This document shows positions 1 through 64,000 of a stretch of 64,000 nucleotides of DNA, piece by piece. Numbering within the stretch: position 1 is the first letter of the stretch; every line of letters begins with the position of its first letter. The notes below the pieces were generated by a model. That model had not been told where the DNA came from. It ran no database searches and saw nothing but the letters and a program-made list of their open reading frames with translations. This stretch comes from Marmoricola sp. (GTDB lineage: Bacteria > Actinomycetota > Actinomycetes > Propionibacteriales > Nocardioidaceae), in assembly GCA_025964775.1 (NCBI GenBank), contig JAOPYE010000008.1, forward strand, positions 1 to 64,000. Reading direction: 5' to 3'. Made by a program: the position numbers and the translations under genes.

Positions 1-2
1 AC

Positions 3-728
3 GCTGCACGATCCCGGACCCGGTTGAGCCTGCACGACAACGGTGACGGCACGGTGACCGGTCACTTCACGGTCCCGACCCTGCACGGGCACCTGCTGTG
101 CAAGATCCTGGCGACCATGACCGCACCCCGACGCGGCAGGCTCGGCGCCTCACCAGCCCAGATCGGTGACGCGAACACGCTGCGCACTGACTGGGACCAC
201 GCCCGCGGGACCGCGTTCTGCGAAATCCTCGAGCACCTGCCCACCGACCACCTCCATCCGCGCACCGCGGCCACCGTGGTGGTCACGATCCGCGAAGAGA
301 CCCTGCGCGACGCCCTCGCCGTGGCACAACTCGACACCGGGGCCGAGCTGTCGGCCGGTGAGGCCCGCAGGTTGGCCTGCAACGCCGCCATCCTCCCCGC
401 CGTCCTCGGCGCAGGGTCGATCCCGCTGGACCTGGGCAGGTCCGCGCGATTGTTCAGCGAAGCCCAACGCACCGCCCTCGGACTACGACAACAGACCTGC
501 GCCGCACAAGGCTGCGACCGGCCCTTCGCCTGGACCGAGATCCACCACCTCCAACCCTGGGGAGCCGACGGACCAACCGACCTCAACAACGCCATCGGCA
601 TATGCCACTTCCACCACCAACGCATCCACGACCCCGCCTACCACCACGAAGCCAAACCCGACGGCATCGTGTTCCAGCCGAAGGACGTCACCGCGATCCG
701 CGCACTGACTCCTAGGCTCACTCCATGA
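3..728 (+). CDS. HNH endonuclease domain protein, DUF222/13E12 type (5' end outside window)
   Basis: This is the C-terminal part of a protein whose reading frame is open to the left window edge, so the true start is not visible; a TTG at 24 is only an internal candidate. The last ~70 residues carry an HNH nuclease module: a Cys pair (CAAQGC), EIHHL, then LNN and HFHHQRIH, which supply the His-Asn-His metal and catalytic residues. Proteins of this DUF222 plus HNH type are usually 400-500 residues and occur in many copies in actinobacterial genomes; their role is unsettled, with a mobile-element origin often suggested. The stop overlaps the next start (ATGA), which probably reflects tight packing rather than a shared function. 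Confidence 0.85.
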   Translation, partial: AARSRTRLSLHDNGDGTVTGHFTVPTLHGHLLCKILATMTAPRRGRLGASPAQIGDANTLRTDWDHARGTAFCEILEHLPTDHLHPRTAATVVVTIREETLRDALAVAQLDTGAELSAGEARRLACNAAILPAVLGAGSIPLDLGRSARLFSEAQRTALGLRQQTCAAQGCDRPFAWTEIHHLQPWGADGPTDLNNAIGICHFHHQRIHDPAYHHEAKPDGIVFQPKDVTAIRALTPRLTP

Positions 729-1543
729 ACACTTCTGAGAACTTCGTCAGCTTCGGCGAGGACGGCGGGCTGCTGACCTACGGCAGCTACCTGCGCCTGG
801 ACCAGCTTCTGGACTGCCAGCACCTCGAATCGGATCCGCCGGCGCACGACGAGCTGTTGTTCATCACCATCCACCAGGCCTACGAGCTCTGGTTCAAGCA
901 GCTGCTGCACGAGGCCAGCGCCGTTCGGGATGCCCTGCTGGCCACGGACGCTGCGAGCGGCGGGCGGGACCTGTGGTTCGCACGGCACCTGCTCTCCCGG
1001 ATGCACGTGATCGAGCGCATCCTGGTCGGCCAGGTCGACATCCTCGAGACGATGACCCCCCAGGACTTCCTGGAGTTCCGGCAACGGCTGGCTCCGGCCA
1101 GCGGGTTCCAGTCCGTGCAGTTCCGCGAGCTCGAGTTCCTCTCGGGTGCCAAGGATCCGCGCTACCTGGACCGGTTCAAGGGCCTCAGTGACGCGGAGGC
1201 CGCCCGGCTGGACCGCCGGCTGGCCGAACCGAGCCTCTGGGACGGCTTCGTGCACGTGCTCAGCGAAGCCGGACTGGACACGTCCAGCGACGAGGCGATC
1301 ACCGCGTCGGTGCGCACCACCGCCCACGACCGGTCGTCGTACGCCGACATCTGGGGACTGGCCGAGGCGCTGATCCAGCACGACGAGCTCGCCGCGGCGT
1401 GGCGTGCCCGGCACGTGGTGATGGTCGAGCGGATGATCGGGGCCAAGACCGGGACCGGTGGATCGACCGGGGCCGAGTACCTGCGCAGCCGGTTGCCGCT
1501 GAAGTACTACCCGCTGCTGTGGGAGCTGAGGTCTGCGCTCTGA
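725..1543 (+). CDS. kynA: Tryptophan 2,3-dioxygenase
   Basis: A heme enzyme that opens the indole ring of L-tryptophan to N-formylkynurenine, the first step of the kynurenine pathway. The 272-residue length fits bacterial members. The N-terminal block DELLFITIHQAYELWFKQLL contains the distal-side His (His50). Near the C-terminus RARHVVMVERMIG supplies the likely axial heme ligand (His230), followed by the glycine-rich GTGGSTGAEYLR substrate loop. No kynureninase or formamidase is visible nearby, so the rest of the pathway must be elsewhere. Its ATG overlaps the HNH gene's stop. Family assignment is firm. Confidence 0.95.
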   Translation: MNTSENFVSFGEDGGLLTYGSYLRLDQLLDCQHLESDPPAHDELLFITIHQAYELWFKQLLHEASAVRDALLATDAASGGRDLWFARHLLSRMHVIERILVGQVDILETMTPQDFLEFRQRLAPASGFQSVQFRELEFLSGAKDPRYLDRFKGLSDAEAARLDRRLAEPSLWDGFVHVLSEAGLDTSSDEAITASVRTTAHDRSSYADIWGLAEALIQHDELAAAWRARHVVMVERMIGAKTGTGGSTGAEYLRSRLPLKYYPLLWELRSAL

Positions 1544-1656
1544 ATTTTCGTCTTGGATCCGAGACCGAAACGGACACGGTGGTTGTTGTTCCGGACCCCT
1601 GGCGGCCCTAGCCTCGAAGGGGCGGCACAACGGCGTGCGGCCGAAGTGGGGAGGCG

Positions 1657-4600
1657 ATGGTCGCGGTGCTGATGCCCGAGGATGGCAAGGCCGAATTGCT
1701 CGGTCGGCTGTGCGCGTACGCGAACGAGCGGGCGGAGGCGCACGGGCCAGCAGGTGTCTCGATCCCGGCGGCCGTTCGCGCGTACTACCGGCACACGGCT
1801 CCCGAGGACCTGCTCGATCGCGACGAGGTCGACCTGTACGGCGCGGTCATGCACCAGCTCAGGTCCGGGACGGAACGCCCGCAGGGCACCGCCACCGTGC
1901 ACACCTTCACCCCGACGGTCGCCTCCGACGGCTGGTCGGCGTCGGGCCACACCGTCGTCGAGGTTGTCACCGACGACATGCCGTTCCTGGTCGACTCGGT
2001 CACGATGGCGCTCGCGCAATCCGATCACGACGTGCACCTGGTGATCCACCCGCAGCTCGTCGTGCGCCGCGACGTCGCCGGCCACCTGCAGGAGGTCTTC
2101 GAGGACATCGGCGAGCGGGCCGACACCTCACCGCACGACGTGTTCCGCGAGTCCTGGATGCACCTGGAGATCGACAGGATCCCGCCCGAGGAGTACGACG
2201 CGCTGACCCGCACGCTGGAGAAGGTGCTCTCCGACGTCCGCGAGGCCGTGGAGGACTGGCGCCGGATGCACGACCGCCTCGACTCCCTGGTCGCGGAGCT
2301 CGAGGCGGACCCGCCGCCGCTTGATCCCGACGAGGTCGCCGAGGACCGGGCTTTCCTCACCTGGCTCGGCGAGGACCACTTCACCTTCCTCGGGTTCCGC
2401 GAGTACCGGCTCGAGACCCGCGACGGGGCCGAGGTGCTCACCGCCGTCCCGGGGACCGGCTACGGCATCCTGCGCGCAGACCCGACCACGACGCTGCCGT
2501 TGCCCGAGCTCGCTGCGGCGAAGGCGCGGGAGAAGACGCTGCTGGTGCTCGCGAAGGCGAACTCCCGGGCGACGGTCCACCGCGCGGTGCACCTGGACTA
2601 CGTCGGCGTGAAGCGCTTCGACGCGAACGGCGAGGTGATCGGCGAGCGCCGCTTCCTGGGGCTGTTCTCATCGGCGGCGTACACCGAGTCGGTCACCCGC
2701 ATCCCGCTCGCCCGGGTCAAGGCGAAGCGCGTCATCGACGCCGCCGGGTACGAGCCGATGAGCCACGCCGCCAAGACCATGATGGACGTGCTGGAGACCT
2801 ACCCGCGCGACGAGCTGTTCGCCACGAGCGTCGAGGAGCTGGTCCCGATCGCCTCGACGGTGATGCACACGCGTGAGCGGCGCCAGCTCAAGCTGTTCGT
2901 CCGGCAGGACACCTACGGTCGTTTCTGGTCCTGCCTGGTCTACCTGCCGCGCGATCGCTACAACACCGCGGTGCGGGAGCGGATCGCCGCGATCCTGATG
3001 GAGCAGCTCAAGGGGGACACGCTCGAGTACACCGCGCATGTCGGCGACTCGTTCGCAGCACGGCTGCACTTCGTGATCCGTCCGAAACCGGGGGCGCCGG
3101 TCGGCCCGGTCGACGTCGCCGATCTCGAGCGCCGCTGCGCCGAGACCGCGCGGTCCTGGCGCGACGACTTCCTGGCCGCGGTCCTGGCCGAGTACGGCGA
3201 GGAGCACGGCACCCGCCTGGCCCGCCGGTACGTCGACCACTTCCCCGAGGCCTACAAGGAGGACTACCCGCCGCGGACGGGGGCAGCCGACCTGGGCCGC
3301 CTGGAGGCGATCGAGGGTGACGAGGGGATCGCACTGTCCCTCTACGAACGGATGGACGCCGGGCCGGGCGAGGCCAGGCTGAAGATCTACCGGGTCGGTG
3401 CGCCGCTGTCGCTCAGCGAAGTGCTGCCGATGCTGTCGGCGATGGGCGTCGAGGTGGTCGACGAGCGGCCCTACGGGCTGGAGAACCTGCCGCGGCCGTC
3501 GCACATCTACGACTTCGGGTTGCGCTACGCCGGTGGCCTGCCTGCCGGGGCGCGCGACCTGTTCGCCGACACCGTCCTGGCTGTCCGGGAAGGGCGGGCC
3601 GAGAGCGACGGGTTCAACGCCCTTGTCCTCGCTGCCGGCCTCACCTGGCGCCAGGCGATGGTCCTGCGCGCCTATGCCCGGCACATGCGGCAGGCGAACT
3701 CGCTGTTCGCGCAGGACTCGATCTCCGGGGCGCTGCTCGAGAACGTCGACATCACCCGCACGTTGGTGGCCCTCTTCGAGGCACGCTTCGACCCGGCGGC
3801 CGGCAACCGCGACCAGACCTGTGCCGAGCTGAGCGATGCGATCACCCGCGCCCTGGACGACGTGGCCAGCCTGGACCACGACCGGATCCTGCGCTCGTAC
3901 CTCACCGCGATCACCGCGACCCTGCGGACCAACTTCTACCAGCAGGCGTCCGCCGAACGCGGCTACCTCGCGCTCAAGTTCGATCCGTCGGCGATGCCTG
4001 ACCTGCCCGAGCCGCGGCCGCGTTTCGAGATCTTCGTCTACTCCCCGCGGGTCGAGGGCGTGCACCTGCGCTTCGGCCCGGTCGCCCGTGGTGGCCTGCG
4101 CTGGTCGGACCGCCGTGACGACTTCCGTTCCGAGGTGCTCGGGCTGGTGAAGGCGCAGATGGTGAAGAACACCGTGATCGTGCCGGTCGGCGCCAAGGGC
4201 GGGTTCTACGCCAAGAAGCTGCCCGACCCGGGCGACCGCGAAGCCTGGATGGCCGAGGGCATCGCCTGCTACCGGATCTTCATCTCGGCGCTGCTCGACC
4301 TCACCGACAACCTGGTCGCAGGTCCTGACGGGCAGGTCGTGGTCCCGCCCGCGGACGTGGTCCGGCACGACGAGGACGACACCTACCTGGTCGTCGCAGC
4401 CGACAAGGGCACGGCCACGTTCAGTGACATCGCCAACGAGGTCGCCGCGTCGTACGGGTTCTGGCTCGGGGACGCGTTCGCCTCCGGCGGCTCGGTCGGC
4501 TACGACCACAAGGCCATGGGCATCACCGCCCGCGGCGCCTGGGTCTCGGTACGCCGGCACTTCCGCGAGATGGGCGTCGACTGCCAGAACGAGGACTTCA

Positions 4601-6513
4601 CCTGCGTCGGGATCGGCGACATGTCCGGAGACGTCTTCGGCAACGGGATGCTCTGCTCCGAACACACCCGCCTCGTCGCGGCGTTCGACCACCGCGACAT
4701 CTTCCTGGACCCCGACCCGGACCCGGCGATCTCGTACGCCGAGCGCAAGCGGCTGTTCGCGCTGCCGCGGTCCTCGTGGTGGGACTACGACAATGCCCTG
4801 ATCTCGGCAGGAGGAGGTGTCTTCCCTCGCAGTGCCAAATCGATCCCGATCAGCCCCCAGGTGGCTGCGGTGCTCGGGATCACCGCCACCGCACTGACGC
4901 CGGCGGCGTTGATGAACGCGATCCTCAAGGCGCCGGTGGACCTGCTCTGGAACGGGGGCATCGGGACCTACGTGAAGGCGGCGTCCGAGTCCGACGCCGA
5001 TGTCGCCGACAAGGCCAACGACGCGCTCCGCGTCGATGGTGCCGACCTGCGGGCCCGCTGCGTCGGGGAGGGCGGCAACCTCGGGTTCACCCAGCGGGGC
5101 CGGATCGAGTACGCCCTGGCCGGGTGCGGCGGGACCGGCGGCCGCATCAACACCGATGCCATCGACAACAGTGCGGGCGTCGACACCTCCGACCACGAGG
5201 TCAACATCAAGATCCTGCTCGACCGGGTGGTCGTTGCGGGAGACCTGACCACCAAGCAGCGCAACGTCCTGCTGGCCTCGATGACCGACGAGGTGGCCGC
5301 GCTGGTGCTCGCCGACAACGACGCCCAGAACCTGGCCCTGGCCAACGCGGTGGCCCAGTCGCCGGCGCTGCTGCACGTCCACGAGGACCAGATGCGCTCG
5401 CTGGAACGACGCGACCTGCTCAACCGCGACCTGGAGGCGTTGCCGGCGCGACGTGAGGTGGCGATGCGGGTCGAGCGCGGCGAAGGCCTGACCGGTCCCG
5501 AGCTCGCCGTGCTGATGGCGTACACCAAGATCGTGCTGGCCGACGAGCTGCTGGCCGGCGACATCGCCGAGGATCCGTTCCTGCGCGGCGACCTGTACTC
5601 CTACTTCCCGCTGAAGATGCGCCAGCAGTACCGTGCAGCGATCAGCGAGCACCCGCTGCGCCCCGACATCGTGGTGACCCAGGTGGTCAACCAGCTCGTC
5701 AACGAAGCCGGCATGACCTACGTGCACCGGCTGGCCGGTGAGACCGGTGCCGGGTCGCGCGAGCTGACCCTGGCGCACTTCCTGGCCCGCGAGATCTTCG
5801 GTGCCCGGGCGGTCAACGCCGAGATCGCGACCTTCGACAACATCATCGACGCCGGGCTCCAGACCCGGATGCGGATCGAGGTCCGCACGCTGGTCGAGCG
5901 GGCGAGCCGCTGGCTGCTCAACAACCGGCGGCAGCCGTTCGACAGCGAGGCCGTCGTCGGCGAGTTCGAGGTGGTCGTCGAGCAGGTCACCGCCGCGCTG
6001 CCGCAGTTGATGCAGGGCGCAGAGCTGGCGGCCTTCACGGCCCGTCGCGACGCGCTGGTCAAGGCCGGTGTCCCGGACGAGCTCGCGACCCGGGTGGCCG
6101 TCTGCCCGCCGGCGTACATGGTGCTGGGGATCGTCCAGGCCGCGGCTCGTGCGCAGGCAGATCCCCTGGAGGTGGCCCGGGTGCACTTCGCTGTGGGCGA
6201 GACGCTCGGCCTGCCCGTCCTGGTGTCCCGGATCCTGGCCCTGCCGCGCACCGACCGCTGGCAGACGATGGCCAGGGCCGCGCTGCGCGACGACCTGCAC
6301 GCGGTGCACGCACAGATCACCGGCCAGGTCCTCGACCAGTCGGGGCCGGGGGTCGCGGCGGACACGATGGTCACGGCGTGGGCGGAAGCCGATCGGGTTG
6401 CCGTGGACCGCGCGGCCGAGACCCTCGCCGAGATCTGCTCGGACGAAGAGGCTGACCTGGCCCGGCTGTCGGTCGCCCTGCGTGTGGTCCGCTCGCTCTC
6501 CTCGACCGCCTGA
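1657..6513 (+). CDS. NAD-specific glutamate dehydrogenase, large (180-kDa) class
   Basis: Oxidatively deaminates glutamate to 2-oxoglutarate and ammonia with NAD+; the large class is mostly catabolic. The 1618-residue length is typical of this multidomain hexameric class. The N-terminal ~700 residues carry the regulatory ACT-like regions. The catalytic core begins near residue 800, with the conserved block VARGGLRWSDRRDDFRSEVL followed by VGAKGGFYAKK, which holds the substrate-binding lysines. A Rossmann part follows, with FGNGMLCSEHTRLVAAFDHRDIFLDP. The ATG at 1657 is chosen because GGGGAGG lies just upstream. It stands alone, 113 bases after kynA and 21 before an amidase. Confidence 0.95.
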   Translation: MVAVLMPEDGKAELLGRLCAYANERAEAHGPAGVSIPAAVRAYYRHTAPEDLLDRDEVDLYGAVMHQLRSGTERPQGTATVHTFTPTVASDGWSASGHTVVEVVTDDMPFLVDSVTMALAQSDHDVHLVIHPQLVVRRDVAGHLQEVFEDIGERADTSPHDVFRESWMHLEIDRIPPEEYDALTRTLEKVLSDVREAVEDWRRMHDRLDSLVAELEADPPPLDPDEVAEDRAFLTWLGEDHFTFLGFREYRLETRDGAEVLTAVPGTGYGILRADPTTTLPLPELAAAKAREKTLLVLAKANSRATVHRAVHLDYVGVKRFDANGEVIGERRFLGLFSSAAYTESVTRIPLARVKAKRVIDAAGYEPMSHAAKTMMDVLETYPRDELFATSVEELVPIASTVMHTRERRQLKLFVRQDTYGRFWSCLVYLPRDRYNTAVRERIAAILMEQLKGDTLEYTAHVGDSFAARLHFVIRPKPGAPVGPVDVADLERRCAETARSWRDDFLAAVLAEYGEEHGTRLARRYVDHFPEAYKEDYPPRTGAADLGRLEAIEGDEGIALSLYERMDAGPGEARLKIYRVGAPLSLSEVLPMLSAMGVEVVDERPYGLENLPRPSHIYDFGLRYAGGLPAGARDLFADTVLAVREGRAESDGFNALVLAAGLTWRQAMVLRAYARHMRQANSLFAQDSISGALLENVDITRTLVALFEARFDPAAGNRDQTCAELSDAITRALDDVASLDHDRILRSYLTAITATLRTNFYQQASAERGYLALKFDPSAMPDLPEPRPRFEIFVYSPRVEGVHLRFGPVARGGLRWSDRRDDFRSEVLGLVKAQMVKNTVIVPVGAKGGFYAKKLPDPGDREAWMAEGIACYRIFISALLDLTDNLVAGPDGQVVVPPADVVRHDEDDTYLVVAADKGTATFSDIANEVAASYGFWLGDAFASGGSVGYDHKAMGITARGAWVSVRRHFREMGVDCQNEDFTCVGIGDMSGDVFGNGMLCSEHTRLVAAFDHRDIFLDPDPDPAISYAERKRLFALPRSSWWDYDNALISAGGGVFPRSAKSIPISPQVAAVLGITATALTPAALMNAILKAPVDLLWNGGIGTYVKAASESDADVADKANDALRVDGADLRARCVGEGGNLGFTQRGRIEYALAGCGGTGGRINTDAIDNSAGVDTSDHEVNIKILLDRVVVAGDLTTKQRNVLLASMTDEVAALVLADNDAQNLALANAVAQSPALLHVHEDQMRSLERRDLLNRDLEALPARREVAMRVERGEGLTGPELAVLMAYTKIVLADELLAGDIAEDPFLRGDLYSYFPLKMRQQYRAAISEHPLRPDIVVTQVVNQLVNEAGMTYVHRLAGETGAGSRELTLAHFLAREIFGARAVNAEIATFDNIIDAGLQTRMRIEVRTLVERASRWLLNNRRQPFDSEAVVGEFEVVVEQVTAALPQLMQGAELAAFTARRDALVKAGVPDELATRVAVCPPAYMVLGIVQAAARAQADPLEVARVHFAVGETLGLPVLVSRILALPRTDRWQTMARAALRDDLHAVHAQITGQVLDQSGPGVAADTMVTAWAEADRVAVDRAAETLAEICSDEEADLARLSVALRVVRSLSSTA

Positions 6514-6534
6514 TCGAGGCGATAGGTTCTGCGC

Positions 6535-7995
6535 ATGCGTCGTACTGAGCCTGTGGAAGTGAACCTCGCCGACCTGCCCGCGAGCGACCTCGTTCGCCGT
6601 ATCACCTCGGGGGATGCCACGGCGGCCGATGCCGTGGAGGCGTCCCTGGAACGCATCGAACGGCGCAATCCCGGCTTGAACGCGTTCTCCGTCGTCCTGG
6701 CAGACGAAGCGCGCGCGGATGCGGCTCGACTGGATGCCAGTCTGGCGGCCGGAGAGGCCCCCGGTCCGCTGCACGGCGTCCCGATCGCGATCAAGGAAGA
6801 GGTCGACGTCGTCGGGTGCGTGACCACGTTCGGAGGTCGGGGCAACAGCACCCCGGCGGCCCGCGACAGCGAGGTGGTCGCGCGGCTGCGACGCGCGGGC
6901 GCCGTGATCATCGGCAAGACCCGGATGCCTGAGTTCGGCCAGTGGCCGTTCACCGAGTCGGTCGACGGCGGGATCACCCGCAACCCCTGGGACCGCAGCC
7001 ACACCCCGGGCGGCTCCAGCGGCGGTACGGCGGCCGCGGTGGCCGCGGGCATGGTCCCGGTCGGCATCGGCGGTGACGGCGGTGGGTCGATCAGGATCCC
7101 CTCGGCGTACTGCGGACTGTTCGGGCTCAAGCCGACCCGCGGACGGGTCACCAGCGACCCGATGCCGCACCTGTGGTGGGCCCTGGGTACCACCGGCCCG
7201 CTGACCCGGACCGTCCTGGACTCCGCCCTCGTGTACGACGTCATCCGGGGCAACCTCGCCGCCGACAGGTTCAAGGCGCCCGAGCCCGGGACCTCCTTCA
7301 TCGCCGCCGCAGGTGCCGACCCGGGCCGGCTGCGCATCGGCTGGTCGACGGTGCCCGTGACCAAGGGAGTGCGGCCGGCAGACGAGCACGTCCGCGCGGT
7401 GCACGAGATCGCCGCTGTCCTCGCCGAGCTCGGTCACGACGTCGTCGAGATCGATCCTGCCTACCCGGATCCGACGGCGGCGTTCATCCCGCAGTTCTTC
7501 GGCGGCGTGCGGACCGAGGCCGATGCGATGGAGCACTTCGACCGCCTCGAACCGCGCACCCGCCAGACCTACCGTCTCGGCGCCTGGGTGACGCCGAGCA
7601 TCATCGAGAAGGCGATGGCCGCCGGTGAACGGCTCGCCGAGCGGACCAACCGGATCTTCACAGGTTTTCCCGGGCAGCAGGGAGTGGACGTGTTGCTCAC
7701 GCCCACGATCGGTCCTCGGCCGCGCCGCGTCGGCGCGCTGTCCCGCGGCGGCACCGTGGCGGCGGCTCTCAAATCACGGCCGGTCGTTGCCTGGACGGCG
7801 TTGTGGAACGTCACCGGGAACCCGGCCGCCTCGGTGCCGACCGGGATTGCTGCCGACGGGCTCCCGGTCGCGGTGCAGCTGGTCGGCCGCATCGGGGACG
7901 AGACCACCTTGTTGTCGCTCTCGGCCCAGCTCGAGCGCGCCCGCGGGTGGCCGCTGCTCACCGAGGGCGGGGACCGCGCAGCGAGCATGCGGTGA
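6535..7995 (+). CDS. Amidase (amidase signature family)
   Basis: A cytosolic hydrolase of the Ser-cisSer-Lys amidase signature family, 486 residues. The catalytic Lys87 lies in IAIKE, the cis-Ser in TPGGSSGG (about 161-162) and the nucleophile Ser185 in GGDGGGSIRIPS, followed by the usual AYCGLFGLKPTRGRV. Family members act on aliphatic, aromatic or peptide amides, and sequence alone does not give the substrate. It is not GatA by context: there is no gatB or gatC beside it. The stop overlaps the GTG of the following SDR gene, so the two are probably co-transcribed. Confidence 0.9.
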   Translation: MRRTEPVEVNLADLPASDLVRRITSGDATAADAVEASLERIERRNPGLNAFSVVLADEARADAARLDASLAAGEAPGPLHGVPIAIKEEVDVVGCVTTFGGRGNSTPAARDSEVVARLRRAGAVIIGKTRMPEFGQWPFTESVDGGITRNPWDRSHTPGGSSGGTAAAVAAGMVPVGIGGDGGGSIRIPSAYCGLFGLKPTRGRVTSDPMPHLWWALGTTGPLTRTVLDSALVYDVIRGNLAADRFKAPEPGTSFIAAAGADPGRLRIGWSTVPVTKGVRPADEHVRAVHEIAAVLAELGHDVVEIDPAYPDPTAAFIPQFFGGVRTEADAMEHFDRLEPRTRQTYRLGAWVTPSIIEKAMAAGERLAERTNRIFTGFPGQQGVDVLLTPTIGPRPRRVGALSRGGTVAAALKSRPVVAWTALWNVTGNPAASVPTGIAADGLPVAVQLVGRIGDETTLLSLSAQLERARGWPLLTEGGDRAASMR

Positions 7996-8867
7996 ACCTG
8001 TTCCTGACCCCGCGCGCCTTCCTGCGACGCCAGGTCCTCGGCCGGGTGCGCGACCTGCCGAGCCCGTTGGTCGGGCGCACGGTGCTGGTGACGGGAGCCT
8101 CGTCGGGGATCGGCGAGGCGACGGCACGGGCGGTCGCGGCACGGGGCGGCGTGGTGCTGCTCGTCGCGCGTCGCGCCGGGGAGCTCGAGCGCGTCCGGAG
8201 CGGCATCGAGGCCGACGGCGGGACGGCGTACTCCTACGTGTGCGACCTCACCGACAGCGCGGCGACCGACGAGCTGGTGGCGGCCGTGCTGGTCGAGCAC
8301 GGAGCCGTCGACATGCTGGTCAACAACGCCGGCCGGTCGATCCGCCGTTCGCTGGAGTACTCCTACGACCGGATGCACGACTTCGAGCGGACGATGGCGA
8401 TCAACTACTTCGGCCCGGTGCGCCTGATCCTCGGGTTGCTCCCGGCGATGCGCGCCCAGCGGTTCGGCCACGTCGTGAACATCGTGACCTGGGGCGTGCA
8501 GATCAAGGCGCCCAGGTTCTCGGCGTACATCGCCTCGAAGACCGCGCTGGACACCTTCAGCCGGATCGCAGGTCGTGAGGCGTACGCCGACAACGTGACC
8601 TTCACCAACCTCAGGCTCTCGCTGGTCCGTACCGACATGATCACGGCCACCGATGCCTACGCGCAGGCACCGGCCAAGTCGCCGGAGCAGGCCGCGATGC
8701 TGGTCGTCCGCGCGCTCGAGGACCGTCCGTTGACGATCAGCACCACGATCGGCACTGTCTCCGAGGTGCTCAACCTGCTCGCACCCAGGCTGATGGACGC
8801 AGTGGCCTCGGCGGGCGCGCGTCGGTTCCCGGACTCACCCGCGGCCCGCGGGGAGTCGGCCGACTGA
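7992..8867 (+). CDS. Short-chain dehydrogenase/reductase
   Basis: A 291-residue classical-type SDR. The N-terminal Rossmann motif GASSGIGEA binds NAD(P), NNAG follows at the expected place, and the active-site YIASK is intact. The position normally occupied by catalytic Ser reads VTWG, so Thr seems to replace Ser. The GTG at 7992 is chosen because it overlaps the amidase stop and puts the Rossmann motif at the normal distance; the frame also stays open upstream inside the amidase gene. The N-terminal extension (MNLFLTPRAFLRRQVLG) is basic and hydrophobic and could bind membranes, as in SDRs of lipid metabolism. Substrate unknown. Confidence 0.88.
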   Translation: MNLFLTPRAFLRRQVLGRVRDLPSPLVGRTVLVTGASSGIGEATARAVAARGGVVLLVARRAGELERVRSGIEADGGTAYSYVCDLTDSAATDELVAAVLVEHGAVDMLVNNAGRSIRRSLEYSYDRMHDFERTMAINYFGPVRLILGLLPAMRAQRFGHVVNIVTWGVQIKAPRFSAYIASKTALDTFSRIAGREAYADNVTFTNLRLSLVRTDMITATDAYAQAPAKSPEQAAMLVVRALEDRPLTISTTIGTVSEVLNLLAPRLMDAVASAGARRFPDSPAARGESAD

Positions 8868-9581
8868 TCAGTCGGCGATCGAGGTCGGTGCCGTCACAGG
8901 GGTCTGTGCCGGAGTGCGTGCCGGGGTGAGAATCGGCGGCAACGGCACCTTGGACTTGCTGGCACCGGTGTTCCGGACTCCGAGCGGGGTCGCGAAGACG
9001 ATGATGTTGCTGGTGTAGTCGTGTCCGGTCCAGCCCGTGCAGGTGACCAGGACGAGCCGGTTGGTCCCGTGCTTGGGGTCGAAGAGGATGTTGGCATGCT
9101 GGGCGAGCTGGGCCTTGGTGTAGACGAAGACGTCGGTGGTCTCGTAGTCGACGATGCCGAGCCTGGTCTTGATCTGGACCAGGTCACCGGCGCGCATGTT
9201 GCCGAGCTCGTTCATCACACCGCCGCCCGTGTGGACGGTGTGCCCGGTGAGCAGGGTCTGCCCGGTGAGTGAACCGGGCTTGGCGCTCCGGTCCCACCAG
9301 CCGACCTCGTGGTAGTCCGACGGTGGTGTGAGCACGCGGTGCGAGTCGACCTGGATCGGCAGGATCGGAGCGCGCAGCCGGATCGACGGGACGATCAGCA
9401 GCAGCGGATCGGACGGCGCCGCGAGCGCGTGGTACTGCGAGTGCGAGGTGGTGCCGAGCCCGTGCCCGATCGCGATGCCGGGTGAGGGAATGGCAAAGCC
9501 GGCGATCACCATCGCGAGGAAGAGCACGACGAGTCGTTTGCTCAGACCTCCGACGCGATCGCCGGCTTTGCCTTGATTCAC
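8868..9581 (-). CDS. Sortase (class E/F-like)
   Basis: A membrane-anchored transpeptidase expected to attach a surface protein to the cell wall. The 237 residues contain an N-terminal membrane anchor (~17-35), a sortase barrel with His114 in LLTGHTVHTG, and catalytic Cys181 in LVLVTCTGW. The C-terminal strand reads YTSNIIVFATP. The Arg that normally completes the His-Cys-Arg triad shortly after Cys is not seen; the nearest Arg downstream is Arg203. Pro/Thr-rich tail at the C-terminus. It lies 14 bases downstream of the surface protein gene on the same strand, so that protein is its likely substrate. GTG start. Confidence 0.85.
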   Translation of the reverse strand: MNQGKAGDRVGGLSKRLVVLFLAMVIAGFAIPSPGIAIGHGLGTTSHSQYHALAAPSDPLLLIVPSIRLRAPILPIQVDSHRVLTPPSDYHEVGWWDRSAKPGSLTGQTLLTGHTVHTGGGVMNELGNMRAGDLVQIKTRLGIVDYETTDVFVYTKAQLAQHANILFDPKHGTNRLVLVTCTGWTGHDYTSNIIVFATPLGVRNTGASKSKVPLPPILTPARTPAQTPVTAPTSIAD

Positions 9582-9595
9582 TTAACGGTGCGGTG

Positions 9596-10909
9596 TCACT
9601 TGGTCAGCATGCGGCGGTAGCCGATGAGGCCCGCCGTGCCTGCAAGCAGCATCAGTGCAGCAGTGGCAGTCAGCACGTTGCGCGTCGTGTCACTGGCTCC
9701 ACGGAAGCCCGAGTCGACGACCGTCGGCGGCTTGGAGTTGCCGGTCGGGGTCGCGGTCGGGGTCGAGCTCGGCGGAGCAGCCACGGCGCGGTTCGGGCCA
9801 CAGGTGACGTGACCGATCGTGCCACCGATCAGGGCGGAACCGGTGAGGCTCGTCCCTGCACCCAGTACGCCGAGCTTCAGAGTGTTGACAGACACGCTGC
9901 GTCCGGCGTCGCCCGGGGTCACGTCGTTGACCGTGATCTTCAGGAGGTTGTCGCTGATCGCCTGGAGCGCAGGCTGCAGTGCGGTGACGAGCGGCGCGAT
10001 CAGTGCGTTCTGAAGCGGCTGCAGCAGCGCCTTGGTGACGGCGTCGAGGCTCGCGATCTGGCCGCCGAGAGCCGTGTCGAGCTCGATGGTGAGCTCGTCG
10101 ATCAGGTCCTGGGTCACCGCGTCGAGGTGGACCAGGACGTCGGTGCCGCCCGGCTTGGCCGGCAGGTTGACGTCCAGGTTGACCAGGGTCAGGGTCTGGG
10201 TCGCGCTGCCGGTACCGGTCGGGATCGTGATGCTGATCGGGATCGTGTGGCCACCCGATGCGTCGAGGATCTGCGAGTGACCCTGAGCAGCGGTCGGGTT
10301 GGCCGTGCAGGTCGCCTCGACAGCAGCCAGGCCGCCGCTGAGCGAGATCTTGCCCAGCGGGGTGCCGTTGATGGCGCCGACGAGCTGAGCGATGAGACCG
10401 TCGAGCGGGACCGTCAACTGAGAGATGACCGGGCCGAGGGCGTTGTTGAGCGCGGTGGTGATCGCGCCGTCGCCGCCGAGCAGGTTGGTCAGGTCGAGGT
10501 TCAGCGACCCGAGGTTCAGGGTCAGCGGCTTACCGTCGATGTTGCAGCTGCTGGTACCGACGTTGACAGCACCGGAGCTACCGGTTCCGGCGATGCCCGC
10601 ACAAGCGTAGGACGTGCCGTCGCTGTTGGCACCGGCCTTCTGAACCGCGACTGCCGCAGCGAGCGCGTTGTTGGCCGGAATGATCCCGACCAGCGGCGGG
10701 ATGGTGTTGCTGTTCACTTCGTGGGCAGTGGAGCCGTCGTTGGTGACGGTCTGCAACTGCGTTACTGCCGGGTTTCCGGCGATGGACAGCTGGAGACTCT
10801 GGGCACTTGCCTGCGACACAGGGGCCGCGGCAAAAACTGGGGCGACAGCGAGTGCGGAGACAGCGATAGCTCCCACTACGGCGCTGAGGCGCAAGGCACG
10901 TCGGTTCAA
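9596..10909 (-). CDS. Secreted, C-terminally anchored surface protein; putative sortase substrate
   Basis: A 437-residue exported protein with an N-terminal signal peptide ending near VFAAAPVSQA. The body is rich in Leu, Asn and Thr with hydrophobic repeats (LNLGSLNLDLTNLLGG and similar) and resembles actinobacterial 'choice-of-anchor' surface proteins. The C-terminus has a Pro/Thr/Ser spacer, then PTVVDSG, a hydrophobic segment (TATAALMLLAGTAGLIGY) and the basic tail RRMLTK: the layout of a cell-wall sorting signal, with PTVVDSG in place of LPXTG. The TTG start is chosen because GGAGGA lies 6 bases upstream. It is the first gene of an operon with the sortase. Biological function unknown. Confidence 0.75.
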   Translation of the reverse strand: MNRRALRLSAVVGAIAVSALAVAPVFAAAPVSQASAQSLQLSIAGNPAVTQLQTVTNDGSTAHEVNSNTIPPLVGIIPANNALAAAVAVQKAGANSDGTSYACAGIAGTGSSGAVNVGTSSCNIDGKPLTLNLGSLNLDLTNLLGGDGAITTALNNALGPVISQLTVPLDGLIAQLVGAINGTPLGKISLSGGLAAVEATCTANPTAAQGHSQILDASGGHTIPISITIPTGTGSATQTLTLVNLDVNLPAKPGGTDVLVHLDAVTQDLIDELTIELDTALGGQIASLDAVTKALLQPLQNALIAPLVTALQPALQAISDNLLKITVNDVTPGDAGRSVSVNTLKLGVLGAGTSLTGSALIGGTIGHVTCGPNRAVAAPPSSTPTATPTGNSKPPTVVDSGFRGASDTTRNVLTATAALMLLAGTAGLIGYRRMLTK

Positions 10910-11099
10910 GGTGGATCCTCCCGGCAGGGCACCGCACTTATCGCGACGCCTGGATTCAGTACGCAGCCTCTCGACAATGAGGTGCTGTCACACACGTCGC
11001 ATCCTACGAGTTTTGGCTCGCGTGTGGCAAAAGATGACCAAGGTTACAGAATTTATTGCGCATAAACCATCGCTAATACAGACATCCGTGCTGATTCGG
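10910..11099 (-). promoter_or_regulatory. Intergenic promoter region of the surface protein-sortase operon
   Basis: This gap lies upstream of the surface protein and downstream of Ku. Bases ~11030-11095 are clearly more AT-rich than the surroundings (for example AGAATTTATTGCGCATAA), which suits a promoter reading leftward. On the minus strand GTAAC followed by GTCAT forms an imperfect direct repeat (near 11036-11048), reminiscent of response-regulator sites in actinobacteria. I cannot place -10 and -35 boxes with confidence. Confidence 0.35.
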
Positions 11100-11984
11100 T
11101 CAACTGGCCTTCTTGGTGGTTTTCTTCGCCGCTTTTCTGGCCGCGGACGACGCCGACGCCTTCTTCGCGGACTTCTTGGCCGCCGGGGCAGCGGGCGCAG
11201 GAGTCTCGCCGCGCGCCGTCTTCGCCGCATCGACGCTGCGCTGAAGCGCCGCCAGCAGGTCGACGACCTCGCCGCTGCTCTTGCGGGCGGTCGGTGCTGC
11301 CTTGACCTCACCCCCGGAGATCTTCGCGGCGACGAGGGCCTCGACCGCCTCGCGGTAGTCGTCCTCGAACTCGCCCGGATCGAAGTCACCGGCCAGGGTC
11401 TCGACGAGCATGTTCGCCATCTTCACCTCCGCAGGCTTCGCGTCGTCGACGTCGATCGCCCCGAAGTCAGGAGAACGGATCTCGTCGGGCCACATCATCG
11501 TCTGCAGGACAATCACGTCGTCGCGCACGCGCAGCACCGCCAGCGACATCCGGTTGCGCAGTGACACGGTGACCAGGGCCATCCGGTCTGCTTGCTCGAG
11601 TGCTGCTCGCAGGAGTGCATACGGTTTGGCGCCCGTCTTCTCGGGTTCGAGGTAGTAGCTCTTCTCGAAGAGCATCGGGTCGATCTGGTCACTCGGGACG
11701 AACTTCTCGACACTGATCTCGCGACTGCTGGCCGCAGGCAGCTCGGCCATGTCGGAGTCGTCGAGGATCACCATCTCGCCGTCCTCGGTCTCGTACCCCT
11801 TGGCGATGTCGGCGAACGCGACCTCCTCGCCGTCGAGGGAGCAGATCCGCTGGTACTTGATCCGGCCGCCATCACGGGCATGGACCTGACGGAACGAGAT
11901 GTCCTTGTTCTCGGTTGCCGAGTACAGCTTGACCGGGACGCTCACCAGGCCGAACGAGACGGCACCCTTCCAAATCGCGCGCAT
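11100..11984 (-). CDS. ku: Ku protein, bacterial NHEJ
   Basis: A homodimeric ring that binds DNA double-strand ends and recruits LigD for non-homologous end joining. The protein opens with MRAIWKGAVSFGLVSVPVKLYSATE, the hallmark N-terminus of bacterial Ku; this ATG at 11984 is preferred over an upstream in-frame start at 12020. The core Ku beta-barrel spans ~1-230. The C-terminus is a Lys/Ala-rich tail (KKSAKKASASSAARKAAKK) of the kind that aids DNA binding in actinobacterial Ku proteins. The ligase and polymerase parts of LigD are encoded about 6 kb away on the other strand, beyond an exporter operon. Confidence 0.95.
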   Translation of the reverse strand: MRAIWKGAVSFGLVSVPVKLYSATENKDISFRQVHARDGGRIKYQRICSLDGEEVAFADIAKGYETEDGEMVILDDSDMAELPAASSREISVEKFVPSDQIDPMLFEKSYYLEPEKTGAKPYALLRAALEQADRMALVTVSLRNRMSLAVLRVRDDVIVLQTMMWPDEIRSPDFGAIDVDDAKPAEVKMANMLVETLAGDFDPGEFEDDYREAVEALVAAKISGGEVKAAPTARKSSGEVVDLLAALQRSVDAAKTARGETPAPAAPAAKKSAKKASASSAARKAAKKTTKKAS

Positions 11985-12082
11985 GGGAACAGGATGACTC
12001 GCCAGCGGCCCGGATGCCACCTCACAGGTTCCTCACAAGGTCCGCGAGGCGATCACTCAGGCCCGGCCGCCACGCTGCTGGC

Positions 12083-13276
12083 ATGCCCTCTCTTCCCGCT
12101 CTGGTCCACCGGATCGACCGTCGGTGGTGGCTGGTTGCCGTTGTCGTCGTCCTGGTGGGTGGTGGCGCCTGGTGGCGCTTTGCCCCCAGCTCCGGTTCGA
12201 CGACCACCTCCATCAACGCCACCGTCGCCCGCGGCACCTACAAGACGACGGTGGACGCCACCGGGACGATCACCCCGAAGCGCGACGCCTCCCTCTCCTT
12301 CACCTCCTCCGGCACGGTGACCCGGGTCGCGGTCAAGGCGGGTGACCGCGTGACCAAGGGAGACGTCCTGGCGACGATCGATGCGACCGCACTGCGCGCC
12401 CAGCGCGATGCTGCGGCGGCGCAGCTCACCGCAGCGCAGACCCAGCTCTCGCAGGACTCGGGCGGCACCTCGACCCAGCTCAGTGCCGATGAGGCCTCGG
12501 TCGCTGCTGCGCAGTCACAGCTGACCCAGGCCGACCAGGCGCTGGCCAACGCCACCCTGAAGGCTCCGTTCTCGGGCACGGTCAGCGCGGTCAGCTACTC
12601 GGTCGGCGACACCACCGGCTCCTCGGGCGGCAACACCCCGGCCGCGAGCTCGTCCTCGTCCTCGTCGGCCACCGGGATCACGGTGATCTCGCCACGGCAG
12701 CTGCTCGTGAGCGCGAACGTCTCGGCCACCGACGTCAGCACCGTCAAGGTCGGGATGCAGGCCGAGATCACGCCGACGGGCGGCGCCGGCGTCGTCTACG
12801 GGACGGTGTCCTCGGTCGGATCGATCGCGAGCGCGTCGGACAGCGGGGCGGCCCAGTTCCCGGTGACGATCGCCGTGACCGGGACACCGAGCGGGCTGTA
12901 CCCGGGCTCGAGCGCCGCGGTCGCGATCACCGTCAAGCAGGCCACGAACGTCCTCACGGTTCCGACCCAGGCGCTGCACACGACCAGCACCGGGTCGACG
13001 TACGTGTACACGATGAAGGGCACCAAGGCCACGAAGACGACGATCACGATCGGCGCCTCCTACGGCCCCCAGACCGAGGTGCTCTCCGGGCTCAAGGTCG
13101 GCGACGTGGTCCAGATCCTCAGCTTCGCCCGGCCGACGGGCACAGGTACGAACGGCAACAACGGCGGTCTGTTCCAGCGCGGGACCGGCGGCGGGGGGGC
13201 GGGCAACTTCCCGAACCTCTCGGGCGGCACCATCCCCGGCGGCGGCCAGGCGCCCGTGATCGTGGGTGGCCAGTGA
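12083..13276 (+). CDS. Periplasmic-adaptor-like (HlyD/MacA) subunit of an ABC exporter
   Basis: A 397-residue membrane-anchored adaptor. One transmembrane segment ([17 protein letters not shown], ~16-32) is followed by a split biotinyl-lipoyl-like domain ([24 protein letters not shown]), a short coiled-coil hairpin rich in Ala and Gln, the second lipoyl half ([12 protein letters not shown]), beta-barrel and membrane-proximal domains, and a Gly-rich tail. Such proteins pair with MacB-type ABC transporters in Gram-positives, as in YknX. The ATG at 12083 gives a normal short cytosolic N-terminus; upstream sequence is intergenic with the divergent ku gene. First gene of a five-gene overlapping operon. 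Confidence 0.85.
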
Positions 13277-13998
13277 GCACGGTCCTGAGCGCGACGACCG
13301 TCCGGACGATCATCGACCTGACCGCCGTACGGAAGACGTATGCGACCGGCGCGATCGCGGTCGAGGCGCTTCGCGGGATCGACGTACGGATCGCGGAGGG
13401 TGAGTACGTCGCGATCATCGGGCCGTCCGGCTCCGGCAAGTCCACCCTGATGCACATCCTCGGGTGCCTCGACGTGCCGACCGAGGGTCGCTACGAGCTC
13501 GCCGGCCGCGACGTCAGCGACCTGGCCGAGGCCGAGCTCGCGCACATCCGCAACCGGGAGATCGGCTTCGTATTCCAGCAGTTCAACCTGCTCCCCGACC
13601 TCACTGCGCTGCGCAACGTCGCCCTGCCGTTGGTCTACGCCGGCGTGGGCGCAGCTGAACGCGAGCAACGCGCGCTGCGCGCCCTGGACCGCGTGGGTCT
13701 GTCCGACCGGGCCCAGCACCGTCCGGGCGAGCTGTCCGGTGGACAGCAGCAGCGCGTCGCCGTGGCGCGGGCCCTGGTCACCGAGCCGTCGATGATCCTG
13801 GCCGACGAACCGACCGGGAACCTGGACTCGGTCGCCTCGGCCGATGTGCTGGCGCTGTTCCGCGAGCTCCACGACGCAGGCCGGACGATCGTGCTGATCA
13901 CCCACGAGAACGACATCGCTGCCCAGGCCGACCGGGTCATCACGATCCTCGATGGCGAGATCAAGTCCGGCACCAGCAGGTCCGGTGAGGTCACATGA
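13273..13998 (+). CDS. ABC transporter ATP-binding protein, MacB/LolD type
   Basis: A 241-residue nucleotide-binding subunit with Walker [11 protein letters not shown]-loop [14 protein letters not shown], signature [15 protein letters not shown] and Walker [14 protein letters not shown]. The DEPTGNLDS form is typical of the MacB/FtsE/LolD group. Its GTG start overlaps the adaptor's stop and its own stop overlaps the permease start, so these three are translated as a coupled unit. It powers the exporter made with the permease at 13995. Confidence 0.93.
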
Positions 13999-15221
13999 AC
14001 TGGCTCGAGACCTTGCGCACGGCGGCCGACGCGGTCCGCAGCCATCGCCTCCGCTCCCTGCTGACCATGCTCGGGATCGTCATCGGGATCTCGTCGGTGG
14101 TCCTCACCGTCGGCCTCGGCCTCGGCGCCCAGGACAAGGTCCGCAGCCAGATCGACGCGCTCGGCTCGAACCTGCTGATCGTCTCGCCCGGCAGCAGCAC
14201 GGGGTCGAGCGGCGTTCGCGGTGGTTTTGGCTCGGCGTCCTCGCTGACCTTGGCGGACGCCGACGCGATCGCGGACTCCACCGTTGCGCCCGACGTGGCC
14301 CAGGTTGCGCCGACGACCTCGGCGTCCTCGGCGCTCGCTGCCGGCACCACGAACTGGACGAGCCGGATCGTGGGCACGACGACGACGTGGCCCCAGGTCA
14401 GGGCGCGCACCTTGACCTCGGGGCGCTTCTTCACTGCGGCCGAGCTGGCGTCCGGTGCGAACGTGGTGGTGCTGGGCCCCGATACGGCCAACGAGCTGTT
14501 CAGCCGCGGGAACCCGGTCGGCCAGACGATCACCGCCGACGGCACGACGCTGACGGTGATCGGCGTGCTGGCCGAGTCCGGCGCCACCTCGACGACCTCG
14601 AGCGAGGATGACCTTGCCGTCGTACCGATCACCACCGCGCAGCGGCTCAGCGGTGCGACCAGCACTGCCTTGGCCAGCCTGTACGTCGAGGCCAGGTCGG
14701 CCGGCTCGCTCAGCGCGGCGTACCAGGAGGTCAACGCAGCGCTTCTCACCTCCCACGACTCCACCTCCAGCTCGCCGGACTTCAGCATCGCCACCCAGGA
14801 CGCGCTGCTGTCGACGGCGAACTCGACGAACAAGACCATGACGATCCTGCTCGCCGGGATCGCCGCGATCTCGCTGCTGGTCGGCGGCATCGGCGTCATG
14901 AACATCATGCTGGTCTCGGTCACCGAGCGCGTTCGCGAGATCGGCCTGCGCAAGGCACTGGGAGCGACGCCGTCCGCGATCCGCCGGCAGTTCCTCATCG
15001 AGGCCTCGCTGCTCGGCGTCTCCGGCGGGGTGATCGGCGCGGTGATCGGTGTCGTCGGGGCCGTGATCCTGCCATCGGTGATCAACCAGCCGGTGAGCAT
15101 CTCGGCCCCTGCCATCCTCGCGGCGCTGGGCGTCGCGCTCGGCCTCGGCGTCGGGTTCGGCGTCTATCCCGCCAGCAGGGCCGCCCGCCTGACCCCCATC
15201 GACGCACTGAGGAGCGAATGA
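13995..15221 (+). CDS. ABC transporter permease, MacB type
   Basis: A 408-residue permease with the MacB architecture: one N-terminal transmembrane helix ([20 protein letters not shown]), a large extracellular MacB_PCD-like domain (~residues 50-265), then three C-terminal helices of an FtsX-like domain containing [28 protein letters not shown], the usual cytosolic coupling stretch. With the ATPase and adaptors it should form a mechanotransducing exporter of peptides, lipids or antibiotics; the cargo cannot be read from sequence. Confidence 0.92.
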
Positions 15222-15256
15222 CCATGACCACGGCGCGCCCAACTACAAGGAGAACC

Positions 15257-16180
15257 ATGACCACGTCCCTGCACAGCCGCATCGTCCTGGCCCGCCGCGT
15301 CGCAGCGGCCTGTGGCACCGGGGTACTGCTGTTCGGCGCAGCCGCGTGCGGCAGCAGCACCCCGCAGCCCGCAGCATCCGGGACCGCCGGCTCCGGTGGC
15401 GGCGTCAGCCAGCAGGGCGGAGGAGCCGGCCAGTTCCCGGGTGCCAGCGGCCTGGTTGCCGCGGTCAATGGAACGACCGCCCAGGTCCAGAGCCCGCAGA
15501 GCGGCCAGGTCGCCGTGTCCTGGACGTCGGGCACCACCTTCACCAAGCAGGTGAGCGTGAAGCTCGCCGACGTGAAGGTGGGCGACTGCGTCGTCGCCAT
15601 GCCGGTCCCCAGCGCGTCGGGCTCCTCGACGACTCCGACTGCGCCGGCCTCCGCGATCACCGCAGCCTCGGTTCGGATCACCACTCCGCTCGGCGGGTCC
15701 TGTACCCCGACGACCCGCGCAGGCGGCGGCGGCGGCTTCGGTGGTACTCCGCCGGGCGGCGGCGGCAACGGGCCGCAGTTCAACGGGACCCCGCCGAGCG
15801 GCGCCGGCCGTGGCCAGTTCAGGTTCGGAGGCCTGGGCGCCTTCGGCAAGGTCACCGCGGTCAGGGCCAACGGGTTCACCGTGAGCCAGACGCGCCCGGC
15901 AGCCGCCTCCGCTGCTGCCACGACCACGTCGGTCGAGGTGACGACCACGGCAACCACCGCGTTCACGACGACGGCGAAGGGGTCGGCGAGTGACGTCAAG
16001 GTCGGCGTGTGCGTCCGGGCCCAGGGCAAGACCGACTCGACCGGAGCGATCGCCGCGACCAGCATGGCCCTCACGCCACCGGTCGGCGGCCAGTGCGGCT
16101 CGACGTTCATCAGGTCGGGTGGCAACGGCGCCGGGGCCGGTGGCGCGAGCCTCGACAGCAACGGCGGCCAGTCGTCGTGA
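15257..16180 (+). CDS. Secreted lipoprotein-like protein with Gly/Thr-rich low-complexity, DUF5666-like
   Basis: An exported protein of 307 residues with a signal segment ending LLFGAAACGSS; the Cys would be lipidated, though the lipobox has Ala instead of Leu at -3. It contains two related beta-rich modules, one near residues 50-130 (VNGTTAQVQSPQSGQVAVSW, VKVGDCVVAMP) and one near 195-275 (VTAVRANGFTVSQT, VKVGVCVRAQGK), joined by a Gly-rich stretch. The repeated VKVG-C-V pattern resembles DUF5666. The ATG at 15257 is preferred for its AAGGAG; an in-frame ATG at 15218 overlaps the permease stop. It sits inside the exporter operon, so it is probably an accessory at the outer face. Function unknown. 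Confidence 0.7.
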   Translation: MTTSLHSRIVLARRVAAACGTGVLLFGAAACGSSTPQPAASGTAGSGGGVSQQGGGAGQFPGASGLVAAVNGTTAQVQSPQSGQVAVSWTSGTTFTKQVSVKLADVKVGDCVVAMPVPSASGSSTTPTAPASAITAASVRITTPLGGSCTPTTRAGGGGGFGGTPPGGGGNGPQFNGTPPSGAGRGQFRFGGLGAFGKVTAVRANGFTVSQTRPAAASAAATTTSVEVTTTATTAFTTTAKGSASDVKVGVCVRAQGKTDSTGAIAATSMALTPPVGGQCGSTFIRSGGNGAGAGGASLDSNGGQSS

Positions 16181-17841
16181 ATCCGCTGCGAGGTCGACAC
16201 GTGCGCTGGCCGTTGATCGGTCTGGTCGCGGTCGTCGTGATCGGGGCTGGCACGGCGTACGGCGTGGCAGGTGGCAATCCGGCAGCGCGTTACCGGACCG
16301 TGGCCGCGACCAGGACCGACGTCCAACAGACCCTGTCGACCAGTGGCGTCGTCGACGCCGCTGACCGGGCCGACCTCGCGTTCGCGACGAGCGGCACCGT
16401 CGCGGCACTGAAGGTCGCGCTCGGGCAGCAGGTGAAGACCGGCCAGGTGATCGCGACCCTCGACACCGGTGATCTCGACGCGGCGCTGACGCAGGCGCAG
16501 GCGAGTGTGGCCAAGGCGATCGCGCAGCTGGCTTCGGACCGCGCCGCCCAGTCTGCGGCGGTCTCCAACGCGGTCTCCAGCAAGCCGTCGTCGGGCTCCT
16601 CGGGCACGGGCTCGTCGGGCACGGGCGCGTCAGGGGCGGGGAGCAGCGGAACGTCGGCGGCCACCCTCGCCGCCCTGAAGGGACTGCAGGACAAGGTGAT
16701 CGCTGCGCAGACGGCGGCCTCGGCGGCCATCGCGGCGGCGAAGTCCGCCCTGGCCGCGCAGACGTCGGCCTGCGCCAGCGCGTTCACGCCGACGCCGACC
16801 GCGTCGCCGACCGATGCCCCGACCACCGGCCCGGACCCCGCTGATGCTGCGTGCACCACGGCACTGGCCGCAGTCCAGGACGCGCAGGACGCCGTGAGCA
16901 AGGCGCAGGACGACCTCGCGCACGCGCTCGACGCCCTGGCAGGAGCGCTGGCCACGGCGCTCGGGGGAAGCAGCGGGCACGGCAGTACGCCGGCCTCGAG
17001 TGCCCGGTCCGTAGCCGCACCGTCGAACAACGGCTCGACCTCGAACAATGGCTCGACCTCGAGCCCGGCCAGCAGCGGTGGCACCGTCACTGCCGCGCGG
17101 CTCGCGTCCGACCAGGCTCAGATCTACCAGACCCAGGCCGACCTGATCACCGCCCAGCAGAATCGCGCCCAGGCCGTCGTCCGCTCGACCCGCCCGGGCC
17201 GCGTGGTCGCCGTCGATGCCGCAGTCGGTGACGCGGTCACCGCCGGGCACACGGTTGCCACCGTGGTCGGTGGCAACGCCGTCACCATCGTGGGAACCGT
17301 GCCGGAGACGCAGATCGGCAGTGTGAAGCTCGGACAGGTCGTGCAGGTCACCGTCCCGGGTATCACGAAGACGACCACCGGCCAGGTCACGCAGATCAGC
17401 CTCGTCGCGGACACGTCGACGGGCACCACGTCGTACCCGGTGACCGTGACGGTCGAGGATCCGACGATCTCGTTGCCGACTGGCTCGAACGCGCTGATGG
17501 AGATCGTGATCGCGACGGCGCACAACGTGGTCACCGTTCCGACGTCGGCCGTCGTGCGCAGCGGAACCACCGGGACCGTCCAGACCTGGGACGGCAAGAC
17601 GCTGGCGGCCAAACGCGTGACGCTGGGAGCGGTCGGCGCCCGCCGGGTGGTGATCGCGAGCGGTCTGGCCGCCGGGACGGAGGTCGTGCTGGCTGCCATC
17701 GACCAGCCGATCAAGGGCGCGAGCTCGACGCTCAACAACCGCGGCAACGGGGGGACGTTCTCGTTCCGCAGGCCTGCCGGCGGCACGGGCGGTGCCGGAG
17801 GGTTCGGCGGACCGACCTCGTTCTCCAAGTCGGGGGGCTGA
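16177..17841 (+). CDS. Second HlyD/MacA-like adaptor with long low-complexity hairpin
   Basis: A 554-residue adaptor with one N-terminal membrane helix (WPLIGLVAVVVIGAGTAYGV), a first lipoyl half (SGTVAALKVALGQQVKTGQVIATLD) and a very long Ala/Ser/Thr-rich helical insertion (~105-320). The insertion contains SSGTG and SNNGST repeats and a proline-rich PTPTASPTDAPTTGPDP stretch. The second lipoyl half follows (RSTRPGRVVAVDAAVGDAVTAGHTVATV), then beta-barrel domains. It is about 150 residues longer than the first adaptor because of this insertion. The GTG at 16177 overlaps the lipoprotein stop. Two distinct adaptors in one operon with a single ABC pair is unusual. Confidence 0.8.
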   Translation: MNPLRGRHVRWPLIGLVAVVVIGAGTAYGVAGGNPAARYRTVAATRTDVQQTLSTSGVVDAADRADLAFATSGTVAALKVALGQQVKTGQVIATLDTGDLDAALTQAQASVAKAIAQLASDRAAQSAAVSNAVSSKPSSGSSGTGSSGTGASGAGSSGTSAATLAALKGLQDKVIAAQTAASAAIAAAKSALAAQTSACASAFTPTPTASPTDAPTTGPDPADAACTTALAAVQDAQDAVSKAQDDLAHALDALAGALATALGGSSGHGSTPASSARSVAAPSNNGSTSNNGSTSSPASSGGTVTAARLASDQAQIYQTQADLITAQQNRAQAVVRSTRPGRVVAVDAAVGDAVTAGHTVATVVGGNAVTIVGTVPETQIGSVKLGQVVQVTVPGITKTTTGQVTQISLVADTSTGTTSYPVTVTVEDPTISLPTGSNALMEIVIATAHNVVTVPTSAVVRSGTTGTVQTWDGKTLAAKRVTLGAVGARRVVIASGLAAGTEVVLAAIDQPIKGASSTLNNRGNGGTFSFRRPAGGTGGAGGFGGPTSFSKSGG

Positions 17842-17892
17842 GGACGCCCAGACGCGCCCCGGGCGCGAGCAGACGGCTGGCAGGATGGCGCC

Positions 17893-18819
17893 ATGAAGCC
17901 GATGCTCGCGACCCGGGGCGACCACGTCCCGACCGGATCCGGGTGGGTTCACGAAGTGAAGTGGGACGGCATCCGGGCGCTGGTGGACGTGACCGGTGGC
18001 CAGATCCGGATCACCTCGCGCAACGAGAACGACATCACCGCGGCGTACCCGGAGCTGCGCCGTCTGGCCGGCCTCGGCCACGACTTCATCCTTGACGGCG
18101 AGATCGTCGCGCTGGGTTCCGGGGTGCCGTCGTTCGGGGCACTCGCCGACCGGATGCACGTGCGGGACGCCACCAAGGCAGCCAGGCTCGCGCAGACCAA
18201 CCCGGTCACCCTGGTCGTCTTCGACCTGCTTCGCCTCGACGGCCACGACGTGATGGCCCGGCCGCTGGTCGAGCGACGCGAGGCGTTGCTCGGGCTCGGC
18301 CTCGACGACGTCTCGTGGCAGGTACCCCCGACCTACGACGACGGCCAGATGATCCTGGAGGCCGCCGAGGCCCAAGGACTCGAGGGGATCGTCAGCAAGA
18401 AGGTGTCGTCTCCGTACTACCCGGACCGGCGCAGCAAGGACTGGCTCAAGTTCCCGATCCGGCCGACCGGCTCGTACGTCGTCGGCGGCTTCCGGCACGA
18501 GACCGGCAGCGGCGCCCGGCTCGGCGCGGTCCTCGTCGGCGAGCCAGGACCCGATGGTCTGACGTTCCGCGGTCGGGTCGGGTCAGGCATCGCGGGCAAG
18601 GCCGGCCAGCGCCTGGGCGAGCTGCTGCGTCCGCTGGTCCGGGGGACGTCGCCGTTCGCTGACGGGCTGCCACGAGCCGACACCGAGGGCACCGTCTGGG
18701 TCGATCCGGTGCTGATCGTCGACGTGCAGTACCTGACAGTGACCGGCGACGGGCGGCTCCGGCAGCCGGCGTACCGCGGGGTGCGGACCGATCTGAGCAG
18801 CAAGGACCTGGGGAGCTGA
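17893..18819 (+). CDS. ligD: ATP-dependent DNA ligase domain protein (LigD ligase module)
   Basis: A stand-alone ligase of 308 residues that seals nicks during NHEJ. Motif I is EVKWDGIR with the AMP-accepting Lys23. The adenylation domain contains FILDGEIVAL (motif III) and EGIVSKK (motif IV); the OB-fold follows from ~200 with GRVGSGIAGK. It is shorter than full LigD (~750+ residues) because polymerase and phosphoesterase modules are absent. The stop overlaps the start of the polymerase-domain gene, so in effect LigD is split into two coupled cistrons, ligase first. Ku is encoded on the opposite strand ~6 kb upstream. Confidence 0.92.
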   Translation: MKPMLATRGDHVPTGSGWVHEVKWDGIRALVDVTGGQIRITSRNENDITAAYPELRRLAGLGHDFILDGEIVALGSGVPSFGALADRMHVRDATKAARLAQTNPVTLVVFDLLRLDGHDVMARPLVERREALLGLGLDDVSWQVPPTYDDGQMILEAAEAQGLEGIVSKKVSSPYYPDRRSKDWLKFPIRPTGSYVVGGFRHETGSGARLGAVLVGEPGPDGLTFRGRVGSGIAGKAGQRLGELLRPLVRGTSPFADGLPRADTEGTVWVDPVLIVDVQYLTVTGDGRLRQPAYRGVRTDLSSKDLGS

Positions 18820-19709
18820 TGGTCGAGCGCAACGAGGTCCACGTCGATGTCGAGGGACGCACCCTCACGCTCGTCAACCTGGACAAGGTCATGTACCCGC
18901 AGACGGGGACCACCAAGGCGGAGGTGCTCAACTACTACGCACGCGTGGCTCCGGTGCTGCTGCCGGTGCTCGCCGACCGGGCGGTCACCCGGATCCGCTG
19001 GCCGCACGGCACCGGGCGGGCGAGCTTCTTCGAGAAGAACGTGCCCGGCGGCACGCCGAGCTGGGTCCGGGTCGTAACGGTTCCGACGTCGGGCTCGAGG
19101 ACGGCATCCCGCGAGGACGGCGAGCTGCGCTTCCCGGTCGTGGACTCGCTGGCGACCCTGACCTGGCTGGTCAACCTCGCGGCCCTGGAGCTGCACGTCC
19201 ACCAGTGGAGGGTCGATGCGGACGGGCGGCCGGTCAATCCGGACCGGATGGTGATCGACCTGGATCCGGGGGAGCCGGCCGGTCTGATGGAGTGCGCGCA
19301 GGTGGCCCTGCTGGTCCGCGAGCGCCTCGCCGTCGACGGTCTCCAGACGCGGGCGGTGACCAGTGGCTCCAAGGGCCTGCACCTGTACGCCGACCTCGAC
19401 GGGGCCCGCAGCTCCGAGGAGATCCGTGACTACGCGAAGGACATCGCCGAGGAGCTGGAGGGCGCGCAGCCGAAGCTGGTCGTCTCGCAGATGACCAAGG
19501 CCCGTCGGGGCGGCAAGGTGTTCTTCGACTGGTCCCAGAACGTCGGAGCGAAGACGACCATCGCGCCGTACTCACTGCGCGGTCGCGAGGTGCCGATGGT
19601 CGCGGCGCCGCGGACCTGGGACGAGGTCGAGGCGGGTGCCGACGATCCGCTGGGCCTGGAGCAGCTGCGTTTCGAGGAGGTTCTGGACCGCATGACCCAA
19701 GGCGGGTAA
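18819..19709 (+). CDS. ligD: LigD polymerase/primase domain protein (NHEJ PolDom)
   Basis: A 296-residue archaeo-eukaryotic-primase-like polymerase that fills gaps at broken ends, with a preference for ribonucleotides in characterised relatives. The N-terminal block VNLDKVMYPQTGTTKAEVLNYY is diagnostic for LigD PolDom. LHVHQWR precedes the catalytic acidic pair Asp147/Asp149 in VIDLDPGE, and TSGSKGLHLYADL follows. No phosphoesterase domain is fused to it or present nearby. Its ATG is nested in the ligase gene's stop (TGATG), implying translational coupling and a 1:1 product ratio. Confidence 0.93.
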   Translation: MVERNEVHVDVEGRTLTLVNLDKVMYPQTGTTKAEVLNYYARVAPVLLPVLADRAVTRIRWPHGTGRASFFEKNVPGGTPSWVRVVTVPTSGSRTASREDGELRFPVVDSLATLTWLVNLAALELHVHQWRVDADGRPVNPDRMVIDLDPGEPAGLMECAQVALLVRERLAVDGLQTRAVTSGSKGLHLYADLDGARSSEEIRDYAKDIAEELEGAQPKLVVSQMTKARRGGKVFFDWSQNVGAKTTIAPYSLRGREVPMVAAPRTWDEVEAGADDPLGLEQLRFEEVLDRMTQGG

Positions 19710-19743
19710 CTTCCGCAGAGGGGAGCACGACGAAGGGTCGGAC

Positions 19744-21564
19744 GTGGCATCGATTCGCGGGATCATCACCGGCACCAACGCAGCCGTCTGGCGGACGGTC
19801 AACAAGGCAGGCGTCCCCTGGCACAAGCTGCCCGGACCTGCTGCGGCGCTCAACCTCGCTGCGCTGCGCGAGGACCTGCGCCACGACAACCTGCACGACA
19901 CCCGCGATGACCGGGCGGGGGAGTCCGAACCCGAGATCGCGGACCTGCCGGCGTACCGGACCTACGACGGCACCCTGCAGGACCCGTACGACGCAACGAT
20001 GGGCTCGGCCCAGACCCGCTTCGGCCGCAACTTCCCCCTGGAGGCGACGGCTGCCGAAGAGCCCCCGCGGCTGGTGACGCCGTCGCCGCGCGAGGTCAGT
20101 CGCACTGTCTTCTGGCGCGACGAGTTCCAGCCCGCGACCGGGCTCAACGTGCTCGCGGCGGCGTGGATCCAGTTCCAGAACCACGGGTGGTTCGGGCACG
20201 GCACCAACGACCCCGATCGCGTCTTCGAGATCGAGCTCGGCCCCGACGACGACTGGGACGGCGAGATGCTGATCGAGCGGACCACCGCCGACCGCACCCG
20301 CGATCCCGAGGACGGCCGTCCGTCGACGTACCTCAACAAGGTCACGCACTGGTGGGACGGCTCGGCGATCTACGGGTCCAGCGAGGACCAGAACCGGGTG
20401 ATGCGCAGCGGTGAGGACGGCAAGATGCTGCTCATCGACGGCAAGCTGCCGCTCGAGGAGGACCCGGTCCTGGCCGGGATCGACCGGACCGGCTTCAACG
20501 ACAACTACTGGGTCGGTCTGGCACTGCTGCACACGCTGTTCGTCAAGGAGCACAACGCGATCTGCCACATGCTCAAGAAGACCTACCCGTCCTGGAGCGA
20601 CGAGAAGCTGTTCCTGACCGCGCGGCTGGTCAACGCCGCCCTGATGGCCAAGATCCACACTGTCGAGTGGACGCCGGGCATCCTGAACACCCCGGTGCTG
20701 CAGACCGGCATGCACGCCAACTGGTACGGCGCCCTGCCGGAGTGGATGGCCGCCACCCGGTTCCTGACCAAGGCGATCGACATCGAGGCCGGCGCCGGGA
20801 TCATCGGCAGCGAGCTGAAGCACCACGGCGCCTCGTTCGCGATCACCGAGGAGTTCATCTCGGTTTACCGGTTGCACCCGCTGATCCCGGACGACTACCC
20901 GATCTGTGACCACCGGACCGGCGAGCTGATCGAGAACGTCGAGTTCAACGACCTGATGGGCAACGACACCCGCGCTGCCGTGGACAAGTTCGGCTGGACC
21001 GATCTGATGTACCACTTCGGCACCGAGTACCCCGGCAAGATCACGCTGCACAACCACCCGCGGGCGTTGATGGACCACACCCGGGTCACCGGCCAGCACC
21101 TCGACCTGGGCACGGTCGACATCTTCCGCGACCGGGAGCGAGGTGTTCGCCGGTACAACGACTTCCGCGAGCAGCTGCGGATGCCGCGGATCACCTCGTT
21201 CGACAAGCTCACGCCGAACCCCGCGTGGAACGCCGAGCTCGAGGAGCTTTACGCCGGCAACATCGACGACGTGGACCTCCAGGTGGGCCTGCTCGGCGAG
21301 GAGCCACCCGAAGGCTTCGGCTTCAGCGACACCGCGTTCCGGATCTTCATCCTGATGGCGTCGCGGCGACTGAAGAGCGACCGGTTCTTCACCCGCGACT
21401 ACACCCCCGAGGTGTACACGGCACAGGGGATGGAGTGGATCGACAAGAACACCATGGCCGACGTCATCATCCGGCACTTCCCGGAGCTCGCGCCGGCCCT
21501 CGAGGGCAGCGCGAACGCGTTCGCCCCGTGGCGCAAGGCCGGTCCTCGATCCGGGACAGCCTGA
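19744..21564 (+). CDS. Animal-type heme peroxidase / fatty-acid dioxygenase-like protein
   Basis: A 606-residue protein of the peroxidase-cyclooxygenase superfamily, close in layout to plant alpha-dioxygenases and the N-terminal domain of fungal Ppo linoleate dioxygenases. WIQFQNHGWFGHG supplies the distal His147. KVTHWWDGSAIYGSS and LLHTLFVKEHNAIC are family blocks. VYRLHPLIPD holds the proximal heme ligand His378 with Tyr375 three residues before it, the position of the radical-forming Tyr in cyclooxygenases. This supports dioxygenation of a fatty acid or other lipid rather than simple peroxidase activity (inference). No signal peptide. GTG start. The stop is one base from the P450 start, so they form an operon. 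Confidence 0.88.
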   Translation: MASIRGIITGTNAAVWRTVNKAGVPWHKLPGPAAALNLAALREDLRHDNLHDTRDDRAGESEPEIADLPAYRTYDGTLQDPYDATMGSAQTRFGRNFPLEATAAEEPPRLVTPSPREVSRTVFWRDEFQPATGLNVLAAAWIQFQNHGWFGHGTNDPDRVFEIELGPDDDWDGEMLIERTTADRTRDPEDGRPSTYLNKVTHWWDGSAIYGSSEDQNRVMRSGEDGKMLLIDGKLPLEEDPVLAGIDRTGFNDNYWVGLALLHTLFVKEHNAICHMLKKTYPSWSDEKLFLTARLVNAALMAKIHTVEWTPGILNTPVLQTGMHANWYGALPEWMAATRFLTKAIDIEAGAGIIGSELKHHGASFAITEEFISVYRLHPLIPDDYPICDHRTGELIENVEFNDLMGNDTRAAVDKFGWTDLMYHFGTEYPGKITLHNHPRALMDHTRVTGQHLDLGTVDIFRDRERGVRRYNDFREQLRMPRITSFDKLTPNPAWNAELEELYAGNIDDVDLQVGLLGEEPPEGFGFSDTAFRIFILMASRRLKSDRFFTRDYTPEVYTAQGMEWIDKNTMADVIIRHFPELAPALEGSANAFAPWRKAGPRSGTA

Positions 21565-21565
21565 G

Positions 21566-22891
21566 GTGGCGATCGACTTCAAGCACGCGAGCTTCGCCGA
21601 CGGAGTGCTGTTCTCGACCCAGGTCGCGGTCCCGAACGTCGTCCAGGGCCTGTTCCGCAAACGCGCTCCGGTCGTCTCGGCGGCCACGCTCGTCCAGGCC
21701 GACCAGCTGGCCTACCGGTGCACGGCGGCGCTGGTCCGGAAGTACGGGGCAGATCCGTTCTACGTGCGCGTCGTCGCCGAGGAGGCCCTGCTCGTCCACC
21801 ACCCCGACGACATCCGCCGGGTGCTCGAGGGGTCACCGGCGCCGTTCGCGTCCGACCCGGATGCGAAGAAGAAGGGCATGTCCGCGTTCCAGCCCGACGC
21901 CCTGACGTTGTCGCGCGGCGACCTGTGGGCGCAGCGGCGCTCCTTCGCCGAGGCGGTCCTGGACACGAGGAAGCCGACCCACCGGCTGGCGCGGGGGTTC
22001 GCTGCTGTCGCGATCGCCGAGGCCGACGCCCTGCTGGACCTCGACCGGCCGATCACCTGGGACGACCTGAACGGTGCCTTCCAGCGACTGACCCGTCGCG
22101 TGGTGCTGGGTGACGCGGCCACCGACGACGCCAAGATCACCGACCAGCTGGCGGCGCTGATGGACGCCGGCAACAAGATGCCGGGCAAACCGGCCAAGGG
22201 GTACGTCCAGTTCCACGCCCTGCTGCAGGAGTACGTCGACACGCCGGATCCCGCGGCGCTGACCGGACTGTTCGCCGCCGCTCCGCAGGATCGCGAGACC
22301 GACCCGGCCGGCCAGCTGATCCACTGGCTGTTCGCGATGGGCGACACGCTTCCGGCCAACCTGTTCCGGACCCTCGTGGTGCTGGCCGGGCATCCGTTGG
22401 CCCTGGCCGAGGTCCGTGCCGAGCTGGCCGGCAAACGACTCACGACGGTGAAGACCGTGGCTGGCGCGACCTACCTCGCCGGGTGCATCCAGGACACGAT
22501 GCGGCTCTGGCCGACGACCGGCCTCTTCGGGCGGGTCACCACCACCGACGTCCGGTTCCCCAACGGTGAGCTGGTGCCCGCCGGTACCCAGGTGCTGATC
22601 CACAACCTGTTCAACCACCGCAACAGGAACCGCATCGCGTACGCCGACCGGTTCGCCCCCGAGGAGTGGGCGAGCGGGGAAGCGGCCGGGGACTGGTCGT
22701 TCAACTTCTTCTCGCACGGACCCCAGGGGTGCCCCGGAGCGGGACTGTCGATCTTCCTCGGCCAGGCATTCCTGGGGAGGTTGCTCACCAGGGCCGATCC
22801 GGTCGTGGAGTCCGGACCGAAGCTGCGTCCGGGCAAGCCGTTGCCGTACTCGATCGACCTCGCGTCCCTTAAAGTGTCATTCGGACATTGA
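21566..22891 (+). CDS. Cytochrome P450, probably acting on the dioxygenase product
   Basis: A 441-residue P450 whose heme-ligand loop FFSHGPQGCPGAG holds Cys389. The I-helix reads FAMGDTLPANLFR, with the acid-Thr pair conserved. The K-helix ExxR motif is altered to DTMR (Asp310/Arg313). Starting one base after the heme dioxygenase stop, it repeats the gene order of fungal Ppo fusions (dioxygenase then P450), where the P450 rearranges the hydroperoxide without reductase or O2. I infer hydroperoxide isomerase or hydroxylase activity on an oxylipin-like product. No ferredoxin or reductase gene is adjacent, which fits a peroxygenase or isomerase role. Confidence 0.88.
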   Translation: MAIDFKHASFADGVLFSTQVAVPNVVQGLFRKRAPVVSAATLVQADQLAYRCTAALVRKYGADPFYVRVVAEEALLVHHPDDIRRVLEGSPAPFASDPDAKKKGMSAFQPDALTLSRGDLWAQRRSFAEAVLDTRKPTHRLARGFAAVAIAEADALLDLDRPITWDDLNGAFQRLTRRVVLGDAATDDAKITDQLAALMDAGNKMPGKPAKGYVQFHALLQEYVDTPDPAALTGLFAAAPQDRETDPAGQLIHWLFAMGDTLPANLFRTLVVLAGHPLALAEVRAELAGKRLTTVKTVAGATYLAGCIQDTMRLWPTTGLFGRVTTTDVRFPNGELVPAGTQVLIHNLFNHRNRNRIAYADRFAPEEWASGEAAGDWSFNFFSHGPQGCPGAGLSIFLGQAFLGRLLTRADPVVESGPKLRPGKPLPYSIDLASLKVSFGH

Positions 22892-23004
22892 ATTTCCTCT
22901 GTCCTGGCTATTTACATTTCGGGCAAATGGGCCCACATTTCTTGTGCGGGCGGGGCTTTCCGGGTGTGTACGCCCACTGTGATCATCCATGAGGGAGTTG
23001 GGGC

Positions 23005-24225
23005 ATGAAGACCTCTGTCATCAGGCGCGTCCTGATCTGTTCGCTGGCGGGGGCTGTTGCCCTCGTGCTGGCCGGCTTCGGCCTCAACCTCTCGACCGCG
23101 TACGCCGGGCCGTCCCACGTCACGCAGGTCAAGCTCCACGGCAAGAGGGTCTGCGCCGCCGCGGTCGCGGGTCAGGCGTCGTGCGACGCGGAGATCCTGG
23201 TCGATGGCCACGGCGTGGCGCCGGCAACATCCACGCCTCCGTCGTCGGCACTCACCGCTGCGCAGCTGGAGAACGCGTACAAGCTCACCGGTCTGCTCTC
23301 GGGCGGCCGCACCGTCGCGATCGTGGACGCCTACGGCTACCCGAACCTCGAACGTGACCTCGGCGTCTTCCGCTCCACCTTCGGTCTGCCGGCCTGCACC
23401 AAGGCGAACGGCTGCCTGAAGGTCATGAGCCAGACCGGCAGCACGACCCAGCTGCCGTCGTTCAACGCCGGCTGGGGCGGCGAGCAGGCCCTGGACGTCC
23501 AGGCCGTCTCGGCCGCCTGCCCCGACTGCAAGATCGTGATGGTCCAGGCCAGCTCGGCGTCGTTCGCCAACCTGGGTGCTGCCGAGAACACCGCGGCCGC
23601 CCAGCCCGGCATGGTCGCCATCTCCAACAGCTACGGCGGCGGCGACGCGTCCGATGCGACCTACGCGCAGTACTACCGCCACTCCAACATCGCGATCACG
23701 GCCTCGACCGGTGACAACGGCTACAAGGGCGCGAGCTACCCGGCCTCCTCGTCGTACGTCACCGCTGTCGGCGGTACGTCGCTCCTGGCCGCGGGCAACG
23801 CACGCGGCTGGTCGGAGTCGGTCTGGAGCGGTGCCGGATCCGGCTGCTCGACGATCAATGCCGCGCTCCCGGCCGCCGCGCCGTTCAACACCGGGTGCGC
23901 CAAGCGGGCGATGGCTGACGTCGCCGCTGTCGCCGACCCGAACCACGGCGGGCTCGCGGTCTACTACCCGACGAACAGCCGGTCCTCGACCTGGGGACAG
24001 ATCGGCGGCACCAGTGAGTCCTCCCCGATCATCGCGGCGGTCTACGCGCTGTCGGGCAACACCACCGGCACCGCCAACGCCCTGCCGTACGCCAACCCGG
24101 GCCAGCTGTTCGACGTGACCACTGGCAGCAACGGCACCTGCCCCACGCTCCAGTGGTGCACCGCCGGAGCCGGCTGGGACGGACCGACCGGACTCGGTAC
24201 GCCGAACGGGGCCGGCGCCTTCTAG
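23005..24225 (+). CDS. Secreted S53 (sedolisin/kumamolisin-like) serine peptidase
   Basis: A 406-residue exported endopeptidase with a signal peptide (~1-34). The sedolisin catalytic set is visible: Glu160 and Asp164 in GGEQALDVQ, the oxyanion Asp237 in STGDNG, and nucleophile Ser337 in GGTSESSP. The C-terminal Ca-binding region reads FDVTTGSNG and AGWDGPTGLGTPN. Only ~65 residues separate the signal peptide from the catalytic domain, so the ~200-residue activation prodomain of most S53 enzymes is missing or replaced. Paired cysteines (Cys50/60, 131/137, 172/175) suggest disulfides. GGGAG lies before the ATG. Monocistronic. Confidence 0.9.
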   Translation: MKTSVIRRVLICSLAGAVALVLAGFGLNLSTAYAGPSHVTQVKLHGKRVCAAAVAGQASCDAEILVDGHGVAPATSTPPSSALTAAQLENAYKLTGLLSGGRTVAIVDAYGYPNLERDLGVFRSTFGLPACTKANGCLKVMSQTGSTTQLPSFNAGWGGEQALDVQAVSAACPDCKIVMVQASSASFANLGAAENTAAAQPGMVAISNSYGGGDASDATYAQYYRHSNIAITASTGDNGYKGASYPASSSYVTAVGGTSLLAAGNARGWSESVWSGAGSGCSTINAALPAAAPFNTGCAKRAMADVAAVADPNHGGLAVYYPTNSRSSTWGQIGGTSESSPIIAAVYALSGNTTGTANALPYANPGQLFDVTTGSNGTCPTLQWCTAGAGWDGPTGLGTPNGAGAF

Positions 24226-24249
24226 GTACTGACCCCCGCAAGGGCCCGC

Positions 24250-24969
24250 TCAGAGCCCGAAGTCGTCGGCCGCCTGCTCGACCAGCTGCCGGAAATGCAC
24301 GTCGTAGTCCAGCACGCCCCGGTGCAGGTGTCCGAACAGCTCCAGCGACAGCCCTCCGATCAGGACGGCCCAGCCGGTGAGCGCGCGGAGCAACCGCTCG
24401 TCGCTGATCGGCCGGCCGACTGACTCGCTGATCGGGGCCAGGGCGGCGCGTTCCTTGCGGGGCACGGGCGCGGTCGGCGCCCCGAGGACCGTTCCGGCTT
24501 CCTCGGCGTCGGCCATCAGCTGCAGCAGGGCTTGCGGGACCCGGGTCGCCGGACCGACGGTGTCCTGGGGTGCGGCGTACCCGGGGACCGGCGAGCCGTA
24601 GAGCAGGGCGTACTCGTGCTGGTTGTCCAGCGCCCACGCGCGCAGGGCGAGGGTCATCGCGATCCAGCGCTGGCGCAAGCGGTCGGGGCGCACGGCTGCG
24701 TCGGCTGCCTCGACGAGCGCGGCGCTCTCGTCGTAGCACTGGACCAGCAGTGCGGTGATCAGGTGGTCGCGGCTCGGGAAGTAGCGGTAGACCGCGGACG
24801 ACGCCATGCCCAGGTCGCGGGCGATGCTGCGGACCGAGAGCTCGCCCGGACCGACCTCGGCCAGGTGCCTGCGCGCTGCTTCAAGGATGGCGCGGGTCAG
24901 TTCGATGCGCGCGAAATCACGGGCCGTCCTCGGTGCGCTCTGGCTCGTCATGGTCCGAGTCTGCGACAT
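24250..24969 (-). CDS. TetR family transcriptional regulator
   Basis: A repressor-type regulator. The N-terminal helix-turn-helix (about residues 30-65 from this start) contains [31 protein letters not shown], and the rest is an all-helical ligand domain of the TetR_C_13/WHG type ([34 protein letters not shown]). I prefer the ATG at 24969; an in-frame GTG at 24999 would lie inside the upstream operator and an ATG at 24951 is also possible. It is divergent from the oxidoreductase at 25083, and two inverted repeats lie between them, so it probably represses both itself and that gene. Confidence 0.9.
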
Positions 24970-24990
24970 ATCGAGAGCATTGGCAACAAA

Positions 24991-25007
24991 CAAGAGCACT
25001 GCTCTTG
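24991..25007. promoter_or_regulatory. Inverted-repeat operator near the TetR gene start
   Basis: Perfect 7-base arms CAAGAGC and GCTCTTG are separated by ACT. The core RAGAGCACNGCTCTY is shared with the longer repeat at 25032-25066, 25 bases further on, so both are likely sites of the same regulator, the divergent TetR at 24250. The site sits just upstream of the chosen regulator start, as expected for autoregulation. Confidence 0.7.
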
Positions 25008-25031
25008 CATTTCCTGATCGGATGTGGCACC

Positions 25032-25066
25032 GTTCAGAAACGAGAGCACCGCTCTCGTTTCTGAAC
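25032..25066. promoter_or_regulatory. Long perfect inverted-repeat operator upstream of the oxidoreductase gene
   Basis: Sixteen-base perfectly complementary arms (GTTCAGAAACGAGAGC and its complement) are separated by ACC, ending 16 bases before the ATG at 25083. The centre matches the shorter repeat at 24991. Its placement between divergent regulator and target genes, over the likely promoter or leader, is the typical TetR arrangement. Confidence 0.75.
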
Positions 25067-25082
25067 AGGAAAGGTGAGGACC

Positions 25083-26033
25083 ATGAGCGAGACCCACGTG
25101 ATCATCGGAGCAGGCCCCGTCGGCCGCGCCGTCGCAGCAGCGCTGGCGGGCGGCGACGTCGACGTCGTCCTGGCAAGCCGATCAGGTGTCGGCCCGGAGG
25201 CGCCCGGCGCCCGCCGGGTCGCGGTGGACGCGACCGATGCCGAGGCGCTGACCGAGCTCGCCGGCGGGGCTGCGGCGATCTACAACTGCGTGAACCCGCC
25301 GCGCTACGACCGCTGGGCCGAGGACTGGCCGCCGATCGCCCGGGCCCTGCTCACCGCGGCCAGCCGCACCGGTGCGGTGCTGGTGACCGCCGGCAACCTC
25401 TACCCCTACGGACCGGTCGACGGCCCGATGGTCGAGGGCCTGCCCGACGCCGCGCCCGGCTCGAAGGCGCAGGTGCGCGCGCTGATGACGGCGGAGGCGT
25501 TCGCGGCCCATGCCGCTGGCACCGTGCGCGCCGTGGAGGTCCGCGGCTCGGACTACCTCGGCGCTGGTCCGGGCGACTACGCCCACGTGCCGCGCGTGAT
25601 CGAGGCGGCTCTTGCGGGCAGAGGCGTCCGGGTCGTGGGAAGCCCGGACGAACCACACACGTGGACCGATGTCGCAGACATGGGCCGGGCGCTGGCAGCG
25701 GTAGCAGTGACGCAATCCGCCTGGGGACGGGTCTGGCACGCACCGAGCAACCCGCCGCGCACGCAGCGCGAGGCGATCACCGACATCCTGGCCACGGCCG
25801 GGAATCCTGCCGTGGCCGTCAAGGCGTATCCGCGGATCGCGATGAAGGCGCTGGGCCTGGTTGTTCCGATGATCCGCGAGCTGGGGGAGACCGAGTACCA
25901 GTTCACCCGGCCCTACGTCCTGGACTCCTCGGCGATCACCCGCGAGCTCGGTCTGGCTGCGACGCCGTGGGACGAGGTGTGCCGGCGTACGGCGAGCTCC
26001 GCCACGGTCATCGCGGCGGGATCGGGCAGGTAA
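25083..26033 (+). CDS. NAD(P)-binding epimerase/dehydratase-like oxidoreductase
   Basis: A 316-residue Rossmann protein of the extended/atypical SDR group with N-terminal [23 protein letters not shown] aligns to the region of the active-site Tyr, but a standard YxxxK is not present, so it may be an atypical SDR or an NmrA-like sensor or reductase. [13 protein letters not shown] and [18 protein letters not shown] resemble the substrate domain of epimerases. The ATG at 25083 follows AGGAAAGGTGAGG. It is likely the main target of the divergent TetR regulator; induction by a small hydrophobic ligand is plausible. Substrate unknown. Confidence 0.8.
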
Positions 26034-26044
26034 CCTTGCCCCTT

Positions 26045-27157
26045 GTGGCACAACGCGACTTCGACACCGACATCAAGCAGCTCCAGGCGACGATGGTCAC
26101 CATCGGCAAGGTCCTGGACCTCGACGCCATGCGCGCCGAGGTCGTCAACCTCGGTGAAGAGGTCGCCGACCCGAACCTGTGGGACGACCAGGCCAACGCG
26201 CAACGGGTGACCGGCCGCCTCTCGGTGCTCCAGGGCGAGCTGGAGCGGTTCACGTCGCTCGAGTCGCGTCTGGAGGACCTGGCGCTGATGGTCGAGATGG
26301 CGACCGAGGAGGGCGACGAGGCCACCCTGGCCGACTCGGAGGCCGAGCTCGGCCGGCTGCACAAGTCGGTCGAGCAGCTCGAGGTGCGCACGCTGCTCTC
26401 CGGCGAGTACGACGCCCGCGAGGCGATCATCAGCCTCCGTGCCGGCGCCGGCGGTGTCGACGCGGCCGACTTCACCGAGATGCTGATGCGGATGTACACC
26501 CGCTGGGCCGAGCGCAACGGATACCCGGTCGAGGTGTTCGAGTCCTCGTACGCCGAAGAGGCCGGTCTGAAGTCCGCGACGTTCGCGATCCACGCTCCCT
26601 ACGCCTACGGCACGTTGTCGGTCGAGGCCGGTACCCACCGGCTGGTCCGGATCAGCCCGTTCGACAACCAGGGCCGCCGCCAGACGAGCTTCGCGGCGGT
26701 CGAGGTCGTCCCGGTGCTCGAGCAGACCGACGAGATCGACATCCCCGACGAGGACATCCGCGTCGACGTCTACCGCTCGGGAGGCCCCGGCGGCCAGTCG
26801 GTCAACACCACCGACTCGGCGGTCCGGCTGACCCATATCCCGACCGGGACCGTGGTGTCGTGCCAGAACGAGAAGTCGCAGCTGCAGAACAAGGCCAGCG
26901 CCATGGTGGTCCTCAAGGCGAAGCTGCTCGCGCTGAAGAAGGCCGAGGAGAAGGCGCACCTCGACGAGCTCAAGGGTGACGTCCAGGCCAGCTGGGGCGA
27001 CCAGATGCGCAACTACGTGCTGAACCCGTACCAGATGGTCAAGGACCTGCGGACCGAGTACGAGTCCGGCAACCCGCAGGCAGTCCTCGACGGGGAGATC
27101 GACGGATTCCTGGAGGCCGGGATCCGCTGGCGCCGCGGCGCCGACTTCACCGCCTGA
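26045..27157 (+). CDS. prfB: Peptide chain release factor 2
   Basis: Recognises UGA and UAA stop codons and triggers peptide release on the ribosome. The 370-residue protein has the stop-codon-reading tripeptide SPF in [15 protein letters not shown] (type 2) and the catalytic GGQ loop in [16 protein letters not shown]. The start is GTG at 26045 ([10 protein letters not shown]). The programmed frameshift of E. coli prfB is absent: the frame is continuous. The open frame continues far upstream but through other genes. It heads the conserved order prfB, ftsE, ftsX, M23 peptidase, smpB, interrupted only by a small minus-strand lipoprotein gene. Confidence 0.97.
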
Positions 27158-27179
27158 GCCACGCGCACCCGCTGGGGTG

Positions 27180-27794
27180 TCAGCCGGCGGTGTCGAGCGC
27201 GGAGGCGACGGCCGCGCACCAGTCGTCGGCGCGCAGCAGCAGGACCGGCACGGACTGCCGGGACGCCTGGATCTCGCAGGTGAGCCAGGTGTCCCCGAAC
27301 AGCCCGGCGTGCCGTACCCGCACCGATCCCGGCGGTCCTGAACAGACCTGGGTCATCGCCGGCCTGCCGAAGACAGGGTTCGGACGGCCCGAGCACCTGC
27401 GCTCCGAGGCCGCTCCGGCCACGATGCTGGCTGCGAAGGCGGGGGTGACCGCACGGGCGAAGACCCAGGCGCGCGCGACGGTGCCGGTCGGGCCGGTCCA
27501 CGCGCAGCCGAGCTCGTGGCCGACATCGGCTCCGGCCACCACCGGGATCCGGGCGCCGTTGCCCCAGCTGATGGCGGCGGCGGGGGTCCCGCCGGTCGCC
27601 CGGCTGACGTCGCGGGCCGGCACCAGGTCGCAGAACCGGACCCGGACGACGTGCATGCGCGACGCGACGATGGCGGAGTACGCCACCGCCGTCCGCGGAG
27701 TCCCGGCTGCCGTCGGACCGGGGCTGCCGTGGCAGCCGCCCAGTGCGAGCGCAGTTGCCAGCACGAGGGCGAGCACGGGCAGGCGTCGGAGCAT
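27180..27794 (-). CDS. Secreted lipoprotein, DUF3558-like
   Basis: A 204-residue protein with signal peptide and lipobox LALGGC (Cys about residue 21). The mature part has cysteines at FCDLV, LGCAW, RRCSG, QVCSG, LTCEI and DWCAA, which could form disulfides, and a beta-rich pattern ending in a helix, as in DUF3558-type actinobacterial lipoproteins. It is convergent with prfB and lies on the strand opposite the prfB-ftsEX block, so it is probably independent. Function unknown. Confidence 0.75.
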   Translation of the reverse strand: MLRRLPVLALVLATALALGGCHGSPGPTAAGTPRTAVAYSAIVASRMHVVRVRFCDLVPARDVSRATGGTPAAAISWGNGARIPVVAGADVGHELGCAWTGPTGTVARAWVFARAVTPAFAASIVAGAASERRCSGRPNPVFGRPAMTQVCSGPPGSVRVRHAGLFGDTWLTCEIQASRQSVPVLLLRADDWCAAVASALDTAG

Positions 27795-27966
27795 GCAGCG
27801 AGATTAGGCCAGTGCGGTGGACGCGAAACACCGAGGGCAACCGCGTCCCCGGTCCGTCAGGGGTGCTCACCTAAACTCGCCACGTGGCCGGACGCTCGAA
27901 GCGTGCCCACACGCGTGCGCAGAAACATGCACAGTCCTGTCCCCGATACCGGCCACCGAAGACCAC

Positions 27967-28656
27967 GTGATCCGATTCGAGAACGTCTCCACGACCTATC
28001 CGGGCCAGAACAAGGCCGCCCTGGCGAATGTGACCGTCGACGTCGAGAAGGGCGAATTCGTCTTCCTCGTCGGCGCGTCAGGTTCGGGCAAGTCGACCTT
28101 CCTCCGCCTGGTGCTGCGCGAAGCGCGCCCCAATCATGGTCGGGTCTACGTCGCCGGCAAGGAGATCAACCGGCTCGCCAGCTGGAAGGTCCCGGCACTG
28201 CGGCGCAAGATCGGCACGGTCTTCCAGGACTTCCGGCTGCTCCCCAACAAGACGGTGTCCGAGAACGTGGCGTTCGCGCTGCAGGTGATCGGCAAGCCGC
28301 GCAGCCACATCAACGCCATCGTGCCCGAGACCCTCGAGCTGGTCGGCCTGGACGGCAAGGGCGACCGGATGCCAGACGAGCTCTCCGGCGGCGAGCAGCA
28401 GCGGGTCGCGATCGCGCGCGCCTTCGTGAACCGTCCCCAGATCCTGATCGCCGACGAGCCGACCGGAAACCTGGACCCGACCACGAGTGTCGGGATCATG
28501 AAGCTGCTCGACCGGATCAACCGCACCGGGACCACGGTCCTGATGGCGACCCACGACTCGGGGATCGTCGACCAGATGCGCAAGCGGGTCATCGAGCTCT
28601 CCGACGGTCACGTCATCCGGGACCAGTCCCGTGGCGTCTACGGCTTCCAGCACTAG
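27967..28656 (+). CDS. ftsE: Cell division ATP-binding protein FtsE
   Basis: The ATPase of the FtsEX complex, which couples ATP hydrolysis at the division site to activation of peptidoglycan hydrolases. The 229-residue protein has Walker [30 protein letters not shown], signature [14 protein letters not shown] and Walker [17 protein letters not shown] at 27967 ([11 protein letters not shown]) matches the usual FtsE N-terminus; the open frame upstream is non-conserved. FtsX follows after 9 bases and an M23 peptidase after that, the classical FtsEX-hydrolase set. Confidence 0.96.
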
Positions 28657-28665
28657 GACTTCCTC

Positions 28666-29586
28666 ATGCAGCTCACCTACGTCTTCTCCGAGACCAGCAC
28701 CGGCCTGCGCCGCAACGTCACGATGACCATCGCGCTCGTCGTGACGATCTTCATCTCGCTCACCCTCGTCGGGATGGGCTTCCTGCTGAAGGCCCAGGCC
28801 CAGAAGGCGGAGAGCTTCTGGGGGAGCAAGCTCCAGATCACGGTCTTCCTGTGCAACCAGAACTCCCGGACGCCGCACTGCACGTCGGGCGAGGTCAACG
28901 CCGCGCAGAAGACGGCGATCACCGACGTCCTCAACACCCACCCCGAGGTGGCGTCGTACTACCACCAGAGCAAGGACCAGGCGTTCGCGACCTGGAAGCG
29001 GGTCTACGTCTCGCAGGACAAGGCCGAGCAGGCGATCTACTCGACCGTCACGGCGGCGGACATGCAGGAGTCCTACTGGGTCAAGCTCAAGAACCCCAAC
29101 AACTTCCAGGGCGTGGAGTCAGCGCTCTCCGGGATGGACGGCGTCGCGAAGGTGCGTGACCTGCGCACGGTGCTGAAGCCGATCTACTTCTGGATGACGT
29201 TCATGAAGTGGGCTGCCCTCGTGATCGCCGCGTTCCTGCTGCTCGCTGCCGTGCTCCAGGTCAGCAACACGATCCGCCTGGCGGCCTTCGCGCGCCGCCG
29301 GGAGATCGGGATCATGAGGCTGGTCGGTGCCTCGAACCTGTACATCTCGCTGCCGTTCCTGATGGAGACCCTGGTAGCGGCGGTGGTCGGCATCGTGCTT
29401 GCCTCGGCGACCCTGGCCGGCGTCATGTACTTCGGTGTGTACGGGCGACTGAGATCGTCCTCGCACATCGTCGAGTGGATCAATTGGCACGACGCGGTGA
29501 CCGCTGTCGGGTGGGTTGCCGCCATCGGCGTACTGCTCACCCTGATCCCGACACTCGTGATGACGCGCAAATACCTCAAAGTCTGA
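28666..29586 (+). CDS. ftsX: Cell division permease-like protein FtsX
   Basis: A 306-residue integral membrane partner of FtsE. One N-terminal helix (MTIALVVTIFISLTLVGMGF) precedes an extracellular domain (~50-165) with a disulfide-suited Cys pair (FLCNQNSRTPHC). Three C-terminal helices follow, including ALVIAAFLLLAAVLQVSNTIRLAAFARRREIGIMRLVGAS. The extracellular loop is where FtsX contacts its hydrolase; the M23 protein encoded next is the obvious candidate. Confidence 0.96.
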   Translation: MQLTYVFSETSTGLRRNVTMTIALVVTIFISLTLVGMGFLLKAQAQKAESFWGSKLQITVFLCNQNSRTPHCTSGEVNAAQKTAITDVLNTHPEVASYYHQSKDQAFATWKRVYVSQDKAEQAIYSTVTAADMQESYWVKLKNPNNFQGVESALSGMDGVAKVRDLRTVLKPIYFWMTFMKWAALVIAAFLLLAAVLQVSNTIRLAAFARRREIGIMRLVGASNLYISLPFLMETLVAAVVGIVLASATLAGVMYFGVYGRLRSSSHIVEWINWHDAVTAVGWVAAIGVLLTLIPTLVMTRKYLKV

Positions 29587-29643
29587 GGTCGGTCAGTTAC
29601 CGTCACTCTGTTCACTTCTTCCCCAATTTGAACAGGCTGACCT

Positions 29644-30927
29644 GTGCAGCACACCTTCCCCACGCGTAACCGCCTCGCCAGCAGGCGTCGCCCGATCTCC
29701 TGGTGCCTCGCCGTGCTCTGCACCGCGGTGGTCGCCGCGAGCCCGGTCCTGCTGTCGACGGCGCAGGCCGACAACCTGCACAACCGGAAGAAGCAGGCGC
29801 ACCACCAGGTCCGAGCCGCGCTGGCGGGATTCGACGACGCCAGCACGGCCCTCGTGGCCGCCACCCAGCAGCTCCAGGCGGCCCGGGCGAAGCTCGCGGT
29901 TGCCCAGCGCACCCTGGTCGCCACCCAGGGCCAGCTCACCGCAGCCCAGGTGATCGACACCCAGATGCAGGCCAAGCTCGTCGCCGCCGAGTCCGCGCTG
30001 ACCGTCGCCCGCCAGCAGCTCGCCGCCGGGATCGCCGACGTGCGTGAACAGCGTGCCGCGATCGGCGAGCTGGCCGCTTCGGACTACCAGTACGGCGACC
30101 CGAACCTGCTGCGGATGTCGGCCTTCTTCAACGCCGACAACGTCGACGACCTCACCACCCAGGTCCAGACGATGGACAACCTGATGTCGCGCGAGTCCTC
30201 GATGCTCGACGACCTCAGGACCAAGCAGGCCCTTCTCCAGATCACCCGGGACCGGGTCGCCGCGGCGAAGGCGACCGTCGCCGACGAGCGCCAGGCGGCC
30301 GCGGTCAACCTCGCCCGCAAGCAGGCGCTCGAGACGACAGCCGCCGCCAACCGCGCGCAGGTCGCCAGCCTCGTGGCGGTCCAGACGGCCGCGGCAGCCA
30401 AGGCCGCGCAGATCCAGGCGGAAGACGCACGCATCCTGCGGGCGGCCAAGGCCCAGGAAGCGCGGATCAGGCGACTGATCCTGGCCGCGGCGAGGAAGCA
30501 CCATGGCCGCGGGTTCGTCGGCAGCGCGGGCGGCTTCCTGTTGCCACCCGTGGCCAACAGCTACATCACCTCGCCGTACGGCTGGCGGATCCACCCGATC
30601 TACCACTACTGGGGGCTGCACGACGGCGACGACTTCGCCGCCGGTTGCGGAGTGCCCGAGGTTGCCAGTGCCGCCGGCACGGTGATCGAGGAGTACTACG
30701 ACGCTGTCTGGGGCAACCGCCTCTACATCGACGTCGGCAAGGTCAACGGCCACGCGATGACGCTGATCTACAACCACATCAGCTCCTACGTGGCGCACAC
30801 CGGTGCTCACGTGAAGCGCGGGCAGACCGTCGCCCTCGCCGGCACGACCGGGTGGTCGACCGGCTGCCACCTGCACTTCACCGTGATGATCGACGGCACG
30901 GCGGTCGATCCGCAGAAGTACATGTAG
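29644..30927 (+). CDS. M23 peptidase with N-terminal coiled coil (FtsEX-linked hydrolase)
   Basis: A 427-residue exported protein. After a signal peptide (~1-43) comes a long coiled coil (~45-280, rich in Ala, Gln, Glu, Lys), in the manner of EnvC/PcsB/RipC partners of FtsX. The C-terminal LytM/M23 domain contains SPYGWRIHPIYHYWGLHDGDDFAAGCG, with the first zinc His and Asp, and the second motif HLHFTV. Both M23 metal motifs look intact, so it is probably an active endopeptidase rather than a degenerate activator. GTG start. Position right after ftsX supports control by FtsEX. Confidence 0.9.
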   Translation: MQHTFPTRNRLASRRRPISWCLAVLCTAVVAASPVLLSTAQADNLHNRKKQAHHQVRAALAGFDDASTALVAATQQLQAARAKLAVAQRTLVATQGQLTAAQVIDTQMQAKLVAAESALTVARQQLAAGIADVREQRAAIGELAASDYQYGDPNLLRMSAFFNADNVDDLTTQVQTMDNLMSRESSMLDDLRTKQALLQITRDRVAAAKATVADERQAAAVNLARKQALETTAAANRAQVASLVAVQTAAAAKAAQIQAEDARILRAAKAQEARIRRLILAAARKHHGRGFVGSAGGFLLPPVANSYITSPYGWRIHPIYHYWGLHDGDDFAAGCGVPEVASAAGTVIEEYYDAVWGNRLYIDVGKVNGHAMTLIYNHISSYVAHTGAHVKRGQTVALAGTTGWSTGCHLHFTVMIDGTAVDPQKYM

Positions 30928-30954
30928 ATTTCGCAGTTATGCCCCAGGACCCAC

Positions 30955-31431
30955 ATGCCTAAGGAGCAGGGCCGCAAGCTCATCGCCCAGAACCGCAAGG
31001 CGCGCTACGACTACCACGTCGAGGATGTCTTCGAGGCCGGCCTCGTCCTCGTCGGCACCGAGGTGAAGTCGTTGCGTGCCGGTCGGGCGACCCTCGGTGA
31101 CGGTTTCGCGGAGATCCACGAGGGCGAGGCGTTCCTGCACGGCGTCCACATCCCCGAGTACACCCAGGGGACCTGGACCAACCACGAGCCGCGGCGGGTC
31201 CGCAAGCTGCTGCTGAACCGCGCCGAGATCAACAAGATCGACGCGAAGGTCAAGGAACGCGGGTTCACGCTGATCCCGCTCTCGATGTACTTCAAGGACG
31301 GCCGCGCCAAGGTCGAGATCGCGCTGGCGCGAGGCAAGAAGACCTACGACAAGCGCCATGCGCTGGCGTCGCGGCAGGCTGATCGCGAGAAGCAGCAGGC
31401 GGTCGGCCGACGCGCCAAGGGCATGGAGTGA
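30955..31431 (+). CDS. smpB: SsrA-binding protein SmpB
   Basis: Binds tmRNA and guides it into stalled ribosomes for trans-translation. The 158-residue protein begins [46 protein letters not shown], the family's OB-fold core, and ends with the basic tail [31 protein letters not shown], which folds in the mRNA channel. Its RNA partner ssrA lies about 1.7 kb downstream on the same strand, with two metabolic genes between. The stop overlaps the next start. Confidence 0.97.
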
Positions 31432-32300
31432 TCCCTGCGGACCTGGGCCTCCCGGGCCTGTTCGACGTGCACGTGCACTTCCTCCCGCCGAACATCCAGG
31501 CCGCGGTCTGGCGCCAGTTCGACGAGGCCGGCCCGAAGATCGGCCGGTCCTGGCCGATCCGGTACCGGGGCACCGACGAGGAACGTGTCGAGCAGCTGCG
31601 TTCCTTCGGCGTACGTCGGTTCACGGCCCTGCCGTACGCGCACAAGCCCGGCGTCGCGGACTACCTGAACGGCTGGGCGGCCGACTTCGCAGACCGGGTC
31701 CCGGAGTGCGTCCGCTCGGCGACGTTCTTTCCCGAGGAGCACGTCGGCCAGTACGTGCCGGCAGCGATCGCGGCAGGCGTCGAGGTCTTCAAGCTGCACA
31801 CCCAGGTCGGTGAGTTCCTGCTCGACGATCCGATCCTCGACCCGGCCTGGGAAGCGATCGCCGCCTCAGGGACACCGGTCGTCATCCATGTGGGCTCCGG
31901 CCCGGTCGGCAACGCCTTCACCGGACCGGAGCACCTGAGGAGGCTCCTGGCGAAGCACCCGGACGTACGCGTGATCGTGGCGCACCTGGGCGCCCCCGAG
32001 TTCGCCGACTTCCTGGGCCTGGCCGAGCGCTACGAACACACGCACCTGGACACGACGATGGTGTTCACCGACTTCTTCGTTCCGTTCCCCGACGAGCTCG
32101 TGCCGCGCCTGGCGGGTCTCGGCGACAAGATCCTCTACGGCAGCGACTTCCCGTCCCTGCCCTACGAGTACGGCCACCAGTTCGACGGCCTGGCGCGTCT
32201 GCTCGGGCGCGCGCCCGGTCTCGACGAGGACTGGCTGCGCAAGGTCTGCTGGTACAACGCGGAACGCCTGTTCCCCTCACCGAATCGGAGCACCCCATGA
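31428..32300 (+). CDS. Amidohydrolase family protein (amidohydrolase 2/decarboxylase-like TIM barrel)
   Basis: A 290-residue metal-dependent hydrolase or decarboxylase. [10 protein letters not shown] carries the first two metal His residues. VVIHVGSGP and [11 protein letters not shown] supply the following His positions, and [14 protein letters not shown] the conserved Asp near the C-terminus. These blocks are typical of the ACMSD-like amidohydrolase 2 group. It is translationally coupled with smpB upstream (GTGA) and an SDR downstream (ATGA). The joint substrate with the SDR is unknown. Confidence 0.87.
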
Positions 32301-33049
32301 CCACCTTCACCGGCCGCTCGATCCTCGTCACCGGCGGTTCCTCGGGCCTGGGTGCCGCCACCGTACGGCGGTTCGCGGCCGCCGGCGGCCAGGTCTATGC
32401 GGCGTCACGCGACCAGACCAAGCTCGCCGAGGTGGCCGCGAGCTGCGCCGACCTGCCCGGAGAGGTTCGCTTCGGGGTCCTGGACGCGACCTCGCCAGCA
32501 GACTGCCGCGCCGCGGTGGCAGCAGCCGTCGAGGCGTTCGGTCGCCTGGACGTCGTCGTGAACAACGCCGGGCGGCACGACTTCCGGGTCACCACCGCGA
32601 CGACCGAGGAGGAGTGGGCCCACGACATCGCGCTCAACCTCAGCGGTGCGTTCTTCATGGCGCAGGCCGCGATCCCGCACCTGCTCGAGGTCGGCGGCAA
32701 CATCGTCAACGTCGCGTCGGTCGCCGGGTTGATGGGGGAGGCGTACTCGGCGGCCTACACGGCCGCCAAGCACGGGGTCGTGGGCCTGACGAAGGCGCTG
32801 GCGATCGAATACCTCAACACGCCGTTGCGGGTGAACTGCGTCTGCCCGGGCGGCATGGACACCGCCCAGGTGCAGACCATCGCGGTCCCCGAGGGTGCCG
32901 ACTGGGAGCTGATCATGCGGGTCGCAGCCAAACGCGGGCTGATGACCGCCGACAGCGTCGCGGCGGTGATCGCGTTCCTCGCCTCCGACGACGCCTCGGC
33001 GGTGCACGGCAGCATCCAGGCGGTCGACCAGGGGCACCTGGCGGGATAG
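32297..33049 (+). CDS. Short-chain dehydrogenase/reductase
   Basis: A 250-residue classical SDR: cofactor loop VTGGSSGLGAA, NNAG, catalytic Ser in NVASVAG and YTAAK. The C-terminus SIQAVDQGHLAG is similar to the usual 'VDGG' ending. It overlaps the amidohydrolase stop by four bases and likely works in the same unknown pathway. It is the last protein gene before the tmRNA. Confidence 0.88.
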   Translation: MTTFTGRSILVTGGSSGLGAATVRRFAAAGGQVYAASRDQTKLAEVAASCADLPGEVRFGVLDATSPADCRAAVAAAVEAFGRLDVVVNNAGRHDFRVTTATTEEEWAHDIALNLSGAFFMAQAAIPHLLEVGGNIVNVASVAGLMGEAYSAAYTAAKHGVVGLTKALAIEYLNTPLRVNCVCPGGMDTAQVQTIAVPEGADWELIMRVAAKRGLMTADSVAAVIAFLASDDASAVHGSIQAVDQGHLAG

Positions 33050-33063
33050 CGGGTGGTTAACGG

Positions 33064-33093
33064 TTCGTGCCGGTCGGGTGAGCCCCGTACACT
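33064..33093 (+). promoter_or_regulatory. Possible ssrA promoter
   Basis: TACACT (33088-33093) could be a -10 box, with TTCGTG (33064-33069) as a weak -35 at 18-base spacing. This would start the tmRNA precursor around 33100, so the palindromic repeat at 33095-33131 would be part of the 5' leader removed by RNase P. Prediction from spacing only. Confidence 0.35.
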
Positions 33094-33094
33094 G

Positions 33095-33131
33095 GGTTGT
33101 TGAGGAAGGTGCGAAGCGCCTGTCTCGCACC
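33095..33131. repeat. Diverged copy of the 37-bp palindromic repeat, upstream of ssrA
   Basis: This segment shares the frame TTGAGGAAGG and CCTGTCTCG with the copies at 56746 and 62951. Its arms are changed together: GGTGCGA pairs with TCGCACC, so the hairpin is kept while the sequence differs. Such compensatory change suggests that structure matters. It lies just before the mature tmRNA 5' end. Confidence 0.6.
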
Positions 33132-33144
33132 ACACAACTCAAGA

Positions 33145-33517
33145 GGGGCTGATTGGTTTCGACTAGGGACGTTTGTCCCAGGAGAAGCGGGTCGAGAAGC
33201 CAACGTCATCTCGTAAACGTCCGTTGGAAACCTATAACTGCCAACAACACTCGCAGTTCCTTCGCTCTCGCTGCCTGAGCAGTGATCGAAGCGTCAGACC
33301 GGGCATCCGCCTTCGTCCCGGATCCTGACGTCATCCAGAAGGCTTGCTGATCAACTTCCGTGGGGAGGGTTGATCGGGACTTAATCCCGACTGAGCCCGT
33401 CGGCGCACGTGTCTGTGCAAGCGCCGGGGCCGAGAAAAACGACCATTGCAGACTGCACCCGGAGAAGACCTGGCACGGCGCTCGAGGACGCGGGTTCGAT
33501 TCCCGCCAGCTCCACCA
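33145..33517 (+). ncRNA. ssrA: Transfer-messenger RNA (tmRNA)
   Basis: Rescues stalled ribosomes. The 5' end GGGGCTGATTGGTTTCGAC and the 3' end with T-arm GGGTTCGATTCCC and encoded CCA are diagnostic. The acceptor stem pairs 33145-33151 (GGGGCTG) with 33507-33513 (CAGCTCC), with one G-U pair. The tag frame runs 33240-33278: resume codon GCC, then ANNTRSSFALAA and TGA. The ALAA end is the protease-recognition signal. Length 373 nt is normal for a one-piece tmRNA. Confidence 0.97.
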
Positions 33518-33527
33518 GCCCTCTTGT

Positions 33528-33555
33528 GAAGGCCGCCCGCCTGCGGGCGGCCTTC
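33528..33555. terminator. Intrinsic terminator hairpin after ssrA
   Basis: A perfect 13-base inverted repeat (GAAGGCCGCCCGC and its complement) with almost no loop sits 10 bases after the tmRNA CCA end. It is followed by TTCGTCGTTG rather than a clean T-run, as is usual in high-GC actinobacteria. It also lies just beyond the stop of the convergent DsrE-like gene, so it may serve both strands. Confidence 0.8.
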
Positions 33556-33568
33556 GTCGTTGCCCGGC

Positions 33569-33934
33569 TCAGTAGCTGAAGGTGACCGCCGGCTCGTCGC
33601 CGATCCACTCCCACAGCTGCACGGTGCCGCCGAGCGTTGCGTTCGCCGCCAGCGCCTCGGGATCGAGCTGCTTGGCGTTGAAGCACAACGGGCAGACCAG
33701 GAACCGCCCCCCGGCCGCCTCGAAGCGCTTCACCAGGCTCGGGAGATCCGGGCAGCCCTCGCAGGCGATCCCGACCGCGTGCCCCGGAAGTACCAGGCGG
33801 ACGGCTTCCTTGGTCAAGAACATCACTGTCTCGCGGCCCTGCTCGGCGGCACCGACGGAGACGAGCATCGCGACGGTCACCTTCTCGGGATCCTCGAGGC
33901 CGGTGGTCAGGCTGATCGCTGCTTTGGCGCTCAT
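33569..33934 (-). CDS. DsrE-like small protein
   Basis: A 121-residue cytosolic protein with the DsrE/DsrF-like fold pattern: an N-terminal strand (AAISLTTGLEDPEKVTVAMLVSVGAAEQG), then VMFLTKEAVRLVL, VGIACEGCPDLPSLVKRFEAAGG and FLVCPLCFNAKQL. Cys pairs in CEGC and CPLC could take part in sulfur transfer or bind metal. The ATG at 33934 is chosen over a longer open frame because AAGGAG precedes it. It lies 25 bases downstream of the NTF2-like gene in the same direction. Confidence 0.8.
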   Translation of the reverse strand: MSAKAAISLTTGLEDPEKVTVAMLVSVGAAEQGRETVMFLTKEAVRLVLPGHAVGIACEGCPDLPSLVKRFEAAGGRFLVCPLCFNAKQLDPEALAANATLGGTVQLWEWIGDEPAVTFSY

Positions 33935-33959
33935 GGTGTGCTCCTTGCGTTCGCTGGTG

Positions 33960-34391
33960 TCAGGGCAGTGGGCAGGTGGGCGCACCGGACTCCGGGTGGA
34001 ATCCCGAGCACAGGAGGTCGATCGACTCGATGCGTTCGGTCCCGGTCGTGAAGAGGTGCTGTTCGGCGACCCGGGCTGATTCCGGGTCGCCCGGCGGGAA
34101 CATCCGGATCCGCCACCGCGCGTAGAGCCGGGTGCCGAGCTGGCCGACGGAGGCGTCGACGACCTCGAAGGCGTCGGTGCCACCGAACCAGGTCCGGAAG
34201 CGATCGGCGGTCTCGGTCGCAGACGTCAGCTCGAACGGGCCTCGAGGCACCAGCGCCCGGAACCGTACGTCGGTGGCCAGGCAGTCGCCGAAGGAGTCGA
34301 AGTCCCTGCGGGTCAGCGCGTCGAGGAGCAGGCCGACGATCGGCCAGCCATGTGATTCATCAATCGTTGCTTCGCGGGTCCTGGTTTCCAT
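33960..34391 (-). CDS. NTF2-like (SnoaL-type) protein
   Basis: A 143-residue protein with the cone-shaped alpha+beta pattern of the NTF2/SnoaL superfamily: an N-terminal helix (IVGLLLDALTRRDFDSFGDCLATDVRFRALVPRG), a short helix ADRFRTWFGG, then beta strands (LYARWRIRMF, VAEQHLFTTG, IESIDLLCSGF). Such proteins are isomerases, cyclases or ligand binders; no specific function can be given. Possibly transcribed with the DsrE-like gene. Confidence 0.72.
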   Translation of the reverse strand: METRTREATIDESHGWPIVGLLLDALTRRDFDSFGDCLATDVRFRALVPRGPFELTSATETADRFRTWFGGTDAFEVVDASVGQLGTRLYARWRIRMFPPGDPESARVAEQHLFTTGTERIESIDLLCSGFHPESGAPTCPLP

Positions 34392-34446
34392 GGAACTGTT
34401 CTACGGGCGGAGCGCAGGTGCTCACATCGGCAGTTCTGCCGATCTT

Positions 34447-36024
34447 TCAGGAGGACTCCTGATCGGTCGCGGTCGCATCCACCAGCCCGTGGCGCAACGC
34501 GAACATCGCGGCAGCGCCCCGGGTGCTCACGCCGGTCTTGGTGAAAATGTGCTCGATGTGCGTCGCCGCGGTCCGCGGTGTGATGGCGAGCCGGGCCGCG
34601 ATCTGCTTGTTGGACAGGCCGCGCACCACCAGCGCCAGCACCTCCGCCTCACGAGCGGTCAGCCCGTTGACCAGCGACTGTCGTCGTCGTACGACGTGCC
34701 CGGCGGCGACCAGCACGGCGCGGCACGCCTCGGCATCGAGGCGACCGGCGTCGACTTCCCCGGCGAGGGCAGCCTCCCGTTCGGCAGCCGTCAGCGCAGG
34801 CCGGTCCGGACGCGCCTCGCTCAGCGACTGGTAGGTGTCGGCCGCAGCGAGCAGCCGCGCGGTCACCGGGATCGCCGAGCCCGGGAGGCCCCGGGGGTAG
34901 CCTGACGAATCCATCCGCTCGTGGCTCATCGCGGCCACGGCACCGATGGCGGCCAGCCGCGGTTGCCGGCACAGGATCCGCTCGGTCAGGTACGGCACCG
35001 TCCGGACCCGTTCCCACTCGATCGCCGACAACGGCTCGACCTTGTTCCAGATCCCGGTGGAGACGCCGATCGCTCCCAGCCGGTGAACCAGTGCGGCGCG
35101 CTCGGCGAGCAGGGCGTCCGCGGGGCCCAGGCCCAGGAGCCTCGCGGCTGCGCCCGTCAGGGCGGCGACCGCTCGCGAATGCCCCAGGTACCAAGGCGAT
35201 TTCAGGTCGGCGTAGTCGGCGAAGATCTCGAGCACCTCCTGCAGCCCGGCCTCGTCGACCCGTCGATCCAGCGGAGCGCACCCGTCGATCACGACGTCCC
35301 AGGCATCCACGGCGTCCAGTTCGCCAAAGATCTCCTCGGCGTGCTTGATGCACAGGTCGACCAGCTCTGGATCGAACTCCGTCCCGCGCCGGGACCGGAG
35401 CATGTCGGCCACCGCTGCGGTACCCCCGGTACGGAAGAAGACCTCGGTGTCGTCCCCGATGTGGACAATCCGCATCACCCGCTCGATCTGGTCCCCGCTG
35501 ATGTCTCCGGGGTAGCCCTTGCCGTCCCAGCGTTCGAAGGCCTGGGTCAGGGACCGACGCACCTGGTCGTCAAGACCGAGGCGCTCCGCGATGTCTCCCG
35601 TGGTCTGACAATGCGTGAGGTAGATGTTCATCGCATCGCGCATCCCTCTGGTCAGGAAGCGCCCGATCATCGTTACCCGGCGTACGGGCCCCGCACCCGA
35701 AGCAACGTGGCTGAGCATCAGTCGCATCATCGGCAGCCCGACCTTGTCCAGGTGGTAGCTGTCGGCACGGAGCTGCCGGTCGTCATCGAACCAGTGCGCC
35801 ATCTCGTGCGAGTCCGAGATGCAGCCCACCCAGGCGAGCAACGAGGCGTAGAACGTCGCCGCCAGGTCGTCCTCGTTCAGCCCGGCCAACGTCCCGAGGC
35901 GGGTCGCGATGACCGTCTGACGCAGGACGTGCTCCTGCGGTTGCCCGAGGCCCAGATCGGTGGCAAGCGACAGTGATGCGACCAGTTCGGCCAGTCGCAC
36001 CTGGGGCATCGCAGCGGGCGTCAT
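34447..36024 (-). CDS. HD-domain (HD-GYP-like) protein with C-terminal LuxR DNA-binding domain
   Basis: A 525-residue regulator. Two HD-GYP-like halves are visible: the first with FERWDGKGYPGDISGDQI (~160-180), the second with AALVHRLGAIGVSTGIW and MSHERMDSSGYPRGLPGSAIPV (~310-385). The HD pair reads HR at LVHRLG, so the metal site of the second half is degenerate and c-di-GMP hydrolysis is doubtful. The C-terminus (~455-520) is a LuxR-type HTH: LTAREAEVLALVVRGLSNKQIAARLAITPRTAATHIEHIFTKTG. It is probably a one-component sensor-regulator that uses the HD halves for ligand sensing; target genes unknown. Confidence 0.82.
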   Translation of the reverse strand: MTPAAMPQVRLAELVASLSLATDLGLGQPQEHVLRQTVIATRLGTLAGLNEDDLAATFYASLLAWVGCISDSHEMAHWFDDDRQLRADSYHLDKVGLPMMRLMLSHVASGAGPVRRVTMIGRFLTRGMRDAMNIYLTHCQTTGDIAERLGLDDQVRRSLTQAFERWDGKGYPGDISGDQIERVMRIVHIGDDTEVFFRTGGTAAVADMLRSRRGTEFDPELVDLCIKHAEEIFGELDAVDAWDVVIDGCAPLDRRVDEAGLQEVLEIFADYADLKSPWYLGHSRAVAALTGAAARLLGLGPADALLAERAALVHRLGAIGVSTGIWNKVEPLSAIEWERVRTVPYLTERILCRQPRLAAIGAVAAMSHERMDSSGYPRGLPGSAIPVTARLLAAADTYQSLSEARPDRPALTAAEREAALAGEVDAGRLDAEACRAVLVAAGHVVRRRQSLVNGLTAREAEVLALVVRGLSNKQIAARLAITPRTAATHIEHIFTKTGVSTRGAAAMFALRHGLVDATATDQESS

Positions 36025-36134
36025 CGGCCTGAGCCTAGAGCCCGGGTGCCCGGTGACGACATAGAGGAAAGTCAGCGGAAACGAACAGGTTCGCGTCAGG
36101 CTCTCGTCAGGTCGAGCGTCCTAGGTTGGCGCCC

Positions 36135-37043
36135 ATGGCGACCGAACACCGGATCGTGGTGGACGACCTGACGAAGCGGTACGGCGATGTGGTCGCCGTA
36201 GACCAGCTGTCGTTCAGCGTCGAGCCGGGTCGCGTGACCGGCTTCCTCGGGCCTAACGGCGCAGGCAAGACCACGACGATGCGGATGGTCCTCGGACTCG
36301 TCCAGCCGACCTCGGGGCGCGCCACGATCGGTGGCCGCTCCTATCTCGAGATCGACGAACCGACCCAGGTCGTCGGTGCCGTCCTGGAGGCGTCCTCGGC
36401 GCACCGCGGTCGTACCGGCCACAACCACCTCCGCGCCGCCTGCATCGCGGCGGGTCTCCCGATGACCAGAGCAGACGAGGTGCTCGATCTCGTCGGGCTG
36501 GCGGCGGCGGCGGATCGTCAGTTCCGTGGCTACTCGCTCGGGATGCGCCAGCGGCTGGGCATCGCGACCGCGATGCTGGGCGATCCGGGCGTCCTGATCC
36601 TCGACGAACCGGCGAACGGGCTCGACCCCGAGGGGATCCGTTGGATGCGTGAGCTCCTGCGGGGGCTGGCCCACCAGGGTCGGACCGTGCTCGTCTCCAG
36701 CCACCTGCTCACCGAGATGCAGGCGTTGGCGGACAACGTCGTCATCGTCGCCAACGGGTCGCTCGTACGCCAGGGCTCGGTCGCCGAGGTCGTCGCGTCG
36801 ATGTCGCACGCGGCACGGGTCGAGGTCCGTACGCCGGAACCAGAGCGCCTCACCGAGCTCCTGGTCCGGGCCGGCGGTGTGGTCGAAACCGGGCCGACGC
36901 TGATCGTTGCGGGCCTGACCGAGCAGGCCGTCGGTGATGCCGCCTTCACCGCCGGCATCCCGCTGCACCGGCTCGCGACCCAGCAGGCCGACCTCGAAGA
37001 GGTCTTCCTCGAGCTGACCCACGGGAAGGCCGGCATCCGATGA
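36135..37043 (+). CDS. ABC transporter ATP-binding protein (ABC-2/DrrA-like)
   Basis: A 302-residue ATPase with Walker A GPNGAGKTT, signature YSLGMRQRLGIATAML and Walker B VLILDEPANGLDP, the DrrA/BcrA-type pattern. It has the ~90-residue C-terminal extension common in drug and lipid exporters. The ATG at 36135 is taken over an upstream TTG. It overlaps the permease gene by 4 bases. Likely exports a hydrophobic compound. Confidence 0.92.
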   Translation: MATEHRIVVDDLTKRYGDVVAVDQLSFSVEPGRVTGFLGPNGAGKTTTMRMVLGLVQPTSGRATIGGRSYLEIDEPTQVVGAVLEASSAHRGRTGHNHLRAACIAAGLPMTRADEVLDLVGLAAAADRQFRGYSLGMRQRLGIATAMLGDPGVLILDEPANGLDPEGIRWMRELLRGLAHQGRTVLVSSHLLTEMQALADNVVIVANGSLVRQGSVAEVVASMSHAARVEVRTPEPERLTELLVRAGGVVETGPTLIVAGLTEQAVGDAAFTAGIPLHRLATQQADLEEVFLELTHGKAGIR

Positions 37044-37945
37044 CGCCGTCGGACCGACTTCGCCGGGTGGTTCGTTCCGAACTGTTCAAGCTGCGCACCA
37101 CCAGCGCGTGGTGGCAGTTCTCGGGGGCGATGGTCCTGACCACCCTCGTGCTGGCGATCGTCGGCGGGGTGAACGCACGCACCGCCCTCAAGCCGTTCGC
37201 CGAGTACGTGCAGATCCGGACGCACGGGCGCTTCCACGGTGCCACCGTCCCACCCGAGTTCCTCAGCCGCCTGAGAGGCGACTGGGTCTCCGGCCACAGT
37301 GCCGTGACCCAGGCCGTCACGCTCTACTCCGCCAACCAGCTGATCGGCCTGCTGCTGGTCTGCCTGCTGGGCATCGTGCTCGTCACCACCGAGTTCGCCC
37401 AGCGGACGGCGACGAGCACGTTCCTCATCACCCCGCGCCGTGGCACCGTCGTGGCCGGCAAGCTCATCACGGCGGTGATGCTGGCCGTCGTCGCCTGGTT
37501 CGTGACGACCCTGATCAGCCTGACCTCGGGGGTGCTGTTCCTGCACGGTGCGGGGCACGGCACCCAGCTCGGGTACTGGGGCGTGGACCGGTCGGTGCTG
37601 CTCAACCTGGTGGCGTACATCCTCTGGGCGATCTTCGGGATCGGCTTCGGCGCGCTGATCCGCAACCAGCTCGTCGCGACCGTGTCGGCCACGATCCTCT
37701 ACCTGGTCGGCGCCGGAGCCGCAGGCGCCCTCTTCGACCTGCTGAACAGCTATGTGCTCTCGGCCACCTGGGTCCTGGGCCTCCAGGTGATCGCCCCGGC
37801 GGTCGCCTCGCAGGTGATGATCTCCCCGACCTCGCTGTTCACCGGCAGTCCGCCGCAGTGGGTCGGTGCTGCGGTCCTGATCGCCTACAGCGCGCTGTTC
37901 ATCGGGCTCGGGCTACGCCGGCTTCGCCGCAGCGACATCGGCTGA
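37040..37945 (+). CDS. ABC-2 type permease
   Basis: A 301-residue membrane protein with about six helices: residues ~25-45, then VTLYSANQLIGLLLVCLLGIVLVTTEFA, LITAVMLAVVAWFVTTLISL, SVLLNLVAYILWAIFGIGFG, LVATVSATILYLVGAGAAGAL and a last helix near the C-terminus. TEFAQRTATSTFLITPRRG is the coupling stretch seen in ABC-2 permeases. It pairs with the ATPase at 36135. Its 3' end overlaps the convergent mannosyltransferase gene by 33 bases. Confidence 0.88.
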   Translation: MTPSDRLRRVVRSELFKLRTTSAWWQFSGAMVLTTLVLAIVGGVNARTALKPFAEYVQIRTHGRFHGATVPPEFLSRLRGDWVSGHSAVTQAVTLYSANQLIGLLLVCLLGIVLVTTEFAQRTATSTFLITPRRGTVVAGKLITAVMLAVVAWFVTTLISLTSGVLFLHGAGHGTQLGYWGVDRSVLLNLVAYILWAIFGIGFGALIRNQLVATVSATILYLVGAGAAGALFDLLNSYVLSATWVLGLQVIAPAVASQVMISPTSLFTGSPPQWVGAAVLIAYSALFIGLGLRRLRRSDIG

Positions 37946-39352
37946 CCCGACGGTCCTGGGCTGGTGACCGCTGCTCACCAGGAACACCAGCGGCGGTACG
38001 CAGGTCATCGCGATGGCCGCACTCGTCGTGAGCCACCCGACGTTGAGCGACGCATCGGCCAGGGCGATCAGGCCCATGACGATGACCCCGACGTAGAGCG
38101 TGTCGCGCGCCGGCCTGGGCAGCCGCACGCACGCCAGCAACGGCAGGCACCACAGGAAGTACCAGTAGTGCATCGCCGGGCTGAGCATCGTGACGGCGAA
38201 CATCAGGATCGCCACCGAGGTGAGGCTGCTGCCTTCGTCGTCCAGCCGCGAGCGGATCACGAGGGCGATGGCGCCGCAGACCAGGACAAGGACCCCGATG
38301 GCATCGACCAGCGAGACCATGGTGATCCCGCCGGGCCCGGTGACCGGTGCGCCGATCTTCCTGAGCACGTGCCGCAGGCTTTCGCCCAGCGACGTGGTCA
38401 GCGAGAGCCGGGTCGGGACCGAGGTCGCCACGGAGAGGGTCTTGATCCAGCCGTTGCCGACACCAGTGACGATGCCCAGTCCGAGCACGGTCGCTGCGCT
38501 GACGCCCAGGACGCCGGCTGCGCGCCGTACTCGCTGAACCGGGCTGGCGCCGATCTGGAGCGAGAGGAGCACGACACCGACCGCGATCAGACCTCCGGGC
38601 ACCTTCACCGCAGCGGCTGCGCCGGCCAGAACGGCGCCTGCGACCCAGCGATCCCGGGTGGTCAGGGCGAGCGCGGCCACGCCCAGCCCGGCGACGACGA
38701 CGTCGTTGTGCAGGCCACCGATCCCGTGCGCGATCATGAACGGGCTCGCCAGGACGAGCCAGGACGCGCGCCCGGGGTGGATGCCGGCGCGACGCGCCAG
38801 GCGCGGCGTGGCCCAGGCGATGAGCGCGACGCCGACCAGCGCGAAGACCCGGTAGGCGACCAGGAGCGCCCACGGATTCGAGGTGAACTGTGCCGCCAGA
38901 CCGCCCCAGCCCTGGGCCAGCGGTCCGTACGGCGAGAGGGTGTGCAGCCAGCGCTCGTTGACTCCCGACTGCAGCGGCGCGGGAAGGATGCTCGGGGTCC
39001 AGACGTACGGCGACAGGCCGTGGCCGGTCAGGTACCCGGTGGCGACATAGCTCCAGCCGTCCCCGCTGAACAGGGGCGGGGCGATGAGCAGCGGGATCGA
39101 CCAGAGGCCGACCGCGATGCGAACCGATCCCACGCCGGTCTCGTCGTCGAGTGCGAACGGCCGCAGCCGCCACCAGGCCCAGGTCAGCAGCAGCAGGCCG
39201 ATGCCGCTGAGCAGCAGACCGAGGTCGAGGTGGTGCGGAGTCTTCCGCAGGGTGCTCAGGGGCGTGCTGTCGATCCAGCTCGGGTGCGCCACGTGGACGT
39301 AGCAGAATCCGCCGATCGTCAACAGGACTGATCCGGCAACTCCCCGAAGCAT
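37913..39352 (-). CDS. Membrane mannosyltransferase, MptB-like (GT-C fold)
   Basis: A 479-residue polytopic protein with ~12 hydrophobic segments. SGDGWSYVATGYLTGHGLSPYVW after the second or third helix resembles the acidic catalytic loop of polyprenol-phosphate-mannose dependent alpha-1,6-mannosyltransferases (MptB family), which build lipomannan-type glycans in actinobacteria. ASPFMIAHGIGGLHNDVVVAGLG and MLSPAMHYWYFLWCLPLL are further GT-C family blocks. The ATG at 39352 starts right before the first helix. A GT4 glycosyltransferase is encoded just upstream on the same strand, suggesting a cell-envelope glycan locus. Confidence 0.8.
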   Translation of the reverse strand: MLRGVAGSVLLTIGGFCYVHVAHPSWIDSTPLSTLRKTPHHLDLGLLLSGIGLLLLTWAWWRLRPFALDDETGVGSVRIAVGLWSIPLLIAPPLFSGDGWSYVATGYLTGHGLSPYVWTPSILPAPLQSGVNERWLHTLSPYGPLAQGWGGLAAQFTSNPWALLVAYRVFALVGVALIAWATPRLARRAGIHPGRASWLVLASPFMIAHGIGGLHNDVVVAGLGVAALALTTRDRWVAGAVLAGAAAAVKVPGGLIAVGVVLLSLQIGASPVQRVRRAAGVLGVSAATVLGLGIVTGVGNGWIKTLSVATSVPTRLSLTTSLGESLRHVLRKIGAPVTGPGGITMVSLVDAIGVLVLVCGAIALVIRSRLDDEGSSLTSVAILMFAVTMLSPAMHYWYFLWCLPLLACVRLPRPARDTLYVGVIVMGLIALADASLNVGWLTTSAAIAMTCVPPLVFLVSSGHQPRTVGSADVAAAKPA

Positions 39353-39417
39353 GACCCACCGCACGGAGCAGAAGGTAGCCGGGAAGAACTGAACTGCTGC
39401 TGAACAGAGGCCCGGCC

Positions 39418-40674
39418 TCAGGCTGACGCGGGCCCGGTGAGCTCGTCGAACAGCTGGAGCCAGCGCGTGGCGATGTGCTCGGGTCGGAACGCCTCGGCAT
39501 CGAGCAGCGCCTGGGCGCCCATCGCCCGGCGCAGGTCGGCGTCGCCGATGAGGGTTTCGAGCGCATCCGACAGCCCACCGATGTCGTGGTGGGGGACGAG
39601 GATGCCGTTGTGGCCGGTCCTGATGATGTCGCTGGGACCGCGGGGGCAGTCGAAGCCGACCAGCGGCAGCCCCTTGCTCAGCGCTTCGAGCATCACCATC
39701 GGGAACCCCTCGGCGCGCGAGGAGCTGGCGAAGATGTTCGCCTCCTCGAACGCTGCCTGGAGGTGGTCGGTGTGCCCCTCGAGCGTGATGTTCTCCGACA
39801 TCTCCAGCCTCACGATCAGTTCGGCGAGCTGCTGGCCCATCGGCCCCTCGCCGTAGATCTTGAGCCTCCAGTCCGGGTGCCGGCGCGCGACCGGCGCAAA
39901 GGCCTCGATGAGGCGGTCGATGGCCTTGCGGGGCACCAGCCGGCCCGCGGTCACCACGACGCGGTGGTCGTGCGCCGGAGCCGGGCTGACCGGCCAGGAC
40001 AGGGCGTTCGGGATGGCGATGATCCGGGTGGGCCTGCCCGCGAGCAGGCGGCTGTAGTCGACCGCGTCGTCCTCGGTGAGCGTCACCAGGGCATCGAGGC
40101 CCAGGCCGCTGGCCTTCTCGATCAGCTCCAGGCTGCCCCTCTCGCTGGTGCGCGACAGGAAGTTGATGTGGTCCTGGCCCAGGGTGGTGACACCAGGCCC
40201 GACCAGCTGCACCGCCGCCATGTGCAGGACCGGCCGGGTGGAGACCACGATGCCCGACCGGATCGTGGTGAGGGCTCGCCGGAGCGCGCGGTCGGTGAGC
40301 AGCGACATGTTGGGGAACCCGTACCCCAGCGTCAGTCGCGACCGGCGGCGAGCGATGAAGTTGCGTACCGGGTGGCGGGTCACCGGCCACCGTGTGTACG
40401 GCGCGCCGACCGGTCGTGGGGCGTCCTTGTCGGCCGGGACCAGCGCCGGTTGGTGATCGAAGAGGTAGGTCACCCGGATCCGGTCGGAGATCGCGTACGC
40501 CGGTCCGTCGTTGCGACAGAAGACCGAGATGATCGCGACCCTGCGGACCCGGGAGAGCTCGTTCGCCAGCGTGAGGACGGCGCGACTCACGCCGTCGCGC
40601 GCGTCGACGTTGTACATCAGGAAGTGGATCGTCGGGGCGCTCTGGTCGTACGCCGGTCCAGCCGGGTCAGGCAT
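39418..40674 (-). CDS. Glycosyltransferase family 4 protein
   Basis: A 418-residue GT-B enzyme. The C-terminal half has the GT4 signature: VVVTAGRLVPRKAIDRLIEAFAPV, LKIYGEGPMGQQLAELI, ITLEGHTDHLQAAFEEANIFASSSRAEGFPMVMLEAL and GPSDIIRTGHNGILV. The N-terminal half (YNVDARDGVSRAVLTLANEL) matches the acceptor domain of galactosyl/mannosyltransferases of this family. It precedes the MptB-like gene by 65 bases on the same strand, so both likely act in one envelope polysaccharide or lipoglycan pathway. Confidence 0.9.
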   Translation of the reverse strand: MPDPAGPAYDQSAPTIHFLMYNVDARDGVSRAVLTLANELSRVRRVAIISVFCRNDGPAYAISDRIRVTYLFDHQPALVPADKDAPRPVGAPYTRWPVTRHPVRNFIARRRSRLTLGYGFPNMSLLTDRALRRALTTIRSGIVVSTRPVLHMAAVQLVGPGVTTLGQDHINFLSRTSERGSLELIEKASGLGLDALVTLTEDDAVDYSRLLAGRPTRIIAIPNALSWPVSPAPAHDHRVVVTAGRLVPRKAIDRLIEAFAPVARRHPDWRLKIYGEGPMGQQLAELIVRLEMSENITLEGHTDHLQAAFEEANIFASSSRAEGFPMVMLEALSKGLPLVGFDCPRGPSDIIRTGHNGILVPHHDIGGLSDALETLIGDADLRRAMGAQALLDAEAFRPEHIATRWLQLFDELTGPASA

Positions 40675-40755
40675 CAGATCCCCCGTCGATGGTCGCTCGG
40701 CGGAGACTACGACCGGGACCCGAAGGTTTCCTAATACACCTCGGGGCGCGTCGCC

Positions 40756-41544
40756 TCACACCTCCAGCGCGGTCGTCTCCCCGGGGTCCAGCCAGGTGAT
40801 CCGGTCGGCGTACCGCGACGTGGCGAGGACCGGTTCTGCTGGTCCTCGCCCCTGCTGGAAGTGCGACCAGCCCTCGTAGTGCACCGGCACCACGTGGGCC
40901 GGAGCGACCAGGTCGATCAGCTCGGCCCCTTCGCGCGCATCCATCGTGTAGCGCAACCAACCCGACAGGTACCGGAAGCGCACCGACCCCAGGTGCAGCA
41001 GCAGGGTGCCGAGGGACAGGCGTGACGGCACGTCGCGCAGCGCGGGATACAGCACCGTGTCTCCGGTGACCCACAGGGCGCCGTTCGTCTGTCCTTCCCA
41101 GGTCAGCGCGAACCCGACCACCGGGCCGGTGATCGGTCCGCTGCCGACGGGGCCGTGCCGGCAGGGGGTCGCGGTGATCGTGATCGTCGGCTTGCCGGGA
41201 GCCTCGAGCGTCGCGGTGTCCCAGGCTGCGAGTCCGATCGACGTCCCGCCGAGCTTCGCTGCCGCCTTCGTGGTGGTGAAGGTCGTGCCCCACTGCGGCA
41301 ACAGGGCCTGTGCCGATGGGTCGAGGTTGTCGCCGTGGTGGTGATGGCTGACCAGGACAGCGTCGATCGTGCCGAGAGCCTCGGGGCTCGTCGAGGGGCC
41401 GAGGAGCTTGCGCGAGGTCGTTCCCCAGCCGAAGAAGTAGCGCTGCCCCGGTGGATCGAACGTCGGGTCGGTCAGGATCCTCCAGCCGCCGACCTCGATG
41501 AGGGCGGTCGGACCGCCGATGTGGGTGATCAGCGCTCGCGTCAT
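40756..41544 (-). CDS. MBL-fold metal-dependent hydrolase (UlaG/RomA-like)
   Basis: A 262-residue metallo-beta-lactamase-fold protein: THIGGPTALIEVGGWRILTDPTF at the N-terminus, LVSHHHHGDNLD as the metal motif (HxHxDN variant), PCRHGP and WVTGDTVL as later metal ligands, and VPVHYEGW near the C-terminus. The ATG at 41544 gives the standard N-terminal strand; the frame is open further upstream but non-conserved. Substrate unknown; relatives hydrolyse lactones or N-acyl phospholipids. Confidence 0.88.
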   Translation of the reverse strand: MTRALITHIGGPTALIEVGGWRILTDPTFDPPGQRYFFGWGTTSRKLLGPSTSPEALGTIDAVLVSHHHHGDNLDPSAQALLPQWGTTFTTTKAAAKLGGTSIGLAAWDTATLEAPGKPTITITATPCRHGPVGSGPITGPVVGFALTWEGQTNGALWVTGDTVLYPALRDVPSRLSLGTLLLHLGSVRFRYLSGWLRYTMDAREGAELIDLVAPAHVVPVHYEGWSHFQQGRGPAEPVLATSRYADRITWLDPGETTALEV

Positions 41545-41619
41545 GGGTTCATGAGAGCGGACCGAGGCGGAAATGACCACCCCCGACGCCACCGGTGCCG
41601 GATGGGGTAGGAACGACGC

Positions 41620-42075
41620 ATGACCTGCCTGTTCTGCAGCATCGCGACCGGAGAGACGGCGGCCGACGTCGTGTTCTCCGACGACGACTTCGTGGCGTTC
41701 CTCGACATCCGCCCGGTCTTCAAGGGACACACGCTGCTGGTTCCTCGCGACCACGTGGTGACGCTTCCCGAGCTGCCGCCCGGGTTGCGCGACGGGTTCC
41801 TCGAACGCGCCCAGCGACTCGCCACCGCGATGGTCACCGGGCTCGGTGCCCAGGGCTCGTTCGTCGCGATGAACAACACGGTCTCGCAGTCGGTCCCGCA
41901 CCTGCACTGCCACGTCGTACCGCGCACCAAGGGCGACGGCCTCAAGGGGTTCTTCTGGCCGCGCACCCGGTACGCCGGAGCGCAGGAGTCCGCGGACTAC
42001 GCCGGCAGGCTGGCCGCAGCCAGCGGCGTGGACTCGGACGGCGCGTCGGCGCCGTGGCGCGACGTCCTAGAGTGA
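41620..42075 (+). CDS. HIT family nucleotide-binding protein
   Basis: A 151-residue histidine-triad hydrolase or transferase. CLFCSIATGE is the N-terminal zinc and strand motif; the catalytic triad is in QSVPHLHCHVVPR. It cleaves nucleoside phosphoramidates or AMP conjugates in known relatives. Dimer-forming core length is normal. It lies 81 bases before the SDR gene on the same strand. Confidence 0.93.
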   Translation: MTCLFCSIATGETAADVVFSDDDFVAFLDIRPVFKGHTLLVPRDHVVTLPELPPGLRDGFLERAQRLATAMVTGLGAQGSFVAMNNTVSQSVPHLHCHVVPRTKGDGLKGFFWPRTRYAGAQESADYAGRLAAASGVDSDGASAPWRDVLE

Positions 42076-42155
42076 GCCTGCTGTGCGCACCCGGCCGGAT
42101 CGGGCAGGCGACGCACGGCACCCACACCACTTTCGGTACCGAACAAGGAGCAGTC

Positions 42156-42914
42156 ATGGGTCGATACGACGGTCGCGTCGCCATCATCACCGGAGCAGCG
42201 CGCGGCATCGGCGCTGGCACCGCGAAGCGGTTCGCGGACGAGGGCGCCGCAGTCGCGATCTTCGACATCAACGAGGAGCAGGCGGCCGGGACGGCGGCCG
42301 GCCTCGGTGGCGCCGCCAAGGCGATCGGGGTCGGTGTCGACGTGACCGACAGCGCGTCGGTCGGCGCGGGCGTTGCCCGCGTCCTCGACGAGCTCGGGGG
42401 CCTGCACGTGATCATCAACAACGCCGGCATCACCCGGGACAACCTGCTCTTCAAGCTCTCCGAGGACGACTGGGACGCGGTGATGAACGTGCACCTCAAG
42501 GGCGCGTTCCTGATGAGCAAGGCGGCCCAGAAGACGTTCGTCGAGCAGAAGTACGGCAAGATCCTCAACCTGTCGAGCGTCTCGGCCAACGGCAACCGCG
42601 GTCAGGCGAACTACTCGGCCGCGAAGGCCGGCGTCCAGGGCTTCACCCGCACCCTCGCGCTCGAGCTGGGCCCGTTCGGCATCAACGTGAACGCGATCGC
42701 GCCGGGCTTCATCGCCACCGAGATGACCGACGACACCGCGCGCCGGCTCAAGATCGATGTCGACGAGTTCCGCAAGCTGAACGCGGAGGCCAACCCGGTC
42801 CGGCGGGTCGGCTTCCCCGAGGACATCGCAGCGGCAGCGGCGTTCCTCTGCAGTGACGAGGCGTCCTACATCACCGGCCAGACCCTCTATGTCGACGGAG
42901 GAGCAAAGATCTGA
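42156..42914 (+). CDS. 3-oxoacyl-ACP reductase-like short-chain dehydrogenase
   Basis: A 252-residue FabG-type SDR. TGAARGIGAGTA binds the cofactor, NNAGITRDNLLFKLSEDDWD is a strongly FabG-like stretch, catalytic Ser lies in NLSSVSANGNRG and YSAAK follows. APGFIATEMTD and QTLYVDGG finish the pattern. AAGGAG lies 5 bases before the ATG at 42156. It stands alone rather than in a fatty-acid operon, so it could be an acetoacetyl-CoA or other 3-oxoacyl reductase. A strong hairpin follows. Confidence 0.9.
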   Translation: MGRYDGRVAIITGAARGIGAGTAKRFADEGAAVAIFDINEEQAAGTAAGLGGAAKAIGVGVDVTDSASVGAGVARVLDELGGLHVIINNAGITRDNLLFKLSEDDWDAVMNVHLKGAFLMSKAAQKTFVEQKYGKILNLSSVSANGNRGQANYSAAKAGVQGFTRTLALELGPFGINVNAIAPGFIATEMTDDTARRLKIDVDEFRKLNAEANPVRRVGFPEDIAAAAAFLCSDEASYITGQTLYVDGGAKI

Positions 42915-42988
42915 GGAGCGTCGGCGGCGGCGCGAAAATCTGAACGGATCTGAGATCTGCGCCTGAGCACGTGAGAAATACCGCAACA

Positions 42989-43026
42989 CCCAGGGGGCCT
43001 GCCTTGAACGGCTGGCCCCCTGGGTC
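42989..43026. terminator. Terminator hairpin after the SDR gene
   Basis: Perfect 12-base arms (ACCCAGGGGGCC and its complement) around a 14-base loop, 75 bases after the SDR stop. The right arm ends directly at the first possible ATG of the DUF3048 gene (43027), so if that start is used the hairpin would also cover its leader. Confidence 0.75.
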
Positions 43027-44106
43027 ATGCTTGGCCGCATGATCGTTCGTCCTCCCGCCATGCCTGCCCGTCCCCGTCGGCTCCGCGCCGGTGCCGTCGT
43101 CGCCCTCGGGCTGGCGGCGAGTCTTGTGATCGCAGGCTGCGGCGGCAGCAGCAGCACCCCGAGCTCCGCGGCAACCCGCCCGCAGTCGCAGCCGACCCAG
43201 GGTGGCACCAGGCTCGCTGCGGTCTGGCCGCTGACCGGGCTCCCGGCTCCGGACGCGACGCCGACCCACCCGGTGATGATCGTGAAGATCGACAACACCG
43301 CAGCCAGCCAGCCGCAGTACGGGCTCGGCGAGGCCGACATGGTCGTGGAGGAGCTGGTCGAGGGCGGGATCACCCGACTTGCGACGATGTTCTACTCCCA
43401 GCTCCCGAAGAAGGTCGGTCCGGTCCGCTCGATGCGGGCCTCCGACATCGGCGTGGTCACCCCGACCCACGCGGTGCTCGTCGCCAGCGGCGCTGCTCCG
43501 TCGACCTACGCCCGCCTCGCCCAGGCGCACGTGAAGTACTACCTGATGGGCTCACCGGGCGTGAGCCGCGACGCGAACGACCCCGAGCACGACTTCCTGC
43601 ACAGCGTCTTCGCGGACCTGCCGGTCCTGGCCCGCTCGATCAAGGCGACCCCGATCGTGCCGGCGAGCTACCTGCCGTGGGGCCCGGAGTCCTCCTTCAC
43701 CGGCGTGGCTGCGGCCCGCAGGATCGCGGTGAAGTTCAGCGGGACGAGCACCACGCACTTCCTCTACAACCTGGCGACGAAGAAGTACCTGAACACCAAC
43801 ACGCACGCCAAGCGCGGGGACCAGTTCAAAGCCGACTCGGTGCTGGTCCTGCGCGTCCGCGAGGGCAACGCCGGCTACCGCGACCCGGCCGGCAACCCGG
43901 TCCCCGAGACGCTGTTCTTCGGCACCGGCACGCTGATGCTCTTCCACGACGGCCAGGTCATGCGCGGCACCTGGAGCAAGACCAAGCGGGACTCGCCGCT
44001 GGTGCTGACCACGGCGGCCGGTTCGATGAAGGTCCCGGCCGGGCACGTCTGGATCGAGCTTCTTCCGGTGACGACGGCAGGCGGGTCGATCACCTACACC
44101 CCGTGA
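43027..44106 (+). CDS. DUF3048 lipoprotein (YerB-like)
   Basis: A 359-residue exported lipoprotein: basic N-terminus, hydrophobic core, lipobox LVIAGC. The mature part has the DUF3048 core: MIVKIDNTAASQPQYGLGEADMVVEELVEGGITRLATMFYSQLPKKVGPVRSMRASD, and a C-terminal half with DDGQVMRGTWSK-like strands (here HDGQVMRGTWSKTKRDSPLVLTT). Role unknown; YerB-type proteins sit at the cell surface. Starts at 43027 or at in-frame ATGs at 43039 or 43060; no clear ribosome-binding site helps to decide, and translation from 43027 would begin immediately after a hairpin. Confidence 0.85.
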   Translation: MLGRMIVRPPAMPARPRRLRAGAVVALGLAASLVIAGCGGSSSTPSSAATRPQSQPTQGGTRLAAVWPLTGLPAPDATPTHPVMIVKIDNTAASQPQYGLGEADMVVEELVEGGITRLATMFYSQLPKKVGPVRSMRASDIGVVTPTHAVLVASGAAPSTYARLAQAHVKYYLMGSPGVSRDANDPEHDFLHSVFADLPVLARSIKATPIVPASYLPWGPESSFTGVAAARRIAVKFSGTSTTHFLYNLATKKYLNTNTHAKRGDQFKADSVLVLRVREGNAGYRDPAGNPVPETLFFGTGTLMLFHDGQVMRGTWSKTKRDSPLVLTTAAGSMKVPAGHVWIELLPVTTAGGSITYTP

Positions 44107-44123
44107 TCGTCAACCGGTGATCC

Positions 44124-44840
44124 TCAGCCGGGCAGCAGGTCCTCGGGATCCGGCAGCGTGACGCCACTCTCGACCAGGGACCGCAGACCGGCCAGGATGA
44201 ACGCGATCGCGGTCTCGACCTGGGCCACGGCTGCCTTGGGGTTCGTTGCGGTGCTGACGCTCTCGCCTGCGGCCGACATGGCGCCGAAGAAGATCCGGCT
44301 GAAGGTCTCGAGCATGTCTTCCGACACCTCGACCGTGGAGAGCTCGAGGACCGAGCGAACCATGTCCTGGACCAGCCCGAAGCTGGAGCGTTCCTCCTGC
44401 TCGCGGAACCGTTCGTAACCGAGGACTGCCGGGCCCTCCTGGATCACCACCCGCTGGTAGCCCGCGTCCTGGACGATCTCCATGAACGCGCGGAGCCCGA
44501 TCAGGGCCTTCTCCCACGGATCGCGCGAGCCCTTGAGGGCCTTGCGGATGTGCTTCGACGCGTCGCCCTCGAGCTTCTCGAAGACGGCCTCGAAGACCTC
44601 CTGCTTGCCGCTGAAGTGGTGGTAGAGCGCTCCCTTGGTGACCCGGGCACCACTCACGATCGCGTCCAGGCTGGTGGCGGCGTACCCCTGGCTCGTGAAG
44701 AGCTTGGCCGCCTCGTCCACCAGGGCCCGTTTCGTGGTCGCCGAGTACTGCTGGCGCCGTGAGACGCTCGCCACTTTGCCCACTTTGGGCACCTTCGGCA
44801 GCGTCGAGCGGAGCTTCTCGGCCGGTGAGCGGGGAGACAT
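44124..44840 (-). CDS. TetR family transcriptional regulator
   Basis: A 238-residue regulator with an N-terminal extension of ~30 basic residues. The HTH is ALVDEAAKLFTSQGYAATSLDAIVSGARVTKGALYHHFSGKQEVFEAVF, followed by a helical ligand domain with the ERSSFGLVQDMVRSVLEL stretch. It is divergent from the small gene at 44967, with two 11-base palindromes in between (44921-44944), so autoregulation and control of that gene are likely. Confidence 0.9.
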   Translation of the reverse strand: MSPRSPAEKLRSTLPKVPKVGKVASVSRRQQYSATTKRALVDEAAKLFTSQGYAATSLDAIVSGARVTKGALYHHFSGKQEVFEAVFEKLEGDASKHIRKALKGSRDPWEKALIGLRAFMEIVQDAGYQRVVIQEGPAVLGYERFREQEERSSFGLVQDMVRSVLELSTVEVSEDMLETFSRIFFGAMSAAGESVSTATNPKAAVAQVETAIAFILAGLRSLVESGVTLPDPEDLLPG

Positions 44841-44920
44841 CCGGTCAGTCTAGGACCGAGGAGTCGGTACGTGTGGGAGACGTCACGGTGTCGGAAATTG
44901 CCTGGGTACTTTCGTCTGCA

Positions 44921-44944
44921 TACTCTGAGTACGTACCAACGGTA
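44921..44944. promoter_or_regulatory. Tandem palindromic operator between TetR and divergent gene
   Basis: Two palindromes, TACTCTGAGTA (44921-44931) and TACCAACGGTA (44934-44944), lie 13 bases centre to centre. CATAC (44919) and GTATG (44942) form an outer pair. This is suited to two TetR dimers on overlapping faces. The pattern TAC-n-GTA recurs upstream of the other TetR gene at 52208-52238. Confidence 0.6.
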
Positions 44945-44966
44945 TGTGAATGAAAGGATGTGGACC

Positions 44967-45497
44967 ATGACCTGGAACGCTTTCCATCACCGTGGGGAGA
45001 TCCTCCAAGCCGTTATCGACACCGCTGACGCTCGTCTCGACGGGGCCCTTCCCACCGACGTCGCCGGAGTCTCCGAAACCTTCCACGACGAGCTCGACCT
45101 GATCGCTGCGCTGGCCCTGAAGTGGCACGCGCGCCTGTCGGGCAACATCGAACGCGAACTGATGGTCCAGCCGATGGACCTCGAGGCCGCGATCACGAAC
45201 GCCTGGCGCCGGACGAGTCTCGACGCGCCGGGCATCCGGATGATCATCGACCGCTACACCGAGTCCCCGAGTGACCCGGAGATGGCGTCGGCGCTCAGCC
45301 GGGCGCAGGAGAAGGAGTGGCTCAAGCTCGCCGCCGCTGCCGGTCTTGCCAATGACGAGAGCCGCTCGGCCGCACGTGCGGGCCGGCGGGTCACCGAGCA
45401 GGCGCGGGCCGGAACCCCGGTCGCGGTGCCCACGAACGTCGACACTGCGGGATCTCCCTCCCTGGTCGACCGGATCCGGGCGGTTCTCGCCGCCTGA
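44967..45497 (+). CDS. Conserved hypothetical protein (actinobacterial, helical)
   Basis: A 176-residue soluble protein, predicted all-helical, that I do not recognise by function. It begins MTWNAFHHRGEILQAVIDTADARLDGALP and includes a Trp/Arg-rich segment ITNAWRRTSLDAPGIRMIIDRY; the C-terminal ~45 residues look flexible. The ATG at 44967 is chosen because AAAGGA lies 8 bases upstream; an ATG at 44958 is also in frame. It is transcribed away from the TetR gene with operator-like palindromes between, so it is a probable TetR target. Followed by a strong terminator. Confidence 0.7.
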   Translation: MTWNAFHHRGEILQAVIDTADARLDGALPTDVAGVSETFHDELDLIAALALKWHARLSGNIERELMVQPMDLEAAITNAWRRTSLDAPGIRMIIDRYTESPSDPEMASALSRAQEKEWLKLAAAAGLANDESRSAARAGRRVTEQARAGTPVAVPTNVDTAGSPSLVDRIRAVLAA

Positions 45498-45507
45498 TCC
45501 AACTCCC

Positions 45508-45559
45508 ATGACGATCCCCGGGCCTCTCCCTCCCTCTTGTGGGCCCGGGGATTCGTCAT
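45508..45559. terminator. Terminator hairpin after the hypothetical gene
   Basis: An 11-base perfect stem (ATCCCCGGGCC, 45514-45524, with its complement at 45542-45552) is extended by ATGACG/CGTCAT with one bulge, giving about 17 pairs around a pyrimidine-rich 17-base loop. It sits between the convergent-free gene end at 45497 and the next start at 45593. Confidence 0.8.
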
Positions 45560-45592
45560 GTCCGGCCGGGGTCGCGGTGGCACGATGAGGGC

Positions 45593-46144
45593 ATGGAGCC
45601 CGTCGCAGGCAGTCTCTTGGTGGCAGCACCGTCGATGGACGATCCGAACTTCGCGCGCACGATCGTGCTGCTCCTCGATGCCGGCCATGACGGTGCTCTC
45701 GGTGTGGTGCTGAACCGGCCGACCGAGCTCGAGGTCGCCGAGGTGCTCGCACCGTGGGCCGACGTCGTCTCCGGCCCCGACGTCCTCTTCGCCGGCGGCC
45801 CGGTCGAGACCGACAGCGCGCTGGCGGTGGCCCGGGTCGAGGACGACGAGGAGCCGGTCGGCTGGCGTCGCGTCTTCGGCTCCACCGGGCTGGTCGATCT
45901 CGACGTACCGGTCGAGATCCTGGCCACGGCGGTGTCGTCGTTGCGGATCTTCGCCGGGTACTCCGGCTGGTCCTCGGGGCAGCTCGAGGACGAGATCGCG
46001 CAGGGCGCCTGGTACGTCGTACCGGCTCAGCCGCAGGACCCGTTCGCCGACGATCCGACGGGCCTGTGGGCGGCGGTCCTGCGCCGTCAGGGCGGACAGC
46101 TCGCGATGCTCGCGACGATGCCGTCCGAGCCCACCCTCAACTGA
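45593..46144 (+). CDS. YqgE/AlgH family protein
   Basis: A 183-residue protein of the UPF0301 family. Family blocks include AGSLLVAAPSMDDPNFARTIVLLLDAGHDGALGVVLNRPTEL, VLFAGGPV and RIFAGYSGWSSGQLEDEIAQGAWYVVPA. The biochemical role is not established. The ATG at 45593 begins the conserved N-terminus; the frame extends upstream into the terminator. It lies 34 bases before DUF3039 on the same strand. Confidence 0.92.
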   Translation: MEPVAGSLLVAAPSMDDPNFARTIVLLLDAGHDGALGVVLNRPTELEVAEVLAPWADVVSGPDVLFAGGPVETDSALAVARVEDDEEPVGWRRVFGSTGLVDLDVPVEILATAVSSLRIFAGYSGWSSGQLEDEIAQGAWYVVPAQPQDPFADDPTGLWAAVLRRQGGQLAMLATMPSEPTLN

Positions 46145-46178
46145 GGGAACCGCGCGTCGATCGGGCTAAGATGCCCGG

Positions 46179-46460
46179 ATGGACGGCCAGCGGACAGCGG
46201 GATTCGGGACGGATGTCCTCGAGGACGTACGCCTCGATGAAGAGCGCGTCACCACGGACAACGGCGACCACGAGCGGTTCTCGCACTACGTGCCCAAGGA
46301 CAAGCTCACCGAAGCCATGGTCAACGGCACGCCGGTGATCGCGTTGTGCGGCAAGGTCTGGGTGCCCAGCCGGGACCCGCAGAAGTTCCCGGTCTGTCCG
46401 GACTGCAAGGAGATCTGGCAGAGCATGTCCGAAGGCGGTTCAGAAGGCGGTCCCGGGTGA
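46179..46460 (+). CDS. DUF3039 protein, small zinc-binding
   Basis: A 93-residue actinobacterial protein. The pattern FSHYVPKDKLTEAMVNGTPVIALCGKVWVPSRDPQKFPVCPDC is typical of DUF3039; Cys in ALCGKVW and CPDC likely hold a zinc ion. The C-terminal tail is Gly/Ser-rich. The stop overlaps the GTG of the metalloprotease gene. In many actinobacteria DUF3039 lies next to a DEAD/DEAH helicase, as here with one gene inserted. Confidence 0.88.
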   Translation: MDGQRTAGFGTDVLEDVRLDEERVTTDNGDHERFSHYVPKDKLTEAMVNGTPVIALCGKVWVPSRDPQKFPVCPDCKEIWQSMSEGGSEGGPG

Positions 46461-47490
46461 ACGCTCGCACCGACCGCATCGGTGCCCGACGTCCGGTGGT
46501 CGCGCTGGCAGCGCTTGCCCTGACGGTGTCCTCGGTCCTTCTCGGTGCGCCCGCGCGCGCCGGCGTCGTCGCTGCCCAGCCGCGAGGCTGCGTGGCCGGA
46601 GCCGGCGCCCGCTCGCGCGGCCCCGGAGCCTTCGCGCACGCGGACACCCCGGTGAGTACGGCGACCAAGCACCGGGTCGCTGCGCAGCTGCGCGACGTGG
46701 GCCGGTCGGGACCGGCCGCGCGCACCGCTGCCGTGGTTCCCGCGGTGCTCCCGTCGCACATCTACGTGACCGTGCGCATCCACATCATCCGGGGGACGCA
46801 CCGTGGTGACCGACGCGTCAGCCGGACGTTGGCGCGCTACACGTTCAGGACCCTGCAGGGCGGCTACGCCGGCGCCCAGGACCCGGCGACGACCCCGACC
46901 GGGATCCAGTTCTCGCTGGCGTCGATCACCGTGACCCGCAACGACAGCTGGTTCCACGCGACCCCCGGGAGCCGGGCGGAGATCGCCATGGAGCGCAGGC
47001 TGCACCGCGGCGGTGGGCGCACCCTCAACATCTACCTGAACGGCATCCACGACCAGGGCGCCGAGGTCCTCGGGCACGCGCGCTTCCCGTGGCAGCTGGC
47101 ACGGTCGCCCCGGCTCGACGGGATCGTGATCAACGTTGCCGCGCTGCGCAGCGGGCGGGCTGTCGGCTACAACCAGGGCGACACCGTCATCCACGAGTCG
47201 GGTCACTGGCTCGGCCTGCTCCACACCTTCGAGGGCGGCTGCGACGGTCCCGGCGACTACATCGCCGACACGGCGCCCGAAGCCTCGCCGAGCTTCAAGT
47301 GCGACAAGACCAGGGACACCTGTCCCACTCCGGTGCCGCCCGATGCGAAGCCCGGCGACCCCGCGCCGGCCGCGGTGCCCGATCCGGTCACCAACTTCAT
47401 GGACTACTCCTACGACAGCTGCATGGACAACTTCACGCCAGACCAGCGAACCCGCATGGTGACCTCGTTCCTGCGCTACCGGGTCGGTCG

Positions 47491-47494
<4 letters not shown>
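46457..47494 (+). CDS. Secreted zinc metalloprotease, M43/pappalysin-like
   Basis: A 345-residue exported protease. A signal peptide (RRPVVALAALALTVSSVLLGAPARA) precedes a ~100-residue Ala/Arg-rich pro-region. The catalytic domain carries VIHESGHWLGLLHTF, the extended metzincin zinc motif HExxHxxGLxH, and NFMDYSYDSCMDNFTPDQ with the Met-turn. Cys in GGCDG, FKCDK, DTCPT and DSCMD fit the disulfides of this family. GTG at 46457 overlaps the DUF3039 stop, and its own stop overlaps the helicase TTG, so it lies within a coupled three-gene set. Confidence 0.88.
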
Positions 47495-51056
<3,562 letters not shown>

Positions 51057-51060
51057 GCGG

Positions 51061-51195
51061 CTAGTTCGCGGGCAGTTCGCAGACTCGCTCCGCCAGCGGT
51101 GCCCCGTCGCAGCAGTTCGCCTTCATGTGGCAGTGCGGGCAGAGCCAGCGGGTCGAGATCGGGTCGAACGGCTGTCCGCAGTAGTCGCAGGGCAT
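51061..51195 (-). CDS. Small zinc-ribbon protein, 44 residues
   Basis: A short gene reading MPCDYCGQPFDPISTRWLC onward and ending VCELPAN. Two CxxC knuckles (Cys3/Cys6 and Cys19/Cys22), with a His between and after, form a treble-clef or zinc-ribbon pattern; a further CysCys lies at 28-29. It fills the gap between hppD (stop 51056) and DUF4873, with a codon pattern like its neighbours. It lies 9 bases downstream of the DUF4873 gene on the same strand, so it is probably co-transcribed with it. Function unknown. Confidence 0.7.
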   Translation of the reverse strand: MPCDYCGQPFDPISTRWLCPHCHMKANCCDGAPLAERVCELPAN

Positions 51196-51204
51196 GGGGC
51201 AACC

Positions 51205-51495
51205 CTAGAACGGGGGAGCCCCCAAACCGGTGATCCGGAACCGTCCCCACGGGTCGAGATCGGCGATCTTGCCGGCGGCTGCGCCGTACGGGGTCTGCAC
51301 GACCACCGTCGTACCGGCCCGGTGCCGGTCGGCGAGGTGGACATCGGAGGCGATCCGGCCGTACCAGTGGAAGCGTCCGTCGATCGGTTCGAGGTACCCG
51401 CGCAGCCGGACCTCGACCTCGAGCGCCTCGTCGTCCCCACCGGTGGCAAGCCTGGCCGGGCCGGTGTACGCCTCGCCGGGTTCGTGCTCGTCCAT
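51205..51495 (-). CDS. DUF4873 protein
   Basis: A 96-residue beta-rich protein: YTGPARLATGG, LEVEVRLRGYLEPIDGRFHWYGRIA, TVVVQTPYGAAAGKIADLDPWGRFRITGLGAPPF. The last block is characteristic of DUF4873, otherwise found at the C-terminus of actinobacterial FAD monooxygenases. Here it is free-standing. The start overlaps the end of the TetR gene (shared base 51495), so they form one transcript, divergent from the AurF-like oxygenase. Confidence 0.8.
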   Translation of the reverse strand: MDEHEPGEAYTGPARLATGGDDEALEVEVRLRGYLEPIDGRFHWYGRIASDVHLADRHRAGTTVVVQTPYGAAAGKIADLDPWGRFRITGLGAPPF

Positions 51496-52202
51496 CAGGC
51501 GTCCTTGCGGGCGCGTGGCTTCGGCGTCGGCTTGAGCAGGCGCACCCCACCGCTGGACTCCAGGTCGACACCACTGTCGGCCGCGAAGCCGCTGAAGGCG
51601 TGCCAGATGAACGAGGACAGGTACTGGGCGGTGGCCTCGCGGCTCATGATGTCGCGCCGGATCCGCCACTCCCCGACCGCCAGTCCCATCCCGATCAGGC
51701 CGTGCGCCCACGGCTCGGCTCCTGCCGCGTCGACGCCGAGATGCCGCAGCATGTCGCCCATCAGCTTGGACAGCGTGGTCGCGATCCGGTCCTTGCCGCC
51801 GGCCAACGGGTCGTCGGTCGTGCGGTGCTCGACGAGCAGCAGGAAGACCTGTGGGTGTTCGTCGAGGAACTCCAGGTAGTCCTCGCAGCCGGCGTGGACG
51901 CGATCACGCAGCGTCCCGGTGCCCAGAAGGATCGGGAGCAGCCGGTCGATGACCTGCTCCGCACCCCACTGGCCGACGGCCGCGTACAGGTCGTCCTTGT
52001 CGGCGAAGTAGCGGTACAGCACCGGCTTGCTGACACCGGCCGAGGGGGCGATCTGCGCGATCGAGGCGGTCGGGCCGTGCTCATCGATCGCAGCGACCGC
52101 GGCCGCGACGAGCTCGGTACGACGGGCCTCACGGTGGTCGTCCCAGCGCGTGCTGCGGCCGTCCCCGCCTGTGCCGGATCCGTCCTTGACTCGGTTCGTC
52201 AT
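51495..52202 (-). CDS. TetR family transcriptional regulator
   Basis: A 235-residue regulator with HTH AAVAAIDEHGPTASIAQIAPSAGVSKPVLYRYFADKDDLYAAV and a helical ligand domain with WAHGLIGMGLAVGEWRIRR. It is divergent from the diiron oxygenase gene at 52261, with palindromes in the 58-base gap, so it most likely represses that gene and itself. Confidence 0.92.
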   Translation of the reverse strand: MTNRVKDGSGTGGDGRSTRWDDHREARRTELVAAAVAAIDEHGPTASIAQIAPSAGVSKPVLYRYFADKDDLYAAVGQWGAEQVIDRLLPILLGTGTLRDRVHAGCEDYLEFLDEHPQVFLLLVEHRTTDDPLAGGKDRIATTLSKLMGDMLRHLGVDAAGAEPWAHGLIGMGLAVGEWRIRRDIMSREATAQYLSSFIWHAFSGFAADSGVDLESSGGVRLLKPTPKPRARKDA

Positions 52203-52207
52203 GGCGC

Positions 52208-52238
52208 TACTCTAGCGGTATCTGTTACTAGGGGTAAC
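52208..52238. promoter_or_regulatory. Operator-like palindromes between TetR and the diiron oxygenase gene
   Basis: TACTCTAGCGGTA (52208-52220) and GTTACTAGGGGTAAC (52224-52238; perfect 5-base arms) lie in tandem directly upstream of both divergent starts. They share the TACT-n-GGTA pattern with the operator at 44921-44944, which suggests related DNA recognition by the two TetR proteins. Confidence 0.65.
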
Positions 52239-52260
52239 ATCAACGCGAGGAGTATCTCGG

Positions 52261-53166
52261 ATGACTGCCATCCTGCCCGCTGAGGACACCGCTCTGGTCG
52301 AGCGGCTGCTCAAGTCCTCGGCCCGCCAGTCCTACGACCCGGACGTCGACCTGGACTGGGACGCCCCCGAGGTCGCCGGTCTGTGGTGGATGCAGCCGGA
52401 GCGGATGTCGTTGTACGGCACCAGCCTGTGGGACGAGCTCTCGGTCGAGCAGCGGATCGAGCTGTCGAAGCACGAGGTCGCCTCGATCGCCAGCGTCGGG
52501 CTCTGGTTCGAGATCGTCCTCATGCAGCTGCTGCTCAAGGACGTGTACCGCAGCGACCCGACCTCGCCCCGCACCCACTACGCGCTCACCGAGATCGCCG
52601 ACGAGTGCCGGCACTCGACCATGTTCGGCCGGGCGATCGGCCAGTTCGGAGTTCCGGCGTACGGACCGCGCGAGCCGTTGCGCACGCTGGCCAAGGCCGG
52701 CCCGGCGATCCTGCGGGGCGCCAGTGCGTACGCCGGCATCCTGATCGGCGAGGAGCCGGTCGACCGGTGGCAACGGGCAGCGATGACTGATGAGAACCTC
52801 CAGCCGCTGATCCGGATGGTCTCCCGGATCCACGTCCTCGAGGAGGCCCGGCACGTCACGTTCGCCCGCGACGAGCTGGAGAAATCGGTGCGCGACCTGA
52901 ACCGCCGCGAGCGCCTGTGGCACCAGACCGTGACCGCCCAGATCGCCTATGCCACGATGCGCTCGCTGGTGCACCCGGACGTCTACGGATGCGTCGGCAT
53001 CGATCCGATGACGGGCCGACGCGCTGCCCTGTCCAACCCGCACTACCGCGAGACCATCGCGTGGATGGGCGACAAGGTCGTGCCGTACCTGACAGAGCAC
53101 GGAATGATTCCCGCGGGCGGTCGCAACCGGAAGGTCTGGCAGGAGTCGTTCCTGCTCCGTTCCTAA
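52261..53166 (+). CDS. AurF-like diiron N-oxygenase
   Basis: A 301-residue protein of the p-aminobenzoate N-oxygenase (AurF) family. All seven diiron ligands can be matched by spacing: Glu84, Glu115 with His118 (DECRH), Glu164 or Glu165, and His191, Glu195, His198 (HVLEEARH). In characterised relatives the enzyme oxidises aryl amines or hydroxylates substrates with O2. No obvious biosynthetic cluster surrounds it; only its TetR and DUF4873 partners do, so detoxification or catabolism is plausible. Its stop codon shares bases with the convergent ATPase gene's stop. Confidence 0.88.
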
Positions 53167-53894
53167 AGCACGTTCGACAGGAACCGCTGGGTGCGCTCCT
53201 GCTGCGGGTTCGCCAGCACCTCGCGCGGATTGCCTTCTTCGACGATGACGCCACCGTCCATGAACACCAGCTTGTCGCCGACCTCACGCGCGAAGCCCAT
53301 CTCGTGGGTCACGACCATCATCGTCATGCCCTCCTGAGCCAGTCGGCGCATGACGTCCAGGACGCCACCGACGAGCTCAGGGTCCAGGGCGCTGGTCGGC
53401 TCGTCGAACAGCATCATGTCGGGATCCATCGAGAGCGCACGGGCGATCGCGACCCGCTGTTGCTGGCCTCCGGAGAGCTGTGCCGGCAGGGCATCGGCCT
53501 TCTCGGGCAGTCCGACCTTCGCCAAGTTGGCGTGTCCGATCGCCTCGGCCTCCGCCCGGTCCCGACCCAGCACGCGCCGCTGGGCCAGGCAGAGGTTGTC
53601 GAGCACGGTCATGTGTCCGAACAGGTTGAAGGACTGGAACACCATCCCGATCCGGGAGCGGACCTGTTCGAGGTCGGTGGCCGGATCGCAGACGTCCACG
53701 CCGCCGACGAGGATCTGTCCCGACGTCGGGGTCTCGAGGCGGTTGACGCAGCGCAGCAGGGTGGACTTGCCGGAGCCAGAAGGCCCGATGACGCACACGA
53801 CCTGGCCCGGGTCGACGTGGAAGTCGATGCCCTTGAGAACCTCGTGGTCACCGAACGCCTTGTGCAGGTTGAGTACCTCGATCGCGGCGGCCAT
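53163..53894 (-). CDS. Amino-acid ABC transporter ATP-binding protein (GlnQ type)
   Basis: A 243-residue ATPase: Walker [25 protein letters not shown], signature [15 protein letters not shown], Walker [15 protein letters not shown] and [11 protein letters not shown], all typical of polar amino-acid importers. It is divergent from the binding protein and permease genes, which have their own ATPase at 55917. The two ATPases are clearly paralogous but not identical (this one is 30 residues shorter). Confidence 0.92.
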
Positions 53895-54040
53895 GACCCC
53901 ATCCTGCCCTCACCCTGCACTGCGACGGCGGAGAGGCCCTTTGCATTACGAACTGATCTCGGGACCTGTGAGGCGTGCTTTTCGGGCCTTAGCGGTGACA
54001 GGATGCCCGCACAGACCTCAGGAAGACAGGGTAGGACAAC

Positions 54041-54943
54041 ATGGGCATCAAGCAGCGTCGCGGAACGATCATGATCGCCACAGCAGTGGTCGCCGGGCTG
54101 GCACTCGCCGGGTGCGGATCCAGCTCGCTCAACACCGGCAACAAGTCGGCGACCGTCAACACGACGGTCGACGCGGCTGCGGCGGCTCTCGTGCCGCAGG
54201 CGATCAAGGCCAAGGGCACGCTGGTGGTCGGCACCGACGCCAGCTATGCGCCCAGCGAGTTCCTCGGCGGTGACGGCAAGACGATCCAGGGCTTCGACAT
54301 CGACCTGTTCACGGCCGTGGCGAAGAAGCTCGGCCTGCACGTCCAGTTCCAGAACGCCAGCTTCGACACGATCATCACCGGTGTCCTGGGCAAGAAGTAC
54401 GACGTCGGCGTCTCGAGCTTCACGGTCAACACCGACCGCGAGAAGCAGGTCAACATGGTCAGCTACTTCAGCGCCGGCACCCAGTGGGCCACCGCCCCGG
54501 GCAACCCGAAGAAGGTCAACCCGGCCAAGCCGTGCGGGCTGACGGTCGCGGTCCAGAAGGGCACCGTCCAGCTCGAGAGCGACCTGCCGCCCAAGGAGAA
54601 GGCCTGCAACAAGGCAGGCAAGCCGATCAACGTCCTGGTCTACGACAAGCAGGACGCGGCCACCGCTGCGGTGGCCACCGGCAAGGCCGACGCGATGCTC
54701 GCCGACTCGCCGGTCGTGGCGTACGCCGTCAAGCAGTCCGCGGGCAAGCTCGTCGCCACCGGCGCCATCTACGACGCAGCGCCTTACGGCTACGTGATTC
54801 CGAAGGACGAGACCGGCCTGGCCAACGCCATCGTGGCGGCCCTTCAGTCGCTGCAAACCTCCGGTGAGTACAAGAAGGTCCTTGACACCTGGGGCGTCAG
54901 TGCCGGCGCCAGCACCGACTTCGCGGTCAACCCGGTTTCATGA
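54041..54943 (+). CDS. Polar amino-acid ABC transporter substrate-binding lipoprotein
   Basis: A 300-residue lipoprotein with lipobox LALAGCG. The SBP family 3 fold is shown by [77 protein letters not shown] and [14 protein letters not shown]. It probably binds glutamate, glutamine or another polar amino acid. Start of a three-gene overlapping operon with permease and ATPase. Confidence 0.93.
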
Positions 54944-55920
54944 GCTCGACGGGCTCGCCGGCCGCGGAAGCGGCCGGCGAGCGTCCCGGCAAGATCGACG
55001 CGGTGCCGGTCCGGCACCCCGGTCGCTGGGTTGCGGTTGCCTTCCTCACCGTCCTGGCGGCGATGCTGGTCAACCTGCTGGTGACCAACACCGCCTTCAA
55101 CTGGTCGTTCGTGCGCCAGGCGATGATCCAGTCGCCGGTCATCCAGGGCCTGCTGGTCGGCACCCTGCTGGTGACCCTGGTGGCCATGATCATCGCGGTG
55201 CTTCTCGGGGTCACGCTCGCGGTGATGCGGCTCTCGGACAACCCGGTGCTCGCGGGCAGTGCCTTCGTGTACATCTGGTTCTTCCGGGCGATCCCGCGCT
55301 ACGTGCTGCTGTTCATGATGGGCACCCTGGGCTTCCTCTGGCCGCACGGGCTCCCGATCGGTCTGCCGCTGGGGCACGACCTCGTGCACCTGTTCGGTGG
55401 GACCGGCGATCTGGCGTTCACCACGGTGGATGCCAACAAGATCTTCAGCGGAGTCTTCTGCGGCATGCTCGGTCTCGGGCTCTCCGAGGCGGCGTACATG
55501 GCCGAGATCGCCCGGGCCGGGATCATGTCGGTCGACCCCGGCCAGCGCGAAGCTGCCTGCGCCCTCGGGATGGGCAATGGGCTGGCGATGCGCCGGATCG
55601 TGCTTCCCCAGGCGATGCGGGTGATCGTGCCCCCGACCGGCAACGAGACGATCGCGATGGTCAAGGACACCTCGTTGCTCCTCGCGGTCCCGGTCGGAAC
55701 CGAGTTGTTCTTCCAGCTCCAGGCGATCGGGTCACGGACCTTCGAGACCTTCCCGGTCGCGGTCGCCGCAGTGATCTGGTACCTGATCATCTGCACCGTC
55801 CTGATGGTGATCCAGTCGCGCATCGAGCGGTACTTCGGACGCGGTTTCGGTGCCAAGCCGTCGAAACAGCAAGGTGCACGGACCAGACTTCTTGCGCTGG
55901 ACGGAGGAACTCCGCGATGA
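54940..55920 (+). CDS. Amino-acid ABC transporter permease
   Basis: A 326-residue His/Glu/Gln/Arg/opine-type permease. It has an N-terminal helix ([20 protein letters not shown]), then [31 protein letters not shown], and the coupling loop [33 protein letters not shown]. Additional helices form the ~5-6 TM core. Overlaps the SBP stop and the ATPase start by four bases each. Confidence 0.93.
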
Positions 55921-56738
55921 GCCAGCCACTCGTGCACGCCGTCAACGTGAGCAAGGCCTTCGGTGGCAACGAGGTCCTCAAGGGTATCGACATCGACGTC
56001 GATGCCGGCGAGGTCGTCTGCCTGCTCGGCCCGTCCGGCTCCGGCAAGACCACCTTCCTGCGCTGCATCAACCAGCTCGAGACCATCGACGGCGGCCGGA
56101 TCTGGGTGGACGGCGAGTTGGCCGGCTACGAGGAGAAGAACGGCAAGCTGCACCGGTTGCACGACAAGCGCATCGCCGGCCAGCGCCGCGAGATCGGGAT
56201 GGTCTTCCAGCGCTTCAACCTGTTCCCGCACAAGACAGCGCTCGAGAACGTGATGGAGGCGCCGCTCAAGGTGCGCGGGAGGTCGAAGGCCGATGTCGAG
56301 AAGCGCGGGCTCGAACTGCTGGACCGGGTCGGCCTGTTCGAGAAGTGCGACCACTACCCGTCCCAGCTCTCCGGTGGCCAGCAGCAACGGGTCGCGATCG
56401 CCCGGGCGCTCGCGATGGACCCGAAGCTGATGCTGTTCGACGAGCCGACCTCAGCTCTCGACCCGGAACTCGTCGGCGAGGTCCTGACGGTCATGCGCGA
56501 GCTCGCCCAGGCCGGGATGACGATGATCGTCGTCACTCACGAGATGGGCTTCGCCCGGACCGTGGCCGACCGGGTCGTGTTCATGGACGGCGGCGTCGTC
56601 GTCGAGCAGGGCGATCCGCGCGAGGTGATCAACAACCCGCAGCACGAGCGGACCAAGACGTTCCTGGCCCGGATCCGCGAGGAGAACGACGAGCACGCAG
56701 CCGCCCTGGAGGAGCGCGCCGAAGCCGAGAAGCTCTGA
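55917..56738 (+). CDS. Amino-acid ABC transporter ATP-binding protein
   Basis: A 273-residue ATPase with Walker [26 protein letters not shown], signature [15 protein letters not shown] and Walker [16 protein letters not shown] ~14-residue insertion ([15 protein letters not shown]) before the Q-loop and a charged C-terminal tail ([19 protein letters not shown]) set it apart from the paralogue at 53163. It is the ATPase most directly tied to the permease by operon structure. Confidence 0.94.
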
Positions 56739-56745
56739 CCCTGTC

Positions 56746-56782
56746 GGTGGTTGAGGAAGGCCGGCACGGCCTGTCTCGAAAC
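56746..56782. repeat. 37-bp palindromic interspersed repeat (copy A), likely bidirectional terminator
   Basis: It begins GGTGGTTGAGGAAGGCC and ends CGGCCTGTCTCGAAAC, with GGCA in the middle, and can fold as AGGCCG/CGGCCT. It fills the 43-base gap between the convergent ABC ATPase stop (56738) and fahA stop (56782-56784). The same 37 bases occur at 62951-62987, differing only in the central bases, and a diverged copy lies at 33095. Confidence 0.85.
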
Positions 56783-57999
56783 TACAGAGCCGGCAGGATC
56801 TTCCCGGCCACCTCGCCCAGCGCGATGCGCCCACCCAGCACGCCCGGGGCCGTCGCGCGCAGCACCACCTCGTCGCCGTCCTCGAGGAAGGTCCGGCCAT
56901 CGCGACCGAACGGCTCGGTGCCACCCCAGGACAGCTCCAGGAACGACCCGCGCTGCTCGCGTTCGTCGCCGCTGATCGTGCCGCTGGCGTACAGATCACC
57001 GGTCCGCAGCGAGGCGCCGTTGACGGTCAGGTGGGCCAGCATCTGGGCGGGGGACCAGTACATCGCGGCGTACGGCGGACGGCTGACGACCTCGCCGTTC
57101 AGCACGATCTCGTAGGCGATGTCGTAGCCGGCCGGTCCGTCGACGGCCAGGTACGGCAGCGGTTCCGGGTCCTGGCCCGGCAGCGGCACCCGGGCCGCGT
57201 CGAGCGCGGCGAGCGGCGTCACCCAGGGCGAGATCGAGGTGGCGAAGGACTTCCCCAGGAAAGGCCCCAGGGGCACGTACTCCCACGCCTGGATGTCGCG
57301 GGCCGACCAGTCGTTGAGCGGGGTCACCCCGAAGACGTGGTCGGCGTACGCACCGGTCGGCACGCTCGTGCCCTGGGTGCTCGGGGTCCCGACGACGAAC
57401 CCGAGCTCGGCCTCGATGTCGAGCCGACGACTGGGTCCGAACGCCGGGGGGCCACCATCGCTGCCCGGTCGGCCCTGTCCGCTGGGTCGCCGCACGTCGG
57501 TCCCGGACACCACGACGGTGCCGGCGCGCCCGTGGTACCCGATCGGCAGGTGTTGCCAGTTCGGCGTCAGCGCGTCGCCGTCCGGTCGGAACATCCGCCC
57601 GACGTTGGTCGCGTGCTGGAGCGAGCAGTAGAAGTCGACGTAGTCGGCGACCACGAACGGCAGGTGGAGAGTTGCCTCAGCCACCGGAACGAGGTGCGGC
57701 GCCGTGCGTTCGGCGTGGACCTCGTTGCCGAGCACCTCGACCAGCCACTCGCGCGCGGTGTCCCAGGCCGGACGACCAAGAGCCAGGAACGCGTTCAGCG
57801 AGGGTTGGTCCCACGCGGCGGCGAGATGCGGTCCGTCGCCGGGGTCCCCGCCGTACGCCGCCACAGCGCTCGCATCCATCACGAAGTCGCCGATCCGTAC
57901 GCCGACCCGCGGCTCCTCACCGTCGCGGGAGAACACGCCGTACGGCAGGTTGTCGAGCCCGAACAGGGAGTCGTCGGCTCCAGGGACCCAGCTCTTCAC
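56782..57999 (-). CDS. fahA: Fumarylacetoacetase
   Basis: Hydrolyses fumarylacetoacetate to fumarate and acetoacetate, the last step of tyrosine breakdown. The 405-residue protein has the FAA_hydrolase N-terminal domain (SWVPGADDSLFGLDNLPYGVF) and catalytic core: DFYCSLQHATNVGRMFRP, IGYHGRAGTVVVSGT, metal ligands Glu in IEAELGFVVG and Asp in DHVFGVTPLNDWSARDIQAWEYVPLGPFLGKSF. GTG at 57999 overlaps the stop of the unknown upstream gene, so both are translated together. Ends at the palindromic repeat. Confidence 0.95.
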   Translation of the reverse strand: MKSWVPGADDSLFGLDNLPYGVFSRDGEEPRVGVRIGDFVMDASAVAAYGGDPGDGPHLAAAWDQPSLNAFLALGRPAWDTAREWLVEVLGNEVHAERTAPHLVPVAEATLHLPFVVADYVDFYCSLQHATNVGRMFRPDGDALTPNWQHLPIGYHGRAGTVVVSGTDVRRPSGQGRPGSDGGPPAFGPSRRLDIEAELGFVVGTPSTQGTSVPTGAYADHVFGVTPLNDWSARDIQAWEYVPLGPFLGKSFATSISPWVTPLAALDAARVPLPGQDPEPLPYLAVDGPAGYDIAYEIVLNGEVVSRPPYAAMYWSPAQMLAHLTVNGASLRTGDLYASGTISGDEREQRGSFLELSWGGTEPFGRDGRTFLEDGDEVVLRATAPGVLGGRIALGEVAGKILPAL

Positions 58000-58844
58000 A
58001 GCAGCCCCAGCTCGACGAGGTCGTCGTGCGGCTCGAGCACGCTGCACGAGCCGAACCCGGTGAACCAGCGTCGTGTCCGCTCAGCCTCCTCGGTGTCGAA
58101 GCCGTGGAGCAGCGCAGCCGTCGATTCCTCGGCGAGCACGTCGGCCGGGTCATCGCCGTCCAGACCGGCGCGGGTTGCGCGGAGCACGTTGAGGAAGCCG
58201 TGGTGCGTGAGTCCTGACTCCGTGTCGATCTGCCGGACGGCGTGGTGCAGGCCGGCGGTGCACTTGAACGCGAGCTCGCGATCCAACGCCGCCGTGATGG
58301 CGTCGCCGAGCTCACCGCAGGTCGGGAACGCGGCCTGGTCCGCGCCGCCGGTGCGGAACTTCAACCGGAGGTCGTACGCGGCGAGCTCGTCGAGCGCGGC
58401 CAGCCAGCCGGCTGACGGCGGTCCGTCGAGCTTCGGTGGTTCCACGTAGACGGGGAGGTTGCCGAGGTCGGCCTCGAGCTGGTCGAGCGCGGTGATCGCC
58501 CGCTTGGCGTTGTGAGCCAGGTCGGCTTCGTTGCGCAGAGCGAGCTCGAGGGCGCGGAGCTCGAGCAGGGGAGCGCGGGTCGCCCAGCGGACAGCGGGTT
58601 CGATCGCTCCCGCGCCACCGGTGACCACGAGGTTGATCGCGAGCGGGATCTCGTCGCCCTCGTCGAGGACGTCGATCAAGTCGGGCAGCTTGACGTCACT
58701 GACCACGAAGCCGCCCACCAGTTCCGCGTACTCGGAAATCTGGTGGCTCCGGTGCTCGCTGACCGCCCGCTCAAGGGGCGCGTTGCCCGGCGGGAAGATC
58801 GCGGCGTCGTCGATCAGGTCGGTCAACCAGGCTGGTGCGCTCAC
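57996..58844 (-). CDS. Uncharacterised protein coupled to fumarylacetoacetase (candidate pathway enzyme)
   Basis: A 282-residue cytosolic protein whose family I cannot name. Strand-helix alternation (GGFVVSDVKLPDLIDVL, IPLAINLVVTGG, LPVYVEPP, LRLKFRTGG, LAFKCTAGLHHAVR) suggests a TIM-barrel-like fold, with conserved-looking Lys/Arg and His-His at strand ends as possible active-site residues. It overlaps fahA by four bases and starts only 22 bases from the divergent homogentisate dioxygenase gene. Since no zeta-class GST or DinB-type maleylacetoacetate isomerase is visible in the window, this protein is a candidate for that step (inference only). Confidence 0.75.
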   Translation of the reverse strand: MSAPAWLTDLIDDAAIFPPGNAPLERAVSEHRSHQISEYAELVGGFVVSDVKLPDLIDVLDEGDEIPLAINLVVTGGAGAIEPAVRWATRAPLLELRALELALRNEADLAHNAKRAITALDQLEADLGNLPVYVEPPKLDGPPSAGWLAALDELAAYDLRLKFRTGGADQAAFPTCGELGDAITAALDRELAFKCTAGLHHAVRQIDTESGLTHHGFLNVLRATRAGLDGDDPADVLAEESTAALLHGFDTEEAERTRRWFTGFGSCSVLEPHDDLVELGLL

Positions 58845-58866
58845 CCCGCCACGCTAACGTGGTCCC

Positions 58867-60075
58867 GTGGCGTATTACAGATCCCTCGGAGATGTGCCCA
58901 AGACCCGTCATACCGCTTTTCGGGGGCCGGACGGGGCGCTGCGCTTCGAGGAGCTGATGGGCGAAGAGGGCTTCTCCTCGGATTCCTCGTTGCTCTACCA
59001 CTGCGGTGTTCCGTCAGCGATCGTCGACAGCGTCGTCTGGGACCTGCCCGACCTGCGCACGACCGCCAACCATCCACTGAAGCCGAGGCACCTGAGATTG
59101 CACGAGCTGACGCCACCACCGGCGGGCGAACCCGACGCTGTTCAGCACCGTCGCCTCGTCCTGGGCAACGGCGACGTCCGGATCAGCTACGTCACCGCCA
59201 CGCACCCGTCCCCGCTGTACCGCAACGCGGTCGGCGACGAAGCCGTGTTCGTCGAGGCCGGCAGCGGCAGTGTCGAGACCGTCTTCGGCGTCCTGGCCTA
59301 CCGGGCCGGCGACTACGTGATCCTGCCGCGAGCGACCACGCACCGCTGGTTGCCGGCCGAGCCGAGCCGCCTGTACGCGATCGAGGCCAACAGCCACATC
59401 GGGCCGCCGAAGCGCTACCTCTCCCGCTTCGGCCAGCTGCTGGAGCACGCGCCGTACTGCGAACGCGACCTGGTCGGGCCGGCCAGCACCCACCTGGTCG
59501 ACGGAGCCGACGTCGAGGTGCTCGTCAAGCACCGCGGCAACGGGCCCAAGAGCGGGAACAGTGGGTTGGTCGGGACCCGGCTGACCTACGCCACCCATCC
59601 GTTCGACGTGGTCGGCTGGGACGGCTGCCTCTACCCCTACACGTTCAACGTCGAGGACTTCATGCCGATCACCGGCAAGGTCCACCAGCCGCCGCCGGTG
59701 CACCAGGTCTTCGAAGGCAACAACTTCGTGATCTGCAACTTCTGCCCGCGCAAGGTCGACTACCACCCGGACTCGATACCGGTGCCGTACTACCACTCGA
59801 ACGTCGACTCGGACGAGGTGATGTTCTACGTCGCCGGGGACTACGAAGCGCGCAAGGGCAGCGGCATCGGGCTCGGCTCCATCTCGCTGCACCCGGGCGG
59901 CTACGCCCACGGACCGCAGCCCTCGGCGATCGAGGCGTCGATCGGGGCCGAGTACTTCGACGAGCTCGCGGTGATGGTCGACACCTTCCGCCCCCTCGAG
60001 CTCGGCGAGGCCGCCCTGGCCAGCGAGGATCCGGCGTACGCGTGGACCTGGGCCGGCCGCGGCCCGGTACTCTGA
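58867..60075 (+). CDS. hmgA: Homogentisate 1,2-dioxygenase
   Basis: Cleaves the ring of homogentisate to maleylacetoacetate using Fe(II). The 402-residue cupin-type protein has PRATTHRW and RLYAIEANSHIGPPKRYLSRFGQLLEHAPYCERDL, then the iron-binding region YYHSNVDSDEVMFYVAGDYEARKGSGIGLGSISLHPGGYAHGPQP. NFCPRKVDYHPDSIPVPYYHSN is a typical actinobacterial HmgA stretch. GTG start, divergent from the unknown protein and fahA. Its stop lies directly before the cobalamin riboswitch. Confidence 0.94.
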   Translation: MAYYRSLGDVPKTRHTAFRGPDGALRFEELMGEEGFSSDSSLLYHCGVPSAIVDSVVWDLPDLRTTANHPLKPRHLRLHELTPPPAGEPDAVQHRRLVLGNGDVRISYVTATHPSPLYRNAVGDEAVFVEAGSGSVETVFGVLAYRAGDYVILPRATTHRWLPAEPSRLYAIEANSHIGPPKRYLSRFGQLLEHAPYCERDLVGPASTHLVDGADVEVLVKHRGNGPKSGNSGLVGTRLTYATHPFDVVGWDGCLYPYTFNVEDFMPITGKVHQPPPVHQVFEGNNFVICNFCPRKVDYHPDSIPVPYYHSNVDSDEVMFYVAGDYEARKGSGIGLGSISLHPGGYAHGPQPSAIEASIGAEYFDELAVMVDTFRPLELGEAALASEDPAYAWTWAGRGPVL

Positions 60076-60189
60076 TTCCGGTGCTCGAGGGGAAGCCGGT
60101 CAGATTCCGGCGCTGACCCGCAGCCGTAGGCCGTCGATGACGGCGAGCCGGACTACCTGGGGTGTCGCAACCGGCTCCCCATCCCCGTC
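60076..60189 (+). promoter_or_regulatory. Cobalamin riboswitch
   Basis: The conserved core is recognisable: GGGGAAGCCGGT, then CAGATTCCGGCGCTGACCCGC (60111-60121 and preceding), CAGCCGTAGG, and the B12-box-like GAGCCGGACTACCTGG (60145-60160). The order and spacing match the adenosylcobalamin family. It sits directly after hmgA and ends about 20 bases before the ATG at 60210, so it should control the DUF4430-like and ECF genes in response to B12. Whether it acts on transcription or translation is not clear from sequence; no T-rich terminator follows. Confidence 0.88.
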
Positions 60190-60209
60190 GAGGCCGCGGG
60201 CGAAGAGAC

Positions 60210-60968
60210 ATGAAGCGCTACCTGCCGCTCCTCCTGCTCCTCGGAGTCTTCGTCCTCGCCGCACCCGCGCAAGCCGCGGCGTGCTCCGGGACGACGGGTG
60301 TCACGGTCGTGGTGCAATTTCCGGACCACACCACGATCAGCTGCGCTCCGGGAAACCCGTCGTCGGGCTACGCCGCGTTGCAAGAAGCCGGCTTCTCGAT
60401 CGCCTACGCCCAGGGCAGCGGAGTAGGTGCGCTGTGCGAGATCGACGGCTACCCGGGCGTCGGTGCCTGTCACACCATGCCGCCGGCGAATGCCTACTGG
60501 GCGTACTTCCACGCGAGCCGCGGCGGGTCTTGGAGTTACAGCGACACGGGAGGAGGCGGCTACGACCCGGCTCCCGGATCGGTCGAGGGCTGGCGCTTCG
60601 GTGCCGGATCAGCTCCCTCGGTTCCACCTCCGGCACGTGTGGCGTCAACCCCGAAACCGACTCCCAAGGCCGCTCCAACAGCCAGACCGAGCCACACGGC
60701 AACGCCGGTCGCGACGCCGAGCGGTCCCCGGTCGACTGCCGCCACACGGACCCCGTCAGCCGCGCCGACGGCCTCGCCCTCCGCCAACGTCGGTGCAGCC
60801 CCGACAGGTCCGCCGACCCCGCCAGCGAGTCCTGGTCTGGCCGCTGGCACCGTCCAGAAGGCGTCGTCGTCCTCGTCGAACGGCTTCGCCTGGATCTGGG
60901 GAGTCGTGCTGATCGCCGTCCTCGGTGGCGCCGCCGGAACCACGGCCGTGCGCCGGCGCCGGAGCTGA
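60210..60968 (+). CDS. Membrane-anchored surface protein with DUF4430-like domain
   Basis: A 252-residue exported protein: signal peptide (KRYLPLLLLLGVFVLAAPAQA), a ~105-residue domain with CSGTTGVTVVVQFPDH, YAALQEAGFSIAYAQ, ALCEIDGYPGVGACHTMPPANAYWAYFHAS and SWSYSDTGGGGYDPAPGSVEGWRFG, then a long Pro/Thr/Ala spacer and a C-terminal membrane helix with RRRRS. The folded part looks like DUF4430, the module also found at the C-terminus of transcobalamin and intrinsic factor. Behind a B12 riboswitch and before ECF genes, it is a likely surface corrinoid receptor (inference). ATG at 60210 avoids overlapping the riboswitch. Confidence 0.78.
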   Translation: MKRYLPLLLLLGVFVLAAPAQAAACSGTTGVTVVVQFPDHTTISCAPGNPSSGYAALQEAGFSIAYAQGSGVGALCEIDGYPGVGACHTMPPANAYWAYFHASRGGSWSYSDTGGGGYDPAPGSVEGWRFGAGSAPSVPPPARVASTPKPTPKAAPTARPSHTATPVATPSGPRSTAATRTPSAAPTASPSANVGAAPTGPPTPPASPGLAAGTVQKASSSSSNGFAWIWGVVLIAVLGGAAGTTAVRRRRS

Positions 60969-60969
60969 C

Positions 60970-62100
60970 GTGCCAGGGTTTTCGCAACGACCCACGATGC
61001 TGCCGAGGGCGCTGCACCCGCTCGCCTGGTGGGGCTGGGCGATCGGCCTCGCCGTCGCCGCCAGCATGACCGGCAACCCGATCCTGCTCGGCCTGATCGT
61101 GGTCGTTGTCTGGCTGGTCGTCGTCGCGCGCCGTACGGACTCACCGTGGGCGCGCGCCTTCCGGTTGTACGCCGTCCTGGGCGTCGTCATCGTCCTCGTC
61201 AGGCTCGTGCTCCATGTCCTGGTCGGGCTGAAGTGGGGCACCATCGAGGTGCTCGCGCTGCCGAGGATCGCGCTCCCGCACTGGGCCGCCGGGATCAACC
61301 TGCTCGGCACCGTCTACCTCGAGGGCTGGCTCGCCGCCGCCGTCCAGGGACTTCAGCTCGCCGTCCTGATCCTCGCGATCGGCGGCGCCAACGCCCTGGC
61401 CAACCCCAAGCGGTTGCTCCGCGCGCTTCCGCACGCGCTGCACGAGGTCGGCACCGCGGTCGTGGTCTCGGTCAGCGTCGCTCCGCAGCTGGCCGAGAGC
61501 GTCCAGCGCGTGCTGCGCGCGCGGCTCCTGCGCGGAGACGCCGGCCGCGGGCTCCGTGCGGTGCCACGAGTCGCGCTGCCGGTCCTCCAGGACACCCTGG
61601 ACAGGTCGCTGCTGCTCGCCGCCGCGATGGAGTCGCGCGGCTACGGCGCGCGCAACAGCGATGCCACGGCTGCAGGTCGACGGCTGCTCACCGGATCGCT
61701 CACGCTGGCCGGGCTGCTCGTGCTCGCCTTCGGTATGTACGACGTTCTCGACCCGACCCGGTCGTTGAGCTGGCTGGGGGCACCCCTCGTCGCCCTCGGG
61801 CTCGCTCTGACGGTGGCCGGGATGGCGCTGGGCGGGCGCGAGATCAAGGTGACGACGTACCGGCGCGACCCGTGGCGGCTGCCGGAGACGCTGACCGTCC
61901 TGGCCGGTTTCGCAGCGGCAGCCGGGATGGTGATCAGCAAGCAAGCCACCCCTGACCTCCTCTGGCTCCCGCTCCAGCCGCTGGCTGCGCCCGGGCTTCC
62001 GATCGCCGCGACGGTCGGCATCGTGCTCGCGGCGTTGCCCGCGTTCGTGACACCACCACCGGCAGCGACCGGCCGGCCGCGCGAAAGGGCTGGGCGATGA
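60970..62100 (+). CDS. ecfT: ECF transporter transmembrane subunit EcfT
   Basis: A 376-residue membrane protein (CbiQ/EcfT family) with ~6-7 helices. The two coupling motifs that bind the ATPases are seen as ARLLRGDAG and AAAMESRGYGAR. The GTG at 60970 follows one base after the surface-protein stop with GGAG upstream; an ATG at 60997 is possible. Its C-terminal two helices (from PETLTVLAGFAAAAGMVI) extend beyond the minimal EcfT. Overlaps the ATPase gene by 4 bases. Confidence 0.88.
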   Translation: MPGFSQRPTMLPRALHPLAWWGWAIGLAVAASMTGNPILLGLIVVVVWLVVVARRTDSPWARAFRLYAVLGVVIVLVRLVLHVLVGLKWGTIEVLALPRIALPHWAAGINLLGTVYLEGWLAAAVQGLQLAVLILAIGGANALANPKRLLRALPHALHEVGTAVVVSVSVAPQLAESVQRVLRARLLRGDAGRGLRAVPRVALPVLQDTLDRSLLLAAAMESRGYGARNSDATAAGRRLLTGSLTLAGLLVLAFGMYDVLDPTRSLSWLGAPLVALGLALTVAGMALGGREIKVTTYRRDPWRLPETLTVLAGFAAAAGMVISKQATPDLLWLPLQPLAAPGLPIAATVGIVLAALPAFVTPPPAATGRPRERAGR

Positions 62101-63743
62101 CCGACGCCATGCAGCCGGGGATCGCGATCGAGCTCGCCGGGGTCTCGGTGACCTACGCCGGCGCGACCGGCCCGGTCCTCAAGGACGTCGATCTCAGCAT
62201 CGAGGAAGGCGAGCTCGTCCTGGTCGTCGGCCGCACCGGGTCCGGCAAGAGCACGCTGCTGGGCGCCCTGAACGGTCTCGTGCCGCACTTCACCGGCGGT
62301 GAGCTCTCCGGGTCGGTCCGGGTGCACGGCCGGAACACCCGCGACCACCGTCCGCGCGATCTTGCCGACCTGGTCGGGGTGGTCGGGCAGGACCCGCTGG
62401 CCGGCTTCGTCACCGACACGGTGGAGGAGGAGCTCGCCTACGGGATGGAGCAACTGGGTCTGGCACCCGCAGTGATGCGCAAGCGCGTCGAGGAGACCCT
62501 CGACCTGCTGGGGATCGCGGACCTGCGCAACGCGCCGCTCACCGAGCTCTCCGGCGGCCAGCAGCAGCGCGTCGCGATCGGTGCGGTGCTGGCTGCCCAT
62601 CCGCGGATCCTGGTCCTCGATGAGCCGACCTCCGCCCTGGACCCGACCGGAGCCGAGGAGGTGCTTGCGGCGATCACGCGCCTCGTGCACGACCTGGCGA
62701 TCACCGTGGTGATCGCCGAGCACCGGGTCGAGCGCGTCCTCGCGTACGCCGACCGGGTGGTGCACGTGGTCGACGGCCGGGTCGAGTCCGGACTCCCGGC
62801 CGAAGTGATGGTGTCCTCGACGATCGCACCGCCGGTCGTCGAGCTCGGCCGGTGGGCCGGCTGGTCCCCGCTGCCGATGTCGGTCCGCGACGGCTGGCGC
62901 GCCGCCGCCCCCCTCCGGGCACAGTTGGTTGAGGACGCGGTCCTGCCCTCGGTGGTTGAGGAAGGCCGTCCCGGCCTGTCTCGAAACCCCCTCCTCACCG
63001 CCCGCAAGCTCTCCGTCCGACACGGCGACCTGGTCGCCGTCCGCGAGGTCGGCCTCGCCGTACGAGCCGGCGAGATCACCGCGCTGATGGGCCGCAACGG
63101 CTCCGGCAAGTCCAGCCTGCTGTGGGCCCTGCAGGGGTCAGGAACCAGGGCGACCGGAACTGTCGAGATCGGCGGGGCCGACCCCCGCGATCTCGCCCCT
63201 GCCGTACGACGTACCCGCATCGGGCTGGTTCCGCAGACCCCGTCGGACCTGCTGTACCTGCCGACCGTGGCCGCCGAGTGCGCCCAGGCAGACCGCGAGT
63301 CGGGCCTGGAACCGGGTTCCTGCCGGCAGCTGCTGGACAGGATCGTCCCGGACGTCGCCGACGACCTGCATCCCCGGGACCTGTCCGAGGGCCAGCGGCT
63401 CGGCCTGGTCCTCGCGATCCAGCTCACCGCCGATCCGGAGGTGCTGCTGCTCGACGAGCCGACACGTGGCCTCGACTACCAGGCGAAGAGCGCGTTGTCA
63501 GCGGTGCTGCGGGAGCTGACGGACCGTGGTCGCGCGATCCTGCTCTCCACGCACGACGTCGAGTTCGTGGCCGAGGCTTCGGACCGGGTCCTGGTGATGG
63601 CGGCCGGCGAGTTCGTCGCCGACGGCCCGACCGCGGAGGTGCTCACCGCCAGTCCTGCCTTTGCCCCGCAGGTGGCCAAGGTGCTCGGCCACGGCCTGCT
63701 CACCGTCGCGGACGCGGTCGCGCGGTTCGGTGACCTGAGATGA
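62097..63743 (+). CDS. ecfA: ECF transporter fused double ATPase (EcfA-EcfA')
   Basis: A 548-residue protein with two ABC domains. Domain 1 (~10-235): Walker A GRTGSGKST, signature [15 protein letters not shown], Walker [14 protein letters not shown]. Domain 2 (~302-540): Walker A GRNGSGKSS, signature LSEGQRLGLVLA (Glu for Gly) and Walker B VLLLDEPTRGLDY. The domains differ, as in EcfAA' heterodimers. The linker at residues 285-297 is encoded by a palindromic repeat (62951-62987). Overlaps ecfT and the next gene by 4 bases. Confidence 0.9.
   Translation: MTDAMQPGIAIELAGVSVTYAGATGPVLKDVDLSIEEGELVLVVGRTGSGKSTLLGALNGLVPHFTGGELSGSVRVHGRNTRDHRPRDLADLVGVVGQDPLAGFVTDTVEEELAYGMEQLGLAPAVMRKRVEETLDLLGIADLRNAPLTELSGGQQQRVAIGAVLAAHPRILVLDEPTSALDPTGAEEVLAAITRLVHDLAITVVIAEHRVERVLAYADRVVHVVDGRVESGLPAEVMVSSTIAPPVVELGRWAGWSPLPMSVRDGWRAAAPLRAQLVEDAVLPSVVEEGRPGLSRNPLLTARKLSVRHGDLVAVREVGLAVRAGEITALMGRNGSGKSSLLWALQGSGTRATGTVEIGGADPRDLAPAVRRTRIGLVPQTPSDLLYLPTVAAECAQADRESGLEPGSCRQLLDRIVPDVADDLHPRDLSEGQRLGLVLAIQLTADPEVLLLDEPTRGLDYQAKSALSAVLRELTDRGRAILLSTHDVEFVAEASDRVLVMAAGEFVADGPTAEVLTASPAFAPQVAKVLGHGLLTVADAVARFGDLR
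62925..62987. repeat. 37-bp palindromic repeat (copy B) inside the ecfA coding sequence, with a partial copy upstream
   Basis: Bases 62951-62987 match copy A at 56746-56782 except in the central bases (GTCC versus GGCA). A partial relative (TTGGTTGAGGACGCGG) precedes it around 62927. In the ecfA frame it encodes SVVEEGRPGLSRN, residues 285-297, between the two ABC domains. The reading frame is kept and no stop is introduced. Confidence 0.88.
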
Positions 63744-64000
63744 GTACGGTGCCGCACGGCCGCACGCCGGCCATCCGACTCCGCCCGCGTTCGACGGTCG
63801 CTATCGCCCTGGCTGTCGTGGCCAGCGGGATCGCGTTCTGCTGGCCGTTGTTCGTCTCCTCGCACTCGGCGCTGTCGTCGAACAGCAGTGCGCCGCTGAT
63901 CCTCGGTCTGCTGCTTCCCGTCGTGCTCGCAGTCGTGCTGTTCGAGATCAGCGAGGGTGGGCTCGATCCGAAGGCCGTCGCGATGCTGGGCGTGCTCTCG
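63740..64000 (+). CDS. Putative ECF S component / membrane protein (3' end outside window)
   Basis: The first 87 residues are visible. A basic N-terminus (RTPAIRLRPRS) is followed by a helix TVAIALAVVASGIAFCWPLF and a second APLILGLLLPVVLAVVLFEIS. Its ATG overlaps the ecfA stop, and in this operon type the substrate-binding S component commonly follows, so it is probably the B12-binding subunit. The gene is cut by the window edge, so family and length cannot be confirmed. Confidence 0.65.
   Translation, partial: MSTVPHGRTPAIRLRPRSTVAIALAVVASGIAFCWPLFVSSHSALSSNSSAPLILGLLLPVVLAVVLFEISEGGLDPKAVAMLGVLS

Follow-up and report, generated by a model that had tools for sequence, protein, structure and literature searches.

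A riboswitch-linked actinobacterial operon that may combine an ECF transporter with a transcobalamin-like surface protein for corrinoid uptake

The window, that is, the whole 64,000-nt stretch of a Marmoricola sp. contig analyzed here, ends in a cobalamin riboswitch followed on the same strand by genes for a membrane-anchored surface protein, an EcfT-like transmembrane component, a fused EcfA-A' ATPase and the start of an ECF S component (Table 1). This is the arrangement described by an initial annotation made from the sequence alone, and it was confirmed, with a correction concerning DUF4430 (see below). The S gene continues past the window and was completed from the same contig (63740-64528, corresponding to 5741-6529 of locus L001), while the start codon of the EcfT gene, at 60970, is our own choice.

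Table 1. Features at the end of the window.
Feature	Coordinates	Strand	Basis or remark
Cobalamin riboswitch	60064..60178	+	Span of model R1; Rfam core 60090-60157
Membrane-anchored surface protein, 252 aa	60210..60968	+	Open frame from ATG; hydrophobic segments; P/T/S/A-rich stalk
Transcobalamin β-domain-like fold (predicted) inside surface protein	60288..60608	+	AlphaFold model and structure comparison
EcfT-like transmembrane component	60970..62100	+	CbiQ match below cut-off; conserved place beside EcfA-A' and S in relatives
Fused EcfA-A' ATPase, 548 aa	62097..63743	+	Two ABC_tran stretches; ECF ATPase models
ECF S component, start	63740..64000	+	Gene ends at contig position 64528, 262 aa

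A B12 riboswitch had been claimed ahead of the surface-protein gene, and a covariance-model search of the whole window with Rfam bears this out, with RF00174 matching the core at 36.1 bits (E 1.6e-5) against a gathering score of 31.5. The R1 model was built from 12 sequences, including that of the window and that found upstream of a toroid gene elsewhere in the same genome (see below), and it is because both are part of the model that these two loci score highly with it. The lowest-energy fold of 60064-60222 is not better than those of shuffled sequences (z -0.84), and we therefore base no claim on it. A palindrome pattern gives a match with a 16-base spacer and none with a 17-base spacer. Judging from the sequence, we infer that the operon is under cobalamin control through its riboswitch, which would act by repression.

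The surface protein displays the Pro/Thr stalk and membrane anchor initially attributed to it, with two hydrophobic segments (residues 4-27 and 224-247), the second directly followed by RRRRS, and a stalk (residues 135-232) in which the Pro/Thr/Ser/Ala content is 70%. An in-frame GTG at 60162 would give a longer N terminus. The claim of a DUF4430-like domain stands at the level of predicted fold and of profile-profile comparison (82.4%, E 9.9e-6 vs. DUF4430), but not with the Pfam DUF4430 model (PF14478), which has no match in the window surface protein and matches weakly 4 of 62 surface domains in relatives (best E 0.053). The structure prediction that had been proposed as a check yields an AlphaFold model of the domain (pLDDT 85.9) that matches the β-domain of transcobalamin (5np4) in VIA with a Z score of 10.0 and an rmsd of 2.9 over 95 aligned residues. 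A bacterial relative, 3u7z, is found with a Z score of 9.8, and the top 15 VIA rows consist of transcobalamins, haptocorrin, intrinsic factor and 3u7z (Z 9.0-10.0), the next row being at 6.1. Foldseek likewise matches the model to transcobalamin (E 1.9e-3, TM 0.60 by target length). As for sequence, Pfam and NCBIfam provide no usable name for the protein, and searches of PDB sequences with the domain, as a single sequence or as a profile, return unrelated weak rows only. SCO2322_fam (NF040672), an NCBIfam family whose name carries no function, scores 30.5 bits on the window domain, under its cut-off of 85, and has a match at E 0.001 in 52 of the 62 aligned surface domains. According to this model, the window protein, which comprises the β-domain only and no toroid in the same chain, would resemble in fold one part of the B12 carriers found in the blood and gut of animals; its pairing with a membrane transporter in one riboswitch-linked gene set suggests a machine for B12 capture and import.

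The claim of an EcfT gene followed by a fused EcfA-A' withstands comparison with relatives, where an equally placed gene aligns with EcfT, and with models for the ATPase, whose two ABC_tran stretches are accompanied by best NCBIfam matches to ECF ATPases (288 bits, under the cut-off of 315). EcfT scores 15.9 bits against Pfam CbiQ, under the cut-off of 25, and weakly matches an EcfT in the PDB (E 0.097). S, T and the two ATPase domains are encoded together, as in dedicated group I ECF transporters, and follow the same order in relatives. The membrane gene at the end of the window had been taken for an S-type gene. The completed protein has no Pfam match of its own, and we assign it as an S component because, of 45 aligned sequences from its relatives, 26 reach E 0.1 or lower against PF12822 (ECF_trnsprt; best E 1.6e-10); relatives also match PF07155, which, like PF12822, is a general vitamin-type S family. 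Membership in the family of another vitamin had been set beforehand as a ground for refutation, and the gene matches none of the other named vitamin families, the best NCBIfam row, for a folate family, scoring 13.6 bits where the cut-off is 60. In PDB sequences, a single-sequence search with S returns unrelated weak rows only, and a profile of 45 S proteins, run with one sequence method, finds no S component at E 10. Might the transporter import cobalt ions for cobalamin synthesis, the surface proteins serving another role? EcfT is distantly CbiQ-like, the EcfA half exceeds the cut-off of the cbiO model (235.8 vs. 211.8 bits), and another riboswitch-type match in the same genome precedes a gene for a CbtA cobalt transporter. 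However, S and its relatives point to the vitamin-type PF12822 and PF07155, with no CbiM row reported, and a large two-domain binder of organic ligands would seem ill suited to ion uptake, which makes cobalt import, in our estimation, the least probable of the explanations weighed here.

The initial annotation overlooked an α/α toroid, the fold of the other domain of transcobalamin. Among 65 S-containing loci with at least 7.5 kb upstream, the operon region encodes a toroid in 45, besides a surface domain in 61 and a riboswitch in 59. In the window genome, the only toroid gene lies at a separate locus (G000:C25), with its own cobalamin riboswitch match upstream (30.7 bits, slightly below the Rfam gathering score of 31.5), and encodes a protein with a signal-like N terminus and no other membrane segment. 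In some relatives, such as L098, the toroid is fused to the surface domain, both orders being found, and in L175 and L178 it shares one open frame with S; since frames were read from stop to stop, fusion borders are approximate. A model of the L098 fused protein has transcobalamin as its best Foldseek match (E 1.5e-8), spanning both domains, while the best 50 VIA rows are all cyclases or other toroid proteins, with no transcobalamin among them, a result on which no rejection is based. Some results count against a role in corrinoid uptake: the two domains of this model are not arranged as in transcobalamin in its loaded form, the rmsd across the pair being about 19-21, and, among 59 PDB sequences, a toroid profile picks out squalene-hopene cyclases as well as complement proteins but no transcobalamin. 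Of 55 toroids, 36 match SQHop_cyclase_C and five match Pfam Cobalamin_bind (PF01122) at E 0.1 (best 8.5e-4); the toroid of the window genome matches neither. With squalene-hopene cyclases as its best matches, and a common fold being no proof of function, the toroid could be a secreted enzyme, terpene-cyclase-like or other, in which case the surface domain would bind a non-corrinoid and the riboswitch would be the only link to B12. We nevertheless regard this as very improbable, in view of the export features and upstream riboswitch match of the own-genome toroid and of the fusions that join toroids with S or with the surface domain, both of which they co-occur with.

This co-occurrence was assessed in 197 genomes of the phylum by Fisher tests that ignore kinship: the surface domain is present in 37, all of which have S and 34 of which have the toroid, while seven genomes have a toroid without S. 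A locus with surface domain but without toroid occurs in 15 genomes, and 11 of these have no toroid anywhere at E 1e-6; the toroid is therefore not always required. The absence of any Rfam riboswitch at gathering score from the 12 distant loci L171-L182 argues against the uptake reading. Relatives were fetched from 40 of the 45 other genomes having a match. Profiles A1 and A8 represent mostly loci found via S, while the loci behind A2 were found via the surface domain or S. In alignment A3, toroid-only rows had been wrongly laid over the β-domain, which led to its rejection; A6 was used after trials A4 and A5, most of its toroid-only rows still extending 5-8 residues beyond the domain border. 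Riboswitch counts use 67 of 76 rows, the nine omitted all being under 58 bits; one of these nine, in L141 (48.5 bits), is located upstream of its operon.

The operon had been proposed as an alternative to BtuFCD, with which the gene content of the window genome (94%-complete) fits: no FecCD/BtuC-type permease exceeds the family cut-off (one reaches 20.5 vs. 26.5 bits), and 13 of 14 control genomes have a FecCD permease over it. Five B12-binding domains in the genome also speak for uptake. CbiB, CobT, CobBC and CobH, covering late and early cobalamin synthesis, are found over their NCBIfam cut-offs, and CobG, CobN and a cobaltochelatase subunit have matches under theirs. The same system might thus bring in a cobalamin precursor or another cobamide (e.g., cobinamide or cobyrinate) that feeds the late synthesis genes of the host. 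Besides the late and early genes, the placing of cbrUVT under cobyrinate diamide uptake in an excerpt of a review (PMC8123684) and the transport of cobinamide by ECF-CbrT (excerpt of PMC5997447) agree with this. A transcobalamin-like β-domain leans instead to cobalamin, although by analogy only, and the data do not separate the two; we consider precursor import unlikely.

Riboswitches, gene order, predicted β-domain fold, toroid homology, fusions and co-occurrence form the computed basis on which we propose that this is probably a cobalamin-controlled corrinoid uptake operon, consisting of a dedicated ECF transporter and, on the outer side of the membrane, a transcobalamin-like system for capture. 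Of the outcomes set in advance as refuting, namely no riboswitch match, no DUF4430 likeness or an S component of another vitamin, none occurred. The anchored β-grasp domain and the toroid secreted from the second riboswitch locus would hold the corrinoid, perhaps between them as in animal transcobalamin, before handing it on to S, and import would then be powered by ATP hydrolysis; high intracellular cobalamin would shut both the operon and the toroid locus via their riboswitches. Corrinoid as the ligand, its binding by two separate chains, its hand-off to S and the exact substrate are what we infer from the above evidence. More tentatively, and with slightly less than even confidence, we suggest an ECF class that uses extracellular binding proteins, in which a toroid/β-grasp pair, either docked on S or fused with it, hands the corrinoid over; in some lineages, including the window genome, the two halves, made from separate riboswitch loci, would close round the ligand as a heterodimer.

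To our knowledge, ECF transporters are usually described as acting via S components in the membrane, with no additional binding proteins, and a capture protein beside or fused to S is therefore a directly testable departure. B12 uptake in bacteria without BtuFCD is, as far as we know, poorly known. If the proposal is true, many actinobacteria, some Streptomyces among them, import corrinoids via an ECF transporter with a capture device built from both domain kinds of human transcobalamin and intrinsic factor, and high-GC Gram-positives have to be considered when the bacterial origins of animal B12 carriers are discussed. A cobalamin ECF transporter, CbrTUV, has reportedly been predicted (Rodionov 2009 and SEED); we take it to be probably the same transporter in actinobacteria, and SEED reportedly has a label for an additional lipoprotein component. 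Among the papers listed by searches of open-licence literature, none has a title or abstract start concerning an actinobacterial operon in which a cobalamin riboswitch precedes toroid, β-domain and ECF genes; this scope leaves out most subscription journals, and we do not claim absence from print.

Among known systems, ECF-CbrT of Lactobacillus delbrueckii is, according to an excerpt of PMC5997447, a demonstrated importer of cobalamin and cobinamide, and has the same ECF architecture; it differs from the window operon, which brings its own T and A-A' genes in place of a shared module and adds extracellular domains. The proposed comparison of S with CbrT was covered by one sequence search, in which no likeness of S to any PDB chain was found, the CbrT entry 6fnp being among those searched; as far as one search goes, this counts against the uptake reading. 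Animal transcobalamin, haptocorrin and intrinsic factor are similar to the predicted β-domain fold, and in some relatives toroid and β-domain are likewise part of one protein. However, sequence identity is about 15%, the bacterial β-domain is anchored and, in the window genome, apart from the toroid, and the bacterial toroid is closer in sequence to squalene cyclases. In excerpts of Burroughs et al. 2007 (PMC1796856), transcobalamin-like SLBB proteins with α/α toroids are described in CbiO/CbiQ operons, and B12 scavenging is predicted. As this 2007 paper had already put forward the general idea, with respect to other bacteria, the window operon is, as far as these excerpts go, a divergent actinobacterial variant of it. 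As here, the proteins in the excerpts have both domains, in either order, are secreted or anchored, and are encoded beside a CbiO-like ATPase and a CbiQ-like protein. The clade named there comprises low-GC Gram-positives, planctomycetes and some euryarchaea, and not actinobacteria. Bacteria with such proteins are said in the excerpts to be mostly without key B12-synthesis enzymes, whereas the window genome has cob genes, a difference that weighs against the uptake reading. Further differences from the excerpted account are a divergent domain missed by Pfam, a riboswitch at both loci, a separate toroid locus, and open frames that join S and the toroid.

The operon at the end of the window has the composition predicted in the initial annotation. 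A cobalamin riboswitch core, matching the Rfam covariance model above its gathering score (Table), precedes the ATG of the surface gene by 52 bases. This gene is followed, with no notable gaps, by genes for EcfT, a fused EcfA-A' and a further membrane protein, truncated in the window, which proved to be an ECF S component (S) once its frame was completed from the same contig. The window covers bases 1-64000 of this 65791-base contig, from a 3.9-Mb genome that is 94% complete. The best match of the S gene in named genomes is in a Marmoricola metagenome assembly (96% identity), followed by Nocardioides species; on this basis, the host is assigned to that actinobacterial group. Directly upstream of the operon lies a gene for a divergent relative of homogentisate 1,2-dioxygenase, which scores far under the NCBI hmgA cut-off and whose stop falls within the span of the riboswitch model.

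Coordinates of features in the window and in related loci (L numbers; locus coordinates)
Feature	Position	Remark
Cobalamin riboswitch core	60090-60157	Rfam 36.1 bits, gathering score 31.5
Surface-gene ATG	60210	
S component gene, end	64528 (contig)	beyond window
Upstream dioxygenase relative	58867-60075	HgmA_C 32.8 bits, cut-off 21
Exact repeat copy	62954-62987	within EcfA-A' gene
Exact repeat copy	56749-56782	
Degenerate repeat copy	33098-33131	3 mismatches
tmRNA gene	33145-33517	Rfam 170.7 bits
L060, beta-toroid-beta frame	3-2402	cut by contig end
L175, S-toroid frame	3556-5181	
L178, S-toroid frame	3625-5259	
L164 (own genome, contig C29), riboswitch-type match and CbtA gene	4104-5376	match 37.1 bits

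In the surface protein, a hydrophobic segment at the N-terminus precedes a domain of ~105 residues; then come a stalk, 70% of whose residues are Pro, Thr, Ser or Ala, and a membrane segment at the C-terminus with arginines after it. The domain had been described as DUF4430-like, which stands for its predicted fold and for profile comparison, not for a match to the Pfam model: the DUF4430 profile left the window's domain unmatched and weakly matched only 4 of 62 aligned relatives (best E 0.053). NCBI family SCO2322, which carries no function, matches 52 of the 62. The AlphaFold model (pLDDT 85.9, pTM 0.81) nevertheless resembles transcobalamin despite the missing Pfam match. Foldseek places transcobalamins and haptocorrin at ranks 1-14 and 3u7z, from Ruminococcus gnavus, at rank 15, with E <0.001 in one row only. 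The top 15 rows in VIA (transcobalamins, haptocorrin, intrinsic factor and 3u7z) have Z scores of 9.0-10.0, the next being 6.1. Among these 15 is human transcobalamin's beta domain in isolation, which VIA superposes on the model over 95 residues with an rmsd of 2.9. Since the gene immediately 5' of EcfT in three distant loci (L174, L180 and L182) encodes a true Pfam DUF4430 (E 4.5e-17, 1.8e-15 and 6.4e-16, respectively), the two kinds of domain occupy the same place, and matching the profile of the window's family against seven domains from DUF4430-type loci gave 82.4% (E 9.9e-6).

In transcobalamin, B12 is sandwiched between the two domains of the protein, a toroid and a beta-grasp domain (PMC1796856). 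Among 65 loci fetched via S, each with at least 7.5 kb of upstream DNA, 45 contain an alpha/alpha toroid gene, mostly between riboswitch and surface gene. The closest sequence matches of the toroid are squalene-hopene cyclases (E 2.1e-33); transcobalamin is absent among the 59 PDB sequences found by this search, and Pfam Cobalamin_bind is matched by 5 of 55 toroids (best E 8.5e-4). The two domains also share single open frames, in the order beta-toroid (L057, L060, L071 and L081) or toroid-beta (L063, L064, L130, L133, L140, L098 and L123). In L098 and L123, the toroid-beta frame includes stalk and anchor and lies directly before EcfT. The top Foldseek match of the L098 fusion model (pLDDT 90.8, pTM 0.80) is transcobalamin, spanning both domains (E 1.5e-8), and the fourth is a squalene-hopene cyclase (E 7.1e-8); the domain orientation differs from that of solved transcobalamin, since the rmsd is high (~19). 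S and toroid share an open frame in two genomes of the phylum (L175 and L178), where a hydrophobic stretch separates the two parts. The L060 frame carries a second beta domain after its toroid.

In the window's own genome, a single toroid gene (E 1e-100) lies on contig C25, unlinked to the operon. Its product has a hydrophobic N-terminus and no further membrane segment, and upstream is a riboswitch match slightly below the Rfam gathering score (30.7 bits; E 4.3e-6 in 501 bases searched). Fifteen genomes with the surface domain but no toroid in the locus were examined: four have a toroid elsewhere (G053, of the same genus, and the genomes of L076, L077 and L100), and no toroid reaches E 1e-6 in the other 11. 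With the toroid outside the locus in both its own genome and G053, the window's group encodes the two halves separately; among other lineages, the beta domain seems to function with no such toroid.

EcfT, EcfA-A' and S adjoin in 36 of 40 loci fetched via the surface domain, the contig ending first in the other four. The 65 S-containing loci include the surface domain in 61 and a riboswitch in 59 (counted from 67 of 76 riboswitch rows); three Cutibacterium loci and L095 have no surface domain, toroid or riboswitch, and one of these Cutibacterium genomes has toroids outside the locus. Across 197 genomes of the phylum, uncorrected for relatedness, 69 have S, 56 the toroid and 37 the surface domain. 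Every one of these 37 also has S, and 34 also have the toroid; conversely, among the 41 genomes with a strong S match, the surface domain is present in 37 and the toroid in 35. Seven of the 197 genomes have a toroid without S. Because no Rfam riboswitch reaches gathering score in 12 distant loci (L171-L182), the B12 link is documented for the window's branch and not for them.

The riboswitch points to corrinoids as the subject of the system. Most likely, the anchored beta domain and the toroid would capture a corrinoid and pass it to S for import driven by ATP, plentiful cobalamin presumably switching off both loci. A profile search of PDB sequences found no likeness of S to CbrT or other solved S components. 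Cobalamin ECF transporters, CbrTUV, were reportedly predicted by Rodionov in 2009 and in SEED. A review names cbrUVT (PMC8123684). The host genome (94% complete) has no FecCD permease above cut-off and five B12-binding domains. CbiB, CobT, CobBC and CobH score over NCBIfam cut-offs, and CobG, CobN and a cobaltochelatase subunit under them. From these synthesis genes it would follow that uptake is salvage alongside synthesis. Weaker riboswitch-type matches lie near cobalamin-synthesis genes and before a CbtA gene. The match at L164, upstream of a CbtA cobalt-transporter gene, was scored with a model built from 12 sequences, those of the window and the own-genome toroid among them.

Burroughs et al. 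describe operons in which CbiO-like and CbiQ-like genes accompany bacterial transcobalamin-like domains and toroids, predicted to scavenge B12. Their hosts are low-GC Gram-positives, planctomycetes and some euryarchaea, and the bacteria concerned usually miss key B12-synthesis enzymes (PMC1796856). The present analysis adds a divergent actinobacterial branch missed by Pfam, riboswitch matches at both loci with a separate toroid locus, S as the constant partner, S-toroid open frames and, in contrast to the usual hosts in that paper, a host that retains cob genes.

The genome contains 56 exact copies of a palindromic repeat, GGTTGAGG(16)GTCTCGAAAC, versus 0 for a backwards control; two of the copies are in the window. 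One copy lies in frame in the linker joining the two ATPase halves of EcfA-A', whose length and sequence vary in four relatives compared; a degenerate copy lies just upstream of the tmRNA gene.
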